Source of the DNA: Aurantiochytrium sp. KH105
Lineage: Eukaryota; Sar; Bigyra; Thraustochytrida; Thraustochytriidae
Assembly (NCBI GenBank): GCA_003116975.1
Contig: BGKB01000154.1
Span: forward strand, 34,346-98,345
Reading direction: 5' to 3'
DNA length: 64,000 nt
Shown here: positions 1-64,000 of the stretch, one piece after another
How the letters are laid out: the number at the start of each line of letters is the position of its first letter
Numbering within the stretch: the first letter of the stretch is position 1
Notes under the pieces: model-generated
What the model was told of the DNA's origin: nothing
The model's input: the letters and a program-made list of their open reading frames with translations, nothing else
Database searches by the model: none
Program-made: the position numbers and the translations under genes

Positions 1-335
1 CACAACTTGGTCCTCCCGATGTGCTCATTATTATTGTTGCAACCAAAACAGACCTTACAGAACGGCGTATTGTGACAGAGACAGAGGCCCGCGCGTACGC
101 AGAGAGTAGAGGAGTCATGTACATAGAAACGAGTGCAAAGACTCGTTCCAACGTGAGTGAGATCTTCGAGGCACTCTCCATTCAACTTCACGGGCGTGGA
201 GGGCTTGCGCTTGCGCGCTCAGGTTGGCGCAGCGCCTCAGCATGCACAGAAGAGAGTGACAATGACGTTGGACAAATCGTTCTTGAGGATGTTGGCAAAA
301 CACGCCGCCGGCGACTTCCTTGCTTCGCCGACTGA
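1..335 (+). CDS. Rab/Ras-like small GTPase, C-terminal part (cut by window start)
   Basis: The reading frame enters from before base 1, so only the C-terminal part of a small GTPase is present. It shows a G4-type element TKTDL, where most Rabs have NKxD but Rho proteins often have TKxD. It also shows the G5 element ETSAK, followed by a SEIFEALSIQL helix that matches the last helix of a Rab fold. Such proteins are GTP switches in vesicle traffic. The frame stops at base 335 after a basic tail ending in Cys-Phe-Ala-Asp. This is not a standard double-Cys prenylation signal, so the true 3' end may lie in another exon. The GTGAGT at about bases 153-158 could serve as a splice donor, but reading through it continues the Rab helix, so I treat it as coding. 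Confidence 0.75.
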   Translation, partial: QLGPPDVLIIIVATKTDLTERRIVTETEARAYAESRGVMYIETSAKTRSNVSEIFEALSIQLHGRGGLALARSGWRSASACTEESDNDVGQIVLEDVGKTRRRRLPCFAD

Positions 336-442
336 ATCGTGCTTTCGCAATCAATGCAATGCATCTTCCTTCAAGATCATCTCTTTATCTCTCTCTTTCT
401 CGTTTTCGCTTTCGCGCGCATGTGACGCGAATGCTTGAGCTC

Positions 443-492
<50 letters not shown>

Positions 493-1840
493 TGGCCGCC
501 GTCAGATCTGTACCCGTTGCCGTCACGTCCTCAGCCTCCGTGGCAGACGGCACAGGCGTCTTCAACGAACTGAGCAAATCATCCCCGCAGACGGACTTTG
601 GCTTGACCTTCTCGGATCAGGCCAGCGAGAAGGATCACGTCTTGGTGTGCACGCCGTTGCCCTCGCATCTCTCCAACCCGATCTTCTACTGCGCACTGCA
701 GGCGCACGTTGACATCGAGAATGGGCGAAGGGAAATCATCCCGCGCGTGCACGGGCACAAGCGTGTGCAGCCCGAAGAGGACAGGGCATGATCCGCCTGG
801 AGCCCTCTCTCGGCGCGCCACGATGGCACTCCTGGAGAACGCGGCTGTGTCGAAAAGAAAGTGGCCGTGTACGTACGTACTACCACGTGGGTCAGGAGTT
901 GCGAGCTTGGCATGCGCACTGCGGCGCAAAATTGTTTTCGAAGAGGCTGAAGAGAACGGGATTGATCTGCGCGGTAAAGACTGCGGATGAAAGGTTGACA
1001 ATAACGTGCGAGCGAATTCGGACCCGACGAAGTCAAAACATTGTCACCTCGAGTACAGAAGAAACAGGCAGGTCGAAGAAAGCGACAGCGGTGACATGCG
1101 AAGCAGTGGACCATTAGTCTTCGTACGCAAAGTCGCACTCTGGAAGAACAATTTATGCCATCATTGTATGCGGGTCGGGGCCGAGCCCACGCAAGCTCGT
1201 GGGTCCTGGAGATGAAAAGTTCATCCAGCCTGCAACGTCCATCGTCGCACGTCGCGGAAAGCGCGGTCTTGATCGCAAGCAAAGGCTGCGCTCCCAAGGC
1301 CTTGTTGCGCGTGCAAGGTGGGCGCCGGAAACTTCACTTGCGGCGTGCCAAAAAGTCCTTTGGGGCGTGCAACTCTCGAGTGGCGAAGCGCCTTTAGCGC
1401 ACTTGCGCCTTCTCTTGGACGATGGATGGCGCAGCAAAGAGAACCGGGCGGACGGAAAGACAGAGATTATGGTCGATTCGTCAGCCATAGGTAGGTCGGT
1501 TCGGCGGCAGGACGAAGTCATCGCGACGAGTGTTATATATAAAAGTTGTGGCGTCGCCTCTACCATACTAGGTAGGCAAAAAGGGGGCTGTTGCAACTTC
1601 GTCGTATACCGAACGCCGACGAAAAGTAGAGCAAGGGTACGAACGCCGACCGCTCCACCTTGTTAGAACACAGCAACAACAAATTATTTTCATTATGCCT
1701 TGTCGATTCGGCCCGTGATCTGTCTAACAGACACTAGTCCTTTTGGTGGTTGGCCTCGTGAAGTGTCACGATCGACGGCAACAGTGCGGTGCAAGGCTGG
1801 GAGTACCTTGCCTCGCATTGACTATGGTAAACTCAATTGA
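336..1840. other. Intergenic; no supported gene, polyglutamine-capable frame noted
   Basis: No frame here resembles a known family. A forward frame from about 438 to 791 starts with the CAG tract and would encode polyglutamine followed by about 100 residues I do not recognise; it has no ATG of its own. A TATATAAAAG element lies at 1535-1544 with no convincing gene just downstream. The stretch may hold 3' UTR, a missed exon or a non-coding transcript. Confidence 0.5.
444..491. repeat. (CAG)16 microsatellite
   Basis: Sixteen uninterrupted CAG units. They follow a pyrimidine-rich run (about 378-412) and the trinucleotide TCG, so the first CAG could act as a splice acceptor. In one forward frame the tract reads as polyglutamine. 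Confidence 0.95.
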
Positions 1841-3856
1841 TCAGACGATACTTCTCAGTTGCGGAAGCAATGTTTCCCTCACGATCCTGAGCTCATCAGA
1901 TGCCTCGCCCGGGCTCAACAGCTTGCGTGCGCGCCCTAGGTCAATCAGCTTGACATCCCCGGAACTATTGATCACGATGTTACGTAGCGCCACGTCTCCG
2001 TGCAAATACCCGGCCGTGTGGAGCGCACTCAGCGCTCTCTCAATCTTGTTGGTGAGGGTGGCAAGGCCGCCGGAGAGTGAGATGCGCTCTGCCACTTTCG
2101 ATCCACCAGCGCTCAAGGCCACGCCTTCCTGTGTCGTAAGCACGGCCCGAAGTGCAAAGAACGCGTCCTGGCCATGTAGAACGAGTTTTGGCAGAACTCC
2201 ACCCTGGAGGTGCTCGAGCTCCCCGTAAACCTGCGCTTCGTGCAGTAGTTCGCGGTTCGCGGACTTGGCGTAGAGGGACACCGTCTTCAAAAAGCACCGG
2301 TGACCCTCAACATCAACGTTGCCCATACCAAGCCCGGCGCTGCACAGCACGTCCGTGCCATCGTGCTTCATCCAGTACCGCTCCCCCAGGTCGAGCACGA
2401 TGGCGCGCGAGCCGTCGTCGGCAACGAGATTGAGTCTCTGCCCGAAAAGAGCCTGCACGTCTTGTGTGTACATGCCCTGTATGTCGGGCGTATCATCTGG
2501 GTCGTCGTTACTCCCATCGCTGTCCTGCTGAGGCGTGTCATCGAATCGCGTGTCTTCGTCAGCACCCTGTACGTTTGGACAATTGAACCAGTTCCAGAAC
2601 GGCTTCCGCGGCTGGCCACGCACGTGCTCACTGAGGGCGTGCACATAGAAGAGCAGAGTCGCGTGGCCAAGAGCCATGCCGTTTGGGTTGCAGTGAGTGT
2701 CGTCTTGCTCTGGGTAGAAGGCATCCGTGACGTAGACGGTGCGTGGACGGTTGCCCAGGCGCACAAAGAAGGTCCTGTAGCTGTTCGTCAGCATTCCGAA
2801 CTTGCACCCAGACATGACCATGTACATGACAAGCTGTCCCAAAGGGTCTGCGACCGTCAGACGCCAGCTGATCACATTACGACGGGGCTCGGTGCGATCG
2901 CCGTTTTCATCGAGTCGAATAAGAGTCCTATGGGAGCCCGAGGGCAAGCACCGGTTGTACTCATTCATGATCGAGATCCAGGGCATAGTCCCCGTCCGCT
3001 TGCACTCAACGCATGCTACAAGAGAGCCGTCGTCTACGGAACAGGTGTCACCGTCCACGAAACGGTCCCCAAGGCCAAAGCCGAGGCGCACTTCTCGCTT
3101 CATCTGATAACCGCACCCAAGAGTCACGGAACCACGCGAAAGATGTTCGATGACGGGGTGGAGGCCGTGGGCGAGTACCTTGTGGTGGTACATCAATGCC
3201 CAGGACTGCACCGGCGTCTCGCGCTCCGTAGCGTACTCCGCGGCGGAGCCCGTGGCAAGAAGCTGGGACATAAGATTTGGGTTCCCAACCTTCTCAGAGA
3301 GCAGCGTGGACTTGAAGATATCGAACGCCTCGTGCGTGTCATCGCCAAAGTAGGTCCAGGGTTCGATGAATCTGGGCTGGAAGATCCAGGGGACGCTGCC
3401 CGCGGATCTAGTCGCTCGAGACGATCTTACCGCTAAGGACCTGGGGTGAGGCGGCACGGCTTCGGCTTCGGCTCCATCGGAAGCCAGAGCGGCATTCACG
3501 CTCCTTCGAAGTTCGCTCGTTCGTTCCCGCGCGGCGGCAGGGGGAGCGACGTACGCCACGTCGCTGTCGAACCACTTGTAAATCGTGCGATTGTCGCCCT
3601 GCTGTATGGCACCGAGACGTCTTTCCTCTTTGCGGCCGAGGTCCACACCGAGCGTGTCCGCACGCTTGCAGATTGCGGCAACTTGAGCGGCGCTGAGTCG
3701 CTCGATCCATGGGAGAGTGACCTTGGCTGCCAGCTTCGCTTCGTCCCACTCCTCCACGCCTGCGAGCTCCTCGTCCGGTACAGGCACCAGGAAAGGCGCA
3801 CCGACGCCATCCTGGGGTCGGACGCCAGTGTTACGAGCGCGCGCGTCCTCCGCCAT
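1841..3856 (-). CDS. PD-(D/E)XK nuclease-like + protein-kinase-like fusion (Crinkler-type effector family candidate)
   Basis: The protein has 671 residues from the first ATG. The middle part (about residues 230-390) looks like a restriction-endonuclease-fold domain. An Asp-rich segment VDGDTCSVDDG leads into VACVECKR near residues 281-287, giving the D...ExK pattern, and a later helix reads QLVMYMVMSGCKFGMLTN. The C-terminal 170 residues resemble a protein kinase: a Lys strand CFLKT, a helix Glu in LLHEAQVYGEL, a catalytic loop HGDVALRN near residue 619, and LIDLGRAR in place of DFG. A nuclease-like domain followed by a kinase occurs in the CR-type (Crinkler-related) eukaryotic effectors described in oomycetes, fungi and other protists. 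An acidic low-complexity linker (DDTPQQDSDGSNDDPDD) separates the two parts. I see no signal peptide. Function, and whether either domain is active, are not shown by the sequence. Confidence 0.7.
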   Translation of the reverse strand: MAEDARARNTGVRPQDGVGAPFLVPVPDEELAGVEEWDEAKLAAKVTLPWIERLSAAQVAAICKRADTLGVDLGRKEERRLGAIQQGDNRTIYKWFDSDVAYVAPPAAARERTSELRRSVNAALASDGAEAEAVPPHPRSLAVRSSRATRSAGSVPWIFQPRFIEPWTYFGDDTHEAFDIFKSTLLSEKVGNPNLMSQLLATGSAAEYATERETPVQSWALMYHHKVLAHGLHPVIEHLSRGSVTLGCGYQMKREVRLGFGLGDRFVDGDTCSVDDGSLVACVECKRTGTMPWISIMNEYNRCLPSGSHRTLIRLDENGDRTEPRRNVISWRLTVADPLGQLVMYMVMSGCKFGMLTNSYRTFFVRLGNRPRTVYVTDAFYPEQDDTHCNPNGMALGHATLLFYVHALSEHVRGQPRKPFWNWFNCPNVQGADEDTRFDDTPQQDSDGSNDDPDDTPDIQGMYTQDVQALFGQRLNLVADDGSRAIVLDLGERYWMKHDGTDVLCSAGLGMGNVDVEGHRCFLKTVSLYAKSANRELLHEAQVYGELEHLQGGVLPKLVLHGQDAFFALRAVLTTQEGVALSAGGSKVAERISLSGGLATLTNKIERALSALHTAGYLHGDVALRNIVINSSGDVKLIDLGRARKLLSPGEASDELRIVRETLLPQLRSIV

Positions 3857-4308
3857 AGCTCGATGTCTTCTTGCTGACCAGACTTTCTTTCTTCTCTGTC
3901 TGTCAACAACTTGTATTTGCGCCTGCCGACGACCCTGGTGCAAATCGTCATCAGAGTGTCTTCGATGCCTTGCAGTACGGCTGCGCTCGTCGAGTAGTAT
4001 GCGATGATGATATCACTCTGGTAAGGAGATTGTGATTGTTGTCTGCCGTCCCCATAAGAAGCGTTTGCTGCGACCGGCGACTGCGGGTACGTTTTGCATC
4101 AAGAATCAGAAATCAAGATTCAAGAGGGTACAGGTCTGGTTAGGGTCGTTTCTTTTGTCAGTCAGTTTGGGAGCAAAAGGAACTGATCGCGAAGTGTGTT
4201 ATATAAAACTCACGGTGTCTCCTGAGTAAAAGACGACGCTGCAAACAGAGTATACAGGGGCAGGTTTGCTCTTTTTCTAACAATCAAGTTTGAGGTCAAG
4301 ACAAAACC
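3857..4308. other. Intergenic upstream of the nuclease-kinase gene
   Basis: No gene is recognisable. The AT-rich element TTATATAAAA near 4199-4208 reads as a TATA box on either strand and could belong to the minus-strand gene that starts at 3856. Confidence 0.5.
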
Positions 4309-5097
4309 TCACGGCGGCGGTGAAGCGTCCTCGGTCTTTTTCAAGACGTACTCGTAGGTGGTTCCAAAGTGATGGTACTTTTCACTGACAATCTCAAGAC
4401 CAGGAGTCTCCTTCACCAGATTGCCAATGTCCCGATTCCATTCGCAACCCCAATCCTTGACGTGGGCCGGAGCGCGTGCATCGAGATATTTGTTAAGTAG
4501 AGAATAGCCCCAAAAGGAGCGCCCGTGCTCCAAGAGACGAATGTCGCCGTCAGGCTTGCAAACGCGACGCATCTCGAGGAGCGCGGCACGAGGATCAGGC
4601 ATGGAGCACAGACCGAAGGTGTCGACGACGTGGTCAAAGGTGTCGTCCGGAAATGGAATGTCTTCCGCGCCACCAACACCAACGCGAAGACTGAGACCTT
4701 CTATATCCTGCGCCTTTTCCTTGGCGCGCTCAAGCATCTTTGGGCTCGTATCCGTGAGCGTAACACGAGCACCGTGCGGATAATACTCGAGATTTCTTCC
4801 GGTGCCTGCGGCGACCTCCAAGGTCTCCCCCTTCACATCACCGAGAAGGCCTTTTCGCAATCGCAAAATGCCGGCCATCCGCTCCGACGTCGAGATACGG
4901 TCGTCGTATTCTTTCGCAAGACTATCGAACCTCGTGCCGCCCATTTCTTCGCTACCTTCCTCTTCGCCCTCTGCTTGGCGCTTCTTGTCCTGCTGCCACG
5001 TCTGGTACACGGACATGCCGGCGAAGGTGCCCACGCCGTAGAGCATTGCTCCCGCGAACAGATGCCTTGGCCGAACGGCCGCCGCCAGGCGCTCCAT
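4309..5097 (-). CDS. Membrane-anchored class I SAM-dependent methyltransferase (OMS1-like)
   Basis: The protein has 262 residues, starting at the ATG at 5097; the longer upstream frame is arginine/alanine-rich and translates promoter repeats, so I rejected it. An N-terminal hydrophobic segment (about residues 13-33, LFAGAMLYGVGTFAG) precedes a charged linker and a class I methyltransferase domain. Motif I is LEVAAGTGRN (about residues 92-101), followed by an acidic strand end LTDTS and the post-I segment VGGAEDIPFPDDTFDHVV. The layout matches fungal OMS1-type proteins of the mitochondrial inner membrane, where the methyl acceptor is uncertain. The gene is divergent from STI1 across a 612 bp promoter. 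Confidence 0.85.
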   Translation of the reverse strand: MERLAAAVRPRHLFAGAMLYGVGTFAGMSVYQTWQQDKKRQAEGEEEGSEEMGGTRFDSLAKEYDDRISTSERMAGILRLRKGLLGDVKGETLEVAAGTGRNLEYYPHGARVTLTDTSPKMLERAKEKAQDIEGLSLRVGVGGAEDIPFPDDTFDHVVDTFGLCSMPDPRAALLEMRRVCKPDGDIRLLEHGRSFWGYSLLNKYLDARAPAHVKDWGCEWNRDIGNLVKETPGLEIVSEKYHHFGTTYEYVLKKTEDASPPP

Positions 5098-5709
5098 GCT
5101 CTCGGTCTCGACTCCCTCCACCAGACGTCCGCCCCTTCCTCCCCGCCCCGTCCCCGTCCTCGTCCTCGTCCTCGACGCCGTCCTTGTGGTCCTCGCGCGG
5201 CAGCCCGACCGATAGTCGTCTGCGACCCGCGTGCTCGGCCACCGCCACGAGCCTCGCCGCCGCGACGATCCCGCCGCCGCCGAGGGCCGCCGCCGCCGGG
5301 GCGCGCCGCTGCGCTCCGCTGCGCTCCGCTGCGCTCCGCTGCGCGCGGGGCGGGCTCCGTTCGCGCTCCGTTCGCGCGCCGTTCGCGATCGGCCGCAGCC
5401 CCGGCGGCGCTCGCGCGGCGATCTAGAAGGCGCGGCGGAGAAGCGCAACAAGCAGGGCGGCAGCGCGAGCAGAGCAGAGCAGAGCAGAGCGGAGCGGAGC
5501 AAAGCAAAGCCGCTTCGACGCGACTCGGCTCGACGCGCTCCGCCGCGCGCTCGCCCGCCAGTCAGTCAGCCAGCCAGTCAGCGCGGAGACGTGCTCGTTC
5601 GCTCGCTCTATCGCGCGCCGTGCCGTGCGTCTGAGATTGAGATTGGGATCGGGATCGGGATCGAGGTTGGCGGTTGGCGCGAGGCAGCAGCAGCGCAGCG
5701 CGGAGCAGG
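5098..5709. promoter_or_regulatory. Divergent promoter region, methyltransferase/STI1, with short tandem repeats
   Basis: GC-rich spacer between two head-to-head genes. It contains three copies of GCGCTCCGCT (5311-5340) and a run of GAGCA/GAGCG pentamers (about 5468-5510), then GATTGGGATCGGGATCGGGA just before the STI1 start. Overlapping frames here are repeat translation. Confidence 0.5.
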
Positions 5710-7425
5710 ATGGAGCGCGACAAGGCCGCCGACGCGGAGGACTGCAAGGCGCGCGGAAACGAGGCGCTCAAGGCCAAGGACTTTGACAAGGCCATCGAGT
5801 GGTACACGGAGGCGATCAAGCTGGCCAAAAACCATGTGTACTTTTCCAACAGATCCGCGGCGTACCTTTCCAAGGGCTTCGCGGAGACGGCTCTCAAGGA
5901 CGCCGAAGAGTGCATTGCGCTCAAGCCGGACTGGGGCAAGGGATACGTGCGCAAGGGTGCAGCCCTACACAACCTGAAAAAGTACGACGAGTCCGCGGCC
6001 GCTTACGAGAAGGGCCTCGAGTTCGAGCCCGAGCTGGCGGCCCTCAAGAACGGCCTCGAGGCCGTCAAGCAGGCCAAGGAACAGTCAACGCAGTCCTCTG
6101 GTCTCTTCCCGCCCGACTTTATGGATAAGATCAAGGCGTCCCCCAAGCTCAGCAAGTACCTCGAGGATCCGACATTCACGCAGCTGCTGACGATGATCCA
6201 GACCAACCCACAAATGCTCCAGATCGCCGCGCAGGACCCGCGCATCCAGGAGGTCTTTAGCGAGATCCTGGGCATCCGCTTCCAGACGCCCCAGGACGAC
6301 GCTGAGGCCCGCGCCAAGGCCGAAGAAGAGGCCAAGGAACGTGAGCGCAAGCGCAAGGAGCAGGAGGCAGAGGAAGCCAAGCGCAAGGCCGAAGAGGAGG
6401 AGCGACTCCGCCGCGAGCAGGAGACCCCGGAAGAGCGCGAAAAGCGCGAGAACAAGGAAAAGGCCGAGGCGATCAAGCTCGAGGGCAACGAGTTTTACAA
6501 GCGCAAGGAGTTTGATCAGGCGTTGGCCAAGTACAACGAGGCCAAGGAACTCGACCCGGAGAACATGCTTTTCCTTCTTAACATTGCTTCCGTCAAGCTC
6601 GAGCAGGGCGAACTCGAGGCCTGTATCGAGGCCTGCGATGAAGCCATCAAGGTCGGTCGCTCCGTGTACGCACCGTACGAGCAGGTCGCCAAGGCATACG
6701 AGCGCAAGGGTAACGCTTACGCCAAGCACAAGCAGTGGACCAAGGCTATCGAGGAATATAAAAAGGGTCAGCTCGAGTCGAGCAGCCCGGCTGTGGCCAA
6801 CAAGCTCAAGCTTGCCGAGCGCAAGCTCAAGGACGAGGCCGCTAAATCATACCTTGATCCGGAAAAGGCTGCTGCCGCCAAGGAGGAAGGTAATGTGCTC
6901 TTCAAGGAGGGCAAGTACCCAGCCGCCATCGAAAAGTACTCGGAGGCGATCAAGCGCGACCCAGAGTGCGCCGTCTACTACGGCAACCGCGCCACGGCCT
7001 ACATGAAGCTTGGCGATTTCGGCTGTGCTATGGACGACTGTAAAAAGGCGCTTTCCATTGACCCCAAGTACGTCAAGTGCATTGCCAAAAAGGGCAACAT
7101 TGAGGTCTTCCTCAAGGAGTACCACAAGGCGCTCCGGTCTTTCAAGCAAGGTCTCGAGATCGATGCCAACAACACAGAATGCATCCAGGGTCTCCAGCGC
7201 ACGCAGATGGCCATTCGCACTGCTTCTCCTGCCGATGACCAGCTCCGCGCAAGCCGCGCCATGGAGGATCCAGAGATTCAGGGCATCCTCAACGATCCCG
7301 TCATGCGCCGCGTGCTCGATGACATGCGAGACAATCCGAGCTCGACCGCGGAGCACATGGCCAACCCGGGTATTCGGGAAAAGATCGAGACCCTCATCGC
7401 CGCTGGTATCCTCAAGACCGGCTAA
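5710..7425 (+). CDS. STI1: HSP70/HSP90-organising co-chaperone STI1/HOP
   Basis: The protein has 571 residues and the full STI1/STIP1 architecture. TPR1 (about 1-105) begins CKARGNEALKAKDFDKAIEWY. DP1 (about 137-190) includes KLSKYLEDPTFTQLL. A long charged Lys/Glu/Arg helix follows. TPR2A starts near residue 254 (EGNEFYKRKEFDQAL), TPR2B near 387 (EEGNVLFKEGKYPAAIEKY), and the final DP2 near 513 (DPEIQGILNDPVMRRVLDDM). In other eukaryotes the TPR clamps hold the EEVD tails of cytosolic HSP70 and HSP90, and the protein hands clients between them. The ATG at 5710 was chosen because residues before it are repeat-derived. No intron is apparent, and the length is normal for the family. A pyrimidine-rich run at 7440-7480 follows the stop. 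Confidence 0.97.
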   Translation: MERDKAADAEDCKARGNEALKAKDFDKAIEWYTEAIKLAKNHVYFSNRSAAYLSKGFAETALKDAEECIALKPDWGKGYVRKGAALHNLKKYDESAAAYEKGLEFEPELAALKNGLEAVKQAKEQSTQSSGLFPPDFMDKIKASPKLSKYLEDPTFTQLLTMIQTNPQMLQIAAQDPRIQEVFSEILGIRFQTPQDDAEARAKAEEEAKERERKRKEQEAEEAKRKAEEEERLRREQETPEEREKRENKEKAEAIKLEGNEFYKRKEFDQALAKYNEAKELDPENMLFLLNIASVKLEQGELEACIEACDEAIKVGRSVYAPYEQVAKAYERKGNAYAKHKQWTKAIEEYKKGQLESSSPAVANKLKLAERKLKDEAAKSYLDPEKAAAAKEEGNVLFKEGKYPAAIEKYSEAIKRDPECAVYYGNRATAYMKLGDFGCAMDDCKKALSIDPKYVKCIAKKGNIEVFLKEYHKALRSFKQGLEIDANNTECIQGLQRTQMAIRTASPADDQLRASRAMEDPEIQGILNDPVMRRVLDDMRDNPSSTAEHMANPGIREKIETLIAAGILKTG

Positions 7426-7632
7426 TGAATTTTCTATTCTATCTTCTTTTTTTTTGGTCTTTTTTTTTTTTTTTTCTCACACTTTTTGTTCACATTTTTG
7501 GCCGTTTGACAGAGAGACGCCGCCGCCGCCACTCAGCAGGCTGTATAACCTTCTTCAGTCTTTGTCTGCAGCCATGGCAGCTGCTAGGTAATGCTTGGAA
7601 TCCTCAGCTGACCAAGAACCCGAGCGCGCGCG

Positions 7633-9042
7633 ATGGAAGAGCAACACCAGCGACGACAGGCGTCGCCTGTTGGCCCCGCGCACCGTCTCCGGTATCGCAT
7701 AGCGAACGGAAACGGCGCGGAACTCATCAGACGCCAGTTCCGGGTTCGCAAAGGATGGTCACCCCTGACGTCAGCAGTCGGAGAGCAAAGCGTGCAAGAG
7801 CGACAGCGCGACATTCTTGCTAGGGCAGACCTCATTTGGTGCCAGTACAGGTCCTCTCTTGGCGCGCTTGACCAGGACAGAGAAGGTGAAGACCTCAGAA
7901 AATGCAGACGCCAATGTAAAACACGGAAAAACATCAGGAAGACACGAAAGACGCGCGAAAAGCCTGTCATAAATCACTTTGACGCAAACAGGGTGCTCAC
8001 GAGCAAAGCAGGTCTTTTGCATACGCTGCAAAGACGCTCACTGACGCAAGCCTTTGCGCCGCAGTCCTTTGAGATCTTCGCAAATCTCGACGCTGTCACG
8101 GCCTGGCGAGACCAGGCCCAAAACGAAGCCAACGATAAACTCTACATTGTCAAACCCGGAAGCGGAACAAATCGCGGAGTTGGCATTTTCATGGCGCGTT
8201 CAAGGGCTGGTGTGGCTCGCGCCCTGACTGAGCAAATTGATTGTGGCACGAATCGAAAGTCATGGGTTGTGCAAGACTACATTGAGCGACCTTTGCTCGT
8301 ACACGGTCGAAAATTTGACATTCGCTGTTTTGCCCTTCTTGTGTTCAGCGAGAACAGCTCGGTAATGCCATTGGGCACGCAGGATTCGACCGCGAGTCCT
8401 GCGGAAGGCTGTGAACAAGGCTTTCGCTTATATCTTCATGATCAAGCGTATGTGCGTACGTCGAGCAGGCCGTACTCGACAAAGAATCTTGAGGACCGCT
8501 TTGTTCATCTAACCAACGACGCCGTGCAAAGTAAAGCTCGCGAGTATGGTCGCGCAGAAGCTGCAAATAAACTAAGCTTTGACCAGCTAGCCGAAGCTTT
8601 GGAGGCCTCCGAGGGTCCTGGTGCTGGTGCGCAGGTGCGCGAAAGCTTTTGGCCCCAAATACGTACGATTTGCCACGAGACCTTTCGCAACGCAGTCCCA
8701 GCGATTCAGCCCTCCCGCCGGGGTCGACGTTTCGAGCTCTTCGGGCTTGATTTCATGATCACAGATGAGGGGCATCCTCAGGAGGCCGGTGCTGAAGACA
8801 AGGTGCGGCGTGTCCAGCTCATCGAGGTGAATGAGAATCCGTGCCTGGAGCGTGTCTGTCCGTTGCTTGCTGCGATCATTCCCAAAGTCATTGACGACAC
8901 CTTTGCAATTGTTTTGGATAGTGGTGTCTTTTTCCCTGCCTCGCAGGATGCCAATACTCATCGAAAGTCAGGCTTTGAGGAACTGCCGCTTGGAATCCCG
9001 ATCGCAAGCGACGCAGAAGATTCAAAAGAGAGGTCAGATTAG
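7633..9042 (+). CDS. Tubulin-tyrosine ligase family protein (TTL-like)
   Basis: The protein has 469 residues with an ATP-grasp TTL domain. The N-terminal half carries INHFDANRVLTSKAGLLHTL, typical of tubulin-tyrosine ligase proper. The ATP-binding strand is YIVKPGSGTNRGVGI, followed by VVQDYIERPLLVHGRKFDIR, HLTNDAVQ, FELFGLDFMIT and the metal-binding LIEVNENPCLE. TTL adds tyrosine to the C-terminus of alpha-tubulin; related TTLL enzymes add glutamate or glycine. The short length and lack of a basic microtubule-binding tail favour a TTL-like enzyme, but I cannot assign the amino acid used. The first about 100 residues are Arg/Lys-rich and not recognised. The gene follows STI1 on the same strand after about 200 bp. 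Confidence 0.9.
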   Translation: MEEQHQRRQASPVGPAHRLRYRIANGNGAELIRRQFRVRKGWSPLTSAVGEQSVQERQRDILARADLIWCQYRSSLGALDQDREGEDLRKCRRQCKTRKNIRKTRKTREKPVINHFDANRVLTSKAGLLHTLQRRSLTQAFAPQSFEIFANLDAVTAWRDQAQNEANDKLYIVKPGSGTNRGVGIFMARSRAGVARALTEQIDCGTNRKSWVVQDYIERPLLVHGRKFDIRCFALLVFSENSSVMPLGTQDSTASPAEGCEQGFRLYLHDQAYVRTSSRPYSTKNLEDRFVHLTNDAVQSKAREYGRAEAANKLSFDQLAEALEASEGPGAGAQVRESFWPQIRTICHETFRNAVPAIQPSRRGRRFELFGLDFMITDEGHPQEAGAEDKVRRVQLIEVNENPCLERVCPLLAAIIPKVIDDTFAIVLDSGVFFPASQDANTHRKSGFEELPLGIPIASDAEDSKERSD

Positions 9043-9604
9043 AATGTGATCGCGATAAAGTCATAAATGTAAATGTGCACTTGCAAGAAAAAAGAAAAAG
9101 GTCCCGAGTTGCTGCACTGTTGAATTGCAAAAAAAGAAAAAGGGGGGGGGGGGCTTGTGATTTGATTTGTTTTTTCGGGTTGCTCTGAACCAAAGAAAAG
9201 CAAAACATCAAACTTAGACCTAGGTACTCATCTTTTTCCTCCTCCTCCTCCTCCTCCTCCTCGTCACCAGAGTCCCCCAACTTCAAAGAAGTTGTCGCTG
9301 ATGCATAGCATTCTGTGCAAATTGGGCAATTCACGTGCGATTGCGACTGTTGCAGCGAACATCTCTGCGACGACGTCCGATGTAGCGTTAAACTTGTGAT
9401 CCTTGACTTCTTTGTCGGTCGTAAGCCTTGCCCCACGGTCCGGTTCGCGGAGATAGTCCAGGTGAGCAGTCTCTTGTTGTTGTTGGTAGTTTAAATCTCG
9501 CACTTTCACTTGTTTCGTGTCGCGAGCGCATCGCTTTGCTGTCCACGAGCAAGCGTGCGTCAAGAAAAGAAGGAGTAAAAATCCATTCACGAACGTCAAG
9601 TAGA
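9043..9604. other. Intergenic between convergent genes
   Basis: 3' region of two convergent genes. It holds an uninterrupted G-run near 9143-9153, A-rich tracts and a CTC/CTCC pyrimidine run (9237-9263). No gene is seen. Confidence 0.6.
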
Positions 9605-10807
9605 TTAGACAAGGTTGTTCTTGGTGTCGGCGAGTTCGGCAAATTTGAGAAAGAGCCAATTACGCCACGATGCCGGAGACTTGCCCGCAAAATGGATGAT
9701 AAAGTCGCCATTGGCGTAAATGTTGTCACAAAACCATCCCGGCCAGCGAATGCGGCGAAAGAGTGCCAGACCTGTCCAGAATTCCTCGCAGATATTCGAG
9801 TTGAAGGCACAGTAGGGCACCACGGCAGTTTTGCCGCGCACTTCATCAACCCGCGGGTACAACTCGTGATTATGCCGACGAGCATCCTTTTGAAGGCCAT
9901 CCGTGCCATACAGGTAGTGAATGGCGCGCTGCTCGTACTTGAAAGGGTGACTTCCAGTAATGAGCCAAGTTTGACTCCAAGCTTCCTTGAGCCACCACAT
10001 GGCCCAGTCAGTGTTTCGAACAAGAAAGACGCCCGAGTTAATGTCGCCTTCATCGCGCGCGAAAAAGAGATCGTGCTCAGCATCGACAATATCTTCCACT
10101 CGAATGGTCATGTTCATAAAGATGGCGTCGGCGTCCACCCACATGAGGTAGTCGTACTCGGGCAAGTACTTTTCGAGGATAGGAAATTTGGACCAGGCTG
10201 CTGGTCTGCTTTTATCGATCTCGTCGTCGGCCACAATGACCTCATAGCTATGTCGATTGGCGTAGTCTTGTTTGTTCTTGATTGATGAGGCGCGCACATC
10301 AGGGTCTAGGTTGCCGAAAAAGGTGACGAGGCCAACGCGGAGCGGAACATTTTGTAGTGCAGGTGGCAGCGAGGACCTCCTTCGCTCGATGTTGGTCACA
10401 TCCAGGTACGGGCAGAAGCGCACCGTCGTTTCGGGATAGAGCTGGCGAGGCGTGTTGACGACGGAAACAAGATACACATACATGACGAGGGCCGCTGCAA
10501 AACCGACGAGCGACCGCCATGTTTTGGGGCCTCGCCACCATGAGCGGACGACCGTGAGAGGCTTGAAGGACGAAGTGCCAGGGTTGCTGGAAAACGTAAA
10601 GGCGCTTGCCACGCGGTCACCTTGTGCTCCTCGCGCACCAAGAAGCCTGTCCGTGTCCTGCTCAAAGTCGCTGTTCTCGCGCGAGGCGCTGCCGCCCGTG
10701 CTTCCGGATAAACTGCGCTTCTTCGCGGTCGTTGTCGCGCCTCGTGCGCCCGACTCCAGCCAGCCGAGTTCCACGTCGCCGCCGCTGCCGCTGCCGCCGC
10801 TCGCCAT
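9605..10807 (-). CDS. Type II membrane glycosyltransferase, GT34 (GMA12/MNN10) family
   Basis: The protein has 400 residues from the ATG at 10807. A Ser/Gly-rich cytosolic tail leads to one membrane anchor (about residues 100-117, GFAAALVMYVYLVSVV), then a luminal catalytic domain. The latter shows VGLVTFFGN, a DxD motif in YLMWVDADAIFMN (about residue 221), FARDEGDINSGVFLVRNTDW, PFKYEQRAIHYL and a late IIHFAGKS. These are hallmarks of the fungal GMA12/MNN10 alpha-galactosyl/alpha-mannosyltransferases and plant xyloglucan xylosyltransferases, which act in the Golgi. The sugar and acceptor cannot be read from sequence. Upstream in-frame sequence lacks a plausible start and is not included. Confidence 0.93.
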   Translation of the reverse strand: MASGGSGSGGDVELGWLESGARGATTTAKKRSLSGSTGGSASRENSDFEQDTDRLLGARGAQGDRVASAFTFSSNPGTSSFKPLTVVRSWWRGPKTWRSLVGFAAALVMYVYLVSVVNTPRQLYPETTVRFCPYLDVTNIERRRSSLPPALQNVPLRVGLVTFFGNLDPDVRASSIKNKQDYANRHSYEVIVADDEIDKSRPAAWSKFPILEKYLPEYDYLMWVDADAIFMNMTIRVEDIVDAEHDLFFARDEGDINSGVFLVRNTDWAMWWLKEAWSQTWLITGSHPFKYEQRAIHYLYGTDGLQKDARRHNHELYPRVDEVRGKTAVVPYCAFNSNICEEFWTGLALFRRIRWPGWFCDNIYANGDFIIHFAGKSPASWRNWLFLKFAELADTKNNLV

Positions 10808-11207
10808 AGTCCTGCTGGTGATGCCGCCGCCTTCTTTTCCGGCTGTGCGCGTGCGTGTCTGGCGAGGAGGCCAGCCGACTCCGGCCGACCGCCTGGGTTG
10901 CGTAGCGCCGGGCGCAGCGCGACCCTGGCAGCGCGCGTCGGCGGCGAGCGACCGAGGACCTTTGTTGCAACACGCGACGCGACGCAAGTCTGCTTTTTTA
11001 TGATCATAGCCTCGATCACAGCTCGTCCAGCATGTCAAGAATAGCGAATGAGTCGAATGAGTCGAACATAAAGATGGTGATTTTGCGATTTTGTGTTGTA
11101 TACATGTATGTACAGCGCCATCGTGGATGGCGGGATGATTTGGCTTTCCGTCCAACAAGTCGACCAGTCCGTCAATCAATCAATGCGCCAAATACTCACT
11201 CGCTCAT
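10808..11207. other. Intergenic, upstream of the GT34 gene
   Basis: GC-rich 5' flank of the minus-strand glycosyltransferase, then a more AT-rich stretch ending at the 3' end of the next minus-strand gene. No gene or clear element is recognised. Confidence 0.5.
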
Positions 11208-11750
11208 TCACATGGCGTCGCTCGCCTGCCCGCGAGCGGCGCGCACCGAGGCTTCTTCGCCCTCGTGCGAGTAGTCCGAAGGCAGACGCGAAGACTCGAG
11301 TTGGGCGTCACTGGGGACCATGCCGAGAACGTCTGCGCGACCTTCGCTCTTGTTGAAGGGACCCTTGTACATGGCCGAGTTGGTGTAGCGACGTGCCATC
11401 GCGGCGGTCTTGGAGTTCTCGATGTAATCGATCGCCTTGCGATCACGCTTATCAAAGCTCGCTTGCGGCTTGCATGAGTCGATCACGAAGACCTTGGCTG
11501 CCGCAGCAGTGAGAGTGAGGGCCATGATGATCTTGAGCGGTGTGAACGCCGGCTGCCCAGTGAGTGACATGATCCGCTTGCTCATGGCATTCTTTTGCAA
11601 AACGTGCGGGTGGCCGCCTTCCGCTTGGCCTGCAATGGGAAAGGCCGCCGTGTCGCGCATGGGAACGGCCGTGGCCTTGAACTTGCGTCTGGTGTCGCGC
11701 AAGGCGGGCTCCTTGAGCTTGGCAGAGAACTTTTCGAAGAGCTCGTTCAT
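11208..11750 (-). CDS. GQ[AS]EGGHP-family small membrane protein, copy 1
   Basis: The protein has 180 residues and matches no family I know. It belongs with two neighbours at 12606-13103 and 15473-15997. Shared blocks, in order, are: a basic N-terminus; GQAEGGHPHVLQKNAM; a PAFTPLKIIMA segment opening one hydrophobic span (about residues 70-90); a charged region; GPFNKSEGRADVLGMVPSDAQLE near residue 130; and a short acidic tail. In this copy the final THSAAG block is replaced by a divergent stretch. A basic start plus one membrane span would suit an inner-membrane mitochondrial or other organelle protein, but that is inference. The gene is divergent from copy 2, sharing an 855 bp spacer that contains a hairpin. 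Confidence 0.8.
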   Translation of the reverse strand: MNELFEKFSAKLKEPALRDTRRKFKATAVPMRDTAAFPIAGQAEGGHPHVLQKNAMSKRIMSLTGQPAFTPLKIIMALTLTAAAAKVFVIDSCKPQASFDKRDRKAIDYIENSKTAAMARRYTNSAMYKGPFNKSEGRADVLGMVPSDAQLESSRLPSDYSHEGEEASVRAARGQASDAM

Positions 11751-12605
11751 CCTCGCGGCGTTTGTCTCGCTCGCGTGCTTGCACGTTGGCAGAAAGCGTG
11801 CTAGCCCCGTGCTCTTGCACTTGGTGCTTCTTTGGGGGTACTCTCTTAGTCTTGGGCGTTGGCGTTGGTTTGTCGAGGAGCGTTCGTGTTTTTAGATTGT
11901 TGCAGATTTGGAGCTGCAGGCGATGCGGTCGTCGACGCGCTCTTGGGGATTTTGCGCAACAGTATGTTATGCACTGCAGCTGGCAGTGGCTGTGACTGCT
12001 AGTAGTTGCTTTTGCTTCTGCTTGCTTGCTTGCCGTCAGCGCAGTGCGCCGCCCGTGTTCGTTCCTTGGAGCAGCAGTCTTCGAAGCGCTTTCTTCGCGA
12101 GGTCCTGGTCGCTCAAAGTCGCGCTGGCCACGCCTGCGCTCTGCAGCAGCGTCAGCGTCAGCGTCAGCAGCTGCGTTGCGCGCAGCATCGGTGTAGCTGT
12201 GCAGAACTAGCCGTGTTGCATAGCGGCGGCAGCGGCTCTCCTCTCTTGTGTGATACTACTAATACTACTACGACTCGAACGTGCCCGAGAGAACGCATCC
12301 TCGGGGAATCACCGCAGCTGTGAATCCCCGAGGCTGTCGCAATCCCCCGAGGGGGGTCACGCCCAGTGGAGGCTCTCATAGAACGCCGCGAAGTTTCGCC
12401 GGCGTTACGCGCAGAACTCGGGATGGGCCTCACGACCCCAAACTCGACTGCAAGTTGCAGTTGATTTCGACCCTTGCCGAGGCGGACGCGGAGACGGTGC
12501 AAACCCGCAACGTCGAGCCCCAAACCAGAAGAGCGACAACCAAGACGACAACGATTACCGGAAAGTAACTGCAGCGAGAAGCATTAGAGAGCAGATCACA
12601 AGACA
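11751..12605. promoter_or_regulatory. Divergent spacer between GQ[AS]EGGHP copies 1 and 2
   Basis: No gene is supported in any frame. It contains a strong inverted repeat (12299-12333) and simple repeats such as GCTTGCTTGCTTGC and GTCAGCGTCAGCGTCAGC. Confidence 0.5.
12299..12333. repeat. 14-bp inverted repeat (hairpin) with adjacent related palindrome
   Basis: Left arm CCTCGGGGAATCAC (12299-12312) pairs with GTGAATCCCCGAGG (12320-12333), with one mismatch and a 7-base loop. Immediately after, AATCCCCCGAGGGGGG (12341-12356) forms a second GC palindrome with a similar core. Together they could fold as a cruciform or RNA hairpin in the 5' flank of the gene at 12606. Confidence 0.75.
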
Positions 12606-13103
12606 ATGAACCGCTCCTGGACGCAGCTGCGCATGGCGCGCAACTTTTCCAGCCACGTGAACGTGGCCACGACTGATGCCGGCAGGTCGAACGCCCACGC
12701 CGTCCCCAAGGCCGGCCAGTCCGAGGGCGGCCACCCGCACGTGATGCAAAAGAATGCCATGGGCAAGCGCATCTTCAATTTGACGTCGCGCCCCGCCTTT
12801 ACGCCGCTCAAGCTCATCATGGCCGGTGTTCTTACAGCTGGCGCCTACAAACTGTTTGTGATGGAGCCTAGCAAGGGCGAGTACCAATTTGACCCTCGCC
12901 GTCGCGAGTCGGAAATTCTCGAGAACTCGGAGGCCGAGCAGCTCAAGCTTGCCCGCTCGAGCACTTGGCATTTTGGCCCCTTTTCCGGCAAGAACCGCGA
13001 GGTCCTCGGTGTCATGCCTACGGACGAAAAGCTTGAGAATCAGCAAACGACACACTCTGCTGCTGGAGCCATTGCCAGTTCCGAGGCGCGCAAGGAGGCC
13101 TAG
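12606..13103 (+). CDS. GQ[AS]EGGHP-family small membrane protein, copy 2
   Basis: The protein has 165 residues. The N-terminus (MNRSWTQLRMARNFSSHVN) is basic and hydroxyl-rich like a mitochondrial presequence. Then come GQSEGGHPHVMQKNAMGKRI, PAFTPLKLIMAGVLTAGAYKLFV as the single hydrophobic span (about 70-90), GPFSGKNREVLGVMPTDEKLE and THSAAGAIASSEA. The sequence is closest to copy 1 through the membrane span and closest to copy 3 in the tail, which argues for three old duplicates rather than recent copies. No known domain is recognised. Confidence 0.85.
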   Translation: MNRSWTQLRMARNFSSHVNVATTDAGRSNAHAVPKAGQSEGGHPHVMQKNAMGKRIFNLTSRPAFTPLKLIMAGVLTAGAYKLFVMEPSKGEYQFDPRRRESEILENSEAEQLKLARSSTWHFGPFSGKNREVLGVMPTDEKLENQQTTHSAAGAIASSEARKEA

Positions 13104-15472
13104 GCGGACATCATTTCTGTGCACTATCTCGCTGGTCTCATTCCAGTATACATAACATGTAAATAAGAACATCATCATCTTCATCAGCATCATCATTATT
13201 GTTACGTCTCTTGAAGAAAAAATCCAAATTGCAATGCGCGAACATTGCCTTGACATCTTGTCCGGTGGAGGCTGTTGCCGCATGGCATTAGAAGAAGTGC
13301 GGCACTGGAAAGAAAGGTTCCAGGGATGGACAATCATTCTCCAAAGGAAGGGAAGGCGTAGCCTCAACGGTGTCTTTCCTTTATCGTCGCACAATACTTC
13401 TTGACACGACCCGCGAGATTTGTAACTTTCCACTCACGAGTTACCACCGTGACCTCACTCACTCACCGTGACAGAGAGCCTTTTTGGTTGACTGAGGGAG
13501 GGCAGTATTGTTTGACAGTGAATGCGAAGGCGATCATTGCCGAGGGAACTCAGACTGGCATCAATTGCTGCTGCCACTGCAACTTGCAAGAACTCATGTA
13601 CTTATTCCAAAGCGGACGATCAAGATCAACATTAATTGACACATGAACATCTGCCGAGCAGAATCACGATGCCGTCGTCAAGTTTGCCGATGATGCAACA
13701 GCAATGACAGTGGCGGAGGCAGTGGGGCGCGGAAATATCGATTCCTCGTCACTGCAGACATGCAAGCGCATCCCTTTTCCCGCATGACAGGTTGAGACCA
13801 TCACGATACCAAGCCCCAGTCTGAGCCTCGAGCGCGAGTCTGTCGAGCGCTGCTGCTGCTGCTGCTGCCTTGCTCGTGAGCTCATGTCTCTCGTCGACGC
13901 GCGTGCGGGATCAAATTAGACAGCTTGAGCACGCATCAAGCGTGCTTGATGCATCAAGCAAGCAACCGCAAGTACAGGCATTTGACGGAGCCTCGCGACT
14001 CAAAGACAAGTCTTCGCCGCGCCTTCGCCGCATCTTCGTCGCAGCTTCGCGGGGCCAGGAGGTCTGTCACCTTGCCTCGCACGGTCGATCGCCGTCGCGC
14101 CCAAGTTCACAGCCACCTGCCGTGCCGCTTTCGCCGCCGCAGACTCTGTGCTGCACGCGCGGCAGCTGCTGCGGCGGGGCTTACGACTTGCAACTTATGG
14201 CGAGGCGCAGCGCAGCGCACGCAGCAGCTGCAGCACGACATGAACGGCCTGGATGGCGCCCTCGCACATCCCACGACCGTGTGTGCGATGCGAACTGCGA
14301 GCTGCGCTGCGCTGCACTGCTCTGCACTGCACTGCATGCTCTCGCCGCCAGAATCTCGGTGGCAGCTGCTGTTCAAGGCGCCGGAACAGTCCCGGCCGCC
14401 GTCCCTGTCGTGGCCTGCCAGCAGGAGCCACAGCAGCAGCTATTATTGCACCATGTTCGGCGCCTTTCGCGGCGTCCCTGTCGTGCTCGCGCCCGCTCTC
14501 GCCCTCGCGCAGCGCCAGCACCTTCGAGTCAAGCTTGGTTCATCTTCACGCAGTCCCATCGCCAGCATCCCCTCCGCCCAGAGCTTCACCGTGGCCCCCG
14601 CGGAACCGCGCCGCGCTGCGGCGGCCGCAGGATTTCCACCGCGCCCCTCGCGCCTCCTTCCCGCGCCAGCGCTTCCCGCGCAGCGCAGCGCGCTGTGTTC
14701 GTTCGTTCTGCCGCGCCCGCTGTTACCCGCGCGTGCCGTGCCGTGCGCTGCCCTGCCGTGCACGCCGCGCACCATCCATCTCCATCGCCCATCGCCAACG
14801 GCCTCGCGCGGCCGCACCTGGCAGCCCCAGCAGCGGCGGCGACCGACCGCGACTGCGGACGCGATCTCCCCGAAGCGCCGCACACCGCGGCGGCAGGGCG
14901 AGCGATCGGAGCCGCCGCATCGCGCCCAGAGCCTCGCGCGTGCGAACGCTGCCCTCGGCGCGGCGCGCACAGCCAGCGCACACCCCTCCGCTCTCTCTCG
15001 CGCGCGTCCCATCCCACTCGCGTCCCATCGATCCGCCGCGCCGCGCCGCGCCGCGCCCAGCTGCGCCGCGCCGCGCGCAGCCTGCGGCGCGCGCGCAGAG
15101 TCCGCGCGGCGCGGCGGCGCTCCTCTGCGCGCTGGGGCGCGGCGGGCGAGGCGAGGCGGGAAGGCCATGGTCCATCGCTCGCTCGTGCAAGGGCATGGTG
15201 CACGCGCTTCGCGCAGCTCGCTTCGCGCAGCTTGCTTCGCGGGCGCGTGAGGCTCTGCGCGCGACGCTCAGGGCGAGGAGGAGCGGGAGCACGAGGACGC
15301 GGAGGAGGGCGAGGGCGGGCTCGGGGCCCCGCGGCGCGCCATGAGCAAAACCCGAACGCGATCTCGAAGCAAGCAAAGCAAGCAAGCAAGCAAGCGAGCG
15401 AGCAAGAGCAAGACACGAGAGCAGAGCAGAGCAGAGCAGCAGCAGAAGAGAAGGAGGAAAAGAGAAGAGAGG
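13104..15472. other. 2.4 kb GC-rich stretch with no supported gene
   Basis: The first part (to about 13860) is of mixed composition with CATCATC-type repeats. The remainder is strongly GC-rich and gives very long overlapping frames on both strands. All are Arg/Ala/Pro/Ser-rich and look like no protein family, so I read them as composition artefacts. CTG, GCACTGC and AAGC/AGCA repeats run through it. The last about 130 bp are in frame with copy 3 but translate an AAGCAAGC repeat and GAGCAGAGCAGAGC. Confidence 0.5.
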
Positions 15473-15997
15473 ATGATGATGTCTGTGAGGACCGCGCGCG
15501 TGGCCCGCGCCCAGGTGAACCGCAGGCTGTCGACGGCGACGACGACGGCAGGGAGGTCCACGGACAAGGTCCCCGCCGCAGGCCAGGCCGAGGGCGGCCA
15601 CCCGAACGTCATGCCCAAGGGCGGCAGCGGCGAGAATGTGGCCACCAAGGGCAAGGGCCGCGGCTACGGCCCCCTCGCCGTCATCATGGCCGGCGTCGTC
15701 GGCGTGGCCGCCTACCAGCTCGGCTTTAGCGAGCCCAGCAAGGAGGCCAACAAGTTCCAGTTCAACCCGGAGACCGCCAAGGCCAGCGCCGAGGAGGCCG
15801 CCGCCGAGACCTCGCAGCACCGTCTCCAGCGCGACGACAGCGTCATGCGGAGCAAGGGCCCCTTCAAGGGCAAGAACAAGGAGATCCTCGGCATCACGCC
15901 CAGTGATGAGAAGCTCGAGAACGAGGCCACCACGCATTCTGCCGCAGGTACCATCGCCAGCGCCGCGCACCGCGAGGGCAAGTCTGTCGATCACTAA
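15473..15997 (+). CDS. GQ[AS]EGGHP-family small membrane protein, copy 3
   Basis: The protein has about 174 residues, starting at one of three consecutive ATGs (15473, 15476, 15479). An upstream in-frame ATG at 15341 would add 44 residues of repeat translation and is less likely. After the ATGs the N-terminus SVRTARVARAQVNRRLSTAT resembles a mitochondrial targeting peptide. The family blocks follow: GQAEGGHPNVMPKGG, a membrane span LAVIMAGVVGVAAYQLGF, GPFKGKNKEILGITPSDEKLE and THSAAGTIASAA. The PAFTPLK segment of the other copies is replaced by a Gly/Lys-rich stretch. Function unknown. Confidence 0.82.
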   Translation: MMMSVRTARVARAQVNRRLSTATTTAGRSTDKVPAAGQAEGGHPNVMPKGGSGENVATKGKGRGYGPLAVIMAGVVGVAAYQLGFSEPSKEANKFQFNPETAKASAEEAAAETSQHRLQRDDSVMRSKGPFKGKNKEILGITPSDEKLENEATTHSAAGTIASAAHREGKSVDH

Positions 15998-16592
15998 GCC
16001 GACTCGTCAACTTCCGTATACATACTAGACACCTTCTTTCCCTTTCCTTTTCAGCGGCGCGTCCCGTCCCATTGATTATCAGATCAGCCACGATTTTTGA
16101 GCCTTTTGTAGTACCAGTATTACCGCATTAATGCTTTCCTCCCCTTCCGTACAATCTCTCAGTTCCTTGGATCATGCTTGCGGTGGCGGCTGCGGCTGAT
16201 TGTCTGGTCGGTCATCTTTGACGCAAACTTCTGCGCTTTTGGTACAAAGCTCAAGGCCATCCTTTGGAGTTACTTCACGTATGTTCTACAAACAAACACT
16301 TTTTGCCGTCGCCGCGACGAGTCAACCATCTACAGCTGGCGTCTCTTTCGCGAGCGCTCTCTCTCTCACATACACCTTCACGTGCTGCTGCTCGCCACAA
16401 GATCAGACCTTATCTTGTTTGTAATCTTGTTTCAAAATATAATGTTTGTACTTCTGCTCGCCACAAGATCATCATCCTTGTCTTTTTCGTTCATCTTGCA
16501 TAAAATCACAGATTCATGATACTCCCGCTCGCCACAAGATCATCATCCTCGTCTTTTTCAATCAGATAATTAGAAAAAGTAAGTTCTACAAA
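15998..16592. other. Intergenic between convergent genes, with a degenerate tandem repeat
   Basis: 3' region of copy 3 and of the PRP22-like gene. AT-richer than its surroundings. It holds three copies of a 15-base core (16391-16542) but no gene. Confidence 0.6.
16391..16542. repeat. Three copies of CTCGCCACAAGATCA, about 70 bp apart
   Basis: Exact 15-base cores start at 16391, 16457 and 16528. The last two continue as TCATCCT[TC]GTCTTTTTC, so the unit is a partly decayed tandem repeat of 66-71 bp lying in the 3' flank of the minus-strand helicase gene. Confidence 0.85.
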
Positions 16593-19500
16593 CTATCCTC
16601 GCCGCCGCGAAAGCCGCCACAGCTGGTTGCCTTCGTCACGCGGATCGTAGAGCGGCTCGATGCGCTCGCGCTTCTTGCGACGCGTCAGCTTGTTCGGATC
16701 CGCAGAACGATAAAAGTTAGGAGCCACCTCGAGAAGCGTCTTCGGGTCAATCACCATCACCTGTCGCATGTACTCCTTGGAAGTCAGCACAAGCTCGTGG
16801 TAAATAACCACTTCAGGATTGCGCTGGAACAACGCAGATCCAGGATGAATGAACACGGGTTGGCCCTCCACAAGCGTCCGGTAGCCCTCGGTCGGGTCAC
16901 GCTTCGCAGCGTGCATGAAAAATCCGCTTGCAATCGCCATTTGCACCGCCTTGAACTTGCGGCCGCACGACTCGATCGGCATGCGATAGCGACCCAAAAT
17001 TCCTACGAGCTGTTGCCGGATGTCTTGCGCACGTTGAATCGAGCGCGTCTGCACAAATTGGTCCACGCACCAAGCTTTCGAAAAACCGGCGCGTTTCCAG
17101 GATTCATACACGGCCAGCATGGTCAGGTGGTCGCCCTCAGGCTGATGAAAGCGCGCCTTCTTCTGGTCTGCTTGCGCCTGCTTCTCTTTCGGACGAAAAA
17201 AAATGTTCTCTACAGAAAGCATGGCCACGATCGTCACGACCTCCTCAGCGCATCCCAGCTCCACAGAAGAAATCAGTGTCTTGGACAAAATTGGATCCAG
17301 GGGAAAAGCGGCCATTTTGCGGCCCATCTTCGTGAGCAATCCCTCCTCGTCGAGAGCGCCCAACGCATACAGTTTTTCAAGGGCAGCCACCAGGGTCTGA
17401 GCTGGGGGCGGATCCATAAAGTCAAAGCTTAGAAGGTCATTCACGCCCATGCTCTTGAGCTGAAGCACAACATTGCCCAAATTCGTACGTTGAATCTCCG
17501 GCACATTTGTCGGCAGCATCTCAGTCTTATAGGCAAGCTCAGTGTAGAGACGAAAACACTTGCCAGGACCTGTACGTCCAGCGCGACCCGCGCGCTGCCG
17601 CGCCGAAGCCTGCGAGATCGGCGTCACCACCAAAGAGTCCATGCCCAGTTTCGGATTGTACGCGTTGATTTTGCTCATACCCGGATCCACGACATAGTGG
17701 ATACCGTCCACCGTAATGGAGGCCTCGGCAATGTTGGTTGCAACAATGAGCTTGCGCGACCCACGCGGAGCAGGCTCAAAGATGCGGCTCTGCATCTCGC
17801 TCGGAAGCGAGCCATACGCAGGCAAGATGATGAGAGGGGGCGCGCTGCGGCCCAGCCGCTGCATGCGCTGATACAAGACCTCGCATGCCGTATCAATCTC
17901 CTCCTGGCCCGTGAGAAAGAGAAGAATGTCGCCCTCACCTTCATTGAGGTGGATCTGCATCACCGTGACCAGTGCCGCATCAACATAATCGTTCTCTGCC
18001 TCCTTGGCATACATAATATCCACCGGAAAGGTTCGCCCCGGGATGGTAAAGATCTTGGCGTCGAGAAAATACTGCGAAAACTTTTCTGCATCCAGCGTCG
18101 CGCTCGTTACAATGAGTCGAAAGTCTTTGCGTCGCTGCACAAGTTTCTTTAAAAGAGCAAACAAGACGTCCGTGCTCACATTGCGTTCGTGCGCCTCGTC
18201 CAGCATAATACATGAGTAGCGCTTGAGATCGCCATCCATGAGCATCTCGCGCATGAGCATACCATCCGTCATGTACTTGATGGCGGTTTCGGGGCCCGTG
18301 CAGTCCTCGAATCGAATTGTGTAGCCAACCTCCTGACCGACGCGGCATCCGACCTCTTCCGCCACACGCTTGGCCACCGACACGGCTGCCACGCGCCGAG
18401 GCTGCGTGCATCCAACAATACCACGCTTCGTGAACCCCATCTCGGCCAGATACTGCGTCATCTGCGTCGTCTTTCCTGAGCCCGTCTCACCGACAACGAC
18501 GAGAATCTGATTTTGCATGAACGCCTCACACAGCGTCGTTTTGAGCTGGTAAATGGGTAGCGATTCGCGCTGTTCCTGAATCGACTTGTCCGTGATGTAA
18601 CCAAAACTCGCATTATTTCCAAAGGCTTGCTTTTTCCATTCAGGGACCTCACGGCCCGGAAGCGTGATGCCGCGCAAGTCGCCGGCGAGGGTTCGCTCGC
18701 GGTCGTCGGCCATCGGATCAAGCCACGCGCGTGACATGTTTCGTGGCACAGCATTCAGTTCTGTTTGCTCCTGCGCTCGCTTGAGCTCCCGACGCTCCTT
18801 TGCGATGGCGGTTTGATTTTCAGCGGCGCGCTGCATGCTGCCCTCTGGGTTTTTTACAATCTTCACCTGACCAATCGACGCAGCCATCTCCGTCTGCCCG
18901 CGCAGAAACGCGGGCTCTGCCTCATTCAGCTCCACCTCGAGCTCTTCCTCGGTCTCTTCAAAATCCATGGCACCACGCTCCTCGTCATAGTGCGGGTAAG
19001 CACCCTTGTTCAAGGCCCCCGAGTTGACAAGCTGTCGGATTTCCCAGAGTTCTTCCTCCGAGTGCTTGAGTTTGCGTTTGCGCTGCACAATTCCCGGCAG
19101 CTCACGAGCTGATGCAGTCCCCAGCGTAGAGGTTGCTTCGGAAGACGAAGAGGGCATCGCAGGTGGGCCCGCCAGATCTGCGCCTGAGCGCTGATCTACG
19201 TCTGCCATGCTGAGAAGAAGTTTGGTTCGCGGTTGACTGATCACCTTGACGAGGATCTCGTCGCCCGAACGCACGACGTCGTGAGCGCTTCGGTTACGCA
19301 TATCCCGTGCCACGTGCTGCGTGCGCACAAGGCCCTCGATGTTGCCACTCCGCGTGTCCCGACTCGGGAATTCAGGTAGCTCCACGAAACAGCCAAAGTC
19401 CTTGATGTTCCGCACTTTACCACTGTAAATCTTGCCATACTCGGGCTCTCTCTCGCTGCCTCTCTTGAACCTCGACTTGTCCGCGTGTGTCCCTTCCGAA

Positions 19501-19985
19501 GCGGAGGCTCCTTTTCCAGCTCCTGAGCTGGACATGGACCTTCCGCCGCCAGATCGATCGAGCTGGGCGCGAAGTTCTCGCAATTTCTTTTCCGTAGCCG
19601 AGTCTCTGCCTTCTCCGACCGCAATAGGTCGTAGCTCATCGGGTCGGGCGAGACCGGGAAGTTGTTTGGCCATCTCGCTGACGCCCTCGCGACGACTGGT
19701 GCCGTTGTTGGCGCCACCACCATCGGCAGCGGCAGCGCCCCCCGCGGCCCCTTTGCCGGCCTTGCCCATGGAAACGACAAGACCGAAGATTGTTTTGCAC
19801 AGCGAGGCGGGGATGCTTTCATCCTGCTCTTTCATCGCGGCCGCGAAGGCGTCGGCGCCCTCGCGCTCGTGCTGCTTGGCGTTCTCAATGAAGAACTCCG
19901 CGAGCGCCTCCTCCGACACGCCCAGGCTCGCCTCGAGCTCGCGCTGCACGCGCGCCACGAGCGACAGCCGGTCGAGGTCCTCCAT
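16593..19985 (-). CDS. PRP22: DEAH-box RNA helicase PRP22/DHX8
   Basis: The protein has 1130 residues from the ATG at 19985; the upstream frame is the GAAA repeat and is excluded. An N-terminal helical region precedes an S1 RNA-binding domain (about 180-263, starting [19 protein letters not shown]), which among DEAH helicases marks the PRP22/DHX8 type. The helicase core shows motif [11 protein letters not shown] (about 500), TQPRRVAA, motif II DEAH (about 591), [24 protein letters not shown] and [18 protein letters not shown] (about 795), then the HA2/OB C-terminal region. In yeast and humans it releases spliced mRNA from the spliceosome using ATP. No internal stop or obvious intron is seen. 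Confidence 0.97.
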
Positions 19986-20147
19986 CGTCGCCGCCTCCGC
20001 CTCCGCCTCCGCGCGCGCGCCCGTGCCGCCGCGACGCCGCGCCGGGCTCGCGCGTCTCGAGTCGTCTCCTCTCCTCGCGCCGCAAGATGAAAATGGGTTT
20101 TGCAGGCATCCATCCACCGAACGAACGAGAGCAGAGCAGAGCAGAGC

Positions 20148-20207
<60 letters not shown>

Positions 20208-20455
20208 AGAAGACTCGAGAACAAAGATCACCGTGGCGGCTTCAGGTTTCTGGTGTTCACGCGCAGGGCGACTCCGAGGAGCAGCAAAACCCCCACGCGA
20301 GGCGAGGTCGTCCCGGGCGCCTTTGGCTTTGCGCCGTAGCTCGCTCCACCTGGCTGGCAGTTTGCCGCCGTCGTCTGTCTGTCTGTCTGCGTCTTCGTTT
20401 GCGTCTGCAGCGGCGTGAGACGGAGAGTCAGGGCGAGGTGAAGCGCTGCGCCACG
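19986..20455. promoter_or_regulatory. Divergent promoter, PRP22/microprotein, with GAAA microsatellite
   Basis: Head-to-head spacer carrying GAGAGCAGAGCAGAGCAGAG (about 20127-20146), followed at once by a GAAA microsatellite and later by GTCTGTCTGTCTG. No gene inside. Confidence 0.55.
20148..20208. repeat. (GAAA)n microsatellite, about 61 bp
   Basis: Near-perfect AAGA tetranucleotide array, about 15 units, in the promoter between PRP22 and the 73-residue protein. Confidence 0.95.
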
Positions 20456-20677
20456 ATGCTGGGTAACCTGCTCAAGCCGAAGCCCGCCAATATTGCGGCG
20501 TGGGTCGTAGCGGGAGGCGCCATGTACGCGTGGTCACAGTATGACAAGCAAAAGGCTACCACGTTCTCAGAGAATGAAGTCGAGACATGGAACGAGGACG
20601 TCAAGGCTAAGCATCCCAAGAAGAAGGTCTCAGGAGACCCCAAGGACCTTGACGAGGCGCCCAAGGCGACTGCATGA
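20456..20677 (+). CDS. 73-residue single-pass membrane microprotein, unknown function
   Basis: Starts at the ATG at 20456. The N-terminal half has one hydrophobic span (about residues 12-27, [16 protein letters not shown]) preceded by LLKPKP. The rest is charged and soluble ([19 protein letters not shown]) and ends acidic/Ala-rich. The form is like small accessory subunits of mitochondrial membrane complexes, but I recognise no specific family. It is distinct from the GQ[AS]EGGHP family. The longer frame upstream is repeat translation. Confidence 0.7.
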
Positions 20678-20792
20678 ACATATATTTTCCACTTGCAAAG
20701 TACGCTACCTATCAGCATCATTCTTCGTCGTCATGATTAACTACGGGTTTCGCGCTGGATTCTATTACCTTTCAATTTACTACATCGAGAGC

Positions 20793-21758
20793 TTATTTCT
20801 TGAACTCGAGGGCACTGGCGCGCCCTGAGCGCCAACGCTGATAGTTTTGCGCAAGATTGGCATGCTCAGTGTCTCGCCGAACTCGGTCTGCTGCGTCTTC
20901 TCTTGTTTTGCGACGAGCATTCGCCGCTTTGCGCTGCGTCGCTCCACTTCGAAGCTGTGCGCGCACATGCTTTTCAAGCACTTCGTAAACGGGGCCGTCT
21001 TGCCGCATTGCAGCATATTGCGACGCACTCTGGCCCGCTCGTGTCTTGACGTATGGATCTGCGCCCACATCCAGTAAGGTCTGAACAACGTATGGGTCCG
21101 TGGCCAAATGTAGGGCTGTCTCGCCCCGCAAATTCTGCACATGGACGTCCGCACGCGCATGCATTGCAAGCACTCTCACCAAGTTATTGTGACCCGTCTG
21201 CGCAGCAAGCATGAGTGCAGTACACTTGCCAAGAACTGTGCGCTTGTTTACATCGAGACCTCGGCATGATAGAAGCAATCTGAGCAGACCCTCATTCTCG
21301 CCACGCAGACTTGCCTCGTGAACCATTGCACGGCCCGTCCGGGGATGCACGTCATTTATGGCACCATTGGGAATCCCACGCGTCATAAGCCATTCTTGCA
21401 GGCCTTCTTTGTCCCCATGCGAAATGAGTCTCATAGGCACGTCCATGCTACCGCGCGAGAGATCTCCCGTAGCTGGCGATTGCGGCGTCGCCGGTGAGGG
21501 TGTTTCGAGCTTCGTCGTCAAGAGCACGACCGACGCGTCATCTTGGCCAGCGGAAGATAGTTCATGCTCGACGGATTGGGGCGCACGTTCAACGAGGCTG
21601 CGACCCTTGTCTTTGTGCGAGCGTTGTCTTCGGTTTCGTGTTCTTCTTTCACGCCGCACGAGGTCGCCAAGTCCAGTCAAAAGGTCAAGCTGCGCCGCAG
21701 TCGACGTATGCGTGTCATCATCTCCGCGCGTGTCGCCGTCCTTGTCTGTGGCACCCAT
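20793..21758 (-). CDS. Ankyrin-repeat protein
   Basis: The protein has 321 residues from the first ATG at 21758. Residues about 1-120 are charged, Asp/Arg/Thr-rich and unrecognised. Three to four ankyrin repeats follow (about 130-270), with typical helices GRAMVHEASLRGENEGLLRLLL, CTALMLAAQTGHNNLVRVL and ETALHLATDPYVVQTLLDVGADP. The last about 50 residues are strongly basic (RKAANARRKTRED). Ankyrin repeats bind other proteins; the partner is unknown. Confidence 0.85.
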   Translation of the reverse strand: MGATDKDGDTRGDDDTHTSTAAQLDLLTGLGDLVRRERRTRNRRQRSHKDKGRSLVERAPQSVEHELSSAGQDDASVVLLTTKLETPSPATPQSPATGDLSRGSMDVPMRLISHGDKEGLQEWLMTRGIPNGAINDVHPRTGRAMVHEASLRGENEGLLRLLLSCRGLDVNKRTVLGKCTALMLAAQTGHNNLVRVLAMHARADVHVQNLRGETALHLATDPYVVQTLLDVGADPYVKTRAGQSASQYAAMRQDGPVYEVLEKHVRAQLRSGATQRKAANARRKTREDAADRVRRDTEHANLAQNYQRWRSGRASALEFKK

Positions 21759-22141
21759 GGCAAAACCAACATGAATTGACGCGGCTTTCTTTCTCCCCAG
21801 CGCTCTCACATCAGTGCTGACCGTTGTTTTGGTGCACACCTTTTTTTTTTTTACTTTTCTGCCCGCCTTTGTTTTTCGTTTTTTGGGGTGCAATGCAAGG
21901 TTGACAGCGAGCGACCAGAGGCGAATGAATGATCAGATGGAAGTAGATTTTTATTCATGTAAATGTGTAGGTAGTATCGCTCGCTTGATCGTGGCAAGGT
22001 GATTTTAAAAAACAAAAAAAATGGCAATGGACATCTTGTCCATTCTCCATCACCATCACCATCTTCTGGGGCGCTTTGCAAAAAGGAAAATAAGATTTGG
22101 TCAGAATTGGTTCGCACAAGAGCCAGGCAACTTATGCAAGC
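21759..22141. other. Intergenic between two minus-strand genes
   Basis: Promoter side of the ankyrin gene and 3' side of the TPR gene. Holds a 12-base T-run (about 21841) and an A-rich run (about 22005-22020). No gene. Confidence 0.5.
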
Positions 22142-23323
22142 TCATGAGCGACCACTGCCGCTCGAGCCGTCACCAGCGATCTCATCCTCCAAATCAACCT
22201 TGTCCACACCAAGCTCATCGAGCACCTGCTGCTGAAGAGCATGCGCGTCAGCATCCTTGCCCCATGCCATGTAAAGCTCGGCGAGGTTGTGCATTGCAAT
22301 AATCGTTTCGCTGTGAGACCCGCCGAGCTTGGCCTGACGGATACGAAGAGCTTCCTTGTACTCCTTTTCAGCGAGCTCAAAGCGACCTTGAAGCTTGAGC
22401 TCCAGCCCCATGTTGTTGCGCGCAGTTGCCACACGCGGATGTTCTGCATCCAAGGCAGCAACGATAATATTTCTACCACCCTCAACATACGACATGCTGT
22501 CCTCTTTGTCGTTGAGCAAGCGAAGAACCGCGCCATAATTCTGCATCGCCATCCCGTAGTCTGGCGACTCCTCGCCCTTGAGCGACTTGAGGGCCTCCAT
22601 ATTGGTAGCAAAAAAGGTCTTGGCATGCGTGAGAAGAGAGTGTTTCTCCATACCCTTGGAATTCAGCGCATACGTCTTGTAAAGCTGTCCAAGGTTGCCC
22701 ATAGCTGTGACAGTGCTGAGGTGGTCGTCGCCGACAGTGTCTTTGTAGATGCGGATCGCCTCGCTGAGAGATTTGACGGCTTCATCGAACTCGCCAACTT
22801 GCTTGTGCATGAGCGCCAGGTTGTTCAAGACGCTAGCATAGACAGGGTGCTTGTCTCCATAAAAGCTTTCGACGGTGAGCTTGACGGCTTCAGCCACCTC
22901 GCGCGCCTCGGCAATCTTGTTCTGCGACCAGAGCTCGTGTACCTGCTGCTGCAGCTTGGAGATTTCAAGCTCGGGGCCCTGCAAGTGCTCGGGGCGACTG
23001 CCTCCGCCTAGGCCGAGGCCTTGCCCTGTCGGAGTCGCTGATGCCGACGCTCCTGCCTGCTCGGCCTGGTCCTGCAGTTGCTCCTGGATCTGCTGCTGCA
23101 TTTCCTGCTGCACCTTGGGATCCGTGCGGTGCCTCGTGATGGAAATCCCTCCAGGTCCCGTGCGCGCCGCAAATCCTCTCGACGACGCCGGCGTTGCGTT
23201 CGACGCCGCCGCCGACATCGACGTCCACCGCGCCTGCCTGTTGGCCGCGCCCCTGCCGCCCGCGTTCGTCGCGCAGCTGGCGGCCGCCGCCGCCAGCGCG
23301 TAGCTCCTGGCCAGCCGCTGCAT
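22142..23323 (-). CDS. Mitochondrial-type TPR protein (kinesin-light-chain-like repeats)
   Basis: The protein has 393 residues from the ATG at 23323. The N-terminus (MQRLARSYALAAAAASCATN) is a good mitochondrial presequence candidate. A Gln-rich coiled stretch follows (QQEMQQQIQEQLQDQ). From about residue 120 there are five or so TPR units with the 42-residue kinesin-light-chain spacing, for example YASVLNNLALMHKQVGEFDE, TVTAMGNLGQLYKTY, VATARNNMGLELKLQGRFE and TIIAMHNLAELYMAWG. TTC19, a complex III assembly factor, has a comparable layout, but I cannot establish orthology. The gene is divergent from the methyltransferase gene at 23649. Confidence 0.85.
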   Translation of the reverse strand: MQRLARSYALAAAAASCATNAGGRGAANRQARWTSMSAAASNATPASSRGFAARTGPGGISITRHRTDPKVQQEMQQQIQEQLQDQAEQAGASASATPTGQGLGLGGGSRPEHLQGPELEISKLQQQVHELWSQNKIAEAREVAEAVKLTVESFYGDKHPVYASVLNNLALMHKQVGEFDEAVKSLSEAIRIYKDTVGDDHLSTVTAMGNLGQLYKTYALNSKGMEKHSLLTHAKTFFATNMEALKSLKGEESPDYGMAMQNYGAVLRLLNDKEDSMSYVEGGRNIIVAALDAEHPRVATARNNMGLELKLQGRFELAEKEYKEALRIRQAKLGGSHSETIIAMHNLAELYMAWGKDADAHALQQQVLDELGVDKVDLEDEIAGDGSSGSGRS

Positions 23324-23648
23324 CTCGCCTCTCCGCGGCCCTTCCGCGCCGCGCCGCGCCGCGCCTCGCCGCCGCGCCCCTCCGCGCCGCCGCGCCTCGC
23401 CGCGTCTGCCGCCGTCGCGTCGCGAGCTTCGCGCGCACGAAGGGCGATCTTGGTTTGCTTTGCTGGTTTGGTTTGGTTTGGCTTGGCTTGGCTTGGCTTG
23501 GGTCGTCCGGCCTCTCGTTCTTTCGTTCTTTCTTTTCTTTCGCGCGGCCGGGCCGGCATAGCCGCAAGCAAGGCAAGGCACGGCAAGGCAAGGCAAGGCA
23601 AGCCTCGCGCACGACCTCGAGATCGAGCGCCAGCGCGTCCGCGGCAGC
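23324..23648. promoter_or_regulatory. Divergent promoter with pentanucleotide arrays
   Basis: 325 bp between head-to-head genes. Contains GGTTT/GGCTT pentamers (about 23466-23506), TTCTTTCGTTCTTTC (about 23519-23533), and GGCAA/GGCAC pentamers (about 23572-23602). Confidence 0.5.
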
Positions 23649-24718
23649 ATGAGCGAGGCGGACGCGGAGGCCGAGCACCCGGGCGCCGTGCTGCTCGACC
23701 TCGACGGCCTCTTCGGCGGCGAGAGGGTCAACCACGGCGACCCGGAGGAGCCCTTTGTGTGGACGCCGCCGCGCGGGACCACCAGCGCCAAGGAGGCCGA
23801 CGCCAAGGGGGAGTCTACCGCGACGGAAGAGGGCCAGCAGTCCGACAAGCAAGAACCTCCTGTCAAGCTTCGTCTGGCAAATGGAAATGTACATCTCATG
23901 GCGCAGCACGTGTGGCAATCGAGCATCACGCTGGCCGAGGAGATCTGCCACGGCCGTGTCGACGTCAAGGGCAAGCGCGTTCTTGAGGTAAGTTGATCTT
24001 TGTTCCTGATACCACAACGATGAAGCCGGGAATCCGACTTCGCCCAACGATCTTGGATTTGTCCACTGACAGAATGCAACACATCTGAACGAATGTCCAC
24101 GCGGGTGATATATGATGCGATGCACAAATGCCGCAGCTCGGCGCCGGCGCAGCTCTGCCTGGCATCGTCTCGCGAAGGCGGGGTGCAACCTTTGTAGCCA
24201 TCACAGACTACCCCGAGGATGTCATCGTGGAAAATATGACACATAATGTCAAAGCCAATGAACTCGACACGGACGCTCCGGCCGTCGTCCGCGGCTTCAA
24301 GTGGGGTGAGCCCATCGACGATTTGATGGCCTGCTGTCCCGACGGAGATTATTATGACACCATCCTAATGGCTGATACCTTGTGGATGGAAAACCAGCAT
24401 GAAAACCTCTTGCAAACCTGTGTTGACATTCTCAAGCGCGCTCCGCCAGAGGCGGAGGCTGTGGCAGTGCTTACATACATGAATCATGATGACGGCCGTG
24501 GTGTTGCTGGACGCTTCTTCGCCAAGGCCCAGGAGCTTCATGGCTTCCAAGTGAGCTCAGACCGCCGCATTGCATGGCGTGCCAACCCGACCGAGGAGGA
24601 TTACGAAAGCGACAGCGACGATCCGGACCGCTACGGGCCCGTTCATTTCCGTACCTTGCGTCTCCCATCACCCACGAGCAACACTTCGTCGGAAGCTGTC
24701 TCAACAGAAGCACAATGA
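23649..24718 (+). CDS. EFM7: EFM7/NNT1-like protein methyltransferase (two exons)
   Basis: Two exons, 306 residues: 23649-23987 and 24137-24718. The 149 bp intron starts GTAAGT and ends CCGCAG, phase 0. It splits motif I so that VLE joins LGAGAALPGIV, the signature of the METTL21/EFM7 group of seven-beta-strand protein methyltransferases. The next strand ends in ITDYP, as in yeast NNT1/EFM7, followed by NMTHNVKANEL, RGFKWG and ILMADTLWMENQHENLL. Yeast EFM7 modifies the N-terminus of elongation factor eEF1A. The ATG inside the intron (24128) would make a product lacking the N-terminal half and is rejected. An acidic ESDSDDPD patch lies near the C-terminus. Confidence 0.9.
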
Positions 24719-24901
24719 TCTTGAACTATCAAATGATCGATTTTTTGATTACCGGTATCTATCTATTCTATTCCTTTGTATCTACAGCGAACAAGCAAGC
24801 AAGCAAGCCAGTCGGCCGGCCGGCCAGCCATACAGGCCCAGGCCCAGACCCAGACAAGAGCGCAGCGCGACCTGTCGAATTGCGTCCATTGAACAAGATG
24901 G

Positions 24902-27823
24902 CTAGTCTTTTCTAATGTTGCTCTTGGGAAGCGTGGGAAGTCGTATCACAAGCGAGACACATCGAAGAGTCATGGGCGCTCCTTTCTCTTGCAGCGACTC
25001 AATCACGGATTCCGACAGTCCGTACCTCATGCAAAGACTCTGCAGAGAGGCGCGACGCGTCGGACCTTCGCGCCGAACCGGCACCTGACTCTCCGTCAGC
25101 ATCGCAGCTCCGCTGCGTCTCTGTCCCGCGCTTTCCGCTTGAGATGCTTCATCCCCATCCTCCTCACGTAAATTCTCGTCGAGCTCAATGCAGCGCGCAG
25201 AAAGTGGAAACTTGTGCGTTTCAAGAATTCCCCGAAGAGTCTGCCCGTTGCACGGCTTCGAGACATTGAATCCAAAAAGCGCGAAGAGCCCGGCAAGCGA
25301 CATATATGACTTGACTGACGCTGTTTCCAAGCCAGCAATCCGATTTCCTGTCCTTGGACGGAAACAGATGCACTCGCGAGAGAGTGGCAAGGCCTTGGAA
25401 GTATCGGCGATAGAAACCCCAAGGAGGTCAGCGAGACGAGTGAGAGAAATGTAAACCTTGCCCACTTTGTGTGTCGGTTTTTCCTTGGCGAGCTCGAAGG
25501 CAACCACCGGCGCCTCGAGGTCGATGCCGGCCTTTGCAAACACATCTTTCCATCGTAACACGCCACCATCTGCAAGACCTTGGCCAGTGGCGTGCTGCGA
25601 AGAAATAGACTGCTGCTCGCCCTCTGACGCCGAGGTGCCCACGCCAGCTTCGACCTGAGATAATGATGTCGACCCTGGATGGATGTCCTTGTCATGAGCA
25701 ACGTTCGACTCATCTTGCAGGCTCGTCCGCTCGTTTACCTTTTCTTCACTCTCTCCATGCTGCGGTACGGCCGCGACGCCCACTTTTCCAGCCGATAACA
25801 GCCCAGAGGCCGCCCCGTCTGCTACGCCCTGGCCGTCCAGCATCTGATCGCCTGAGGTGGAAGATTCTGGCATTTTGTCGCGTTCCGTGCCAAGAGGCTC
25901 ATCCAGAGGTATCTCATACATGGCCAAAAACCTCGGCAGCGTAAAGTAAACAAGGCCAAAGCAGTCCGTATTTGTTGCATTCGACGCCGGGAGCGCCGAG
26001 AGGTCAATCACCTGCTCCTCGTCCGTGCAGCTGCCCGAGTCATCGTCATTGTCGTAGTGTGCTGACATTGAATCATGGGCCCGCGCTCCGTCTCCATGAG
26101 ACGTTGGTTCTAACTTTGGTTTGTTCAACGACTTGCCACCTTTGTGCTTAATTCTTGTTCGTTTGTGGGTCTCAGTCTTTGTCGCAGCTAAAAGAGGCTC
26201 TTCGCCTAATTTTTCAGCCTTCATCAACTTCTTTTTGAGATTGCCCTTCTTCTCCTCCTCTTCCTTGGCAGCGGCTGCGAGAACACCCGCAAGTGCTTTT
26301 GCCGAGGAGGAAGAGGAGGAAGACGAAGATGCCAAAGCACCACACGACGACGATGAGGAGGACGAGGAAGAGGACGTGTGAGCAGAGCAAGATTTGGAAG
26401 TTTGCGAGTGCATGTGCGACCAGCAAACCCCATCAAAGAAGCTCGGTTCCTGGCAGAGAGGTATGGCACAAGCAGCCACGGCGGACATCTTGTGGTTCTG
26501 ACTCATTGAGAGGAGCTTCTTTGAGTCTGTTGTCTTCACAGGACAAGCGACGCTTGCTGCACTGTTGGCATACGGATCGGTCCTGTGCCTTTTGAGGACG
26601 CCGGATGAATCATTTGCCTTCCGACCCGTCTCGTGTTTTCGTTTGACAGCTGAAGCCTTGGTGCTTGTGGCCTTCGGTTCAGAAGGAGCAGCTTTGTCGA
26701 TACATTTCTTCTGTTTCTGAGACGTGCCGGTGTCTGAAGGTTTTTGGATGTGCATGAAACACATGCCATCCTTGACTGCATATCGGCCACAGCGAAAATG
26801 TTCGCACATACCCCAAAATCGTTTCGTATGCACGAAACACAGCTTCTCTTGGTTTTTAACCTTTTCAGAGCAGCCTTTGACTTGGCAAACCTGATCTTCT
26901 GAATGCGCCTGGCCCCTTTTGTTTGCAATACTATTGCCCGGTGCCTCGCTGCCTCTTGCTTTGGCACGGGACGCTTTACCCTTGCGTGACGGCCCATGCC
27001 GTGAGCAGAGTCCATTCACCAAGGCTGTGTTGTGGCACCGTGGGTATTGACAGATGCCCAACATTTCCTTTTCGTGTTTGGCACAGCGACCACTGGTACA
27101 AAAGAGGGCCAGCTCGCGGCTGCAATTGGGATGCTGGCATGTGAGATCTAGAACCACGTTTCGACGAGTTTTTGCCGATGTGGGCGTCTTTCCTTCCTGC
27201 TTAATCGATGCAGTAGGGGTCGTACTGCCTTCTTGAGCGTGAATATAGCAGAGACCACGAGTACGCTCATGCTTTCTGCACCCTTCCACAGAGCACTGCA
27301 TTCTTGAAAGGAAGTCGGAAGCACCAAGGTTTTGATTTGAACCAAGATGAAATGAACACATGCCGTCTCGGTGAACAGTCTGACGACAGTTTGTGACATG
27401 GCAATGCTTCATGTGACTAGCAGAAGAGCTGCCGATGTGTCGTTTGCAGCGTAAACCCGCCGAAGCAGCATCATTGCAGTCTTTTACGCTGCAAAGAGGA
27501 TGCTGGGTTGCAGATGTCTGGTTCATCGCTGATGTGGAAGTCGACGAAGACGAAGATGATGATGACGATGACGATGAAGACGTAGCAAAGGGTCTGCTTT
27601 CTGTTACAAACTTCCCTCCTTGGTTTGTAGGCGCCGCTTCATCCTGTCTTGCCTTGAGCTTGAAATGTCTAAAGCAGTAGCAGCCGCATTTTTTTTTTCG
27701 CGAGCAACCTATCGTTTTGCACTGCAACAGCTCATCGTGACGCCAACAGAGACCGCGATTACGCGTCCCAGATCGAGCTGTGCAGCCTGCGGTCTTGCAC
27801 GTCCAGTTAGAACTGCGCGTCAT
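24902..27823 (-). CDS. Large Cys/His zinc-repeat protein (stramenopile 'WRKY19-like' repeats) with C-terminal repeat module
   Basis: The protein has 973 residues from the ATG at 27823. The N-terminal half carries about ten copies of a short zinc-ligand pattern, C-x4-C-x(8-12)-G-x-C-x2-H. Examples are CSVKDCNDAASAGLRCKRH, CSVEGCRKHERTRGLCYIH and CQYPRCHNTALVNGLCSRH. Proteins of this kind in oomycetes are often labelled WRKY19-like, although no WRKY DNA-binding core is present here. Two poly-Ser tracts (about residues 80-95 and 485-510) and basic patches follow. The C-terminal third contains four degenerate copies of a motif of the form [YA]-x-SL-x2-L-x5-G, spaced irregularly from about residue 626 to the end. 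Likely nuclear and nucleic-acid- or protein-binding, by inference. Confidence 0.82.
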   Translation of the reverse strand: MTRSSNWTCKTAGCTARSGTRNRGLCWRHDELLQCKTIGCSRKKKCGCYCFRHFKLKARQDEAAPTNQGGKFVTESRPFATSSSSSSSSSSSSSTSTSAMNQTSATQHPLCSVKDCNDAASAGLRCKRHIGSSSASHMKHCHVTNCRQTVHRDGMCSFHLGSNQNLGASDFLSRMQCSVEGCRKHERTRGLCYIHAQEGSTTPTASIKQEGKTPTSAKTRRNVVLDLTCQHPNCSRELALFCTSGRCAKHEKEMLGICQYPRCHNTALVNGLCSRHGPSRKGKASRAKARGSEAPGNSIANKRGQAHSEDQVCQVKGCSEKVKNQEKLCFVHTKRFWGMCEHFRCGRYAVKDGMCFMHIQKPSDTGTSQKQKKCIDKAAPSEPKATSTKASAVKRKHETGRKANDSSGVLKRHRTDPYANSAASVACPVKTTDSKKLLSMSQNHKMSAVAACAIPLCQEPSFFDGVCWSHMHSQTSKSCSAHTSSSSSSSSSSCGALASSSSSSSSSAKALAGVLAAAAKEEEEKKGNLKKKLMKAEKLGEEPLLAATKTETHKRTRIKHKGGKSLNKPKLEPTSHGDGARAHDSMSAHYDNDDDSGSCTDEEQVIDLSALPASNATNTDCFGLVYFTLPRFLAMYEIPLDEPLGTERDKMPESSTSGDQMLDGQGVADGAASGLLSAGKVGVAAVPQHGESEEKVNERTSLQDESNVAHDKDIHPGSTSLSQVEAGVGTSASEGEQQSISSQHATGQGLADGGVLRWKDVFAKAGIDLEAPVVAFELAKEKPTHKVGKVYISLTRLADLLGVSIADTSKALPLSRECICFRPRTGNRIAGLETASVKSYMSLAGLFALFGFNVSKPCNGQTLRGILETHKFPLSARCIELDENLREEDGDEASQAESAGQRRSGAAMLTESQVPVRREGPTRRASLQSLCMRYGLSESVIESLQEKGAPMTLRCVSLVIRLPTLPKSNIRKD

Positions 27824-27950
27824 TTGTCGATTGTATAGTTTCCCTCCTCCAACTCAAAGCTGGCTGGTGGTTAGCCTGATGAGCTCGCCTCTCGCCCTGC
27901 GACGGGCGCCCTGCGAGCCGGCCAATCTCCTCCGCGGCAAGCTTTCTACC

Positions 27951-28030
27951 GCCCTGCTGTGCTCTGCTGTGCTCTGCTGTGCTCTGCTGTGCTCTGCTGT
28001 GCTCTGCTGTGCTCTGCTGTGCTCTGCTCT
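27951..28030. repeat. GCTCTGCTGT decamer array, 8 units
   Basis: Six exact copies of GCTCTGCTGT (27961-28020), flanked by one imperfect copy on each side. Located about 130 bp upstream of the zinc-repeat start codon. Confidence 0.97.
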
Positions 28031-28488
28031 GCACTGAAGTGCGCTGCAACTGCAGGTCTTGCCTGCCCGGTCGAGGTCGCTGTCGCGTGGCTTTCTCGTT
28101 TGGCGCCGCACATGTCGTATCTTTGACGGACTGCAGAACCCGCAAGCTTTGGTGGATTTGGGGTAATGAAGTATATTCTAGGTTTTAGTACGGCCGCTGC
28201 TTCGATGGAAAGATCGAGGATATCCGCGCCGTGTAACCGACCTCTCCGAGCCTGAGAATGGGCCAAATGGAGAGAGAGTCCCGCGGGCAGAACCAGCTGG
28301 CTGGCTTGCTTGCTTGCATGCAAGGTGCTTGCGTGAGGGCGAGCGTGTGAGTCGCGCAGGTGCGCTTGCGCTTGCATGCAGCAGCACCGGCACTAGCCAG
28401 GCTAATACTGTTACGAAGAGGAGGCTTGTCCCAAAGACACAGAAAAAGCAAGCTCGAAAACCTATAGCAGCCCTCCGAAGGTCTTCAC

Positions 28489-28516
28489 CTTCTTCTTCTT
28501 CTTCTTCTTCTTCTTC
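28489..28516. repeat. (TTC)n microsatellite
   Basis: About nine TTC units in the 5' flank of the coiled-coil gene. Confidence 0.9.
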
Positions 28517-28647
28517 ATATTCTCCTTTGCCACCGCGTACAAAGTGTCTTCAAGCCTCGACGCAGGGGTTACAATAAGTTTGATCGCGAGCTTTCGCAAA
28601 CGTGCAGCTCCCGAAGTCCTCGTCGGGGAGTGCGCAGAGATATCTTG

Positions 28648-30795
28648 ATGCTTGCGAACAAGAGTGGCTCGTACTATGAGGAGTACCGGAGATCCAGGTC
28701 TCGAGCGCGCCCCGGTCTAGAAGATGAGAGACTTTTGACGGATCGAGCAGCATACCAGAGCTTTCTTGAAGTGCAGCTTGAACGCGTCTCAGCGGCATGT
28801 TTGACATCGCAAGGTGTAAGCGACAGGATCGAGGAGGTTCAGGCCGCTGTACTCACATTTGACGAGAAAATCAACAACCTCTCACGAGCCGTCAAACTCA
28901 CAGAATCCAAAGGCGAGCGCCAGGTTGAAGAGACGGCCAGCACCGTGCAAGATGCAACTCGCAAGCTCAGTGATGTTGCCGACGATGTGCTCCGTCTCGA
29001 CAAAAAGCTCGACCTCACTCACCGCGGTCTAGGGAGATTGCGCGTCGAGACAGAAACCTTCGAGCAACGCCAAAAGGACTTGACCGAAGTGCTACGACGA
29101 CGCCTCGAAGAAAAGATCCTCGACATAAGCAGTCGCATCGAGCTTGAGGAGGCCCGTGGAAAGACGAATGAGAACCGCATTCTCTCATTGGGCGACATGG
29201 CCCGTGCAGAGACGAAGAACACAGCGGAGACATTGCAGAGTAAACTTGAACTCCAACTAGAGGCGCTTCGCGAGCAAGTCGATCTTCGCGTCTCTTCGCT
29301 CGAAACTCGTGTCAGCACCGGTCTCGAGCACTTTAAGGCTTACGAGGCTGCTGTGGGTGGCGCCTCGCACCTTGCTCTTGAGACCGATGATGCGAGCTCA
29401 AGCGATGATGGTGAACGCCGTGGCAAAGCTAGCGCGAGATCTCGTTTGCAGCGCGGACCGCTAACGCTGGGAATGATGGGTCTCGGGCCAGCGTCGGGCC
29501 CCGTTGCGGCTGTACGATCAGAGGTGGAGCGCGTTCGTCAAGAAGCTGCTACCCATACGGATGCCACCGCAAAAAGGGTTCTCGCTGCGCTCGAGGCCCT
29601 CGAAGTGAAGGTGAGCCGGGCTGCTGATGCGCCAACGGCGTCTGCGCAAACAGTAACGCGCCTCACGCGTCGGCTTGATGAAATGGAGCTGCGAATGGAA
29701 GCGACCGAGCAAGAGAACCTCCATCTTAAAGACGAAGTGAGCTCGCTGCGGCTGGCACTCCGTCGAGCTGGCGTGTCAAGTCCGCCCAGCGCTAACGAAG
29801 AAGGTTCTCCGGATAAGTGCAGCGAAGTGGCCGAAGCTGTCGCAACTGAGGAAGTGACCCAGCTTCGACCACTCACGAGAACTGAGATGCGTGACCATGT
29901 TCAGCGAGCCGTGTCTCAGGTGAGCAAAGACTTGCGATCTGTGCTCGAGGCCGTCGAGCGCAAGCTTGCCACGCAGAGTGAGCTCGTCGCCGACAGCATG
30001 GGCAAGGTTGAGTCTTTTATGGACGTTTTCGATGAGGCGCAGACCACCATCGAGGAGCGCGTTCGGGCCGGCCGCACACAGGAAAAACGTTTGCAAGCCA
30101 TGCTGCAAGCTACCGCCGAGGCGATGCAAGCCGAGGATGAGCGCGACTTTCGCCTCGGCGCAGAGGTAAAGTTCGAGCCTTCGGCATACCAAATTGCCAT
30201 GGAAACTTTTCAGCAACCCGCCATGACGAGGCGTGTCCGAGGTGCGCGTGCGGCGGGTACAGCAGCGCGCAGCAAACAATCCTCCAAAACGCGAGGGGTT
30301 GGAGCCAAACGGTCAAGCAAGGGCCGCTCAGGGGCGGTGGCGCCTGCGGTAACAAGACCAACTTCGAGACGCGCTCGATCGTTTTCAACAGGTTCTGACG
30401 CGGCAGACGTGGCGCCAAGCCATACTGAACCGACCCTGTCCTCGATGCGTCGGCGACGAAGCAAGACGCCGCCGCCTTTTGTAACAAACAATGAATACAT
30501 TGAGCGCGTCCGTCACGCAAGCATGACGGATGACGAGGGCAGTGGCAACTTTACGGATTCCTCAGGCCCCCATGGTCGGGATGGAGGCGGCAAGCGAGGT
30601 CGTGCGCAGCTTGCACGAGTTTCGTCGACCGAAATGATTGATTCGCTCGACGGGGCCATGCCGAGCGAGTCGGCCGTGATTTTCGCACAAGAACCCTTAC
30701 GCGCCACCGATGGACGGCGAGATGCGCGAGCATCGGAGATCGCCGCTGCATCGCGCAGGCCTGCCTGGAATGCGGCAAGACCTCCCTCACGCTAA
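28648..30795 (+). CDS. Coiled-coil protein, unknown function
   Basis: The protein has 715 residues from the first ATG at 28648; an earlier in-frame GTG adds only six residues. Long heptad-rich helices occupy about residues 55-240 (for example DRIEEVQAAVLTFDEKINNLSRAV and DDVLRLDKKLDLTHRGLGRL), 290-380 and 410-480. Between them is an acidic Ser/Asp stretch (TDDASSSDDGE). The last about 190 residues are basic and disordered, with KRSSKGRSG and RRRRSKTPPPF, like a phosphorylated or microtubule-associated tail. Such layouts are common in centrosomal, ciliary and cytoskeletal scaffolds, but no family is recognised. The possibility of a missed 5' exon is open. Confidence 0.75.
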   Translation: MLANKSGSYYEEYRRSRSRARPGLEDERLLTDRAAYQSFLEVQLERVSAACLTSQGVSDRIEEVQAAVLTFDEKINNLSRAVKLTESKGERQVEETASTVQDATRKLSDVADDVLRLDKKLDLTHRGLGRLRVETETFEQRQKDLTEVLRRRLEEKILDISSRIELEEARGKTNENRILSLGDMARAETKNTAETLQSKLELQLEALREQVDLRVSSLETRVSTGLEHFKAYEAAVGGASHLALETDDASSSDDGERRGKASARSRLQRGPLTLGMMGLGPASGPVAAVRSEVERVRQEAATHTDATAKRVLAALEALEVKVSRAADAPTASAQTVTRLTRRLDEMELRMEATEQENLHLKDEVSSLRLALRRAGVSSPPSANEEGSPDKCSEVAEAVATEEVTQLRPLTRTEMRDHVQRAVSQVSKDLRSVLEAVERKLATQSELVADSMGKVESFMDVFDEAQTTIEERVRAGRTQEKRLQAMLQATAEAMQAEDERDFRLGAEVKFEPSAYQIAMETFQQPAMTRRVRGARAAGTAARSKQSSKTRGVGAKRSSKGRSGAVAPAVTRPTSRRARSFSTGSDAADVAPSHTEPTLSSMRRRRSKTPPPFVTNNEYIERVRHASMTDDEGSGNFTDSSGPHGRDGGGKRGRAQLARVSSTEMIDSLDGAMPSESAVIFAQEPLRATDGRRDARASEIAAASRRPAWNAARPPSR

Positions 30796-31932
30796 GGCGG
30801 AAGAAGAGAGATGACCATGCTTGAAACGTGCAAGGTGAACACTAACAGTAAGGCATTTCTCTGTTTCCAATTCTGAGTTGGAAAGGCGTGGCTTTCCGCG
30901 TCACGTCTAGGAAATGATTGGAGGCCGAACCTAGGTCTAGGCTTCTCGAGTCCATTAATCGATAATTGATTCCGAGCTTCGACCAGGCCATTCACGGCTT
31001 GATGATGCATCTTGCGTGCGACATGTATAAAAGAAGTTACCAGATCCAACGAGTTTTGAGACTCGATTCATCCATGCCCTCAGCCTCTTGTCATGGCCAT
31101 CCCGCTCGCGCTTGCCTCGCGTCGTGCTCTCTCTCGCCTTGCAATATGCTCCTCGATGGCTACCGATGTGCCAAAAAGGAAGGAAAAAAATGGACTCGGC
31201 CTACTTCTAGCTTTCTCGACCTTTCCTCCAAGTATGTCGTCCCAGGGCACCAACCCAAGCCAAAGAGGCGACGGCAGCGCGTCTCTCCCCTCTTTCAGCG
31301 TGCCCGGCGCCAAAGACTGCTTGCAGGCCCTCGTGGTCATGCCGCGGCGCGCCTCATCCGGCCTGGGCTCGTTCCGCATTGCGGCGCTTGCGGAGACTTG
31401 TCACGCTCGACTTCGGGTACTTGCGAACCTTTTCATCTCATTTGCTGCTCATCCCAAGCAGCGCGCGTGCAAGGCGAAAGAAGTAGCGCCTAGTAGAAAG
31501 AATGCCGAATAAGGGGCGAGCAAGGAAGCGGAAGCCAGACAAACAAACAAACACACAAACAAACAAACAAACTCCAATCCGGGGACGCCGAAGCCGCAGC
31601 GCACGAGCGCGAGAGGCCGAGCCGCGCAGGCAGACAGGCGGACGACCGACTTGCCGGCCAGCGCCGCGCGCGAGCGAGCGCCGCAGCGCGGAGCGGAGCC
31701 CTGGATCGCGTTGCAGAGAGAGCGAGCGAGGCGAAGGAGCGCAGACGACCGACTCGCCACGGCCCAAGACAGAACCCCGCGCACGGGCGGAGCGCAGGCG
31801 GCCCCTCCGTGCCGGCGGCGCGCGGCTCCGTCCTGCGCCGTCTTGCGCGGCCCCGCCCCGCGCCGCCCCCCTCGGGCAGGAGCTGGCGGACGGCGAGCAG
31901 GAGGCGCGTGCTGTTCAGGCAGAGCATCGACG
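30796..31932. other. 1.1 kb intergenic, 5' flank of the MYRF-like gene
   Basis: Contains a TATAAAAG element (31026-31033) with an ATG-initiated 139-codon frame about 60 bp downstream (31093-31512), which resembles nothing known. An AAACAAAC repeat (31542-31570) and a GC-rich region precede the start at 31933. Confidence 0.45.
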
Positions 31933-32475
31933 ATGGAGGAGGCCGACGCCGGCGCCTTTCGCGCCTCCACCTCCGGAGAAGGGGACGGCGGCGAGCGGCG
32001 CGGACGCGCGGCGATCTCTGCGGCGCAGTTCACCTCCGCATGGGAGGAACACCCGCGAGAGATGCCGCCCAGATTCCCTGCGACGTATCAGCACCAACAA
32101 ATGCACCAACACATGAACCGAAACCAGCAGTATGACTCCCGCTACCCTGCATATCCGCAGCACGTGTATGACGGCGCGTTTCATGGCTCGAGCGAAGGTC
32201 TGTATGGGCCGACAGCCATGCCATTGCAACGCAACGTCCACTCAACCGTCGATATGCAGATTGTCCAGCACAGATATGCACCAAGGGCGGACATGCAATC
32301 TCAGATGGAAATGTATGCAAGACATCCAACTCATTCGGGCTCGCATCAGCTACCGCCCAATTCATATTCTTTCGACGATGAGGACATGTTGGGGGACTTT
32401 CTCATGTCCGAAGAGGGCTTTTTGGGCGACAATCAGGACGCGACGGCTCCCGAGCCACAATCCGCCGTGTTGTCA

Positions 32476-32511
<36 letters not shown>

Positions 32512-32724
32512 TCATCGCCAGCTGCAACAGCGCCCAGCTCAAATCATAAAGAACAAATGCCGGTGTTGAAACGTGTCGAAAAGGCAGAACCTGGCGATCG
32601 ATCGGCTGCGCAAAGTCGGCAGTCCACTTCTTCTGCAACGTGCGAGTCTTGCAGCGATCAAGAGGTGAAATCAAGCTCTTCAAGCCGCACAAAGCGCCAC
32701 GTACGACAGATTTCGGCATCTTCA

Positions 32725-32759
<35 letters not shown>

Positions 32760-34857
32760 TGCGCCATCATCACTACCCTCCGATTTATCACCCTCTTCGC
32801 CCTCCACCCCTGCCGGATCGGCATTTTCGTTCGAGCAAGTGTATAAGCTCCTCGAGGCTGCAGTGAAGGGCCAAATGGAACCCAATATCCCTATTCGCTT
32901 GCAGGCATCACCCATTTGCACCGAGGTGACTCAGTTCTTTGTACAAAATTCCACATCGAGACTCACGGAAGCAGAACGTCAAGAGTCTCTTGGCGACCCG
33001 GAGCTCTTGGTCGGCGTCAAGTATCAGAGTTTCTCGAATGGCGAAATTTGGTGGTCGCCTGAAAACGGATCAACGCGAGGCGTTGTCGCGCGCAAGATGA
33101 GCCGCCGCGTACGATCTTACAAGTCAAGCGCAAATCAGAGCGACTCGCACGGGTTCGCGGGGCGATGGTTCAGTCTCTTGAGTCGCGATAATGCGGACGT
33201 CGAGGTGAAAAGAATCAACTGTAGGCTATTTGTCGTGCCTGATTCACCTTCGCTGGTGCAATTCTGGCCGGACGACGAGTCTGGACAAGCACCCGGAGCC
33301 AGTTCAAAGCGCCAACGCATCTCTCTTCCAACTCTTCCGGAGCGGGTCTCCTCTTCCTCTTCGCCCCCGTCCTCCTCGCGTCTCGCATCCCCTGTAAAGG
33401 GAATGTCATCAGTGAAACCGAGCCCAGCGTCTGCGCCAACAAAGGGCGACACAGGCGATGGCCGAGGTCAACCTGTATCCCCTGGCACGGACTCGATGCA
33501 GTCTGGCGAGGGCCCTTCTGGAAAGCATGGCTCGAGTTTGTTGTCATGCGTTTATAGCAAGGACAGCGGCGCGGCAGAGGACACCGTCCACGTAAACGGG
33601 GCGCTGCATGTTCACGGCGACACTGTCTTTAAAGGCGACTTGTGGGTGCGAAATCTACGCGTGCTTGGCACTCTTACCGTGGAGGGCGGTATCAATGGGC
33701 AGCTGGTGACGCCCCCAGAGGCTGCTGACTATGCTGAGTGGTTCGAAAAGCTCGATCCAAAAGAGGAGATTGAGCCGGGTGATGTGGTGCAGCTGCGTTC
33801 TCCGGAACAGAAAATCACAAAGGATACTTCCGGTCTTGGCCCCTTCCTCGTCGTGAGCACCACGCCATCTGTGGCGGCAGGTGTGCCGGAGGGCGTCAAG
33901 CGTCGCAGTGGTATGCTATGCGGTTTTCTGGGCCAGGTTCCCATCAAGGTGCAAGGGCCGGTTCGTTGCGGAGACCTCTTGGTGCCGAGCGGAGACAGCG
34001 ATGGGTACGCTGTGCAAGGACGTGTCTTTCACGCAAGCAACTACCAGCCTCTTGCCACAGCAATGGTGTCGTGTGGACCTGGACCGGATGTGGTGCTTTC
34101 GTTTGTGCGTTGGCCTCATGACACGAAATGGAATGAATATCGCGATGAAGACAAGAACCAGCTCGCTTCGATCGAGCGTGTATGGGACAAGACCTTCGTC
34201 ATGTCGGTGTTGTATCTCTTCAAAATCGTGGCGCTTTCGACGGGCATTTATCTTCCTCGGTTCAACATGGACATTTACTTGGTATTACTGACCGTGGAAA
34301 TCGCGTTGACAGTCTGGGCACTCTTTCACTTCCCCAACTATTACGAATTTGCCTGGGAAGGTCGCATTTATGAGGGTTCGTTGACGGTGAAACTCTTTGG
34401 ATGTATTTTTTTGCTGTATCAGCTCTTTGGTGGAAGTGACCCTGTGGAGCAAAATCAGGCGCTCACGAAGCGAGAAATTCGCGACGTTCTTGTGGACACA
34501 GCGTTTCTGTGTTACGAGATCTTTTCTGGCTGGGTAGCCATTAATGTGATGGCGCAGACACGACGAGCCGTCAAGGAGCGCTGGGATTCGGTCGACCCGG
34601 ACATTCTATTCGAATCCGACTTCGAGCGCCGCAAACGCGTGCTGATCGGGAAAATCAGCAATTTTTTGCGGGGAGAGTCGAAAGCAATTGCGAACGACGT
34701 GAGCACTCACCACAATCCTCGTTGCGGTGAGAAAGCGACCAAAAGTATGACTCAAACGCACCGCGCGGTCAAGTTTTTGGAGGCCTCGCTCGGCCTGGAC
34801 GGCGTCCCGCAAGCTGTCGATCGCGGGACAGCTGTGCGCACCAAGAAGCTTGAATAA
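31933..34857 (+). CDS. MYRF-like membrane protein with phage-tail-type intramolecular chaperone/autocleavage-like domain
   Basis: The protein has 974 residues from the ATG at 31933. The N-terminal 550 residues are largely disordered, with Gln/His/Met-rich and two poly-Ser tracts (about 180-196 and 261-276). Inside them is a compact unrecognised domain (about 310-450) containing LLVGVKYQSFSNGEIWWSPENG. From about 550 there is a beta-helix-like run (VHVNGALHVHGDTVFKGDLW, then VRNLRVLGTLTVEGGINGQL). It leads into ADYAEWFEKLD near 597 and EPGDVV...GFLGQVPIKVQGPVRCGDLLVPSG. This resembles the C-terminal self-chaperone domains of phage tail/neck appendages (G2- or S74-type). Four hydrophobic spans follow (about 751-875), then a charged tail. 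The order cytosolic region, self-cleaving helix, membrane is that of animal MYRF, which releases a transcription factor from the ER. Confidence 0.72.
32473..32520. repeat. TCG/TCA repeat encoding poly-Ser
   Basis: Run of about 16 serine codons, mostly TCG, in the MYRF-like gene. A second Ser-codon run of similar size (TCC/TCG) lies at about 32716-32760 in the same frame. Confidence 0.9.
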
Positions 34858-35064
34858 CGCGTTGAATTCGTCTTATTTCACTGTACCTGATGTTATGATT
34901 TGATTTTTGTATGATTTGATTTGTTCGGTTTGATTTCAGATCACATTCCCCTTGCTCTCCGCGGCACCGCAGAAAGACTTGTTCATTGATAGTACCATGT
35001 TTCATTCGTCAAAGGGGACAGCTCGCGGCCAGTGTTCGCTTCTGCGTCGGAACAAGAGAAGGAA

Positions 35065-36091
35065 TTACTTTTGCTTTCGTGCCCCATAGCGTTTAATGTT
35101 TTGCAGCTTTTCAATCGTCTCGGCGATACCCGCCAGCACACTCGCCTTGCGCTCCTTCTCTCGCATGGGTACGGGACGATCGAGATTGTGTTGCACATTT
35201 TGCAGACGGTCAATCGCGGCAGCAAGCTCGAGAGAAAGTTCAGTAGCGTCAGCGAGACGATGACTCAGCTGCTTCTGGAGCTTACTCATGAGACTTTGTG
35301 CGCGTCGAAGCTCCTCGTCAGCAATTGCTAGATATGCTGCACCATCCTCGGCAATGTGGAAACCAGCCGAGAAGAGAAGCCTGCAATGCTCAGAGACAAG
35401 TCAGTGTCAAAAAATAACTCACGCAGCTCTCATGACGACTATAAACGAGTGCAACTTACATGGCTTTTCCTGGACCGGGGGCGGTGAGCCCGCAATCTCG
35501 AAGAGTGCTCTCGTTGGCGCGGACCTTGGACTTGACGAGAAGGCGTTGTTGCGCCACAGGCACACCGAGTCGACTTTGCAAGTTGAGCTTGATATCTTCA
35601 ATGGTCCATTCTTCGTGTGGCGCGACGACCTGAAAAACGCGCTTACCTTGCTGCACGTTGACGAGCACAGCGCCGGCGTCTAGCTGCGACACGTCAATGG
35701 TTTCCTCTTCTTGTGCGCCTTGGTCAGCATCATCATCATCGTCATCTCCAGCCTCGTCTTGTTCGTCATCGTTGTCTTCAGCGTCGAGCTCTGAGGATGG
35801 GAGTGGGGTATCAAGAACGTGGGTGAATCGCTCGGTGAGCATGATCATACCTTTGATGGTGACATCAGCGCCTTGCTCGAGCTTTTTTCGCTCCGCGGCG
35901 CTCAGCACGTCGTGGAGCTTGGTCGCGTCTGGTCGTTCTTTGGCCTTGAGGAGAAGCCGTTGCGCTTCCACGACGAGACGTGAGTCGCACTCATCTCGAA
36001 TGCGCTGCTTGAGCTCGCCAACAGAGGTTTCTGGCGCGACCGCGTCAACTTGAAAGCGAAGACTTTTGCACGCAAGCTTGACGCTGATCAT
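35065..36091 (-). CDS. Double ubiquitin-like, BAG-domain-like co-chaperone (two exons)
   Basis: Two exons on the minus strand: 35460-36091 and 35065-35380, joined over a 79 bp intron with GTAAGT donor and TTGCAG acceptor, phase 2; product 315 residues. Residues 1-85 form one ubiquitin-like fold (SVGELKQRI...VVEAQRLLLKAK). After an acidic linker (DDDDDDADQ), about 128-215 form a second (WTIEDIKLNLQSRLGVPVAQ, QRLLVKSK, TLRDCGL), whose last strand spans the splice junction. The C-terminal about 85 residues are helical and end RKASVLAGIAETIEKLQ, like the final BAG helix. BAG proteins act as HSP70 nucleotide-exchange factors, and BAG1 carries one ubiquitin-like domain. Two ubiquitin-like domains are unusual. 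The BAG call is moderate; a generic helical bundle is the alternative. Confidence 0.8.
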
Positions 36092-36490
36092 CTTCTTGTT
36101 TCTTATCCTACCACACGGACGGCAGTCGCAACTCTATCAGGTATCTGCGGCTGCAGTCTGTCGTGCGTGTGAAGAAAGAGAGACTGGCCGCGATTGCGAA
36201 AGCTCAGCGCCCTGGCAGACCCGAGGACGCCCTTGCGCACCGTCTCGTCCACGATGCACCTATTGACCTTTTGATCGCGAGTTTTCACAAGAAAATTTTT
36301 GCCAAATCAAAAGAGAGAGACGGAGCAAATAGCCAGGGAAGACTCAGAAAGAGCGCCATGCTTGGAGACCTTGCTTGATTTTAGGAATAGGCCCTAGGCA
36401 TACTAGGTTCATTGTTGTTGATAGTGAAAAAAATTATGTAAGCCTATGTGCAAATCATCATTCTACATCAAGGTGAACGACATAGCATCA
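36092..36490. other. Intergenic between two minus-strand genes
   Basis: 5' flank of the ubiquitin-like/BAG gene and 3' flank of the WW-J gene. No gene or recognisable element. Confidence 0.5.
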
Positions 36491-38788
36491 TCATGAGCTC
36501 TCGGCGCGCGCGCGACGCGACGCACTCGAGCTCTTGCGTGCCGTCGGGGGTGCTCCCATGCTTTTGTGATGCTTGGGGCGCTTCCTGCGCGCGCCCTTCT
36601 TCTTCTTCGGATTACGTTCGGCATGAAAGCGCTCAAACCATTCCTCGTTCTTTTGCAAGTGAATCACGAGGAGCGTGAGTCGCGAGTGCAGAAATTCACG
36701 CTGACGCTGATCAGGAGCCTCGAGATCGTAGGAGCGGTCGGCAGTGAGGATACTCAGGTACTTGTGTTCCTTGCGCAGACTGCCCGTGGCCAAGAGAGCT
36801 CCAGTTTGCATACCCTTGGTGACCTTCGTGACGTCTTGAATCTTGATACGCTTCATGTTCTCGAGCTCGGCCTCCGAAGGCTCGAGGTTCCGCTTCTTGG
36901 CAATGTGAAGCCATTCATGGTCAGTGCTGAGCCAGAACATGCGACGGTGCACAAACTGACGATCGATGAACTTCCATCCGTATGGTTTGCGCGAGTGCGG
37001 GTGTTTGCGAATCGCAGTTCCAGAAACGATAAAGTTGATAAAGCTTTGCACGACCGAGGCGTGCACCTGATACTGCTGGAGGCCCATGCGATCGTACAGT
37101 TTGCGCTCCCATGGATCGGAGAGACACTGGTATGCTTGTCCAATTTGGGTCGACTTCTTTTGCGCCGCGTCGCGCTCGGCGTCGTTGCCCTTGAACTTGT
37201 CAGGGTGGTACTTCATCATCGCGCGATGGTACGCCTTTTTCAGCTGCGCGGCCGACACTTCGGGCTCCACCTCGAGAAGTTTGTAGTAGCAGCCCTCTTC
37301 GAGCTCGCGCACCTGCTTCTGGGCCCTAGCCACCGCCTCCGCCTCTGCCTGGACGGCCCGAAGTTGCTCGTCGACATCCTTTTCTTCTTCCTCGATGTTC
37401 CCGTACGGGATGACTGAGTCCGTGTTGGCACCATTCTCGCGTACAGCGGCGCCGGGCCGCGGGCGAGATTGAAAAGAAGCCTCGTCCGCGCCGTTAGGGC
37501 CGCCTAGACTTTGCAGGACCTCGTTAATGTAGGCCTCCTTGTCAAAGTCGGTGTCTTCGGACAGGGCGCGAGCGCGTTCTTGCATCCTGTGGATGCTCTG
37601 GCGACGCTCCATGAGACTATCTGCGTACTCTTCAAGTTCGGACAGGAGGCCGGCGGTGTATGATCCGGCGCCATTGGCCCCCATACCGTCATTTTCAGGG
37701 GTGAGACTCTCATTAAAGCTGGCCTCCTTGCTGCCGACGACGCCGGGCGTCTGCGAGGACGGAGCAGCCGGGTTGGCGTCGGCATCGCCCGACTCGGCCG
37801 TGGGCCCCACCATAACGAAGCCCATGGGCCCATCGCTCGCGGGGGCCAAGGCTGAAGCCGTGGCCGGGGTCGAGGACGAAGCAGATGCAGAGGCCGAGGC
37901 GCTTCCAGCGAGATCTCCATCCGCTGGCGCCGGAGCAATGTTCAAAGGACTGTCTGCACCGTTGTCGTCTCCCGATGACCCCATGGGCGCAGGGGGCGAG
38001 CCCATCGAGTCTGCGATATGTGCTGCGGGGGCAAAGCTCGACTGCAGCGTGAGCTCGCGAAGTTCCTGGATTTGCGACTGCAAGACCTTCCACTCGGACT
38101 TGAGGCGAACCATGTGTTCCTCGCGCTCCCGCTGCAACTGGCGACGCGCCTCCTCGATTTCGCCCCAGGCCGTGCGAAGCGCCGGGACCTCGGCGGAGGG
38201 CGTCGTGGCGCTGCTCGAGCTGCTCGACGTACGGTCACAGTCTGCGCCATCCGAGGAGGGCGGGTGGGCATGCTCGCTGGTTTGCAGCACGCGATCGGCC
38301 TCGAGGAGCTCGGGCGGCTTGGTCCATCGGGACTCCTTGGTGTGGCGGTTGAAAAAGTACGTGCGCCGGTGCTCAGGCGAGTACACCTCGATCCAGACAG
38401 CGCGAGGCTTGCGTGTAGGCTTGCCGCGTTTCTCTTCGTACGAGGATGGCGGGACCTTGGGCGGGTCCCTCTCGGGTCCGGGCGTAATCGAGGCAGCGCG
38501 CTTCGAAAACTTGCCGGTCTGATCTTGCTCGGGCTGTTGCTGCTCGGGCGCGGCATCTTCGTCGAGCTTCGCCTTGTTCGAGAGCGTCAGCAGCGGGCCT
38601 TCCGACGCGGGTCTCGTCCACGTGCTGCGGCGCGTTTTCTTGTTAAAGTAGTACGGTCGCTTGTACGTCGGGTCCAGCCCCTTGTACCACCCTGGCGGCA
38701 GGCCTTCCTTGCTCGGTCGTCCTGCGCTCCTGGGCAGCGTCGCCGAGGTCCTCTTGGCGGCCTCCTCGCCGGGCACCTGCTCCGCCAT
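36491..38788 (-). CDS. WW-WW-J-domain protein with C-terminal PH-like region
   Basis: The protein has 765 residues from the ATG at 38788. Two WW domains are clear: LPPGWYKGLDPTYKRPYYFN...TWTRP (about 28-60), and a second near 129-160 with RTYFFNRHTKESRWTKP, whose first Trp-containing strand is less standard. A disordered Ala/Ser/Pro region and a short coil (about 220-250) follow. A J domain with an intact HPD motif lies at about 497-570 (YYKLLEVEPEVSAAQLKKAY, KYHPDKFKG). The segment at about 590-735 (RRMFWLSTDHEWLHI, KIQDVTKVTKG, LTLLVIHLQKNEEW) looks like a pleckstrin-homology-type fold and matches the C-terminal part of the J-like protein at 48316-49364. The basic tail (KKKKGARRKRPKHHK) could be a nuclear signal. 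J domains stimulate HSP70; WW domains bind Pro-rich peptides. Confidence 0.88.
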   Translation of the reverse strand: MAEQVPGEEAAKRTSATLPRSAGRPSKEGLPPGWYKGLDPTYKRPYYFNKKTRRSTWTRPASEGPLLTLSNKAKLDEDAAPEQQQPEQDQTGKFSKRAASITPGPERDPPKVPPSSYEEKRGKPTRKPRAVWIEVYSPEHRRTYFFNRHTKESRWTKPPELLEADRVLQTSEHAHPPSSDGADCDRTSSSSSSATTPSAEVPALRTAWGEIEEARRQLQREREEHMVRLKSEWKVLQSQIQELRELTLQSSFAPAAHIADSMGSPPAPMGSSGDDNGADSPLNIAPAPADGDLAGSASASASASSSTPATASALAPASDGPMGFVMVGPTAESGDADANPAAPSSQTPGVVGSKEASFNESLTPENDGMGANGAGSYTAGLLSELEEYADSLMERRQSIHRMQERARALSEDTDFDKEAYINEVLQSLGGPNGADEASFQSRPRPGAAVRENGANTDSVIPYGNIEEEEKDVDEQLRAVQAEAEAVARAQKQVRELEEGCYYKLLEVEPEVSAAQLKKAYHRAMMKYHPDKFKGNDAERDAAQKKSTQIGQAYQCLSDPWERKLYDRMGLQQYQVHASVVQSFINFIVSGTAIRKHPHSRKPYGWKFIDRQFVHRRMFWLSTDHEWLHIAKKRNLEPSEAELENMKRIKIQDVTKVTKGMQTGALLATGSLRKEHKYLSILTADRSYDLEAPDQRQREFLHSRLTLLVIHLQKNEEWFERFHAERNPKKKKGARRKRPKHHKSMGAPPTARKSSSASRRARAESS

Positions 38789-40296
38789 CGTCACGGTCGC
38801 CTCGACCTGCGCAGGTTAGCCGATGAGGTCGATCGATTCCCCAATTGGATCAAACAATCCGCGAGCGACGGCGCGACGGCGCGAGCGAGCGAGCGAGCGG
38901 GGGCGCGAGCTGTCGCTCTGCGTTCTCCTCGCCGCCCTCCGCTGCCGCCTGGCCTCCCGCCGCCCTTCTCCGCGGCGCTGCGCGTCTCCCGCGCTCCCCC
39001 GCTCGCGCGGCTTCTGCCGTCGCGGCGCCGAAATGGACTGCCGCCGCCCGCCCGCACGCGGTCCCGCCCGCGGCCGGCTCCCTCGCGGCGCCTGGCGCCT
39101 CCTGCGGCGCCTCGGCCGGCCTCCGCCGCGCGCGGCGCTCGCGCGCTCGCGGTCGCTGTCTGCGGCGGCCTCCGCGCGCGCGCCGTGGTCGCCCGCGCTG
39201 TCGATCGGGCTCTGTTTGTTTGCTTCGCCGCTTGCTTGCGCGCTTGGCTGCTCGCTCGCGCCGCTTTGCTCGGCTGCGCCTGCGCGCAAGTGGGTTATAC
39301 GCCGCGCCGCACTTGCGGCCGCGCCATAGTCGACTGTGGCCGCGCGCCGTGATAGGCCTGCGACCTGGCTACTCTGTTCGCCCGGCTGGCGGGTCACTCA
39401 TTCTCTCGGTCGTCACCGTCTCTGGGCGATCGTTCATGCGCTCCGTCGCGCCAGCGAGCAAGCGCAGGAGCAGACGCGAGAGCTCGCGAGCTCGCGCGCA
39501 TCGGAGGAGGGGCGGGAGGAAGGAGGAGGAGAAGAACCTTGCTGGCCGGCCGGCTGGCTGAGCGAGCCTCGGCAGCAGTGCAGACAGCACGGCATGCGCT
39601 TGTGCAGCGCGTGCAGGCCTCGGCTGAAAAAGACATTCTGCAGTCAGCGCGCCTCGCCGCTCGCGCTTCCCCGACCGAGCCTGCGAGACGCCGAACCCGA
39701 GAGCGACGAAGGCGCCGCAGAAGGCCCTTCTGCGAGCTGCCAGCTGCTGCGCTGCACTGCACCGCTCGCGCCGGCGCGCCGCTCGCTAGCGCAGTCGCTC
39801 GCTCGCTCGCTCGCTGCCGTGGGCAGTTGCTCGCGCGCGCGGGCGGACGCAGGGTCCTTCCTTGGCGACCCATCGTCCCAGGGTGCACGGAGGCGGCAAA
39901 GACCCCGCGTGCCCCGCCGCGGTGCACATGGCCCCCGCCGCGATGGCGCGTGCACCCCGCGCTAGGGGGGTAGAAAGGAAGTGGGTCCTTCCCCGGCGCA
40001 GACCCGGGGGTGCGCGCACACACCCCTGGGTACACACCGTTTTGGCTCGCCTTGACCTGGTGGCGTGAAAAGGGCAGGAGACAGAGGCGAGAGATGGGGG
40101 CAAGCGGACGCGCGTGCTTGCAGTCGCTTACTTAGTTGGCGCGGCGCAACGCGGCGCGGCGAGCTGTAAAGCGGAAGGGCTGGTTGGGCCCACCGCGGAC
40201 GCCCTCATCAAAGAACGAAAAAAGTGCTCGCTCGCACGCATCCTCGCTCGTCCGCGTGCGTGCCGCGGCAATTTTTTTTAAAGGGGAAACCAAAAC
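38789..40296. other. 1.5 kb GC-rich intergenic, no supported gene
   Basis: Flanked by the WW-J start and the cyclic-nucleotide-binding-like gene. All long frames are Arg/Ala/Ser-rich composition artefacts. Repeats GCGAGCGAGCGAGC (about 38880) and GCTCGCTCGCTCGCTCGC (about 39801), plus a G/C block with GTGCACC-type inverted elements (about 39880-40030). Nothing else seen. Confidence 0.5.
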
Positions 40297-43200
40297 ATGG
40301 AAAGCAGACCGTCTGTGTCGCGGCTGGTGCGCGCGGCGCGAGAAGCAGCGGAAATTCGTGCAAAGGAAGAAGCTTCAGCTACAGACGATACGAGCGAAGC
40401 GCATGGAGCATCAAAGGCCGCGCGTGACCCAGAGGAAGAAGAAAAGGAGCTCGAACGAACCAAGGTGAAAGCTGAACTTCTCAGGGCCAACTCCTTCGTA
40501 AATCGTCTCCCCCCACGACTCCAACAGGAACTTGCTTGTGCCGCAAAGGTTCGAATTGTGCACGAGGAAAGCCCCGTCATTCTCGAGCAAGGAGACGACG
40601 TGCACAAGCTGGCAATACTGTGCGAAGGTGAAGCCATTGTGACGCACAAGGCGGACGCTGACGACCGCCATGGCGTCGAGCGTCCTGTGCGAATCGACCA
40701 GGCACCAGCGTCGTACGGAGCCTACGCTCTCTTGTCTGGGGATGAGGAGCAACCCGAGACAGTGCGTGCCATTGGTCCAGATTGTTTGTGTCTTGAGCTT
40801 AACGGTGATGACTTTGACGAGATTTTGAGCAATCACAATAACGCTGGATTCGTACTGGAACTTCGGCGTGAGGCACGGCAGGCTGGTCTTCTTGATCGTG
40901 TTCCCTTGCTCTCCGGCCTTAATGACATGCAAAAAGTCCAGATCCTACACGCCATGCGTACCATTGTCTTTCAGGATGGAGAGATTCTCGCTGCGCGTGC
41001 GGCGCGCGAGGAGGTATTTCTCCTTGTAGTGAATGGGACTGTACGTGTCAAAGACCTTGACGCTACAGAGGAAATAGAGGGTGACAGCTCCTCATCGGTG
41101 CCCGCCCCAGTCTCGCAAGTCTCTTATTTTGGCGAATTTGCTCTCTTGGACGATCAACGAAATGCTCAAACCCTGGTTGCCGAGGGAGAGGTAGTCTGTC
41201 TCTATATGCATCGCCTCGCTTTCCTTGAGCAGGTTCCGCACCTGCGAAGGTTCCTCGTCGAGTGGGTTCAAGCGAGCCAGCGTCAGTCCGAGCGCAGGAC
41301 AAAGGGCCAAGAACGGCCAGAGGATTCGAGGCCCACAAGCAGCGCCAGTCGCATGAGCAAAGGCAGTGAGAGCGATACCCATGGTCCCCGTGCGCATTGC
41401 TTTGATCTCGACAAACCGCCTTGCAAGTCATTTGCTGCAAGCATTGACAAAAGCGCTTCTGAAGCTTTTGAAATCCTTGTGCCTGCCAGGTCTGAGGATG
41501 CAAAACCTCGACGCATGGCCTTTGAGTCCGTATACGAGGCTCTAGCTCTTCGCGTCTTCCACAAAAAGATAGCAAACAGCGAATTCACGAAGACTTTCCA
41601 GATTGTGTCGTCGCGATCCCAAGCATCCCCAGCGCTCAGATCACTGCGCGGTGAGATACCTGCCGTTTCGTCGAATCTTCTCGACGTTCTAGCCAGCGCG
41701 CAAAGGGAAGAAAAGCTACGAAAAAAGAAAAAGAAGAAAAAGAAGAACAAGAACCAAAAGAAAAACAAAAAGGGAAACGCCATGGGATCATCCGCGGCAA
41801 TCGCTCGGATCGAGACCCCTCTCGCTGCTGCAGGACATGATTCTGCGCTCTTGTCCCTTACAAGTCGTCTTGCACATCACGTGCGAACGATTTTGCAATC
41901 GGACCCTGAGCAACGAAGCCAAGAAGATCTTCGCGTGCTGCATGGCCTCTTTGCCCAAAACAAGGTGGTTGCCCGCCTGGCACTTCGCCTCGACGCGCCG
42001 ATCGAGCACCGTCTCTTTTCACACGCGCGATTTGCAACCTTTGAGGCAGGCCAGTCGCTATGGCAAGAAGGAGACGCCATGACTGGTGTCTATATGGTTC
42101 TACGAGGTCAAGTCCACACGAGCATGCGTGAGCGTATCGGTACTTCGGGCACAGTCGTGCCGAAACCTCTTGGAACAATATGCGCAGGTGGTTCTCTTGG
42201 TGAGCTATCTCTCTTGGACCCGGAACACAAAGTATATACCAAGGCGCTGTACACAGCACAAGCTCTCTGCGATACCGAGGTGCTTGTCCTTGACGCGCAG
42301 AGCTTTCATGCGCATTGTGTTCCGCAGGACCTGTTGCGCCAGCGAATCGCTGACGTGAGCTCAATTGAGCAACTCTCGTGTACGCGTGGGGAGGCCAATT
42401 TTGCCGCAATCATGCCCCTTGCCTTCCAAATCGATTATGCCCACTTTCCCAAGGACTTTGTTTTCTCGCAGGCGGGGGATTTTTTCGAGCCTGGTTGGTG
42501 CCATTTCATCATGTCTGGCGAAATTGGCGTCTATGAATACAATCTCGATCGCCGGTGCTGGGAGGAGCTGTCAAGACTTGGACCCGGCGAATTCATGTCA
42601 ATCGCAGACGCCTCTCCAACGCTTGCCCTTGCTGCCGTCTCGTTTGTGTCAACAAAGAAGCTCTCGCGTGCTACACTTCAAGCCCTCGACGAGACAGCTG
42701 CTGCCGAGATGAACCAGGTGGCTACTTTTCGTGCCCAATTTCGAAAGGCTGACGATGTGCATGGGGTTCGGGCAAGATTGGCAGCGGCCAAAATTTGTCT
42801 CCCAACCTTTGTACAACGCCAGGGCGGGCCATTGCAGCGCCCCTCCATCGCAGCTCTCGCTGCCAGCACTCGGGCAAAGCATGCAGACGCCCAAGCGTCC
42901 AAGGTCAAAATGTCGCGACTGGCACCATTATTCAAGGACGGCAAGGTACCGCCGGATCAAGATGGTTCGAGCGATGCCGGATCGCAGGATCTGACGCAGT
43001 ACCCAGCAGACCCGGACCTGCAGCAAGAGCAGCGTCAACAGCAAGATGTTGAAGCTAAACCTGTGTGGTCATGGGCAGCGCTTCCAGCTGCCGAGCCTCA
43101 ACAAGACGGAGAAGACTCCGATACACCGCACAGCGGTCTCACACGGGAAAACGCGCTTGGGGCACTTCGCCTGGTCGAGCGCCATTATTCAATGGCCATC

Positions 43201-43419
43201 GAAGAGCGACATCATGCCGTGTGTCATACTGACGCTGGCATTAAGCGACGGAGTGTGGGCCCCGAAGAGCACACAAGCTCGCTGGCCGTGAGAAGAGCGC
43301 TTTTGGACAAGAAGCTGTTCTTGGAGCGTGCGCTTGCCGCGCGCGATCCTCGCAAACGGGTCCCTATATTGCGACAACAGCGGTTTGCTCTCGTTTCTCT
43401 GAACTGGGGAGACAAGTAA
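40297..43419 (+). CDS. Protein with up to four cyclic-nucleotide-binding-like domains
   Basis: The protein has 1040 residues. Cyclic-nucleotide-binding-type beta barrels are seen at about 68-180, 200-315 and 570-675; a fourth, weaker one lies at about 700-795. In the phosphate-cassette position the second has FGEFALLDDQRNAQT, keeping Gly-Glu and the Arg, so it is the best candidate to bind a nucleotide. The third has LGELSLLDPEHKVYT, lacking the Arg. The first (YGAYALLSGDEEQPE) and fourth lack both. A poly-Lys/Asn stretch (about 474-492) sits between pairs and could act in nuclear or membrane-phosphate binding. No kinase or channel domain is present, so this is not a standard PKA or PKG. It may be a divergent regulatory or scaffold protein. 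Confidence 0.85.
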   Translation: MESRPSVSRLVRAAREAAEIRAKEEASATDDTSEAHGASKAARDPEEEEKELERTKVKAELLRANSFVNRLPPRLQQELACAAKVRIVHEESPVILEQGDDVHKLAILCEGEAIVTHKADADDRHGVERPVRIDQAPASYGAYALLSGDEEQPETVRAIGPDCLCLELNGDDFDEILSNHNNAGFVLELRREARQAGLLDRVPLLSGLNDMQKVQILHAMRTIVFQDGEILAARAAREEVFLLVVNGTVRVKDLDATEEIEGDSSSSVPAPVSQVSYFGEFALLDDQRNAQTLVAEGEVVCLYMHRLAFLEQVPHLRRFLVEWVQASQRQSERRTKGQERPEDSRPTSSASRMSKGSESDTHGPRAHCFDLDKPPCKSFAASIDKSASEAFEILVPARSEDAKPRRMAFESVYEALALRVFHKKIANSEFTKTFQIVSSRSQASPALRSLRGEIPAVSSNLLDVLASAQREEKLRKKKKKKKKNKNQKKNKKGNAMGSSAAIARIETPLAAAGHDSALLSLTSRLAHHVRTILQSDPEQRSQEDLRVLHGLFAQNKVVARLALRLDAPIEHRLFSHARFATFEAGQSLWQEGDAMTGVYMVLRGQVHTSMRERIGTSGTVVPKPLGTICAGGSLGELSLLDPEHKVYTKALYTAQALCDTEVLVLDAQSFHAHCVPQDLLRQRIADVSSIEQLSCTRGEANFAAIMPLAFQIDYAHFPKDFVFSQAGDFFEPGWCHFIMSGEIGVYEYNLDRRCWEELSRLGPGEFMSIADASPTLALAAVSFVSTKKLSRATLQALDETAAAEMNQVATFRAQFRKADDVHGVRARLAAAKICLPTFVQRQGGPLQRPSIAALAASTRAKHADAQASKVKMSRLAPLFKDGKVPPDQDGSSDAGSQDLTQYPADPDLQQEQRQQQDVEAKPVWSWAALPAAEPQQDGEDSDTPHSGLTRENALGALRLVERHYSMAIEERHHAVCHTDAGIKRRSVGPEEHTSSLAVRRALLDKKLFLERALAARDPRKRVPILRQQRFALVSLNWGDK

Positions 43420-43986
43420 GAGTAGCACTTCGTGTCGTGAGCCATTTCCCTACTAGTAGTTGCAGGCCCAGCCAGCATAATGCCTTGAGGAGGCCAAAAC
43501 TTGAAACGAACGCAATACGCTCTCACATCAGAAAAAGAAGAAGTAGAAGTAAGAGGAGACCATAGAGGGAAAACTAAGTCGGTGACATCAATGCCGTCAA
43601 CGACATCGCCACGCTCACCATGATCAGCACCACTCTGACGATCAAGGTGACATCGTTCTGCAAAAGGAAAGCAAGAAACGAAAAAGAACAAGACAAGTCA
43701 AGAAGAAAATCAGTGAAGAAAACGAAGAAAATGAAAAAAAAAAAACTGACAAGCGACTGACAAGTGTAAAAAATGCGAAAAGATGTAAAACCGCTCGCAT
43801 CACAGTCTCAGACTCGCAAGACCAACCGCGGAGAGTCGCAGAACGCAAAGCGCAGGCCACGGAGAGCATCGCGCGCGGGCAAGTCTGGCGTGGGCCGGGC
43901 ATCGACCCGCCTGGGGCAGACCAGCGCCGTTGTGGCCGGAAGGGACCCGAGCGAGCGAGCGAGAGTAGCGAGAGAACGTTGTGGCG
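43420..43986. promoter_or_regulatory. 5' flank of CK1-like kinase gene
   Basis: Purine-rich, with A-runs (about 43735-43745) and GCGAGCGAGCGAGAG (43951-43965) just upstream of the start. No gene. Confidence 0.45.
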
Positions 43987-45660
43987 ATGGCGCCCAAGAC
44001 GAGCGCCAGGGCCAAGGCCAAGGAACCCGAGGTGCCTGGGCAACTAGGCCCATGGAAAGTGGAACGAAAGCTCGGCAGCGGAGCGTTTAGCTCCGTGTAC
44101 GAGGCCCGCTTCACGCTCGAGGATGCGCAGCGTGATATAATCAACGAACACGAATGGGTTCTCAAAGCTTCACCCGTTCCGCCGCCCACGAAACGAAAGA
44201 AGAAGGGCGAGCAAACGCCCGGTGCCACGCTCCTTTCAAAGGAATACACGGTGTACCGTATCCTCCACGAGCTCCCAGTCGGCTTCAAGGGGAAAGCCTA
44301 TGTGCCCATCCCGAAAACGCCCAAGACGGTCGCCTGGAAGTACCAGTACCAGGAGGGTGGATGGTGCTTTTTGGCCCTCGAGCGTCTCGGCAAGACTCTT
44401 TCCGAGGCCATTGCTTCGTGCAACGGTCACGTGCCCACCGACACAGCGCTCAATGTCGCAGCGCAGCTGCTGCGCGCTCTTCAGTTCGTGCATGGTAAGG
44501 GCTATATTTTCCGCGACGTCAAGCCTGATAACTTTATGCTCGGACGAAAGGCCGCAGACGTAAATACCCTATTTATCGTGGACTTTGGCGCTGTTTGCAA
44601 GGAACTCTCGCACAAGGGAGTTCGCGAACCCGCAGATCCTGTGGGCACCCCTCTTTACATGAGCAAGCGTATCCATCGTGGTGAGCCGCCCTGCCCTCGA
44701 GACGATCTCGAGTCTCTCGGGTACATGCTCTTGCAAATGGGCTCAAATGAGCTGCCATGGGCTGCCGCAGGCAGTGAGGAAGAAGTCTTGCAGATGAAGG
44801 AGTCCATCTCGCTCGACGAGCTGTGCGCAGCGGTTCCGGCCGCGACACTGAGCGAGGCGGCTCATGCATTTTTACAAGCAGTGCTCGAGCTCGGCGAAGA
44901 TAGCGCCGTTCCTTACGATTATCTGTTTGGTTTGCTGACCGCGCCGCTGGGACAGAAAGTCTCGTCCGTGGAGGATCTTTGCAAGTGCTCCCTCTCGTGG
45001 ACCGATTCCCGCGCCTCAAAGCCGACAGCAGCCGCCAAGAAGAGGACTACCAAGGCGAGCACCGCTTCGAAGGCAGCAGGTCAAAAGACAGCAGGGAAGG
45101 AAGAAAAAGCAGCTGCGTCTTCCAAGACAAGGCAGAAAGTCTCGTCAAAAACAACGGCCAAGGCCAAGACAAAGAAGAAACCTGCCGCCACAACTCACGA
45201 CGTCGACGACGTCAATGACGACGACGTTGAAATGATTGATCAGGTCAAGACAGAACCTGATCGTCGCAAGAGAGCTGGACACAAGTCAACAAGGGGAGCA
45301 AGGCAGTCATTCGACGAAATGGATTCTGAAGATAGTGACGATGTAGATGATGATGATGCTGCGGTAGGTAGCTCTCCTCAAGCTGAAGAAGACCCGGACG
45401 TGATTGATCTCACACAACGAATGACGCGAAGCATGACGCGAGGCCAAGAACCTAAGGATCGTCAAAAGGCTCGATCAGCTGGTGCAAAGCCCCCTAAACG
45501 CCGCAAAGGGAAAAACGAGGAGGATGCCGAAAATGAAAAGCCCGAGAACGCCAAGACCGTCAAGAACGAGGGCGTTAAGAAGGAAAGTATGGCGCAGGCG
45601 GCGATGCAGAAAGCCACATTCGGCTCGAGGGCGGCTTCTGCGGCAAAGGTACGTGTTTGA
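43987..45660 (+). CDS. CK1-family serine/threonine kinase with long charged tail
   Basis: The protein has 557 residues from the ATG at 43987. The kinase domain (about 18-320) shows the glycine loop LGSGAFSSVYEA, VLKAS, catalytic FRDVKPDNFML, metal site IVDFGAV, the CK1-type substrate segment GTPLYMSKRIHRGE and RDDLESLGYMLLQM. The RDDLESLGY block separates CK1 and the related VRK kinases from other kinases; DFGAV in place of DFGLA and the insertion after the VLKAS strand are divergences. The C-terminal about 230 residues are Lys/Ala-rich, then acidic, with several basic nuclear-type clusters and a possible SUMO-interacting motif DVIDLT. Probably nuclear and active, by inference. Confidence 0.9.
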   Translation: MAPKTSARAKAKEPEVPGQLGPWKVERKLGSGAFSSVYEARFTLEDAQRDIINEHEWVLKASPVPPPTKRKKKGEQTPGATLLSKEYTVYRILHELPVGFKGKAYVPIPKTPKTVAWKYQYQEGGWCFLALERLGKTLSEAIASCNGHVPTDTALNVAAQLLRALQFVHGKGYIFRDVKPDNFMLGRKAADVNTLFIVDFGAVCKELSHKGVREPADPVGTPLYMSKRIHRGEPPCPRDDLESLGYMLLQMGSNELPWAAAGSEEEVLQMKESISLDELCAAVPAATLSEAAHAFLQAVLELGEDSAVPYDYLFGLLTAPLGQKVSSVEDLCKCSLSWTDSRASKPTAAAKKRTTKASTASKAAGQKTAGKEEKAAASSKTRQKVSSKTTAKAKTKKKPAATTHDVDDVNDDDVEMIDQVKTEPDRRKRAGHKSTRGARQSFDEMDSEDSDDVDDDDAAVGSSPQAEEDPDVIDLTQRMTRSMTRGQEPKDRQKARSAGAKPPKRRKGKNEEDAENEKPENAKTVKNEGVKKESMAQAAMQKATFGSRAASAAKVRV

Positions 45661-45790
45661 CGGACATGGATAGAAACCCAATATTTTTCTTTGAAAATGT
45701 AAAACTGACGAGCGATTTGGGAGCGCTTGCGTAGAATGCCGCATATGTTGTTGCCGTTGGCGCTACGTCGCTGTTCATTTCTGCGGCGTA

Positions 45791-46591
45791 TCATGGCGAG
45801 TACTCTTCGTAGAGGTATGCGGCAATATCGGTGCTTTCCAAAAGCTCCTTGCCAGTGTTGGGATCTTCGAGAAGGGGAATCTGAATCAAGCCGGCCGCCT
45901 TGCGCCCCTTGGAGAGCTGATTTCCGAAACGTCGAACCCACTCTTTACGCTTTGTAGATGTAAATTTTGGCGTTGTCTTGTATACGTATTCAATTTCCAG
46001 CGCGCAGAGCGCTTCGCGAACCCGCGCCACGAAAGGCGAGCCTTCGCTTCCCCAAAGGACGAGCGCTTTTTCGGGCTTTTTGGACGTCGGCGTGGCCGTC
46101 CATCCGTGGCTTGCGGCAGGGCGGATCGCAGACGCAAGACGGCCTGAAAGAGAGCCCAGAGCGGAAAAGTTCGCGAGACGAAAAGCCCAACCTGGCGACG
46201 CTTTGTCGCCATATCTTTTCCATAGGTACTCGTTGATCGCGGAGGCATTCGAGAGCACTTGGGTCGTGTTTGGGTCGTGTAGCATTGGCAGCGAGGCATC
46301 CTTTTGAGCCAGTCTTTTTCGTTCTTGCATGAACCGAGAGCCTCCTCGTGGACACGGCTTGATGAGGACATCGAGGTCCAACGTCGACAGCGTTTCGCGG
46401 ACAGACCTGCAGTCCTCGTCTTGTTCGAGCTCGTATAGCTCTAGCATTTGCTCGGGGCGTCGACTCTTGTGGGCGCCTTCTGCGAGGTATGCGCCGGCTG
46501 CGAGTCGCAATAGATATGCCCATGTGAGCGTCAGGAAGTCGATGATCCCACCCACGAGTGGTAATGTGAACAACGCTACGAGCGCGCCCAT
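45791..46591 (-). CDS. Tandem GST-N (thioredoxin-fold) membrane-anchored protein
   Basis: The protein has 266 residues from the ATG at 46591. A hydrophobic N-terminus (about 2-36, GALVALFTLPLVGGIIDFL) probably anchors it or acts as an organelle signal. Two thioredoxin-like GST N-terminal domains follow. The first (about 50-140) has LYELEQDEDCRSVRETLSTL; the second (about 175-266) has LVLWGSEGSPFVARVREAL with Val where a redox Cys is usual. No GST C-terminal helical domain is present. The layout resembles the plastid tandem GST-N proteins of plants and algae, whose substrates are not established. The gene converges on the CK1-like kinase gene with 130 bp between stops. Confidence 0.87.
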   Translation of the reverse strand: MGALVALFTLPLVGGIIDFLTLTWAYLLRLAAGAYLAEGAHKSRRPEQMLELYELEQDEDCRSVRETLSTLDLDVLIKPCPRGGSRFMQERKRLAQKDASLPMLHDPNTTQVLSNASAINEYLWKRYGDKASPGWAFRLANFSALGSLSGRLASAIRPAASHGWTATPTSKKPEKALVLWGSEGSPFVARVREALCALEIEYVYKTTPKFTSTKRKEWVRRFGNQLSKGRKAAGLIQIPLLEDPNTGKELLESTDIAAYLYEEYSP

Positions 46592-48315
46592 CTTGGTGAC
46601 ACGTGTGCAAGTGTCGCGCTCGGCGCTTGCAAGGCGCCCTCTCTCCAAGCTCCAGCTGGCGGCTGCACGCACGCAGACACTCGGATCCGCGCAAGCGGCG
46701 GAGTCGTTGATGATAGTACTTTGTGTCCATTGTATTCCATTTCCTTCCTTTCTATTTTAACGTCGTTTCCTAGGGATTATACTAGTAGGCCACTACTCTG
46801 TGATTGTGACCTCATTTTTTCTTGTTGTTGCTGCTGCTGCTGGTGGTGGTGGTGATTGCGTGGTGATTGCGTGGCGGCGGCGGCAGCGGCGGTAACGGCA
46901 GGGGTGGTAGCGGCAGCGGTGGTGCTTTACATCTTAATAAGATTAAGGTAACGCCTTCCCCTGTTTCGAGTTCATCGTCACTGGATATTGAATGTACGCT
47001 GTAATCGTTAGTGGAGATCAAGTGCTGCAAGAAAGCCGCCCACGTGATCGAAAGAAGCGGATAGGAGCTTGAAAAAGAAAAGACCTGAAGCACTCTTCGA
47101 ATCCATTCTCGGGTTTTCTTTGTGTCCATGGATGCAATGTAAGGTCGGCAGAGTCGGTTTTTAGAGATGAAAACCCAGATTCACATGGCTGCGAGCTGAG
47201 TTTGTTTGCTTATGTCGAATACCAATGGTTTCACGATTAGTATTACCCTGATTACCCTGAAGACGATCAGGTACGACAGGAGTCTGACTTCGAGGACGAC
47301 GAAAGTCCGCTTTTTTTTTTTTACGTTTACAGTTAGTTTGTTTGCGCTCGTGATCATTTGGAAAACTTTTCGCAGCATGGTCAGATGGTCGACGAGCAGT
47401 TGTCTCCTTCCTTCCACCCCTCCCCTCCCCCATACCTTCACCCCTCATCTCCCACTCGCTCGCTCGTCACACCGCGATCTCGCGCAGCCGAACCCGGCGT
47501 TCTTCCCTCCACTCGCGCCGGCCGACCACCTGCGCCGTTGGTAGTAAACGCTCACCCTCCATCATCATCTTCCTTCCAGCGCCGTCTCGCGGGCTCGCAA
47601 ACGCGCTAGGGGGTGCGCGCGCGCACCCCTCTCTTCCCTCCCCCGGGCGCCACATCGCCCCACAGCCGCCGCCGCAGCCGCTCCTCCCACGGTCGCCCGG
47701 CGCGGCCGGCTGCTAGAGGACCCGGCCGGCTCGCGCCCTCGCCCGCGCGCTCGCGCAGGCGGCCGAGCCGGCGCGCAGCAGGTGCTCTCCCACCTGCTCG
47801 TCCCGGGCCGAGCCTGCTCTGCCCTTTTCTCGCGTTCGCGCCGCGCGGGGGCGAGGCCATCTCAACTCATCATCTCAGCTTATCTTATCTCACCTCATCT
47901 CGTCTCGTCTCAACTCAACTCGACTCAACTCGACGCGGGTCAGCCCCAGCTCCAGCTCGACCGCGCTGCCTCCCGCGGGTCTCGAGCCGCCCCCGCCCGA
48001 CGCTGCCGCCGCCGTCGCGAGGTCGCGGCCGTGAGCGGGGGCGGAGCTCACTCCGGGCACGGGCCCGAGACGAGCCGAGACTGACAGTGAGGAAGGAAGG
48101 CAAGGACCCCAGCACACCACCAAAACAGGCATCGGCAAACACGCAAAGCAGCCAGCAACTTTCAAAACAGCAGACAAACAGCGCGTCGCGTGCAGCGCGG
48201 CCCGCGCGCGGCGAGCTCGCGCGGAGCGGCGCGGGAGAGCGCGAGAGCGCGGCAGCGTGCGGCGCCTGGCGGCGGGACCAGGGCCGGCGCGGACGGGGCC
48301 GACGGCGGCGGGAGG
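46592..48315. other. 1.7 kb intergenic, 5' flanks of GST-N and J-like genes
   Basis: GGTGGTGGT, GGCGGC and GCAGCGG repeats lie at about 46838-46925. From about 47590 it is GC-rich, with a TCATCTCATCTCG-type pyrimidine run (about 47862-47930). No recognised gene; a missed 5' exon of the J-like gene is possible here. Confidence 0.45.
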
Positions 48316-48670
48316 ATGACCGGGGCCATGGCCATGGCCCCAGCGCAGACGGACCCAGCACAAACGACGGCGCCGACGACGACAACGACGACGGGGGCGA
48401 CGACGACGAGGACGAAGATGGCCGCGACGAGAAAGACAGCACTCGCAGCGACGGGACCTGAACAGCAGCCGGAGCACAAGCCGCAGCAGACGAAGGACCG
48501 GCAGCAGCAGGCGAAGGACCAGCAACCTGCGAGTGAAAAGGGTCACCATCACCAAAGGCTGAGAATTACTATGCCATTTTGGGCGTCAGTCCTGGCGTCT
48601 CCAAGTCCCTTCTCAAGCCGGCGTACCACGCGGCCGTGCGCAAGGCTCACGCTGCAGAACGATCCTTTGC

Positions 48671-48713
<43 letters not shown>

Positions 48714-49364
48714 CAACAACAGCAACAGCAACAACAGCAACAGCAAGCTGCGCATGTCTTGCAAGACCCCAACGCAAAGAGTGTGATGGCCGTCACCGAG
48801 GCCTATCGCGTGCTGGCCGATGATTGGCAGCGCAGCGTCTACGACCTAATGGGTCATGCAGGCTATCTCGCGTGGAACCGGCACATTGCCACTTTTGCCG
48901 CACAAATGCTCGAGGGGAAATCCATGCAAGAGGCACACGCTGCACCCCCGCCAGCCACATGCACATGCTTTCCCTTTGCGAAGCGAAAGAAAGGGATCAA
49001 CAAGGACCTTGCCGCTGCCAGTTTCGAACTCACCCTTCAGCTTTCTCCAGACCACAAACACATCGTGCTAACGCCTTCTCCCGTGCAAGCTGCCTCGCTC
49101 CTTCAGACTGAAAATGTTCTACCGAACGTGCAATACATTGGTGTAAAAGATGTCAACGAGGTCGGCGGTTCCGGGAATTTGATCGTACTCAACGCGGCGC
49201 GAGGTCCCCCGATTGAGTTTCAGGTGCTCCCTTCAGAGGACGCCAAGCAAATGCGATCACTACTGAGTCTTCTCTTCATCCATCTTCAAAGGAACAAGAT
49301 CTGGCTCGGCAAGTTTTATCAGGTCACGCTTCATTCACATGCAGATTCGATCTCGCTCTTGTAA
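48316..49364 (+). CDS. J-like protein with polyglutamine insert, lost HPD motif and PH-like C-terminus; N-terminal frame unresolved
   Basis: Two frames appear to make one gene. The upstream frame from the ATG at 48316 (Thr- then Gln/Lys-rich) reaches GHHHQRLR at about 48562. The J-like core continues in the next frame from about 48564 as NYYAILGVSPGVSKSLLKPAY. No intron fits between them, so a one-base frameshift, an assembly error or a different 5' exon must be invoked. In the J-like core the HPD tripeptide position reads HAA (KAHAAERS), so HSP70 stimulation is unlikely. A run of 24 Gln interrupts the loop before the helix VMAVTEAYRVLADDWQRSVYD. The C-terminal about 140 residues (VQYIGVKDVNEVGG, RSLLSLLFIHLQRNKIW) match the PH-like end of the WW-J protein at 36491-38788. 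Start uncertain. Confidence 0.75.
48675..48746. repeat. CAG/CAA tract encoding 24 glutamines
   Basis: Pure CAG in the first half, mixed CAG and CAA in the second. The mix keeps Gln while breaking the pure repeat, which suggests selection for the peptide rather than simple slippage. Confidence 0.95.
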
Positions 49365-49718
49365 AGAGAACGCGTCAGATCGCACAATGCAAAGCTGGCA
49401 CAAATGTGCATGGGAGCACGTATGTTTCAGCTTTTCCCGCCACACATTGGCCTTCCCCCCCCCCATTTTTTCCATTCTCTTTTTCTTTATTCTTTTATGA
49501 GAGTCCTCTTGCCCCGACGGCGTGCGCACGGGAGCTCGCGTCGCTCAAATGGCAAATGATGATCTGACATTACCCCACATGACATAAGCAACCCAGACAA
49601 ACTGTTTTTTTGTTTTTATTTTGTATACACGAGACGACGCGAGACAAATGTCGCGCTCACGTCTTGGAGAAGGAGAAGAAGGAGGAGGAGGAGGAGGTGA
49701 TAAAACTCGCCCCTCTTT
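49365..49718. other. Intergenic between convergent genes
   Basis: 3' region with a C-run (about 49456-49464) and a GGA/GAA purine tract (about 49668-49699). No gene. Confidence 0.6.
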
Positions 49719-51905
49719 TCATCGAACTTTGAGTTTGCCAGAATTTTGACGCGCTTCGTGGAAAGCAATGCTGTCAAGGTCGATGCCATAGCGCGGATTA
49801 CTCTCGACACGCACGATGCTTCGACGTTTGCGGAAAAGACCTTTGCCATCTTGGTCAGCAGGGTTCGCGCCGTCATCGTCCTCATCGTTGTGGTAGTCAT
49901 CCTCGACGTCGCCACCATACTCGTAGCCCTCAAAGTCATGTTCCCGATCCCCCATGTAGTTTTCGAGATGAGCGCTGCTCGAGCTGCGAGCCTCCTCGAA
50001 GCCCTCATCATCTGCAGTTCCAAGCTGTTTCACCAAAGCTCTACGAACGCTGCCGACGGATCCGAGGTCCGAGTCCATCGAGTCCAACGAGTCCATCGAG
50101 TTCTGCCGGTGGTGATGAAGGGATTGGCGAAGGTTTGCGAGATTGTCCGAGCTGTCAAGACGCACGCGGTGCACGACGTGCAATTTGAATTGACTCGCTT
50201 TCAGTACCGAGTAGTAGCTGCCAAACCAAAAGACAAAGCAAGCAAAAGCCGTAATCTCAAAACTGGCGGCGATCTTCTTGTAAAATCGGCCCACCTCCTT
50301 CGGTGGTCTCTCCACGAGCACATACGTCATCGGTCCCAGGAATCCCATGACGGACACAATGAGAAGCACCGAGATGAGAAGGCGTGCCTTTCGCGTCATG
50401 GGCATCGAGAGGCTGAATCGCAAATCAAGCAATGTCTCCATCACCACGTGAATCATGCCAAAGACGAAAAAGAGCGCCGCAAAGGTATTGTGCGCGGCGG
50501 CGTGGGCATTGTGCTGAAAGGCTGCGACCCCATTGCCGCAAAAAGTGGACAAGAGCCCAAACGCGGTGGCGATGCGATGGGTTCGCATCCAGTTGCGGCC
50601 GCGCAGCTGTTTTTTGACGAGCTTGTGTTTGACGAAAATGATCACCGAAAGCATGGACAGCGTCGTCGTGAGACCCAGGGTCCCAATGTTGGAAGCCGGC
50701 GCGACATCGAGGCTGGCGCTAATGAAGAATCCCTTTTCGTCAAAGATAGTCATGCTCATCTCATCGTCAATGTAAATGGTGCTGGAAATGTAGTACGTGA
50801 TGGCCAGCGTGACGAGCGGCAAGATTACCCCTGCCATGAGAAAAGACGCTGGACGCATCTGGTTCTCCATGTCAATGTGCCGAGTCAGCCTCGTGAGCAT
50901 TTTAGATCGCGCCTCGACGCGTGCCAGCTTTTCTTGTTGCCGCTGGGCGTGGAGCTGCGTGCGTTGGTCGAGAATAAAATCGTGAAAAACGCTGCTCGAT
51001 ACCATGGTACGCGAGGCGAGCATTTCGGCAGCAGCCTCCAGTTTAGCGATCGTTTCGCATTCTGCGCTGCACTCGCTCTGGAGCTTGCGGAGCAACGGCT
51101 TGTACGAGAGAACCATTTCGGGCGCCGCGGAGGCGTCCTCTTCCCTCTTTTCATCTCCCTTCGAGCTTGCGACATTGGATGACCCGTGTCCTCGCATCTC
51201 TTCCTCGCCCTCGTCCTCGCTGCTGCTGCTGCTGCTGTACGAGTCAATGCCGGGCTTGTGCGTGCCGTGCGTGCCGTCTCCATTCGGCGAGTCGCTCGAG
51301 CCGATTGTGTACACGCGCCTGCGCAGCATGTGCTTGGCGCAGTGTTCGCCGCATGGCGCAGACTCGACGTCGACCACAGAGAGAACGCGTTTTTTGAACT
51401 TTTTGATGGCCTTTTCCATGGCCATGTCATTGACGACGACAAAGCGCCGCAGCGCCTCGAGCGTGTCAAGAAAGACCGCAAAGCGCGCCAGCAAGTTGAC
51501 CTCCTTGCACCCCGGGTATAGATTTGGTTCGCCCTTGACGCGGAGCTCGTTGAGAAGCTCCAGCACGTTGGGTTGGATATTGTTGTAGAACGAGACTTGC
51601 AGGCCATGCACTGTCGAGCTCAGGAAACCGCGCACGTGTGCAACGTCTTCGAGCATGATGGAAGAGAAAAGGCTCCATCGCTTGCACAGCGTGCAGTTCA
51701 TTTCGGCATCCTGCAAGCCTCGGAGGAGCTTCTTCTTTTTCTTGCGCGGGAATACCATGAGCGCCTCTTCGAGAAGTCGCGAGTCGGCATCTTTGCCCAG
51801 CAACGAGAGCACCTTGATCATCTTCTTCAGTGCGCGGTATCGCACATAGTGCTCCTCCCATCGAGGCTCTGCGAGGTCATCTTCGAGCCTCTTCCCGAAC
51901 TTCAT
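49719..51905 (-). CDS. SPX domain fused to a six-span DRAM/Frag1/SFK1-like membrane domain
   Basis: The protein has 728 residues from the ATG at 51905. It begins MKFGKRLEDD, the usual opening of SPX proteins, with YVRYRALKKMIKVL as the first helix and NDMAMEKAIKKFKKRVLSV (about 157-175) as the Lys-rich helix that binds inositol pyrophosphates in known SPX domains. A poly-Ser/Glu linker (about 203-240) interrupts the region before a last helical hairpin. Residues about 354-565 hold six membrane spans; the first loop (IFDEKGFFISASLDVAPASNIGTLG) and the HNTFAALFFVFGMIH span resemble DRAM/TMEM150/Frag1/SFK1 proteins. Known SPX fusions are to EXS, VTC, MFS or anion-transporter domains, not this. 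The C-tail (566-728) is acidic. Phosphate-sensing membrane function is inferred. Confidence 0.8.
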   Translation of the reverse strand: MKFGKRLEDDLAEPRWEEHYVRYRALKKMIKVLSLLGKDADSRLLEEALMVFPRKKKKKLLRGLQDAEMNCTLCKRWSLFSSIMLEDVAHVRGFLSSTVHGLQVSFYNNIQPNVLELLNELRVKGEPNLYPGCKEVNLLARFAVFLDTLEALRRFVVVNDMAMEKAIKKFKKRVLSVVDVESAPCGEHCAKHMLRRRVYTIGSSDSPNGDGTHGTHKPGIDSYSSSSSSEDEGEEEMRGHGSSNVASSKGDEKREEDASAAPEMVLSYKPLLRKLQSECSAECETIAKLEAAAEMLASRTMVSSSVFHDFILDQRTQLHAQRQQEKLARVEARSKMLTRLTRHIDMENQMRPASFLMAGVILPLVTLAITYYISSTIYIDDEMSMTIFDEKGFFISASLDVAPASNIGTLGLTTTLSMLSVIIFVKHKLVKKQLRGRNWMRTHRIATAFGLLSTFCGNGVAAFQHNAHAAAHNTFAALFFVFGMIHVVMETLLDLRFSLSMPMTRKARLLISVLLIVSVMGFLGPMTYVLVERPPKEVGRFYKKIAASFEITAFACFVFWFGSYYSVLKASQFKLHVVHRVRLDSSDNLANLRQSLHHHRQNSMDSLDSMDSDLGSVGSVRRALVKQLGTADDEGFEEARSSSSAHLENYMGDREHDFEGYEYGGDVEDDYHNDEDDDGANPADQDGKGLFRKRRSIVRVESNPRYGIDLDSIAFHEARQNSGKLKVR

Positions 51906-52754
51906 GCTGTCGTCCCTGAGGCTCGCCTCGCCTCGCGACTTTCGAACACGCCGCGGGCAACGAACTCGCTCGCTTCGCTTCCGTTCGCGCTCCCGCTGAG
52001 CAGAGCGTGCACGAGTGCCAGGTAGGCACAGCGAGCGAGCGCGCGAGCGTGCTCTGCGCTCTGCGCGCGGCCTCTCCGGACTTGTTGCAGAGCTGCTGGC
52101 CGCAGGCTGCGCTCCTCGTGAGCGTCCGCGCACCCAAGCTGCTCGCTCGCTCGCTCGCTTGGGCCGCGTCGACCTCGACCTCGCCCTGGTCGCCTCGCCC
52201 GGCGCCGCGCGCGCGCGCTGCCCGCTTGCCTGCCCGCCCGGGCTCCCGCGTCCGCGTCCGCGCTTGCTCGCTTGCTCGCGCGCTCGCGCGCTCGCAACTC
52301 CGGCGAGGATTGGCGATTTGCTTTTTTGTCTCGATCAATGTCTCCGACTCGGAGTCCTCCTTCGAGTGGGTGCGTGGCTTTTTTCTTCTTGGCTTCTTCT
52401 TTGCCATCTTCACTTCAAGTTGTGTACAAAAGTGGGACTTGCAGTTCCTTCCAGGACCACGTCACCGCGCACAAGCGGCCGCACCATGGCCAGACAGAAA
52501 GAAAGTCAACCCAAACTAGTCACCGTGCGGATCGGGCGCGCCCTACGAGTAGAAGTGCGTTGTGTGGCGACGAGAATGCGGTTGGTTGTAAAGCTGAGCT
52601 GCGAGGAGCACACACCAAAGCGAGCAACAACAGAAAAAAAGAAAAGGAAAAAAAAAGTTTTCTCGAGTCGATCGATACACGCCGTCGAGCATGCGACCAA
52701 AATCAGCAAAAGAAAAAAAGCTCAACATCGTTTCCTATTTTGGTGGAGTGCGTA
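51906..52754. other. Intergenic, 5' flank of SPX gene and 3' flank of ROCO gene
   Basis: GC-rich near the SPX start with GCTCGCTCGCTCGCTTG (about 52142-52158), AT-richer toward 52700. No gene recognised. Confidence 0.5.
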
Positions 52755-55700
52755 CTACGCATTCTCGATGCGCGCAATGATTTCTTCGTAAAAGGCCTTG
52801 GCCAAGTACAAACGACGCTGAAAAGGCATGGACTCCTTCTCCTTGAAAAGATGCTTGGCCGATGCCGGAGCAGCATCAATGTAAGCGGAGAAATTGGCGA
52901 ACCCCGGACGATTCGGATCACTCTCGTGCACAACCAAAATAGGTTTCCCCTCTTCTAGTGCCGTTTCGAGTTCCATGCGAACGGCGCCCTCGAACACCGT
53001 TTTGGAAAGGAAGAGCACATAGCACTTGGACTCGCGGATGCCTCGCTTCATTGCATCCTCTGCGAGGTTGCCCTCGGTCTCCTGGTCAATCCAGACATGA
53101 AGTCCACGCTTGCGAAGCTTCTCCGCCATGAGGTTGCAGGCGTCCCCTGCATCATACTGGCGATGACTCAGGAAAACATGGTACTCGAGCCCAGCAGCAA
53201 GCGGAATATTCTCCTTTTCCACAGAACCCGTGTCCACCTCATCTTCCGTCAATGAGCCGTCCTCAAAAAAGGGAGCAAACTCTGGAACTTTGGCATTTCT
53301 CGTTCCCGTAGACATGACGAGGCATTTCCCGGATTCGCGCGCCTCGACCATGTCGTTATACCTGACCAGCACGGAGTCGTCTGAAGGGGACTGCAACAGG
53401 AGCTCCCAGGGTAAGTCTCGAAACACGGCATCGCGCGCCCCACGAAAGATACTCACTAGCGTCTTGAGCGTTGTTGCCGGTTTGTGCGCGTCTCGTGCCA
53501 TGCGAACCCATATCTTGTTGCCGTCCTCCACGAGCGCAAATACCGAGAGATCGAAGCGAACAATCGCTCGATCCCCGGCGAGCTGAGGTGCGCCCTTGCC
53601 CTTGTTCACATCTCCGCTGTACTGCGCACAAAGGGAGAGTATTCTCGCAAAGACACCGTTTGGTAGAAAAAACTCGGAAAAGTCAAGAATGCAGGTCAGA
53701 CCGGTGTCCATATCGGCGATATCTACGTCGAGACGAGAGTCTGTCGAGTTCTTGAGTAAACTGCTCACGAGGTACAGTGGCTCGTCTTGGCGCTGTCTCG
53801 GCAGCGATCTCTCCGGAAAGTTCCAGTTCGACAAGAGCGTGGCGCCGCGCATGAACTCCACAAGGTAGCCGATTTCTTCGTCATTCCACAAGTATTGGAG
53901 CAGAGCACGTGAAGCAATACCTTTATCGCGCAAAAGAGCAAAGTCATCCTCGAGCTCAAGGTCGAAAAGTCTCTCTTCAAAGTAGATATCGTTGGCATGG
54001 ATTTCGTCCGCGATCACCCGCGCCAATTTGTCCAAGAGCCATTGCGGGTTCAGCACGACCTTGTCGTGCAAGGTGTCAGTGGCGCGCAGGTGAACGAGCA
54101 TGCCAAGATCGTGGAAAAACTTGAGAAGCTCGTCTGTCTGGTCGCCAGCGTGATACTGCTCCGCCAGTTCCTGCACCGTTGCAAAGGGCACGTGATTGTA
54201 GTCGAGCTTTAACAGGTCGTCGATGACCTTGAGCCAGCGCAGCGAGATCTTTTGCGAGACGGACTCGAGCTTTGACGCGGACTTTTCGACGGCACGACGC
54301 AGTTCGATGGCACGGTCTGCCGCAGGACTCATGTTATCGATCGGGAAAAAGCTCAGTGTCTGCTCTTGATTTTTTATGAGTTTGACACCGCGCAGCGCTT
54401 TCAGATCATTCCGCAGAGTCGTTTCCACTGCCTGCAGATTGCCCTGGTTGGAGACTTGGTCGTAGTGCGTTCCAACCAAAAGGATAGGGGCCTTGGGCGC
54501 GTGCAGCTTGACCGAGTTGAGCCAAAAGGATAGATACTTCAAAGCTTGCTCTTGCTTGGTGAGGAGTTCTTGCATGTCAAAGACGAGCATGAAGATGCCG
54601 CCCTCGCGCGTGAGGAAAATGTGGTGCAGCGCGTAAAAGACCTCCTGACCCGCATAGTCCCAGATCGTAAAGTAGATCTTCTGGCCCGACTGTGTCTTGC
54701 CGGCCATGTTCCCGATCTCCTCAATGTCGAAGCGCCGCGCCACCTCGGCCTCAGGCACCAAATCCACCTGCACCTCTGCAACGAAGGGTTGCGTCGCAGC
54801 AGAAGAATGTTGGCGGACGGCACTTGAAAGGCCACGGGACACGGGTCTGGGCAGCGATTGCCGCTTCTTGCTCGCCGTTTGCTCCTGCACGGCCATGCGC
54901 AGCGCCGCCACGCGATACGCCTGGCGTTCAAATCCGCTGTCGAGATTCTTGATCTCCTCCCAGGACTCTGCATCGGTGCGCTTGAGCTTGACGCCCACCG
55001 TCGAGAGGTGCTCCGCCACGGGCGCCATGCCCAGCAGCGAGCGCACCACGGATGTCTTGCCGGCAGCGCCCTGGCCGATGACCATGAGCTTGCAGCGGCC
55101 CAGTTCCGCGGGGTCTCCGTTCGCCAGCGCCGCCTTGAGCGCCTCCTCCGCCGCCACAGAAGCCGCGGCCGTCGCAGCGGCGCCAAGCACTTCCTCGATG
55201 GGCCGCGCGGCTTCCGTGCCGTCCAGCACACGCGTCGAGGCGCCCGTCTCCGCGTCCCAGATGCGCACGCTGCAGTCGTAAGATCCGCTCACGATCTCCG
55301 ACCCCAAGAGAGAGACCGCCCGCACAACGCTCGAGTGACCTTGCAAGACGTGCATCACGTCTCCGTTGCGCGCATCCCAGACTCTGACCGTGTTGTCCCA
55401 GGACGCGCTCACGACGCAGTCTCCCTCGAGCGCGACAGAGCGCACCCATTTGGTGTGTCCTTCGAGGACGCGGACGAGCTGGAAGGAAGGCACGGCGTAG
55501 ACCCTCACCTTGTAGTCGTCGGACCCGCTCACCATGCGCTGCGCGTCGATCGCGACCGCGTAGACCTCGCCTGTCGCCTCCGTGAGGACGTGGCGTGGGT
55601 CGCCGCTGGCCCGGTCGAAGACGCGCACGGTGTTGTCCTCCAACCCGGCCACGAGCTGGTTCTCGTGCGCGGCAACGCTCCAGACCCACGCCCCGGCGTC

Positions 55701-56066
55701 GATCCTCAAGGTCTCTCGGCCGCTGATCGTGTCCCAGGCGCGGACGGTCTTGTCCCACGACACGGAGATGATCTCGTTGCCGTCGAAGAGGACGCCCATG
55801 ACACCGTGGCTGTGGCCCTTGAGGGCGTGCAGGATGGCGGCGGAGGCCATGTCGATCAGGAAGAGGCCGCCTGCGCTAGTCCCCATGGCGGCCAGCTTGC
55901 CCTGCACGGCCACTGCGTAGGCCTCCATGTTGTCGGGCGTCTCCATCTCCAGGACGAGGCCGCCGTCCCTCTTGCTCCACGCGCGCAAGTGGCAGTCGCC
56001 GCAGGCGGCCAGCGCGAGGTCGGCGGACTGCGTGACGCCGTACACGACGCGCAGGATGCGGCCCAT
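52755..56066 (-). CDS. WD40-ROCO(Roc-COR)-TIR protein
   Basis: The protein has 1103 residues from the ATG at 56066 (context GCCGCCATGGGC). Residues 1-300 form about seven WD40 repeats (for example ISVSWDKTVRAWD, VSASWDNTVRVWD, VSGSYDCSVRIWD). A Roc GTPase follows from about 322: P-loop VIGQGAAGKTS, switch WDYAGQEVFY and the nucleotide-specificity segment VGTHYD. A COR region (about 590-830) contains the typical LNPQWLLDKLARVI. The C-terminal about 145 residues (from about 958) are a TIR domain: EYHVFLSHRQYDAGDACNLM, GLHVWIDQE, CYVLFLSKTVFE and VRMELETALEEGKPILVV. The Glu in RMELETAL is where TIR NAD-cleaving enzymes have their catalytic Glu. Sensor (WD40), GTPase switch (ROCO) and effector (TIR) in one chain resemble innate-immune receptors. 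Function is not shown. Confidence 0.9.
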   Translation of the reverse strand: MGRILRVVYGVTQSADLALAACGDCHLRAWSKRDGGLVLEMETPDNMEAYAVAVQGKLAAMGTSAGGLFLIDMASAAILHALKGHSHGVMGVLFDGNEIISVSWDKTVRAWDTISGRETLRIDAGAWVWSVAAHENQLVAGLEDNTVRVFDRASGDPRHVLTEATGEVYAVAIDAQRMVSGSDDYKVRVYAVPSFQLVRVLEGHTKWVRSVALEGDCVVSASWDNTVRVWDARNGDVMHVLQGHSSVVRAVSLLGSEIVSGSYDCSVRIWDAETGASTRVLDGTEAARPIEEVLGAAATAAASVAAEEALKAALANGDPAELGRCKLMVIGQGAAGKTSVVRSLLGMAPVAEHLSTVGVKLKRTDAESWEEIKNLDSGFERQAYRVAALRMAVQEQTASKKRQSLPRPVSRGLSSAVRQHSSAATQPFVAEVQVDLVPEAEVARRFDIEEIGNMAGKTQSGQKIYFTIWDYAGQEVFYALHHIFLTREGGIFMLVFDMQELLTKQEQALKYLSFWLNSVKLHAPKAPILLVGTHYDQVSNQGNLQAVETTLRNDLKALRGVKLIKNQEQTLSFFPIDNMSPAADRAIELRRAVEKSASKLESVSQKISLRWLKVIDDLLKLDYNHVPFATVQELAEQYHAGDQTDELLKFFHDLGMLVHLRATDTLHDKVVLNPQWLLDKLARVIADEIHANDIYFEERLFDLELEDDFALLRDKGIASRALLQYLWNDEEIGYLVEFMRGATLLSNWNFPERSLPRQRQDEPLYLVSSLLKNSTDSRLDVDIADMDTGLTCILDFSEFFLPNGVFARILSLCAQYSGDVNKGKGAPQLAGDRAIVRFDLSVFALVEDGNKIWVRMARDAHKPATTLKTLVSIFRGARDAVFRDLPWELLLQSPSDDSVLVRYNDMVEARESGKCLVMSTGTRNAKVPEFAPFFEDGSLTEDEVDTGSVEKENIPLAAGLEYHVFLSHRQYDAGDACNLMAEKLRKRGLHVWIDQETEGNLAEDAMKRGIRESKCYVLFLSKTVFEGAVRMELETALEEGKPILVVHESDPNRPGFANFSAYIDAAPASAKHLFKEKESMPFQRRLYLAKAFYEEIIARIENA

Positions 56067-56774
56067 GGCGGCGGCGGGCGGCAAGCGGCGCGCAGAGGCG
56101 GCGCGGCGCGGGCGGGCGGTGCGGAGAGGGGGCGAGAAAGCACGCAGAGAGAGACGCAGGCGAGGGGAGGGAAAGATGGGCGCGATGCGAGCTGGACGCT
56201 GATGCGCCGCGGCCTCGGCGCGGTCGTCGCCGGCGCGCGCGGACGCAGCGTGTCGCGGCGGCGCCCGCGCGGAGGGGAGAAGGGGGGAGAGAGGGAGGGG
56301 GTTGCTGGCTTGCGCCTTGCGCGCCCGCCTGCCTGCCTGCCCGCCGCGGCCGCGCCGCGGCGCGAGGGTGAAGAGGGTGTGTTGGGTGTTTGGGCGAAGA
56401 TTTCCAGTGCAGACGATCGATCTCCTCTCCTGGGTTTGTTTGTTTGGCGGACGATGACGGCAGTGATTGTCAATTTGTTCGCACGACAACGATACGACGG
56501 GCACTGAGAGCGCTGGGTGGTTTGCGATGAATGTGCTATGAAGACAAAGGCGATAGTAGGCCCTAGTTCTGGAGATCGCCTGCGATGCGCGAGCGGAAAG
56601 GCGTCGATGAGGCAAGGTGATTGCGTGCGGAGCCATATCAGTTGGTGGGTCGCTGCAGCTGGCAGCTGATGTAGTATACGAGCCTACTCGAGTACTACTT
56701 TCAGACTCTTGTAGTAGACCGTGCGTGATTGGATTCATGGCGAAAGAAAGGAAAGCAAAATTGTATGTTGCTAA
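56067..56774. other. Intergenic, 5' flank of WD40-ROCO-TIR gene
   Basis: GC-rich for 300 bp, with GAGGGAGGGGG-type purine runs and CTGCCTGCCTGCC (about 56329-56341), then mixed. An in-frame upstream ATG at 56738 would add 224 low-complexity residues; I consider it untranslated. Confidence 0.5.
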
Positions 56775-58020
56775 TTAATCATGCCTGCACTCCGCAAGAA
56801 GAGAGCTGAGGACCTCTTCGGTGGCAAGCACGCCCACAGAGGTTGCAACGTGCCAATTTGGGTTGGTCTTGACGGCTGCTTCGATCGCCGGGTGAGTCGC
56901 TTGCATGACGAAACACCGACCGACGGCATCAGCCATTGGAAGATCGTTCTCGTCGTCGAAGAGCGCAACGGCCTCGTCGGCGCTGAAGCCATGCGAGGAG
57001 AGATAGTGACGCACAGCATTGCCTTTACCAGAGACCTTGGGGAAAAAGTCAAACTTGCCCAAATTCATGGCCGTTGCAAGGGAGCTCGGCATGTTTGCAT
57101 CTACAAACTCGCGAAACTTATCAACCTGACCAAGATCCTCACGTTCCTGTTTGTCAAGATCGACACGAAAGCCGAAATAATAACTTCGAGCATCAATCAC
57201 GTATCCCTGTGCGTCCAGCATACGCGCCCAGTCCCAGAGATCGCCTGTGCGATCCAGGGGAGGCAGACTTGTGTTTTCTGGACCGCAGACAGCTTCCATG
57301 GTGGAGGTCCTGCGTGTTGTTCAGAGGGAAGGATCACGAAAGTCAAAAACGCCAGTTAGCACTGTGACATACCTATGAGTAAACCACGACTTTCGAGGGG
57401 CAGCGCGCGGACTTACCATGACTCATCAAGTTTGGAGCACTCCTCTGCAAGATAGCGGCCTCCCGTCTCTGCAAATGCTGCATCCACACAGCCCATAATA
57501 GGAAGACGCACCTCGAGCGTCGACTTGCGCGCGCCCGTGACGTAGACAAAGTGGACTCCGAGTGCACGAATTTCTCGAATGAGCTCGATTGTCCTCTCGC
57601 TCATGAGCCCGGCACCCATGGTGCTCGTGGGCAAGAGTCGGCAATCTCTCTGGCCAACATACCAAGCAAGTAGCGCGTAGCGTGTCAGATCAGCAATTTA
57701 CATGGTCCAGAGAAGACTGCTCTCTCCTATCATCGTCCCTGTAAGAGCGCATGCATGGGCCAGACGTACCACCTCATCCCCGTACACGAATCGTGCCGTT
57801 CCCTTTTCCTCCTCGAGATCCTCGACTTTTGCGCCGAGCTTTGCAAAGTGCCGTTCAAAGTGAATAAGCGTACCCTGCGCGTCGGCCCAATGTCCTCTTC
57901 CCCTCGCCGTCGTCAGTCTCCGCCGCCGCCGCCAGCTTTCGCGCCTCGCTCCTCACGCACGTCGAGGTCCGAGAAGATGACGCGGACGCGGCGTCCTGCC
58001 GCTGTCGCCGCCGCCGCCAT
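56775..58020 (-). CDS. HAD-superfamily phosphatase (Cof/SPP-like, subfamily IIB), four exons
   Basis: Four exons on the minus strand: 57961-58020, 57770-57874, 57417-57649 and 56775-57309, giving 310 residues. Introns are 86, 120 and 107 bp with GT-AG ends (GTGCGT, GTACGT and GTAAGT donors) in phases 0, 0 and 2. Joined, the HAD motifs appear in order: motif I FSDLDGTLIHF, split by intron 1 between Asp and Gly; motif II VTGARKS with ETGGRYLAEE; the Lys motif in KVSGKGNAV; and motif IV LFDDENDLPM. The FDDENDLPM and KGNAV blocks place it among Cof-type/sucrose-phosphatase-like sugar-phosphate hydrolases. The substrate is unknown. The gene is divergent from NASP. Confidence 0.85.
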
Positions 58021-58480
58021 CCCGCGTTCGGCTTGTCTCCGCCGTCCGTCTGCGGCTAGCCGGCGGGCGGGCGCGCGAGGGGCGGCCAGCTGATCTTCTG
58101 CGCGCCTGCGCGCGTCGCTCGCCGGCCGGGCCCGAGCGCGCGCGGCCTCGCAGCGCGTCCGAGGTTCATGTCTGCCTCGAGAGCGACCCTCGCTCGCCGA
58201 GCCGCGCCTAACGACCGACCTGGCTGATCCAAACCATCGTGGTTTCAAACCTCGATTCAAACAGCGAGTTTGCAAGGGCGGCGAACCCAACCACCGCCAG
58301 ACCCCGAACCCCGACGCACGGAGCCGCCGCCGCCGCCGCCGCGTCTGCGACTGCGACTACGACTGCGACCTTCTGCGCCCCGGCCGCCCGCCCGCCGCGC
58401 CGCGCTCTGCTGAGCTCTGCTCCGCGTTGCTCTGTCCTGCTGCGCGAGGAGGTGGAAAGGAGAGAGGAGGAGAGGAGAAG
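58021..58480. promoter_or_regulatory. Divergent promoter, HAD phosphatase/NASP
   Basis: GC-rich 460 bp head-to-head spacer with GCCGCCGCCGCC (about 58325-58340) and GCTCTGCTGAGCTCTGCTCC (58404-58423), close to the NASP start. No gene. Confidence 0.5.
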
Positions 58481-60436
58481 ATGTCGGAGGGCATCCTGGA
58501 GCAGCTCCAACTCGCAGAGGGCCTTGAGGCCTTCAAGGAGGGCAAGCAGCTGCTCAAGGATAAAAAGTACGAGGACGCCGTCGAGAAACTCGGCGCGCTC
58601 CTTGGTGAACTCGTGGAAGAACATGGCGACCTTGGAGCGGCCGTCGCGCCGCTCTACTTTGAATATGGCAACGCGTGCCTGCTTCAGGTCGAGAGCTCGT
58701 CGAACGTCTTTGGCGAGTCCGTCAAGCACAAGAAGGAAGAACCCCCCGCCGAAGCCAAGGAAGCCGCTGCAGATGCTACCGCGGCTGTAGCCGCGACCTC
58801 GTCGTCCTCATCGTCATCCTCTTCATCGTCATCAGCATCCTCGAACTCCTCGACAATGACGCCTGCAAACGGCCACGAGAGCGCGGAGAACAAGGACGAC
58901 AAAGAGGAGACCAAGGACGTCGAACAGTCTGCCGATCCTGAGCCCACTGCCGCCGGAGGCATTGACGTCGACGCCATCCTCAACGAGCTCATCAATGAGT
59001 ACAAGAAAAAGCACAACGAAGACCCGTCCGACGAGGTCCTGAAACAGTGGCAGCAGTCCCTGGTTGGCGCTGATCTTGGCGCTCTCATGACGGCACAACC
59101 GCCTGCAGGCCACGCTAGTTCTACCGACAATAGCGACGAAAAGAAAAACAGCCCCGCCGCAAACTCCGCCGACACAACGCCGAACGGGGCCCCGGAAGAA
59201 CCCCCGAGCAACGAGTCCAGCATGAGCGCTGAAGATATTGAAGAGCTCATGAGCATCGCGTGGGAAACTCTCGAGAGCGCGCGCGTCATTCTTGCCAAGA
59301 TCGAAGCCGCCAATCACGGCGACGCTGTGACGGACTATGTCCGCGCCAAGATGGTCAATATTTACCTTCGTCTCGGTGACCTGAGCATGGAGCGTGGTCT
59401 TTTCGAGGCCTCTGTCGAGGACTACGGCAAGAGCCTCAGCAAAGCACACGAGCGAGATGCCGCAAGCCCAAAGGACGCATCGAAATCGCCGCATCTCGAC
59501 CTCGCCGACATTCACACTCATCTGGCCACCGCGCACGTGTTTTGCTCCTCGAGCGTAGACACCATTCCCGAGATGCGCGTGCACCAGATTCACGCGTTGC
59601 GACATTACCTCTCTGCCATGTGCCACGTTGCGCTTCATCGTCAGGGCCTTCGCAATGAGGCCACAGCGGACATTGAGGCGATTGTCAAGGCCCTTGACCA
59701 CGTCCGAGTTGAGACCTTGGATTCATCTGCCGCCGCCAAAGCCGCTACTGGGGACAAGGACGAGGACGAAGACGAAGACGACGAGGCAGACACGGGATCC
59801 AAGAGCAAGGCGCCCAAGACTGGAAAGGAGGCCAAGGCCCCGGCGACGAGCGACAAGCAAGAAGGCGAGGACCCTCCCCTTTCTGCAGAGGAGAAAGGGG
59901 CGCTGGCCAGAGCCGCGGAGCAGCTGCAAGCTTTGCTCAAGGTCCTTCCATCCAAGGAGGAAGCGGAAAGCGAGGATGAAGCAACGCGCGACTTTCTCGG
60001 CATGGTCGATGAACTCAAGATGAAGGTCGACGATATCTTTATCGTTCTCGAGAACCCCGAGGCCACGCGAGCGCTCACAGGTTCCGCTGGTGACGTTGTC
60101 GAGGACGCCATGGGCTCTGCCAATGCCGACGGCGATAATAAAACGTCATCCACGACGACCACTACCGGATTTGACAAACCCTCTGCTGCATTCAGCGGGG
60201 AGGCTGCGGCTCCTGCAGCCGGCCCTACGAACCTCTTGCAAGCGCGGAAAAAGGCCGCGCCGCCAAGCAAGAACGAATCTCCTTCTCAAACTTCTTCCAA
60301 GGATGGGGCCGAGGACGACAATGCCAAGGCAGGGGCCGAGGATGATGTTGCCGCGGCCAACAAGCGCAAGGCAGAAGTCGCTGCGGGCGAGGGTGCCAGT
60401 AAGCGAGCAAAAAACGTGGAGACTAGCTCAACTTGA
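58481..60436 (+). CDS. NASP: NASP/Sim3-type histone chaperone (SHNi-TPR)
   Basis: The protein has 651 residues from the ATG at 58481. The first TPR (about 10-70) reads EGKQLLKDKKYEDAVEKLGA and YFEYGNACLLQVE. A long acidic, Ser-rich insertion follows (poly-Ser about 107-120), then EDIEELMSIAWETLESARVIL (about 250-270) and a TPR with VNIYLRLGDLSMERGLFEASVEDY. The paired hydrophobic helix YLSAMCHVALHRQG closes the TPR set. The acidic patch inside a TPR and the late basic signal (NKRKAEV...ASKRAKN) are NASP/Sim3/Hif1 features. These proteins carry histone H3-H4 (and H1 in animals) to the nucleus. No intron is apparent. Confidence 0.92.
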   Translation: MSEGILEQLQLAEGLEAFKEGKQLLKDKKYEDAVEKLGALLGELVEEHGDLGAAVAPLYFEYGNACLLQVESSSNVFGESVKHKKEEPPAEAKEAAADATAAVAATSSSSSSSSSSSSASSNSSTMTPANGHESAENKDDKEETKDVEQSADPEPTAAGGIDVDAILNELINEYKKKHNEDPSDEVLKQWQQSLVGADLGALMTAQPPAGHASSTDNSDEKKNSPAANSADTTPNGAPEEPPSNESSMSAEDIEELMSIAWETLESARVILAKIEAANHGDAVTDYVRAKMVNIYLRLGDLSMERGLFEASVEDYGKSLSKAHERDAASPKDASKSPHLDLADIHTHLATAHVFCSSSVDTIPEMRVHQIHALRHYLSAMCHVALHRQGLRNEATADIEAIVKALDHVRVETLDSSAAAKAATGDKDEDEDEDDEADTGSKSKAPKTGKEAKAPATSDKQEGEDPPLSAEEKGALARAAEQLQALLKVLPSKEEAESEDEATRDFLGMVDELKMKVDDIFIVLENPEATRALTGSAGDVVEDAMGSANADGDNKTSSTTTTTGFDKPSAAFSGEAAAPAAGPTNLLQARKKAAPPSKNESPSQTSSKDGAEDDNAKAGAEDDVAAANKRKAEVAAGEGASKRAKNVETSST

Positions 60437-61095
60437 TTGACTTCTTCTCCTTCTTCTTCTTCCTCCCCCCCCCCCCCCCGGATTTTGGGATACTGCAAGA
60501 ACCTTTACCTAAACATTTTCCTGACGTCAATCTTACCTTGAATGTTCGATCATATCTTAGAAGATCGAGACTCATCTTGAAAGTAGGCCTAGCCAATGCT
60601 TGGCAAGCGAATCAAGAGGACTCAATCATGATCATATCTCTACGCTGAGGGTCTTCATGTTCGTCAAGCTGACAAGAAGAAATGATCTTGCATTTTCGGC
60701 AAGCCATGACTTGGAATTTCTCCTTTCAGATAATCAGAATCTTGATGTGTACGTCAAGCCGCAGTCGAAAGCGGTGCAGCGCATGGTATCGAAAGTCCAA
60801 AGCGTTCAAGTTGCAATTGTGAGCGAGCCGGGATTGCGTCGTAGCCAAGCCCAGATGACAGGCAAGCACACATTAGGTCTATACTATAGCCCGTCCGTCA
60901 CGCGTGCAAACTGCGAATAGCAGCAGAGCCGCGTACACCGAGACGGCGACGCAGCGGCGCGTGGAGGACGCGAGAGACGCCGAGGCGCGGCGCGAGGCGA
61001 GGCGAAAGAGGCGCAGCGCAGCGTAAGGCAGCGCGGCAAGGCGGCGCGGGCGGAGCTGCACCCTGAAGCGCTTCGCGGCGGAGAACGTCGTCACC
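60437..61095. other. Intergenic between NASP and IGPS-PRAI
   Basis: Holds a TTCTTC run and a C-run (about 60465-60479) in the NASP 3' flank, then mixed sequence and a GC-rich 150 bp ahead of the next start. No gene. Confidence 0.5.
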
Positions 61096-63135
61096 ATGGC
61101 GTCCGAAGGGGCCTCGGAGAAGAAAAAGTCAAAGCTCGAGATGATCGTGGAGCAGCGCAAGCTGGACGTCGCTGATGCGAGCAAGACCGTGGAGGCGAAG
61201 CAGCTAAAGGAGCTGATCAAGGTCCGCGAAATGGAGCTCGGTGACCCTTTGGACTTGTTCGAGGCCATCAAAGAGCATGGCGAGCGCATCGACGAGATGT
61301 TCGTTGCCGCCGAATTCAAGCGCGCATCTCCGAGTAAGGGCGACATTGCCACCGACCTCGACCCGGCCGAGCAAGCAGCAAAGTATGCCAAGGCCGGCGC
61401 TGGTCTCGTGTCCGTGCTTACAGAACCAAAGTGGTTCAAGGGAACGCTTGACGATATGCTTGCCGTGCGCAGGGCCGTCGACGAGATCACTCAGCTCGGC
61501 GGCTTTCGCACGCTCGTGCTGCGCAAAGATTTTATCGTCGACGAGTACCAGCTGCTCGAAGCACGCGCATACGGCGCCGACACTGTTCTTCTCATGCTGA
61601 GCGTGCTCAATGAAGACCAGCTGACGGCGCTGCTGAAGCGCTCGCGTGAGCTCAAGATGGAGCCTCTTGTCGAAGTTGTCAACGAGGAGGAGACAGAGAT
61701 TGCTCTGCGCGCCGGCGCCAAGGTTCTTGGTGTGAACAACCGCAACCTGCACACCTTCAAAGTTGATATGGAGACGACCCCGCGCATTGCACGCATTGTG
61801 CAGGAAGCCGGAGAGGCCGCGTCGACCCGTGTCCTGGCCCTCAGCGGAATCAAGTCCCGCGAGGATGTGCGCAAGTACGAGGAGCACGGTGGAATTAGCG
61901 GTCTGCTCGTGGGCGAGACGCTCATGCGCGCCCCTAATCCCACCGAGATGATTTCCAGTCTCGTGCGCGAGACGACTGCGCAGGAGCAAGCACCTCTTGT
62001 GAAGATTTGCGGCATGAATGACCCGGACGCAGCGCTTACTGCCGCAAAGGCAGGTGCTGACATGATTGGGCTCATTTTCGTGAAAAAGTCATCGCGGTAC
62101 GTGGATATGGAGACTGCAAAGAAGATTGTGAGCGTGATTCGCGACTATCGGGAGCGCGAGGGCCGTATCGACCTTATGTCAGTTTTTGCGGGCTCGGCCT
62201 CAGGAGATGCGCGCCCCTGCGGCAAGGAATGCGGGGGCGGCAAGGGCAAATGCTGCGGCAACGGCCAGACCAAGGTTCGAAAGTCTCGGCGGAGAAAGGG
62301 CAGTCACAAGAACAAGAGCTCCTCCAAGGACAGCGAGGAAAGCTCGAAACCTGCAAACGGTGCAAACGAGATCGAGTCCTCTGTAATCGAATCCCGGGCC
62401 AATGATCATAAATCTGCTGATCAAAAGCAGAGAGGAAGTGCGGACGTGAATGGTCTTGATGAGGATGAGGTCGAAGTCGAAGATGACGAGGATGAAGACG
62501 ATGTCGATGAGGACGAGGCCGAGCGCAGGAACGCTGGCAAGCGCGTGCGCGTTGAAAAGTCGTGGTTCCAGCTCTGGGGCGACATCATCAGCCAGGCATG
62601 TCGCGGTCAAGCGCGGCCTCTGCTCGTGGGCGTTTTTATGAACCAGCCGCTCGACGAGGTGAACAAGCTCGCGCTTGAGGCAGGCGTGGACCTGATTCAG
62701 CTGCACAGCTCGGAGGCTCCCGAGTACGAGGCACAGTGCGCCTTGCCGGTGATTCGTGTTGTCCACGTCGATGCGCAGGCTACTGCCTCGGAAGAGATCC
62801 TGCCCATTGACGCTGCCGCTCTTGAGAAAGGACCCGCCAGCGCGCTCTTGCTCGACACGAGCATCAAGGGCGGCGCTACGGGAGGCACAGGCAAAACGTT
62901 TGACTGGAATATTGCGAAAAAGCTAGCAGAACGCGATAGCCTGCCCCTCGTCATGGCGGGAGGTCTGACCCCAGAAAATGTTGCCGAAGCTGTGGCGGTT
63001 GCCAAACCCTGGTGCGTTGATGTGGCCAGTGGCGTTGAGGCTAGCGCCGGCGTCAAGGACCACGACAAGATTCGCGCTTTCGTCAAGGCCGCAAAGGATA
63101 CGAGCGCTGCCGCGCCCGCCACTTCATCATCATAA
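61096..63135 (+). CDS. TRPC: Indole-3-glycerol-phosphate synthase / phosphoribosylanthranilate isomerase fusion
   Basis: The protein has 679 residues. The N-terminal half (about 15-290) is IGPS: EFKRASPSKGDI (catalytic Lys region), VLRKDFIVDEYQ, VGVNNRNL-like GVNNRNLHTF and ALSGI. The second half is PRAI: VKICGMND with the catalytic Cys (about 300), LIFVKKSSRYV, VGVFMNQ, DLIQLHSSE, LLLDTS with the catalytic Asp, and MAGGLTPENV. IGPS-PRAI order is as in enterobacterial TrpC(F). These catalyse two consecutive steps of tryptophan synthesis. An insertion of about 120 residues (365-488) sits inside PRAI between the helix after LIFVKK and the VGVFMNQ strand. It begins with a Cys-rich PCGKECGGGKGKCCGNG, then basic, Ser/Asn-rich, then acidic. 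All expected catalytic blocks are kept, so activity is likely. Confidence 0.95.
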   Translation: MASEGASEKKKSKLEMIVEQRKLDVADASKTVEAKQLKELIKVREMELGDPLDLFEAIKEHGERIDEMFVAAEFKRASPSKGDIATDLDPAEQAAKYAKAGAGLVSVLTEPKWFKGTLDDMLAVRRAVDEITQLGGFRTLVLRKDFIVDEYQLLEARAYGADTVLLMLSVLNEDQLTALLKRSRELKMEPLVEVVNEEETEIALRAGAKVLGVNNRNLHTFKVDMETTPRIARIVQEAGEAASTRVLALSGIKSREDVRKYEEHGGISGLLVGETLMRAPNPTEMISSLVRETTAQEQAPLVKICGMNDPDAALTAAKAGADMIGLIFVKKSSRYVDMETAKKIVSVIRDYREREGRIDLMSVFAGSASGDARPCGKECGGGKGKCCGNGQTKVRKSRRRKGSHKNKSSSKDSEESSKPANGANEIESSVIESRANDHKSADQKQRGSADVNGLDEDEVEVEDDEDEDDVDEDEAERRNAGKRVRVEKSWFQLWGDIISQACRGQARPLLVGVFMNQPLDEVNKLALEAGVDLIQLHSSEAPEYEAQCALPVIRVVHVDAQATASEEILPIDAAALEKGPASALLLDTSIKGGATGGTGKTFDWNIAKKLAERDSLPLVMAGGLTPENVAEAVAVAKPWCVDVASGVEASAGVKDHDKIRAFVKAAKDTSAAAPATSSS

Positions 63136-64000
63136 AAGATTTTTTCTTGTTTTGCTTTTTTACCGAATTTCATTGTGCCGTCCAAGAGATGGATGAAAAG
63201 TATACGGGGAGATTTGGCCTTGGCCTATGTGGCTATTTGCTCTTGTGCTTGCAGACCGCGGCGAGGACGACTGGCTTCGGCTCGGCCTGAAACGTGCAAA
63301 TTCAGGCAACTTTGAAGACGAAAAGTTATCGCTTGTCCGGGCCACGTGGGGCAGTGAGAATAAGAATTAGAGAATGTACCTAGCCTCAAAAGCGCCAGGT
63401 AAGGCACCAATGAGAGTCAAAACTCTCGAGTATTCTGGAGACCCAATTTTCAAGGCTCGCATCGACCTTTCGCAGAAGACTTGCCGTCACCCGCGAGGTT
63501 CAGTCTCAACACTGTCATCGTCAACAGGAGTTGTCGACTCGGTCGATTTTTCCGAGAATGAGCATGAGACAAATGATGATGAAGCAAGGCAGCACTCTGA
63601 ACATGTGCCTCGTGTATTTCCGATTCTCGGAAGATTTCGGCCGTCTCGCCATACATGCAGGTGTCTTGATCATCCCGCAAGAGCTCCACAGCAAGCCTAT
63701 GCCGTTTGTCATCACAGCAATCCAAAAGAGACTGTTCCGCGCTGCTTAAAACTTGTGGTAAAGAGCAAGGGAATGAGACTTTTTAACCGCAAGAAGGAAA
63801 GGAGGCATGCAAGCATGCAAGCGTGCAAGCTTGAATATATAAGAATCGAAAGCAAGAAAAGAAAAGAGTGTGAAAGGCAAAGGCCAAGATTGCATCAATT
63901 TACGTACGCCGCAATCGCTGCTGGTCTCAAAAGGTTACGACATCCCAAGCTGGAGTGAGCAACCTGCCCTTCTCAAGACAGGGCACACGCCGCCGCTCAA
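63136..64000. other. Window end; no supported gene
   Basis: A 194-codon ATG frame (63374-63958) is basic, lacks any recognised domain and overlaps a 91-codon frame on the other strand, so I do not call it. GCATGCAAGCATGCAAGC repeats lie at about 63804-63830. Confidence 0.4.

Follow-up and report, generated by a model that had tools for sequence, protein, structure and literature searches.

The gene on the minus strand of the window, a 64,000-nucleotide stretch of contig BGKB01000154.1 of Aurantiochytrium sp. KH105, probably belongs to a repertoire of intracellular receptors for non-self recognition or allorecognition that is built on a ROCO GTPase and not on NACHT or NB-ARC. It is not a lone gene: at least 42 WD40-ROCO-TIR genes, the studied one included, are present in this genome. 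The contact face of the propeller is hypervariable on a conserved scaffold and different in nearly every copy, and the WD40 segments act like cassettes whose history is not coupled to that of the remainder of the gene.

Gene organization and copy number

The reading frame runs without interruption from 56066 down to 52755, where 1103 codons are followed by a stop, and the boundaries assigned by the first-pass annotation proved exact (Table 1). The frame stays open upstream as far as 56738, and a Met stands exactly at the equivalent of Met1 in 35 of the 40 aligned copies (36 if scored by alignment column). Four domains score above their own Pfam cut-offs: WD40 (PF00400, 97.7 bits, cut-off 27, propeller models spanning 14 to 284), Roc (PF08477, 72.9 bits, cut-off 27), COR-A directly after Roc (PF16095, 50.6 bits, cut-off 35.3) and TIR_2 (PF13676, 51.4 bits, cut-off 28). 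The first-pass annotation had described WD40 repeats, a complete Roc P-loop, switch and THxD set, a COR region and a C-terminal TIR with a Glu in the catalytic position. Pfam, motif reading (GQGAAGKT at 331, DYAGQE at 470, THYD at 533) and the TIR alignment, in which Glu1032 falls on the Glu of NAD hydrolases, confirm all of these, and both TIR and COR, whose absence from profile searches had been named as grounds for giving up the reading, were recognised. The annotation had also treated the protein as one chain. Since the match continues right through in a single frame in 39 of the 42 copies in the genome, with no stop in the matched stretch (the other three have stops), it is unlikely that the WD40 and TIR parts are separate genes.

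Table 1. Features of the WD40-Roc-COR-TIR gene, with positions in the window
Feature	Residues	Positions	Strand	Basis or remark
Whole coding sequence, WD40-Roc-COR-TIR		52755..56066	minus	single open frame, 1103 aa + stop
WD40 beta-propeller, seven blades	1-284	55215..56066	minus	Pfam, variability, AlphaFold2, Foldseek
Hypervariable face residues, blades 1-4	7,9,23,25; 48,50,64,65; 88,90,104,106; 127,129,143,145			
Hypervariable face residues, blades 5-7	167,169,183,185; 207,209,223,225; 247,249,263,265			
Roc GTPase domain	321-560, including insert 366-448	54387..55106	minus	PF08477; PDB 4wnr, LRRK2
P-loop GQGAAGKTS	331-339	55050..55076	minus	G331, K337, T338 in 40/40; G336 in 39/40
Family-wide Roc insert between switch I and DYAGQE	366-448	54723..54971	minus	low AlphaFold2 confidence
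Switch II motif DYAGQE	470-475	54642..54659	minus	DYAGQ in 40/40 copies
G4 motif THYD	533-536	54459..54470	minus	T 39/40, H 40/40, D 40/40
COR region	610-940 (Pfam COR-A 610-740)	53247..54239	minus	Pfam, AlphaFold2
TIR domain and C-terminal tail	959-1103	52758..53192	minus	PF13676; profile matches TIR-1, AbTIR, SARM1
Glu1032, putative catalytic glutamate	1032	52971..52973	minus	aligned with the Glu of SARM1, TIR-1 and AbTIR; E in 40/40

The alignment of 40 copies leaves out L047 and L073, which have in-frame stops, and L049, which is the same gene as the first in L074; only the open part of L067 was taken. Counted domain by domain, Roc was found at 58 places with at least 67% identity (all 139 candidates scored) and TIR at 67 places, one of which has stops, with at least 63% identity across 138 or more of 143 residues, both numbers being tallied by hand from the match lists. 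Matches to PfaA-type PUFA synthase, the best scoring 930 bits and thus falling below the family cut-off of 1010, occur on paired contigs; together with the long uninterrupted genes they fit a thraustochytrid source.

A hypervariable face on a conserved propeller

The single-sequence AlphaFold2 model of the WD40 part has block means of 79-97 pLDDT from residue 101 to 280 and falls below 50 over residues 1-78; Foldseek gave WD40 matches. In the available part of PMC3419727 the R1-2, R1 and D-1 positions are described as the top-face contact sites of WD40 propellers. Entropy reaches at least 2.2 bits at all 21 of these sites, against a median of 0.17 at other propeller positions. Of the 28 WD40 positions that vary most, 24 are face sites (hypergeometric P 9e-27); in blade 2 it is residue 65 that varies, and not residue 66, which was taken as D+1 in the face-site count. 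Over 741 pairs, WD40 identity is 20.4% across the 28 face sites as against 87.0% outside them, and 38 distinct faces exist among the 40 aligned sequences. The proposal that the WD40 part is the sensor is thus strongly supported.

The dN/dS ratio is 2.55 at 36 variable codons, 0.11 in the TIR and 0.18 in COR, these being counting estimates which at the saturated face codons amount to a rough count with no likelihood test. Silent divergence is low in the WD40 part, owing to exchange between copies or to constraint, two causes that are not fully separated. A diversity-generating retroelement was also considered as the source of the variation and is disfavoured because the variable columns lack an adenine bias.

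Seven pairs of copies are probable alleles; three of them differ at 21-24 of the 28 face sites and four at 0-4. The first group, whose TIRs are almost identical within each pair, consists of L048/L054 (24 sites, TIR pS 0.111), L053/L055 (21 sites, TIR pS 0.041) and L057/L062 (21 sites, TIR pS 0.047). Their TIR pS values stand against 0.640 in the other pairs, a non-allelic class that comprises all 773 remaining pairs and may include unrecognised alleles. The second group consists of L043/L044 and L068/L069 (no site), L033/L034 (one site) and L059/L060 (four sites). For L033/L034, L053/L055 and L048/L054, collinearity at the level of the contigs was established by hand; the allelic status of L057/L062, L059/L060, L043/L044 and L068/L069 is called from both 1.4-kb flanks only. 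Silent distances in the WD40 framework and in the TIR are uncorrelated (Spearman 0.02), which suggests that WD40 cassettes have moved from locus to locus. Sharing of whole-blade motifs between copies is weak (9 of 561 pairs) and above chance in blades 2 and 4 only, as judged on 34 copies with L067 and one of each of five same-face or near-same-face pairs omitted.

The Roc-COR switch and the TIR effector

By domain order and motifs the gene product can be assigned to the ROCO (Roc-COR) GTPases. PDB entry 4wnr matches Roc and COR-A at 1.5e-16, and LRRK2 is matched as well. The GTP-binding motifs are intact, with the P-loop, Thr356, DYAGQ and THxD each kept in 39-40 of the 40 copies and the P-loop Lys-Thr, DYAGQ and HxD invariant in all. 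The single change at G336 is a Ser in L035, and residue 475 is E in 20 copies, D in 19 and K in one. The Roc insert, 73-95 residues long, is carried by every one of the 40 aligned copies, which rules out an intron left unspliced in a single gene. The full-length AlphaFold2 model, made with alignment A2, is usable for the Roc core and COR only. Block means in COR are mostly 60-93, lower at 771-780 and 821-850; residues 783-938 are mostly ordered, with a dip at about 819-842. COR-B is absent from all seven Pfam families that match the Roc-COR piece. The case for a putative switch role draws on the G motifs, which are intact, and on homology to ROCO proteins whose structures have been solved; switching by dimers is known only for other members of the class.

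In a profile of 21 family TIRs, Glu1032 falls on the Glu of 'hkE' in SARM1 and TIR-1 and on that of 'nyE' in AbTIR, residues which we take to be catalytic, and the nearest PDB matches of this profile are NAD hydrolases. The Glu is also kept in all 21 TIRs of alignment A6, of which 18 belong to the same family and three to other architectures. Residue 969 is R or K, the Lys being present in 10 of the 40 copies. The AlphaFold2 model of the TIR is unreliable, with pLDDT below 50 over most of 938-1080. Conservation supports the view that the TIR carries a catalytic-type Glu and is a putative NAD-cleaving effector.

Relatives in other genomes

No viral relative of the whole protein was found in viral contig scans seeded by exact or near-exact short peptides, and no prokaryotic one in a genome contig scan seeded in the same way with the Roc-COR-TIR piece; because of this seeding such scans see close relatives only. 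A genome contig scan with alignment A1 gave at least 32 prokaryotic loci with a tblastn match covering Roc-COR. Among the matches listed, four of the 33 aligned members, P0001 being one of them, have TIR_2, and when eight proteins were then scanned singly, L030 alone had a TIR. This Flavobacterium protein (LRR-Roc-COR-TIR) and L017 (LRR-Roc-COR-CHAT) are bacterial ROCO proteins with an effector in the same place. The first-pass annotation knew of no described system with the order WD40-Roc-COR-TIR in this group, and none was found in the literature searched, on which the novelty of the order rests; a related order is TPR-ROCO-TIR, reported from Chondrus crispus in the available part of PMC11378527.

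Discussion

A close parallel to the variable face is fungal. For the NACHT-WD40 proteins HET-D and HET-E, the part of PMC1805685 available to us reports positive selection at four codons per WD40 repeat (7, 9, 25 and 27), on top of the propeller; in our own mapping these fall on R1-2, R1, D-1 and D+1. The Podospora family to which they and HET-R belong is described, in the accessible portions of PMC1805685 and PMC4986451, as multi-copy, with a homogenised framework and repeats exchanged between loci. The Aurantiochytrium family shares with it the replacement excess at four top-face sites per blade (by counting dN/dS and our codon mapping), the even framework, the many copies and the apparent exchange of segments between loci. 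The two differ in the rest of the protein. The switch is Roc-COR here and NACHT in the fungi; the effector is a C-terminal TIR with a catalytic-type Glu here and an N-terminal HET domain there; and the propeller, made of seven distinct blades, stands at the N-terminus here, whereas the fungal one is an array of near-identical repeats.

Plant TIR-NLRs likewise combine a sensor with a nucleotide switch and a TIR effector on a single polypeptide and exist in many diversified copies. They use a STAND ATPase and a C-terminal LRR, unlike the GTPase and N-terminal WD40 found here. Neither NACHT nor NB-ARC appears among the seven families, taken in full, that match the switch region, or among the 25 best of the 46 that match the whole protein. 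The description of the gene as NLR-like therefore holds as an analogy and fails as family membership, the switch being Roc-COR: by comparison of architectures the protein would work like an NLR and is not one by family. SARM1, TIR-1 and AbTIR share the TIR domain with the aligned Glu (residue 969 being R or K here) and, to our knowledge, have neither WD40 nor ROCO. The Flavobacterium protein and the Chondrus TPR-ROCO-TIR have the same succession of repeat sensor, Roc-COR core and TIR, with LRR or TPR in place of WD40, and the available part of PMC11378527 mentions no hypervariable propeller repertoire for ROCO-TIR proteins. The same partial source names LRR-ROCO as the form present in brown algae and presents these proteins as candidate immune receptors diversified by LRR exon shuffling and splicing; they too are ROCO-based candidate receptors with a diversified repeat sensor, and differ from the form described here, in which a TIR follows and the residues that diversify are those on the face of an otherwise fixed propeller.

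On the favoured reading, each face would bind a particular non-self or altered-self molecule, which may be a viral or bacterial protein or, in allorecognition, a protein of the partner. Binding would relieve or drive the Roc-COR GTPase dimer, whose change could bring the TIR domains together, and the assembled TIRs might cleave NAD+, leading to cell death, arrest or a nucleotide signal. That ROCO dimerisation or GTP state would gather the TIRs, with NAD loss to follow, had been proposed by the first-pass annotation too, which overlooked the many sister copies. Cassettes would have moved through recombination or gene conversion. The family would have arrived by convergence at a ROCO-based equivalent of the fungal HET-D/HET-E receptors and the plant TIR-NLRs.

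As one form of this reading, the receptors could serve allorecognition and not defence, comparing self and partner molecules at fusion or mating and killing mismatched cells as fungal het genes do. The entirely different faces in three probable allelic pairs are what is expected of incompatibility loci, and the four face codons with the signature of concerted evolution resemble HET-D/HET-E as far as PMC1805685 could be consulted. Against this, the face is identical or almost so within four of the seven probable allelic pairs, and the copies outnumber the Podospora family, given as 10 members in the available text of PMC1805685. We regard this as a possibility, though a doubtful one. Fairly unlikely, in our judgement, is a germline antibody-like system, in which directed gene conversion would carry swappable hypervariable faces on a fixed propeller from one receptor locus to another, open frames consisting of WD40 alone (some of them adjoining receptors) would act as silent donors, and a second receptor family with a TIR-NACHT backbone (L080) would use the same face sites.

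It is unlikely that the TIR is a scaffold with no enzymatic activity, activation of which recruits other cellular TIR proteins. Many TIRs are adaptors, other TIR places are numerous in this genome, a kinase-TIR protein in L078 could be such a partner, and the relative L079 seems to lack the Glu (Q at that position, read by eye); these points are opposed by the invariant Glu of the 40 copies and by the NAD hydrolases as closest PDB profile matches. Very unlikely is a family of signalling scaffolds whose WD40 variation reflects many endogenous partners and no role in non-self recognition. WD40 proteins commonly bind proteins through the same top-face residues, according to the part of PMC3419727 at hand, and four of the seven probable allelic pairs do keep their face, but the other three differ at most face sites and the cassettes are uncoupled from the remainder of the gene. 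A neutral origin, by expansion and gene conversion or by an intronless gene spreading in the manner of a mobile element, with drift as the source of the variability, would fit the uninterrupted copies spread over many contigs and the 5' flanks alike in 528 of 780 pairs (GC-rich and partly repetitive), but is extremely improbable, as variation sitting on one face is already hard to reconcile with it and would need the face sites to be mutational hotspots, replacement exceeds silent change at the face, the motifs are invariant and the variable columns show no adenine-biased signature.

If the reading as a receptor repertoire is true, a single-celled eukaryote would possess a large set of receptors, diverse even between alleles, with a ROCO GTPase at their core; LRRK2 belongs to this class. 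The solution found in HET-D/HET-E would also have arisen independently, with the same contact sites in each blade. This opens the question of what protists recognise with such repertoires, and of whether ROCO proteins are at root immune switches, a direction to which the bacterial LRR-ROCO-TIR and LRR-ROCO-CHAT proteins point.

Architecture of the WD40-Roc-COR-TIR gene

It had been claimed in the first-pass annotation that WD40, Roc, COR and TIR parts lie in one chain. This was borne out, as the gene reads through 1103 codons in one frame and the WD40, Roc, COR-A and TIR_2 domains of Pfam all score above their own cut-offs in the protein. By sequence, the closest solved structure to the Roc-COR part is 4wnr, followed by LRRK2 and then by Rab-family ROCO chains (3dpu, 6hlu). 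The TIR part as a lone query gave a weak match to AbTIR. A profile built from 21 TIRs of the family matched TIR-1 (4.4e-7), AbTIR (5.3e-7) and SARM1 (1.5e-6), and these alignments extend through Glu1032, which at the sequence level upholds the putative catalytic Glu of the same annotation. Of the whole-chain AlphaFold2 model, built with 32 prokaryotic ROCO relatives as input, the Roc core and COR can be used, with block means that lie mostly at 60-93, and the WD40, Roc insert and TIR parts cannot. When the propeller was modelled alone from its single sequence, block means were 79-97 for residues 101-280 and below 50 for residues 1-78, and Foldseek with this model returned WD40 propellers, e.g. 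Fbw7 and WDR5.

WD40-Roc-COR-TIR gene and its neighbours in the window
Feature	Window position	Strand	Remarks
WD40-Roc-COR-TIR gene	56066-52755	minus	single frame, 1103 codons
SPX-Frag1/DRAM fusion protein	49719-51950	minus	Pfam
IGPS-PRAI fusion	61096-63135	plus	Pfam; long low-complexity insert by eye

Size of the gene family

The host assembly (76.0 Mb, 367 contigs) contains at least 42 genes matched by the full protein, the window gene included, the others being 68-87% identical (42 of 625 candidates scored; 43 match rows, two of which represent one gene). The matched stretch is free of stops in 39 of the 42 copies and interrupted by stops in three. The Roc query found 58 places with at least 67% identity over nearly its whole length (all 139 candidates scored), beyond which matches were shorter or of lower identity. 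The TIR query found at least 67 places with at least 63% identity that cover 138 or more of its 143 residues (150 of 201 candidates scored), one of them with two stops. Both haplotypes are present at many places of the assembly. A 98% copy of the IGPS gene that adjoins the window gene lies on contig C26, the IGPS-to-receptor distance is 5.03 kb on the window gene side and 5.07 kb on the side of L034, the receptor copy on C26, and PUFA-synthase matches sit on contig pairs. Gene copies are therefore not equivalent to distinct loci, and the locus number is below the copy number.

A hypervariable propeller face

In an alignment of 40 copies (two of the 42 were left out for stops) the WD40 framework is almost invariant and positions with many residues recur every ~40 residues; entropy is at least 1.5 bits at 36 positions within residues 1-284. 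The top-face contact sites of a WD40 blade are given as R1-2, R1 and D-1 (PMC3419727). All 21 such sites in the seven blades have an entropy of at least 2.2 bits, and among the 28 propeller positions of highest variability 24 are face sites once D+1 is added (P 9e-27; the non-face members are 26, 65, 206 and 246), under an R1/D mapping that is our own and was made after the pattern was seen, the Asp position of blade 2 being itself variable. Val (Ala in blade 2) occupies R1-1 in 38-40 of the 40 copies; at position D, six blades out of seven have Asp in 31-39 copies. In the modelled blades 3-7 the face sites are found where strand a begins and within the b-c turn, which belong to the same side of a propeller. 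At the face, Asn, Gly, Tyr, Arg and Trp are abundant, and Ile, Met and Pro are scarce. In the fungal NACHT-WD40 repeat, the positively selected codons 7, 9, 25 and 27 lie on the propeller top and flank codons 8 and 26, themselves under purifying selection (PMC1805685); the same arrangement of variable sites flanking conserved ones is seen in the thraustochytrid propeller at R1-1 and D.

Selection and probable exchange of segments

Synonymous and non-synonymous changes were counted over all 780 pairs. The 36 variable codons have pN 0.53 and pS 0.29 and the WD40 framework pN 0.055 and pS 0.105; in COR and TIR pS is 0.60-0.65, with dN/dS of 0.18 and 0.11, respectively. Silent divergence of the framework is thus about six times below that of the TIR. 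Over pairs, silent distance in the framework and in the TIR gave a Spearman coefficient of 0.02, and COR versus TIR 0.39; sensor and effector have uncoupled histories.

Seven copy pairs are probable alleles. In L048/L054, L053/L055 and L057/L062 TIR pS is 0.111, 0.041 and 0.047, but the face differs at 24, 21 and 21 of 28 sites, which is close to the mean of 22.5 in other pairs; the framework silent distances are 0.107, 0.074 and 0.042, respectively, compared with 0.105 in other pairs. The remaining four have little or no face divergence (L033/L034 one site, L043/L044 and L068/L069 none, L059/L060 four). When the window gene is compared with L034, its allele, DNA identity is 94-99% in 15 of the 22 full windows of 50 codons; the ends are near-identical, and a bounded block at residues 501-850 (seven windows) is 54-88% identical. 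L037 and the first L074 gene differ at 3 of 28 face sites and have diverged in COR and TIR. Both cases indicate that exchange reaches beyond the WD40 part. No adenine bias that would point to hypermutation of the diversity-generating-retroelement type was found. The simplest account is that WD40 segments form a common pool and pass from locus to locus by gene conversion or crossing-over, and that selection maintains the differences between faces.

Flanks are alike between copies in 528 of 780 pairs on the 5' side, a count that may be inflated by GC-rich and partly repetitive sequence, and in 29 on the 3' side. Given the 5' likeness, the promoter side may also be part of what is exchanged. Open frames of ~330-740 aa encoding a related WD40 propeller occur at C119:66636, C7:32146, C259, C15:584-587k, C6:241-244k and elsewhere; they have no adjacent Roc match among the matches listed, and some lie directly upstream of a receptor. 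They are possibly donor cassettes or truncated copies.

Related proteins

At least 32 prokaryotic ROCO loci were found and eight of their proteins scanned one by one. The sole TIR member among the eight is L030 of Flavobacterium, LRR-Roc-COR-TIR-DUF1697; L017 ends in a caspase-like CHAT domain, L008 starts with the effector-associated domain EAD11 and L014 carries MCU. Such attachment of domains to bacterial ROCOs is like that in modular conflict systems. In a scan of 33 ROCO members, LRR families and COR-B were frequent, and WD40 was absent from the 25 most frequently matched Pfam families. Five lower-tier TIR loci of the host genome were fetched. Three are ROCO-TIR genes with no WD40 match (L075, L076 and L079, the last with Gln, by eye, at the Glu position) and L078 is a protein kinase-TIR fusion. 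L077 is an actin-Roc-COR-TIR gene whose single open frame encodes at least 1711 aa, with TIR_2 under the cut-off; its actin-like domains fused to Roc-COR-TIR recall an integrated decoy.

The host genome also appears to hold a second receptor family, of NACHT-WD40 type. Its example L080 has a NACHT-like NPHP3_N domain, 13 WD40 repeats (12 by Pfam) and a weakly matching N-terminal TIR-like stretch (3e-4). Its repeats vary at positions 4, 5, 7, 12, 15, 21 and 23, of which 5, 7, 21 and 23 are face sites; the TIR-like stretch and the face-site variation are known from L080 alone. With all 76 candidates scored, 49 places match the NACHT region at 64-100% identity over 510 or more of its 541 residues, a count that includes both haplotypes, one place with a stop and several close to contig ends.

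Proposed working and significance

WD40 top faces are binding surfaces for proteins or peptides, ROCO proteins are dimeric GTPases, and TIRs with a catalytic-type Glu cleave NAD upon clustering. The analysis shows the architecture, conservation, face variability and separate histories of sensor and effector, from which a course of action is inferred. A ligand would be bound by the propeller face, Roc-COR would act as the switch, clustering would follow, and the outcome would be NAD loss or a signal.

A literature search, which covered listings and passages of some, mostly freely accessible, papers, returned no description of WD40-ROCO-TIR or of such a repertoire in this group. A TPR-ROCO-TIR is reported from Chondrus (PMC11378527), two Toll-like proteins with ROC and COR from Aplysia (PMC9334734), and 290 and 306 WD40 proteins from two thraustochytrids (PMC8917795). 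Receptors that combine a repeat sensor, a nucleotide switch and a death-type effector are known already; the ROCO-TIR with a hypervariable propeller appears to be a new form. The family probably consists of recognition receptors, and a role in defence and a role in allorecognition are alike compatible with the evidence.
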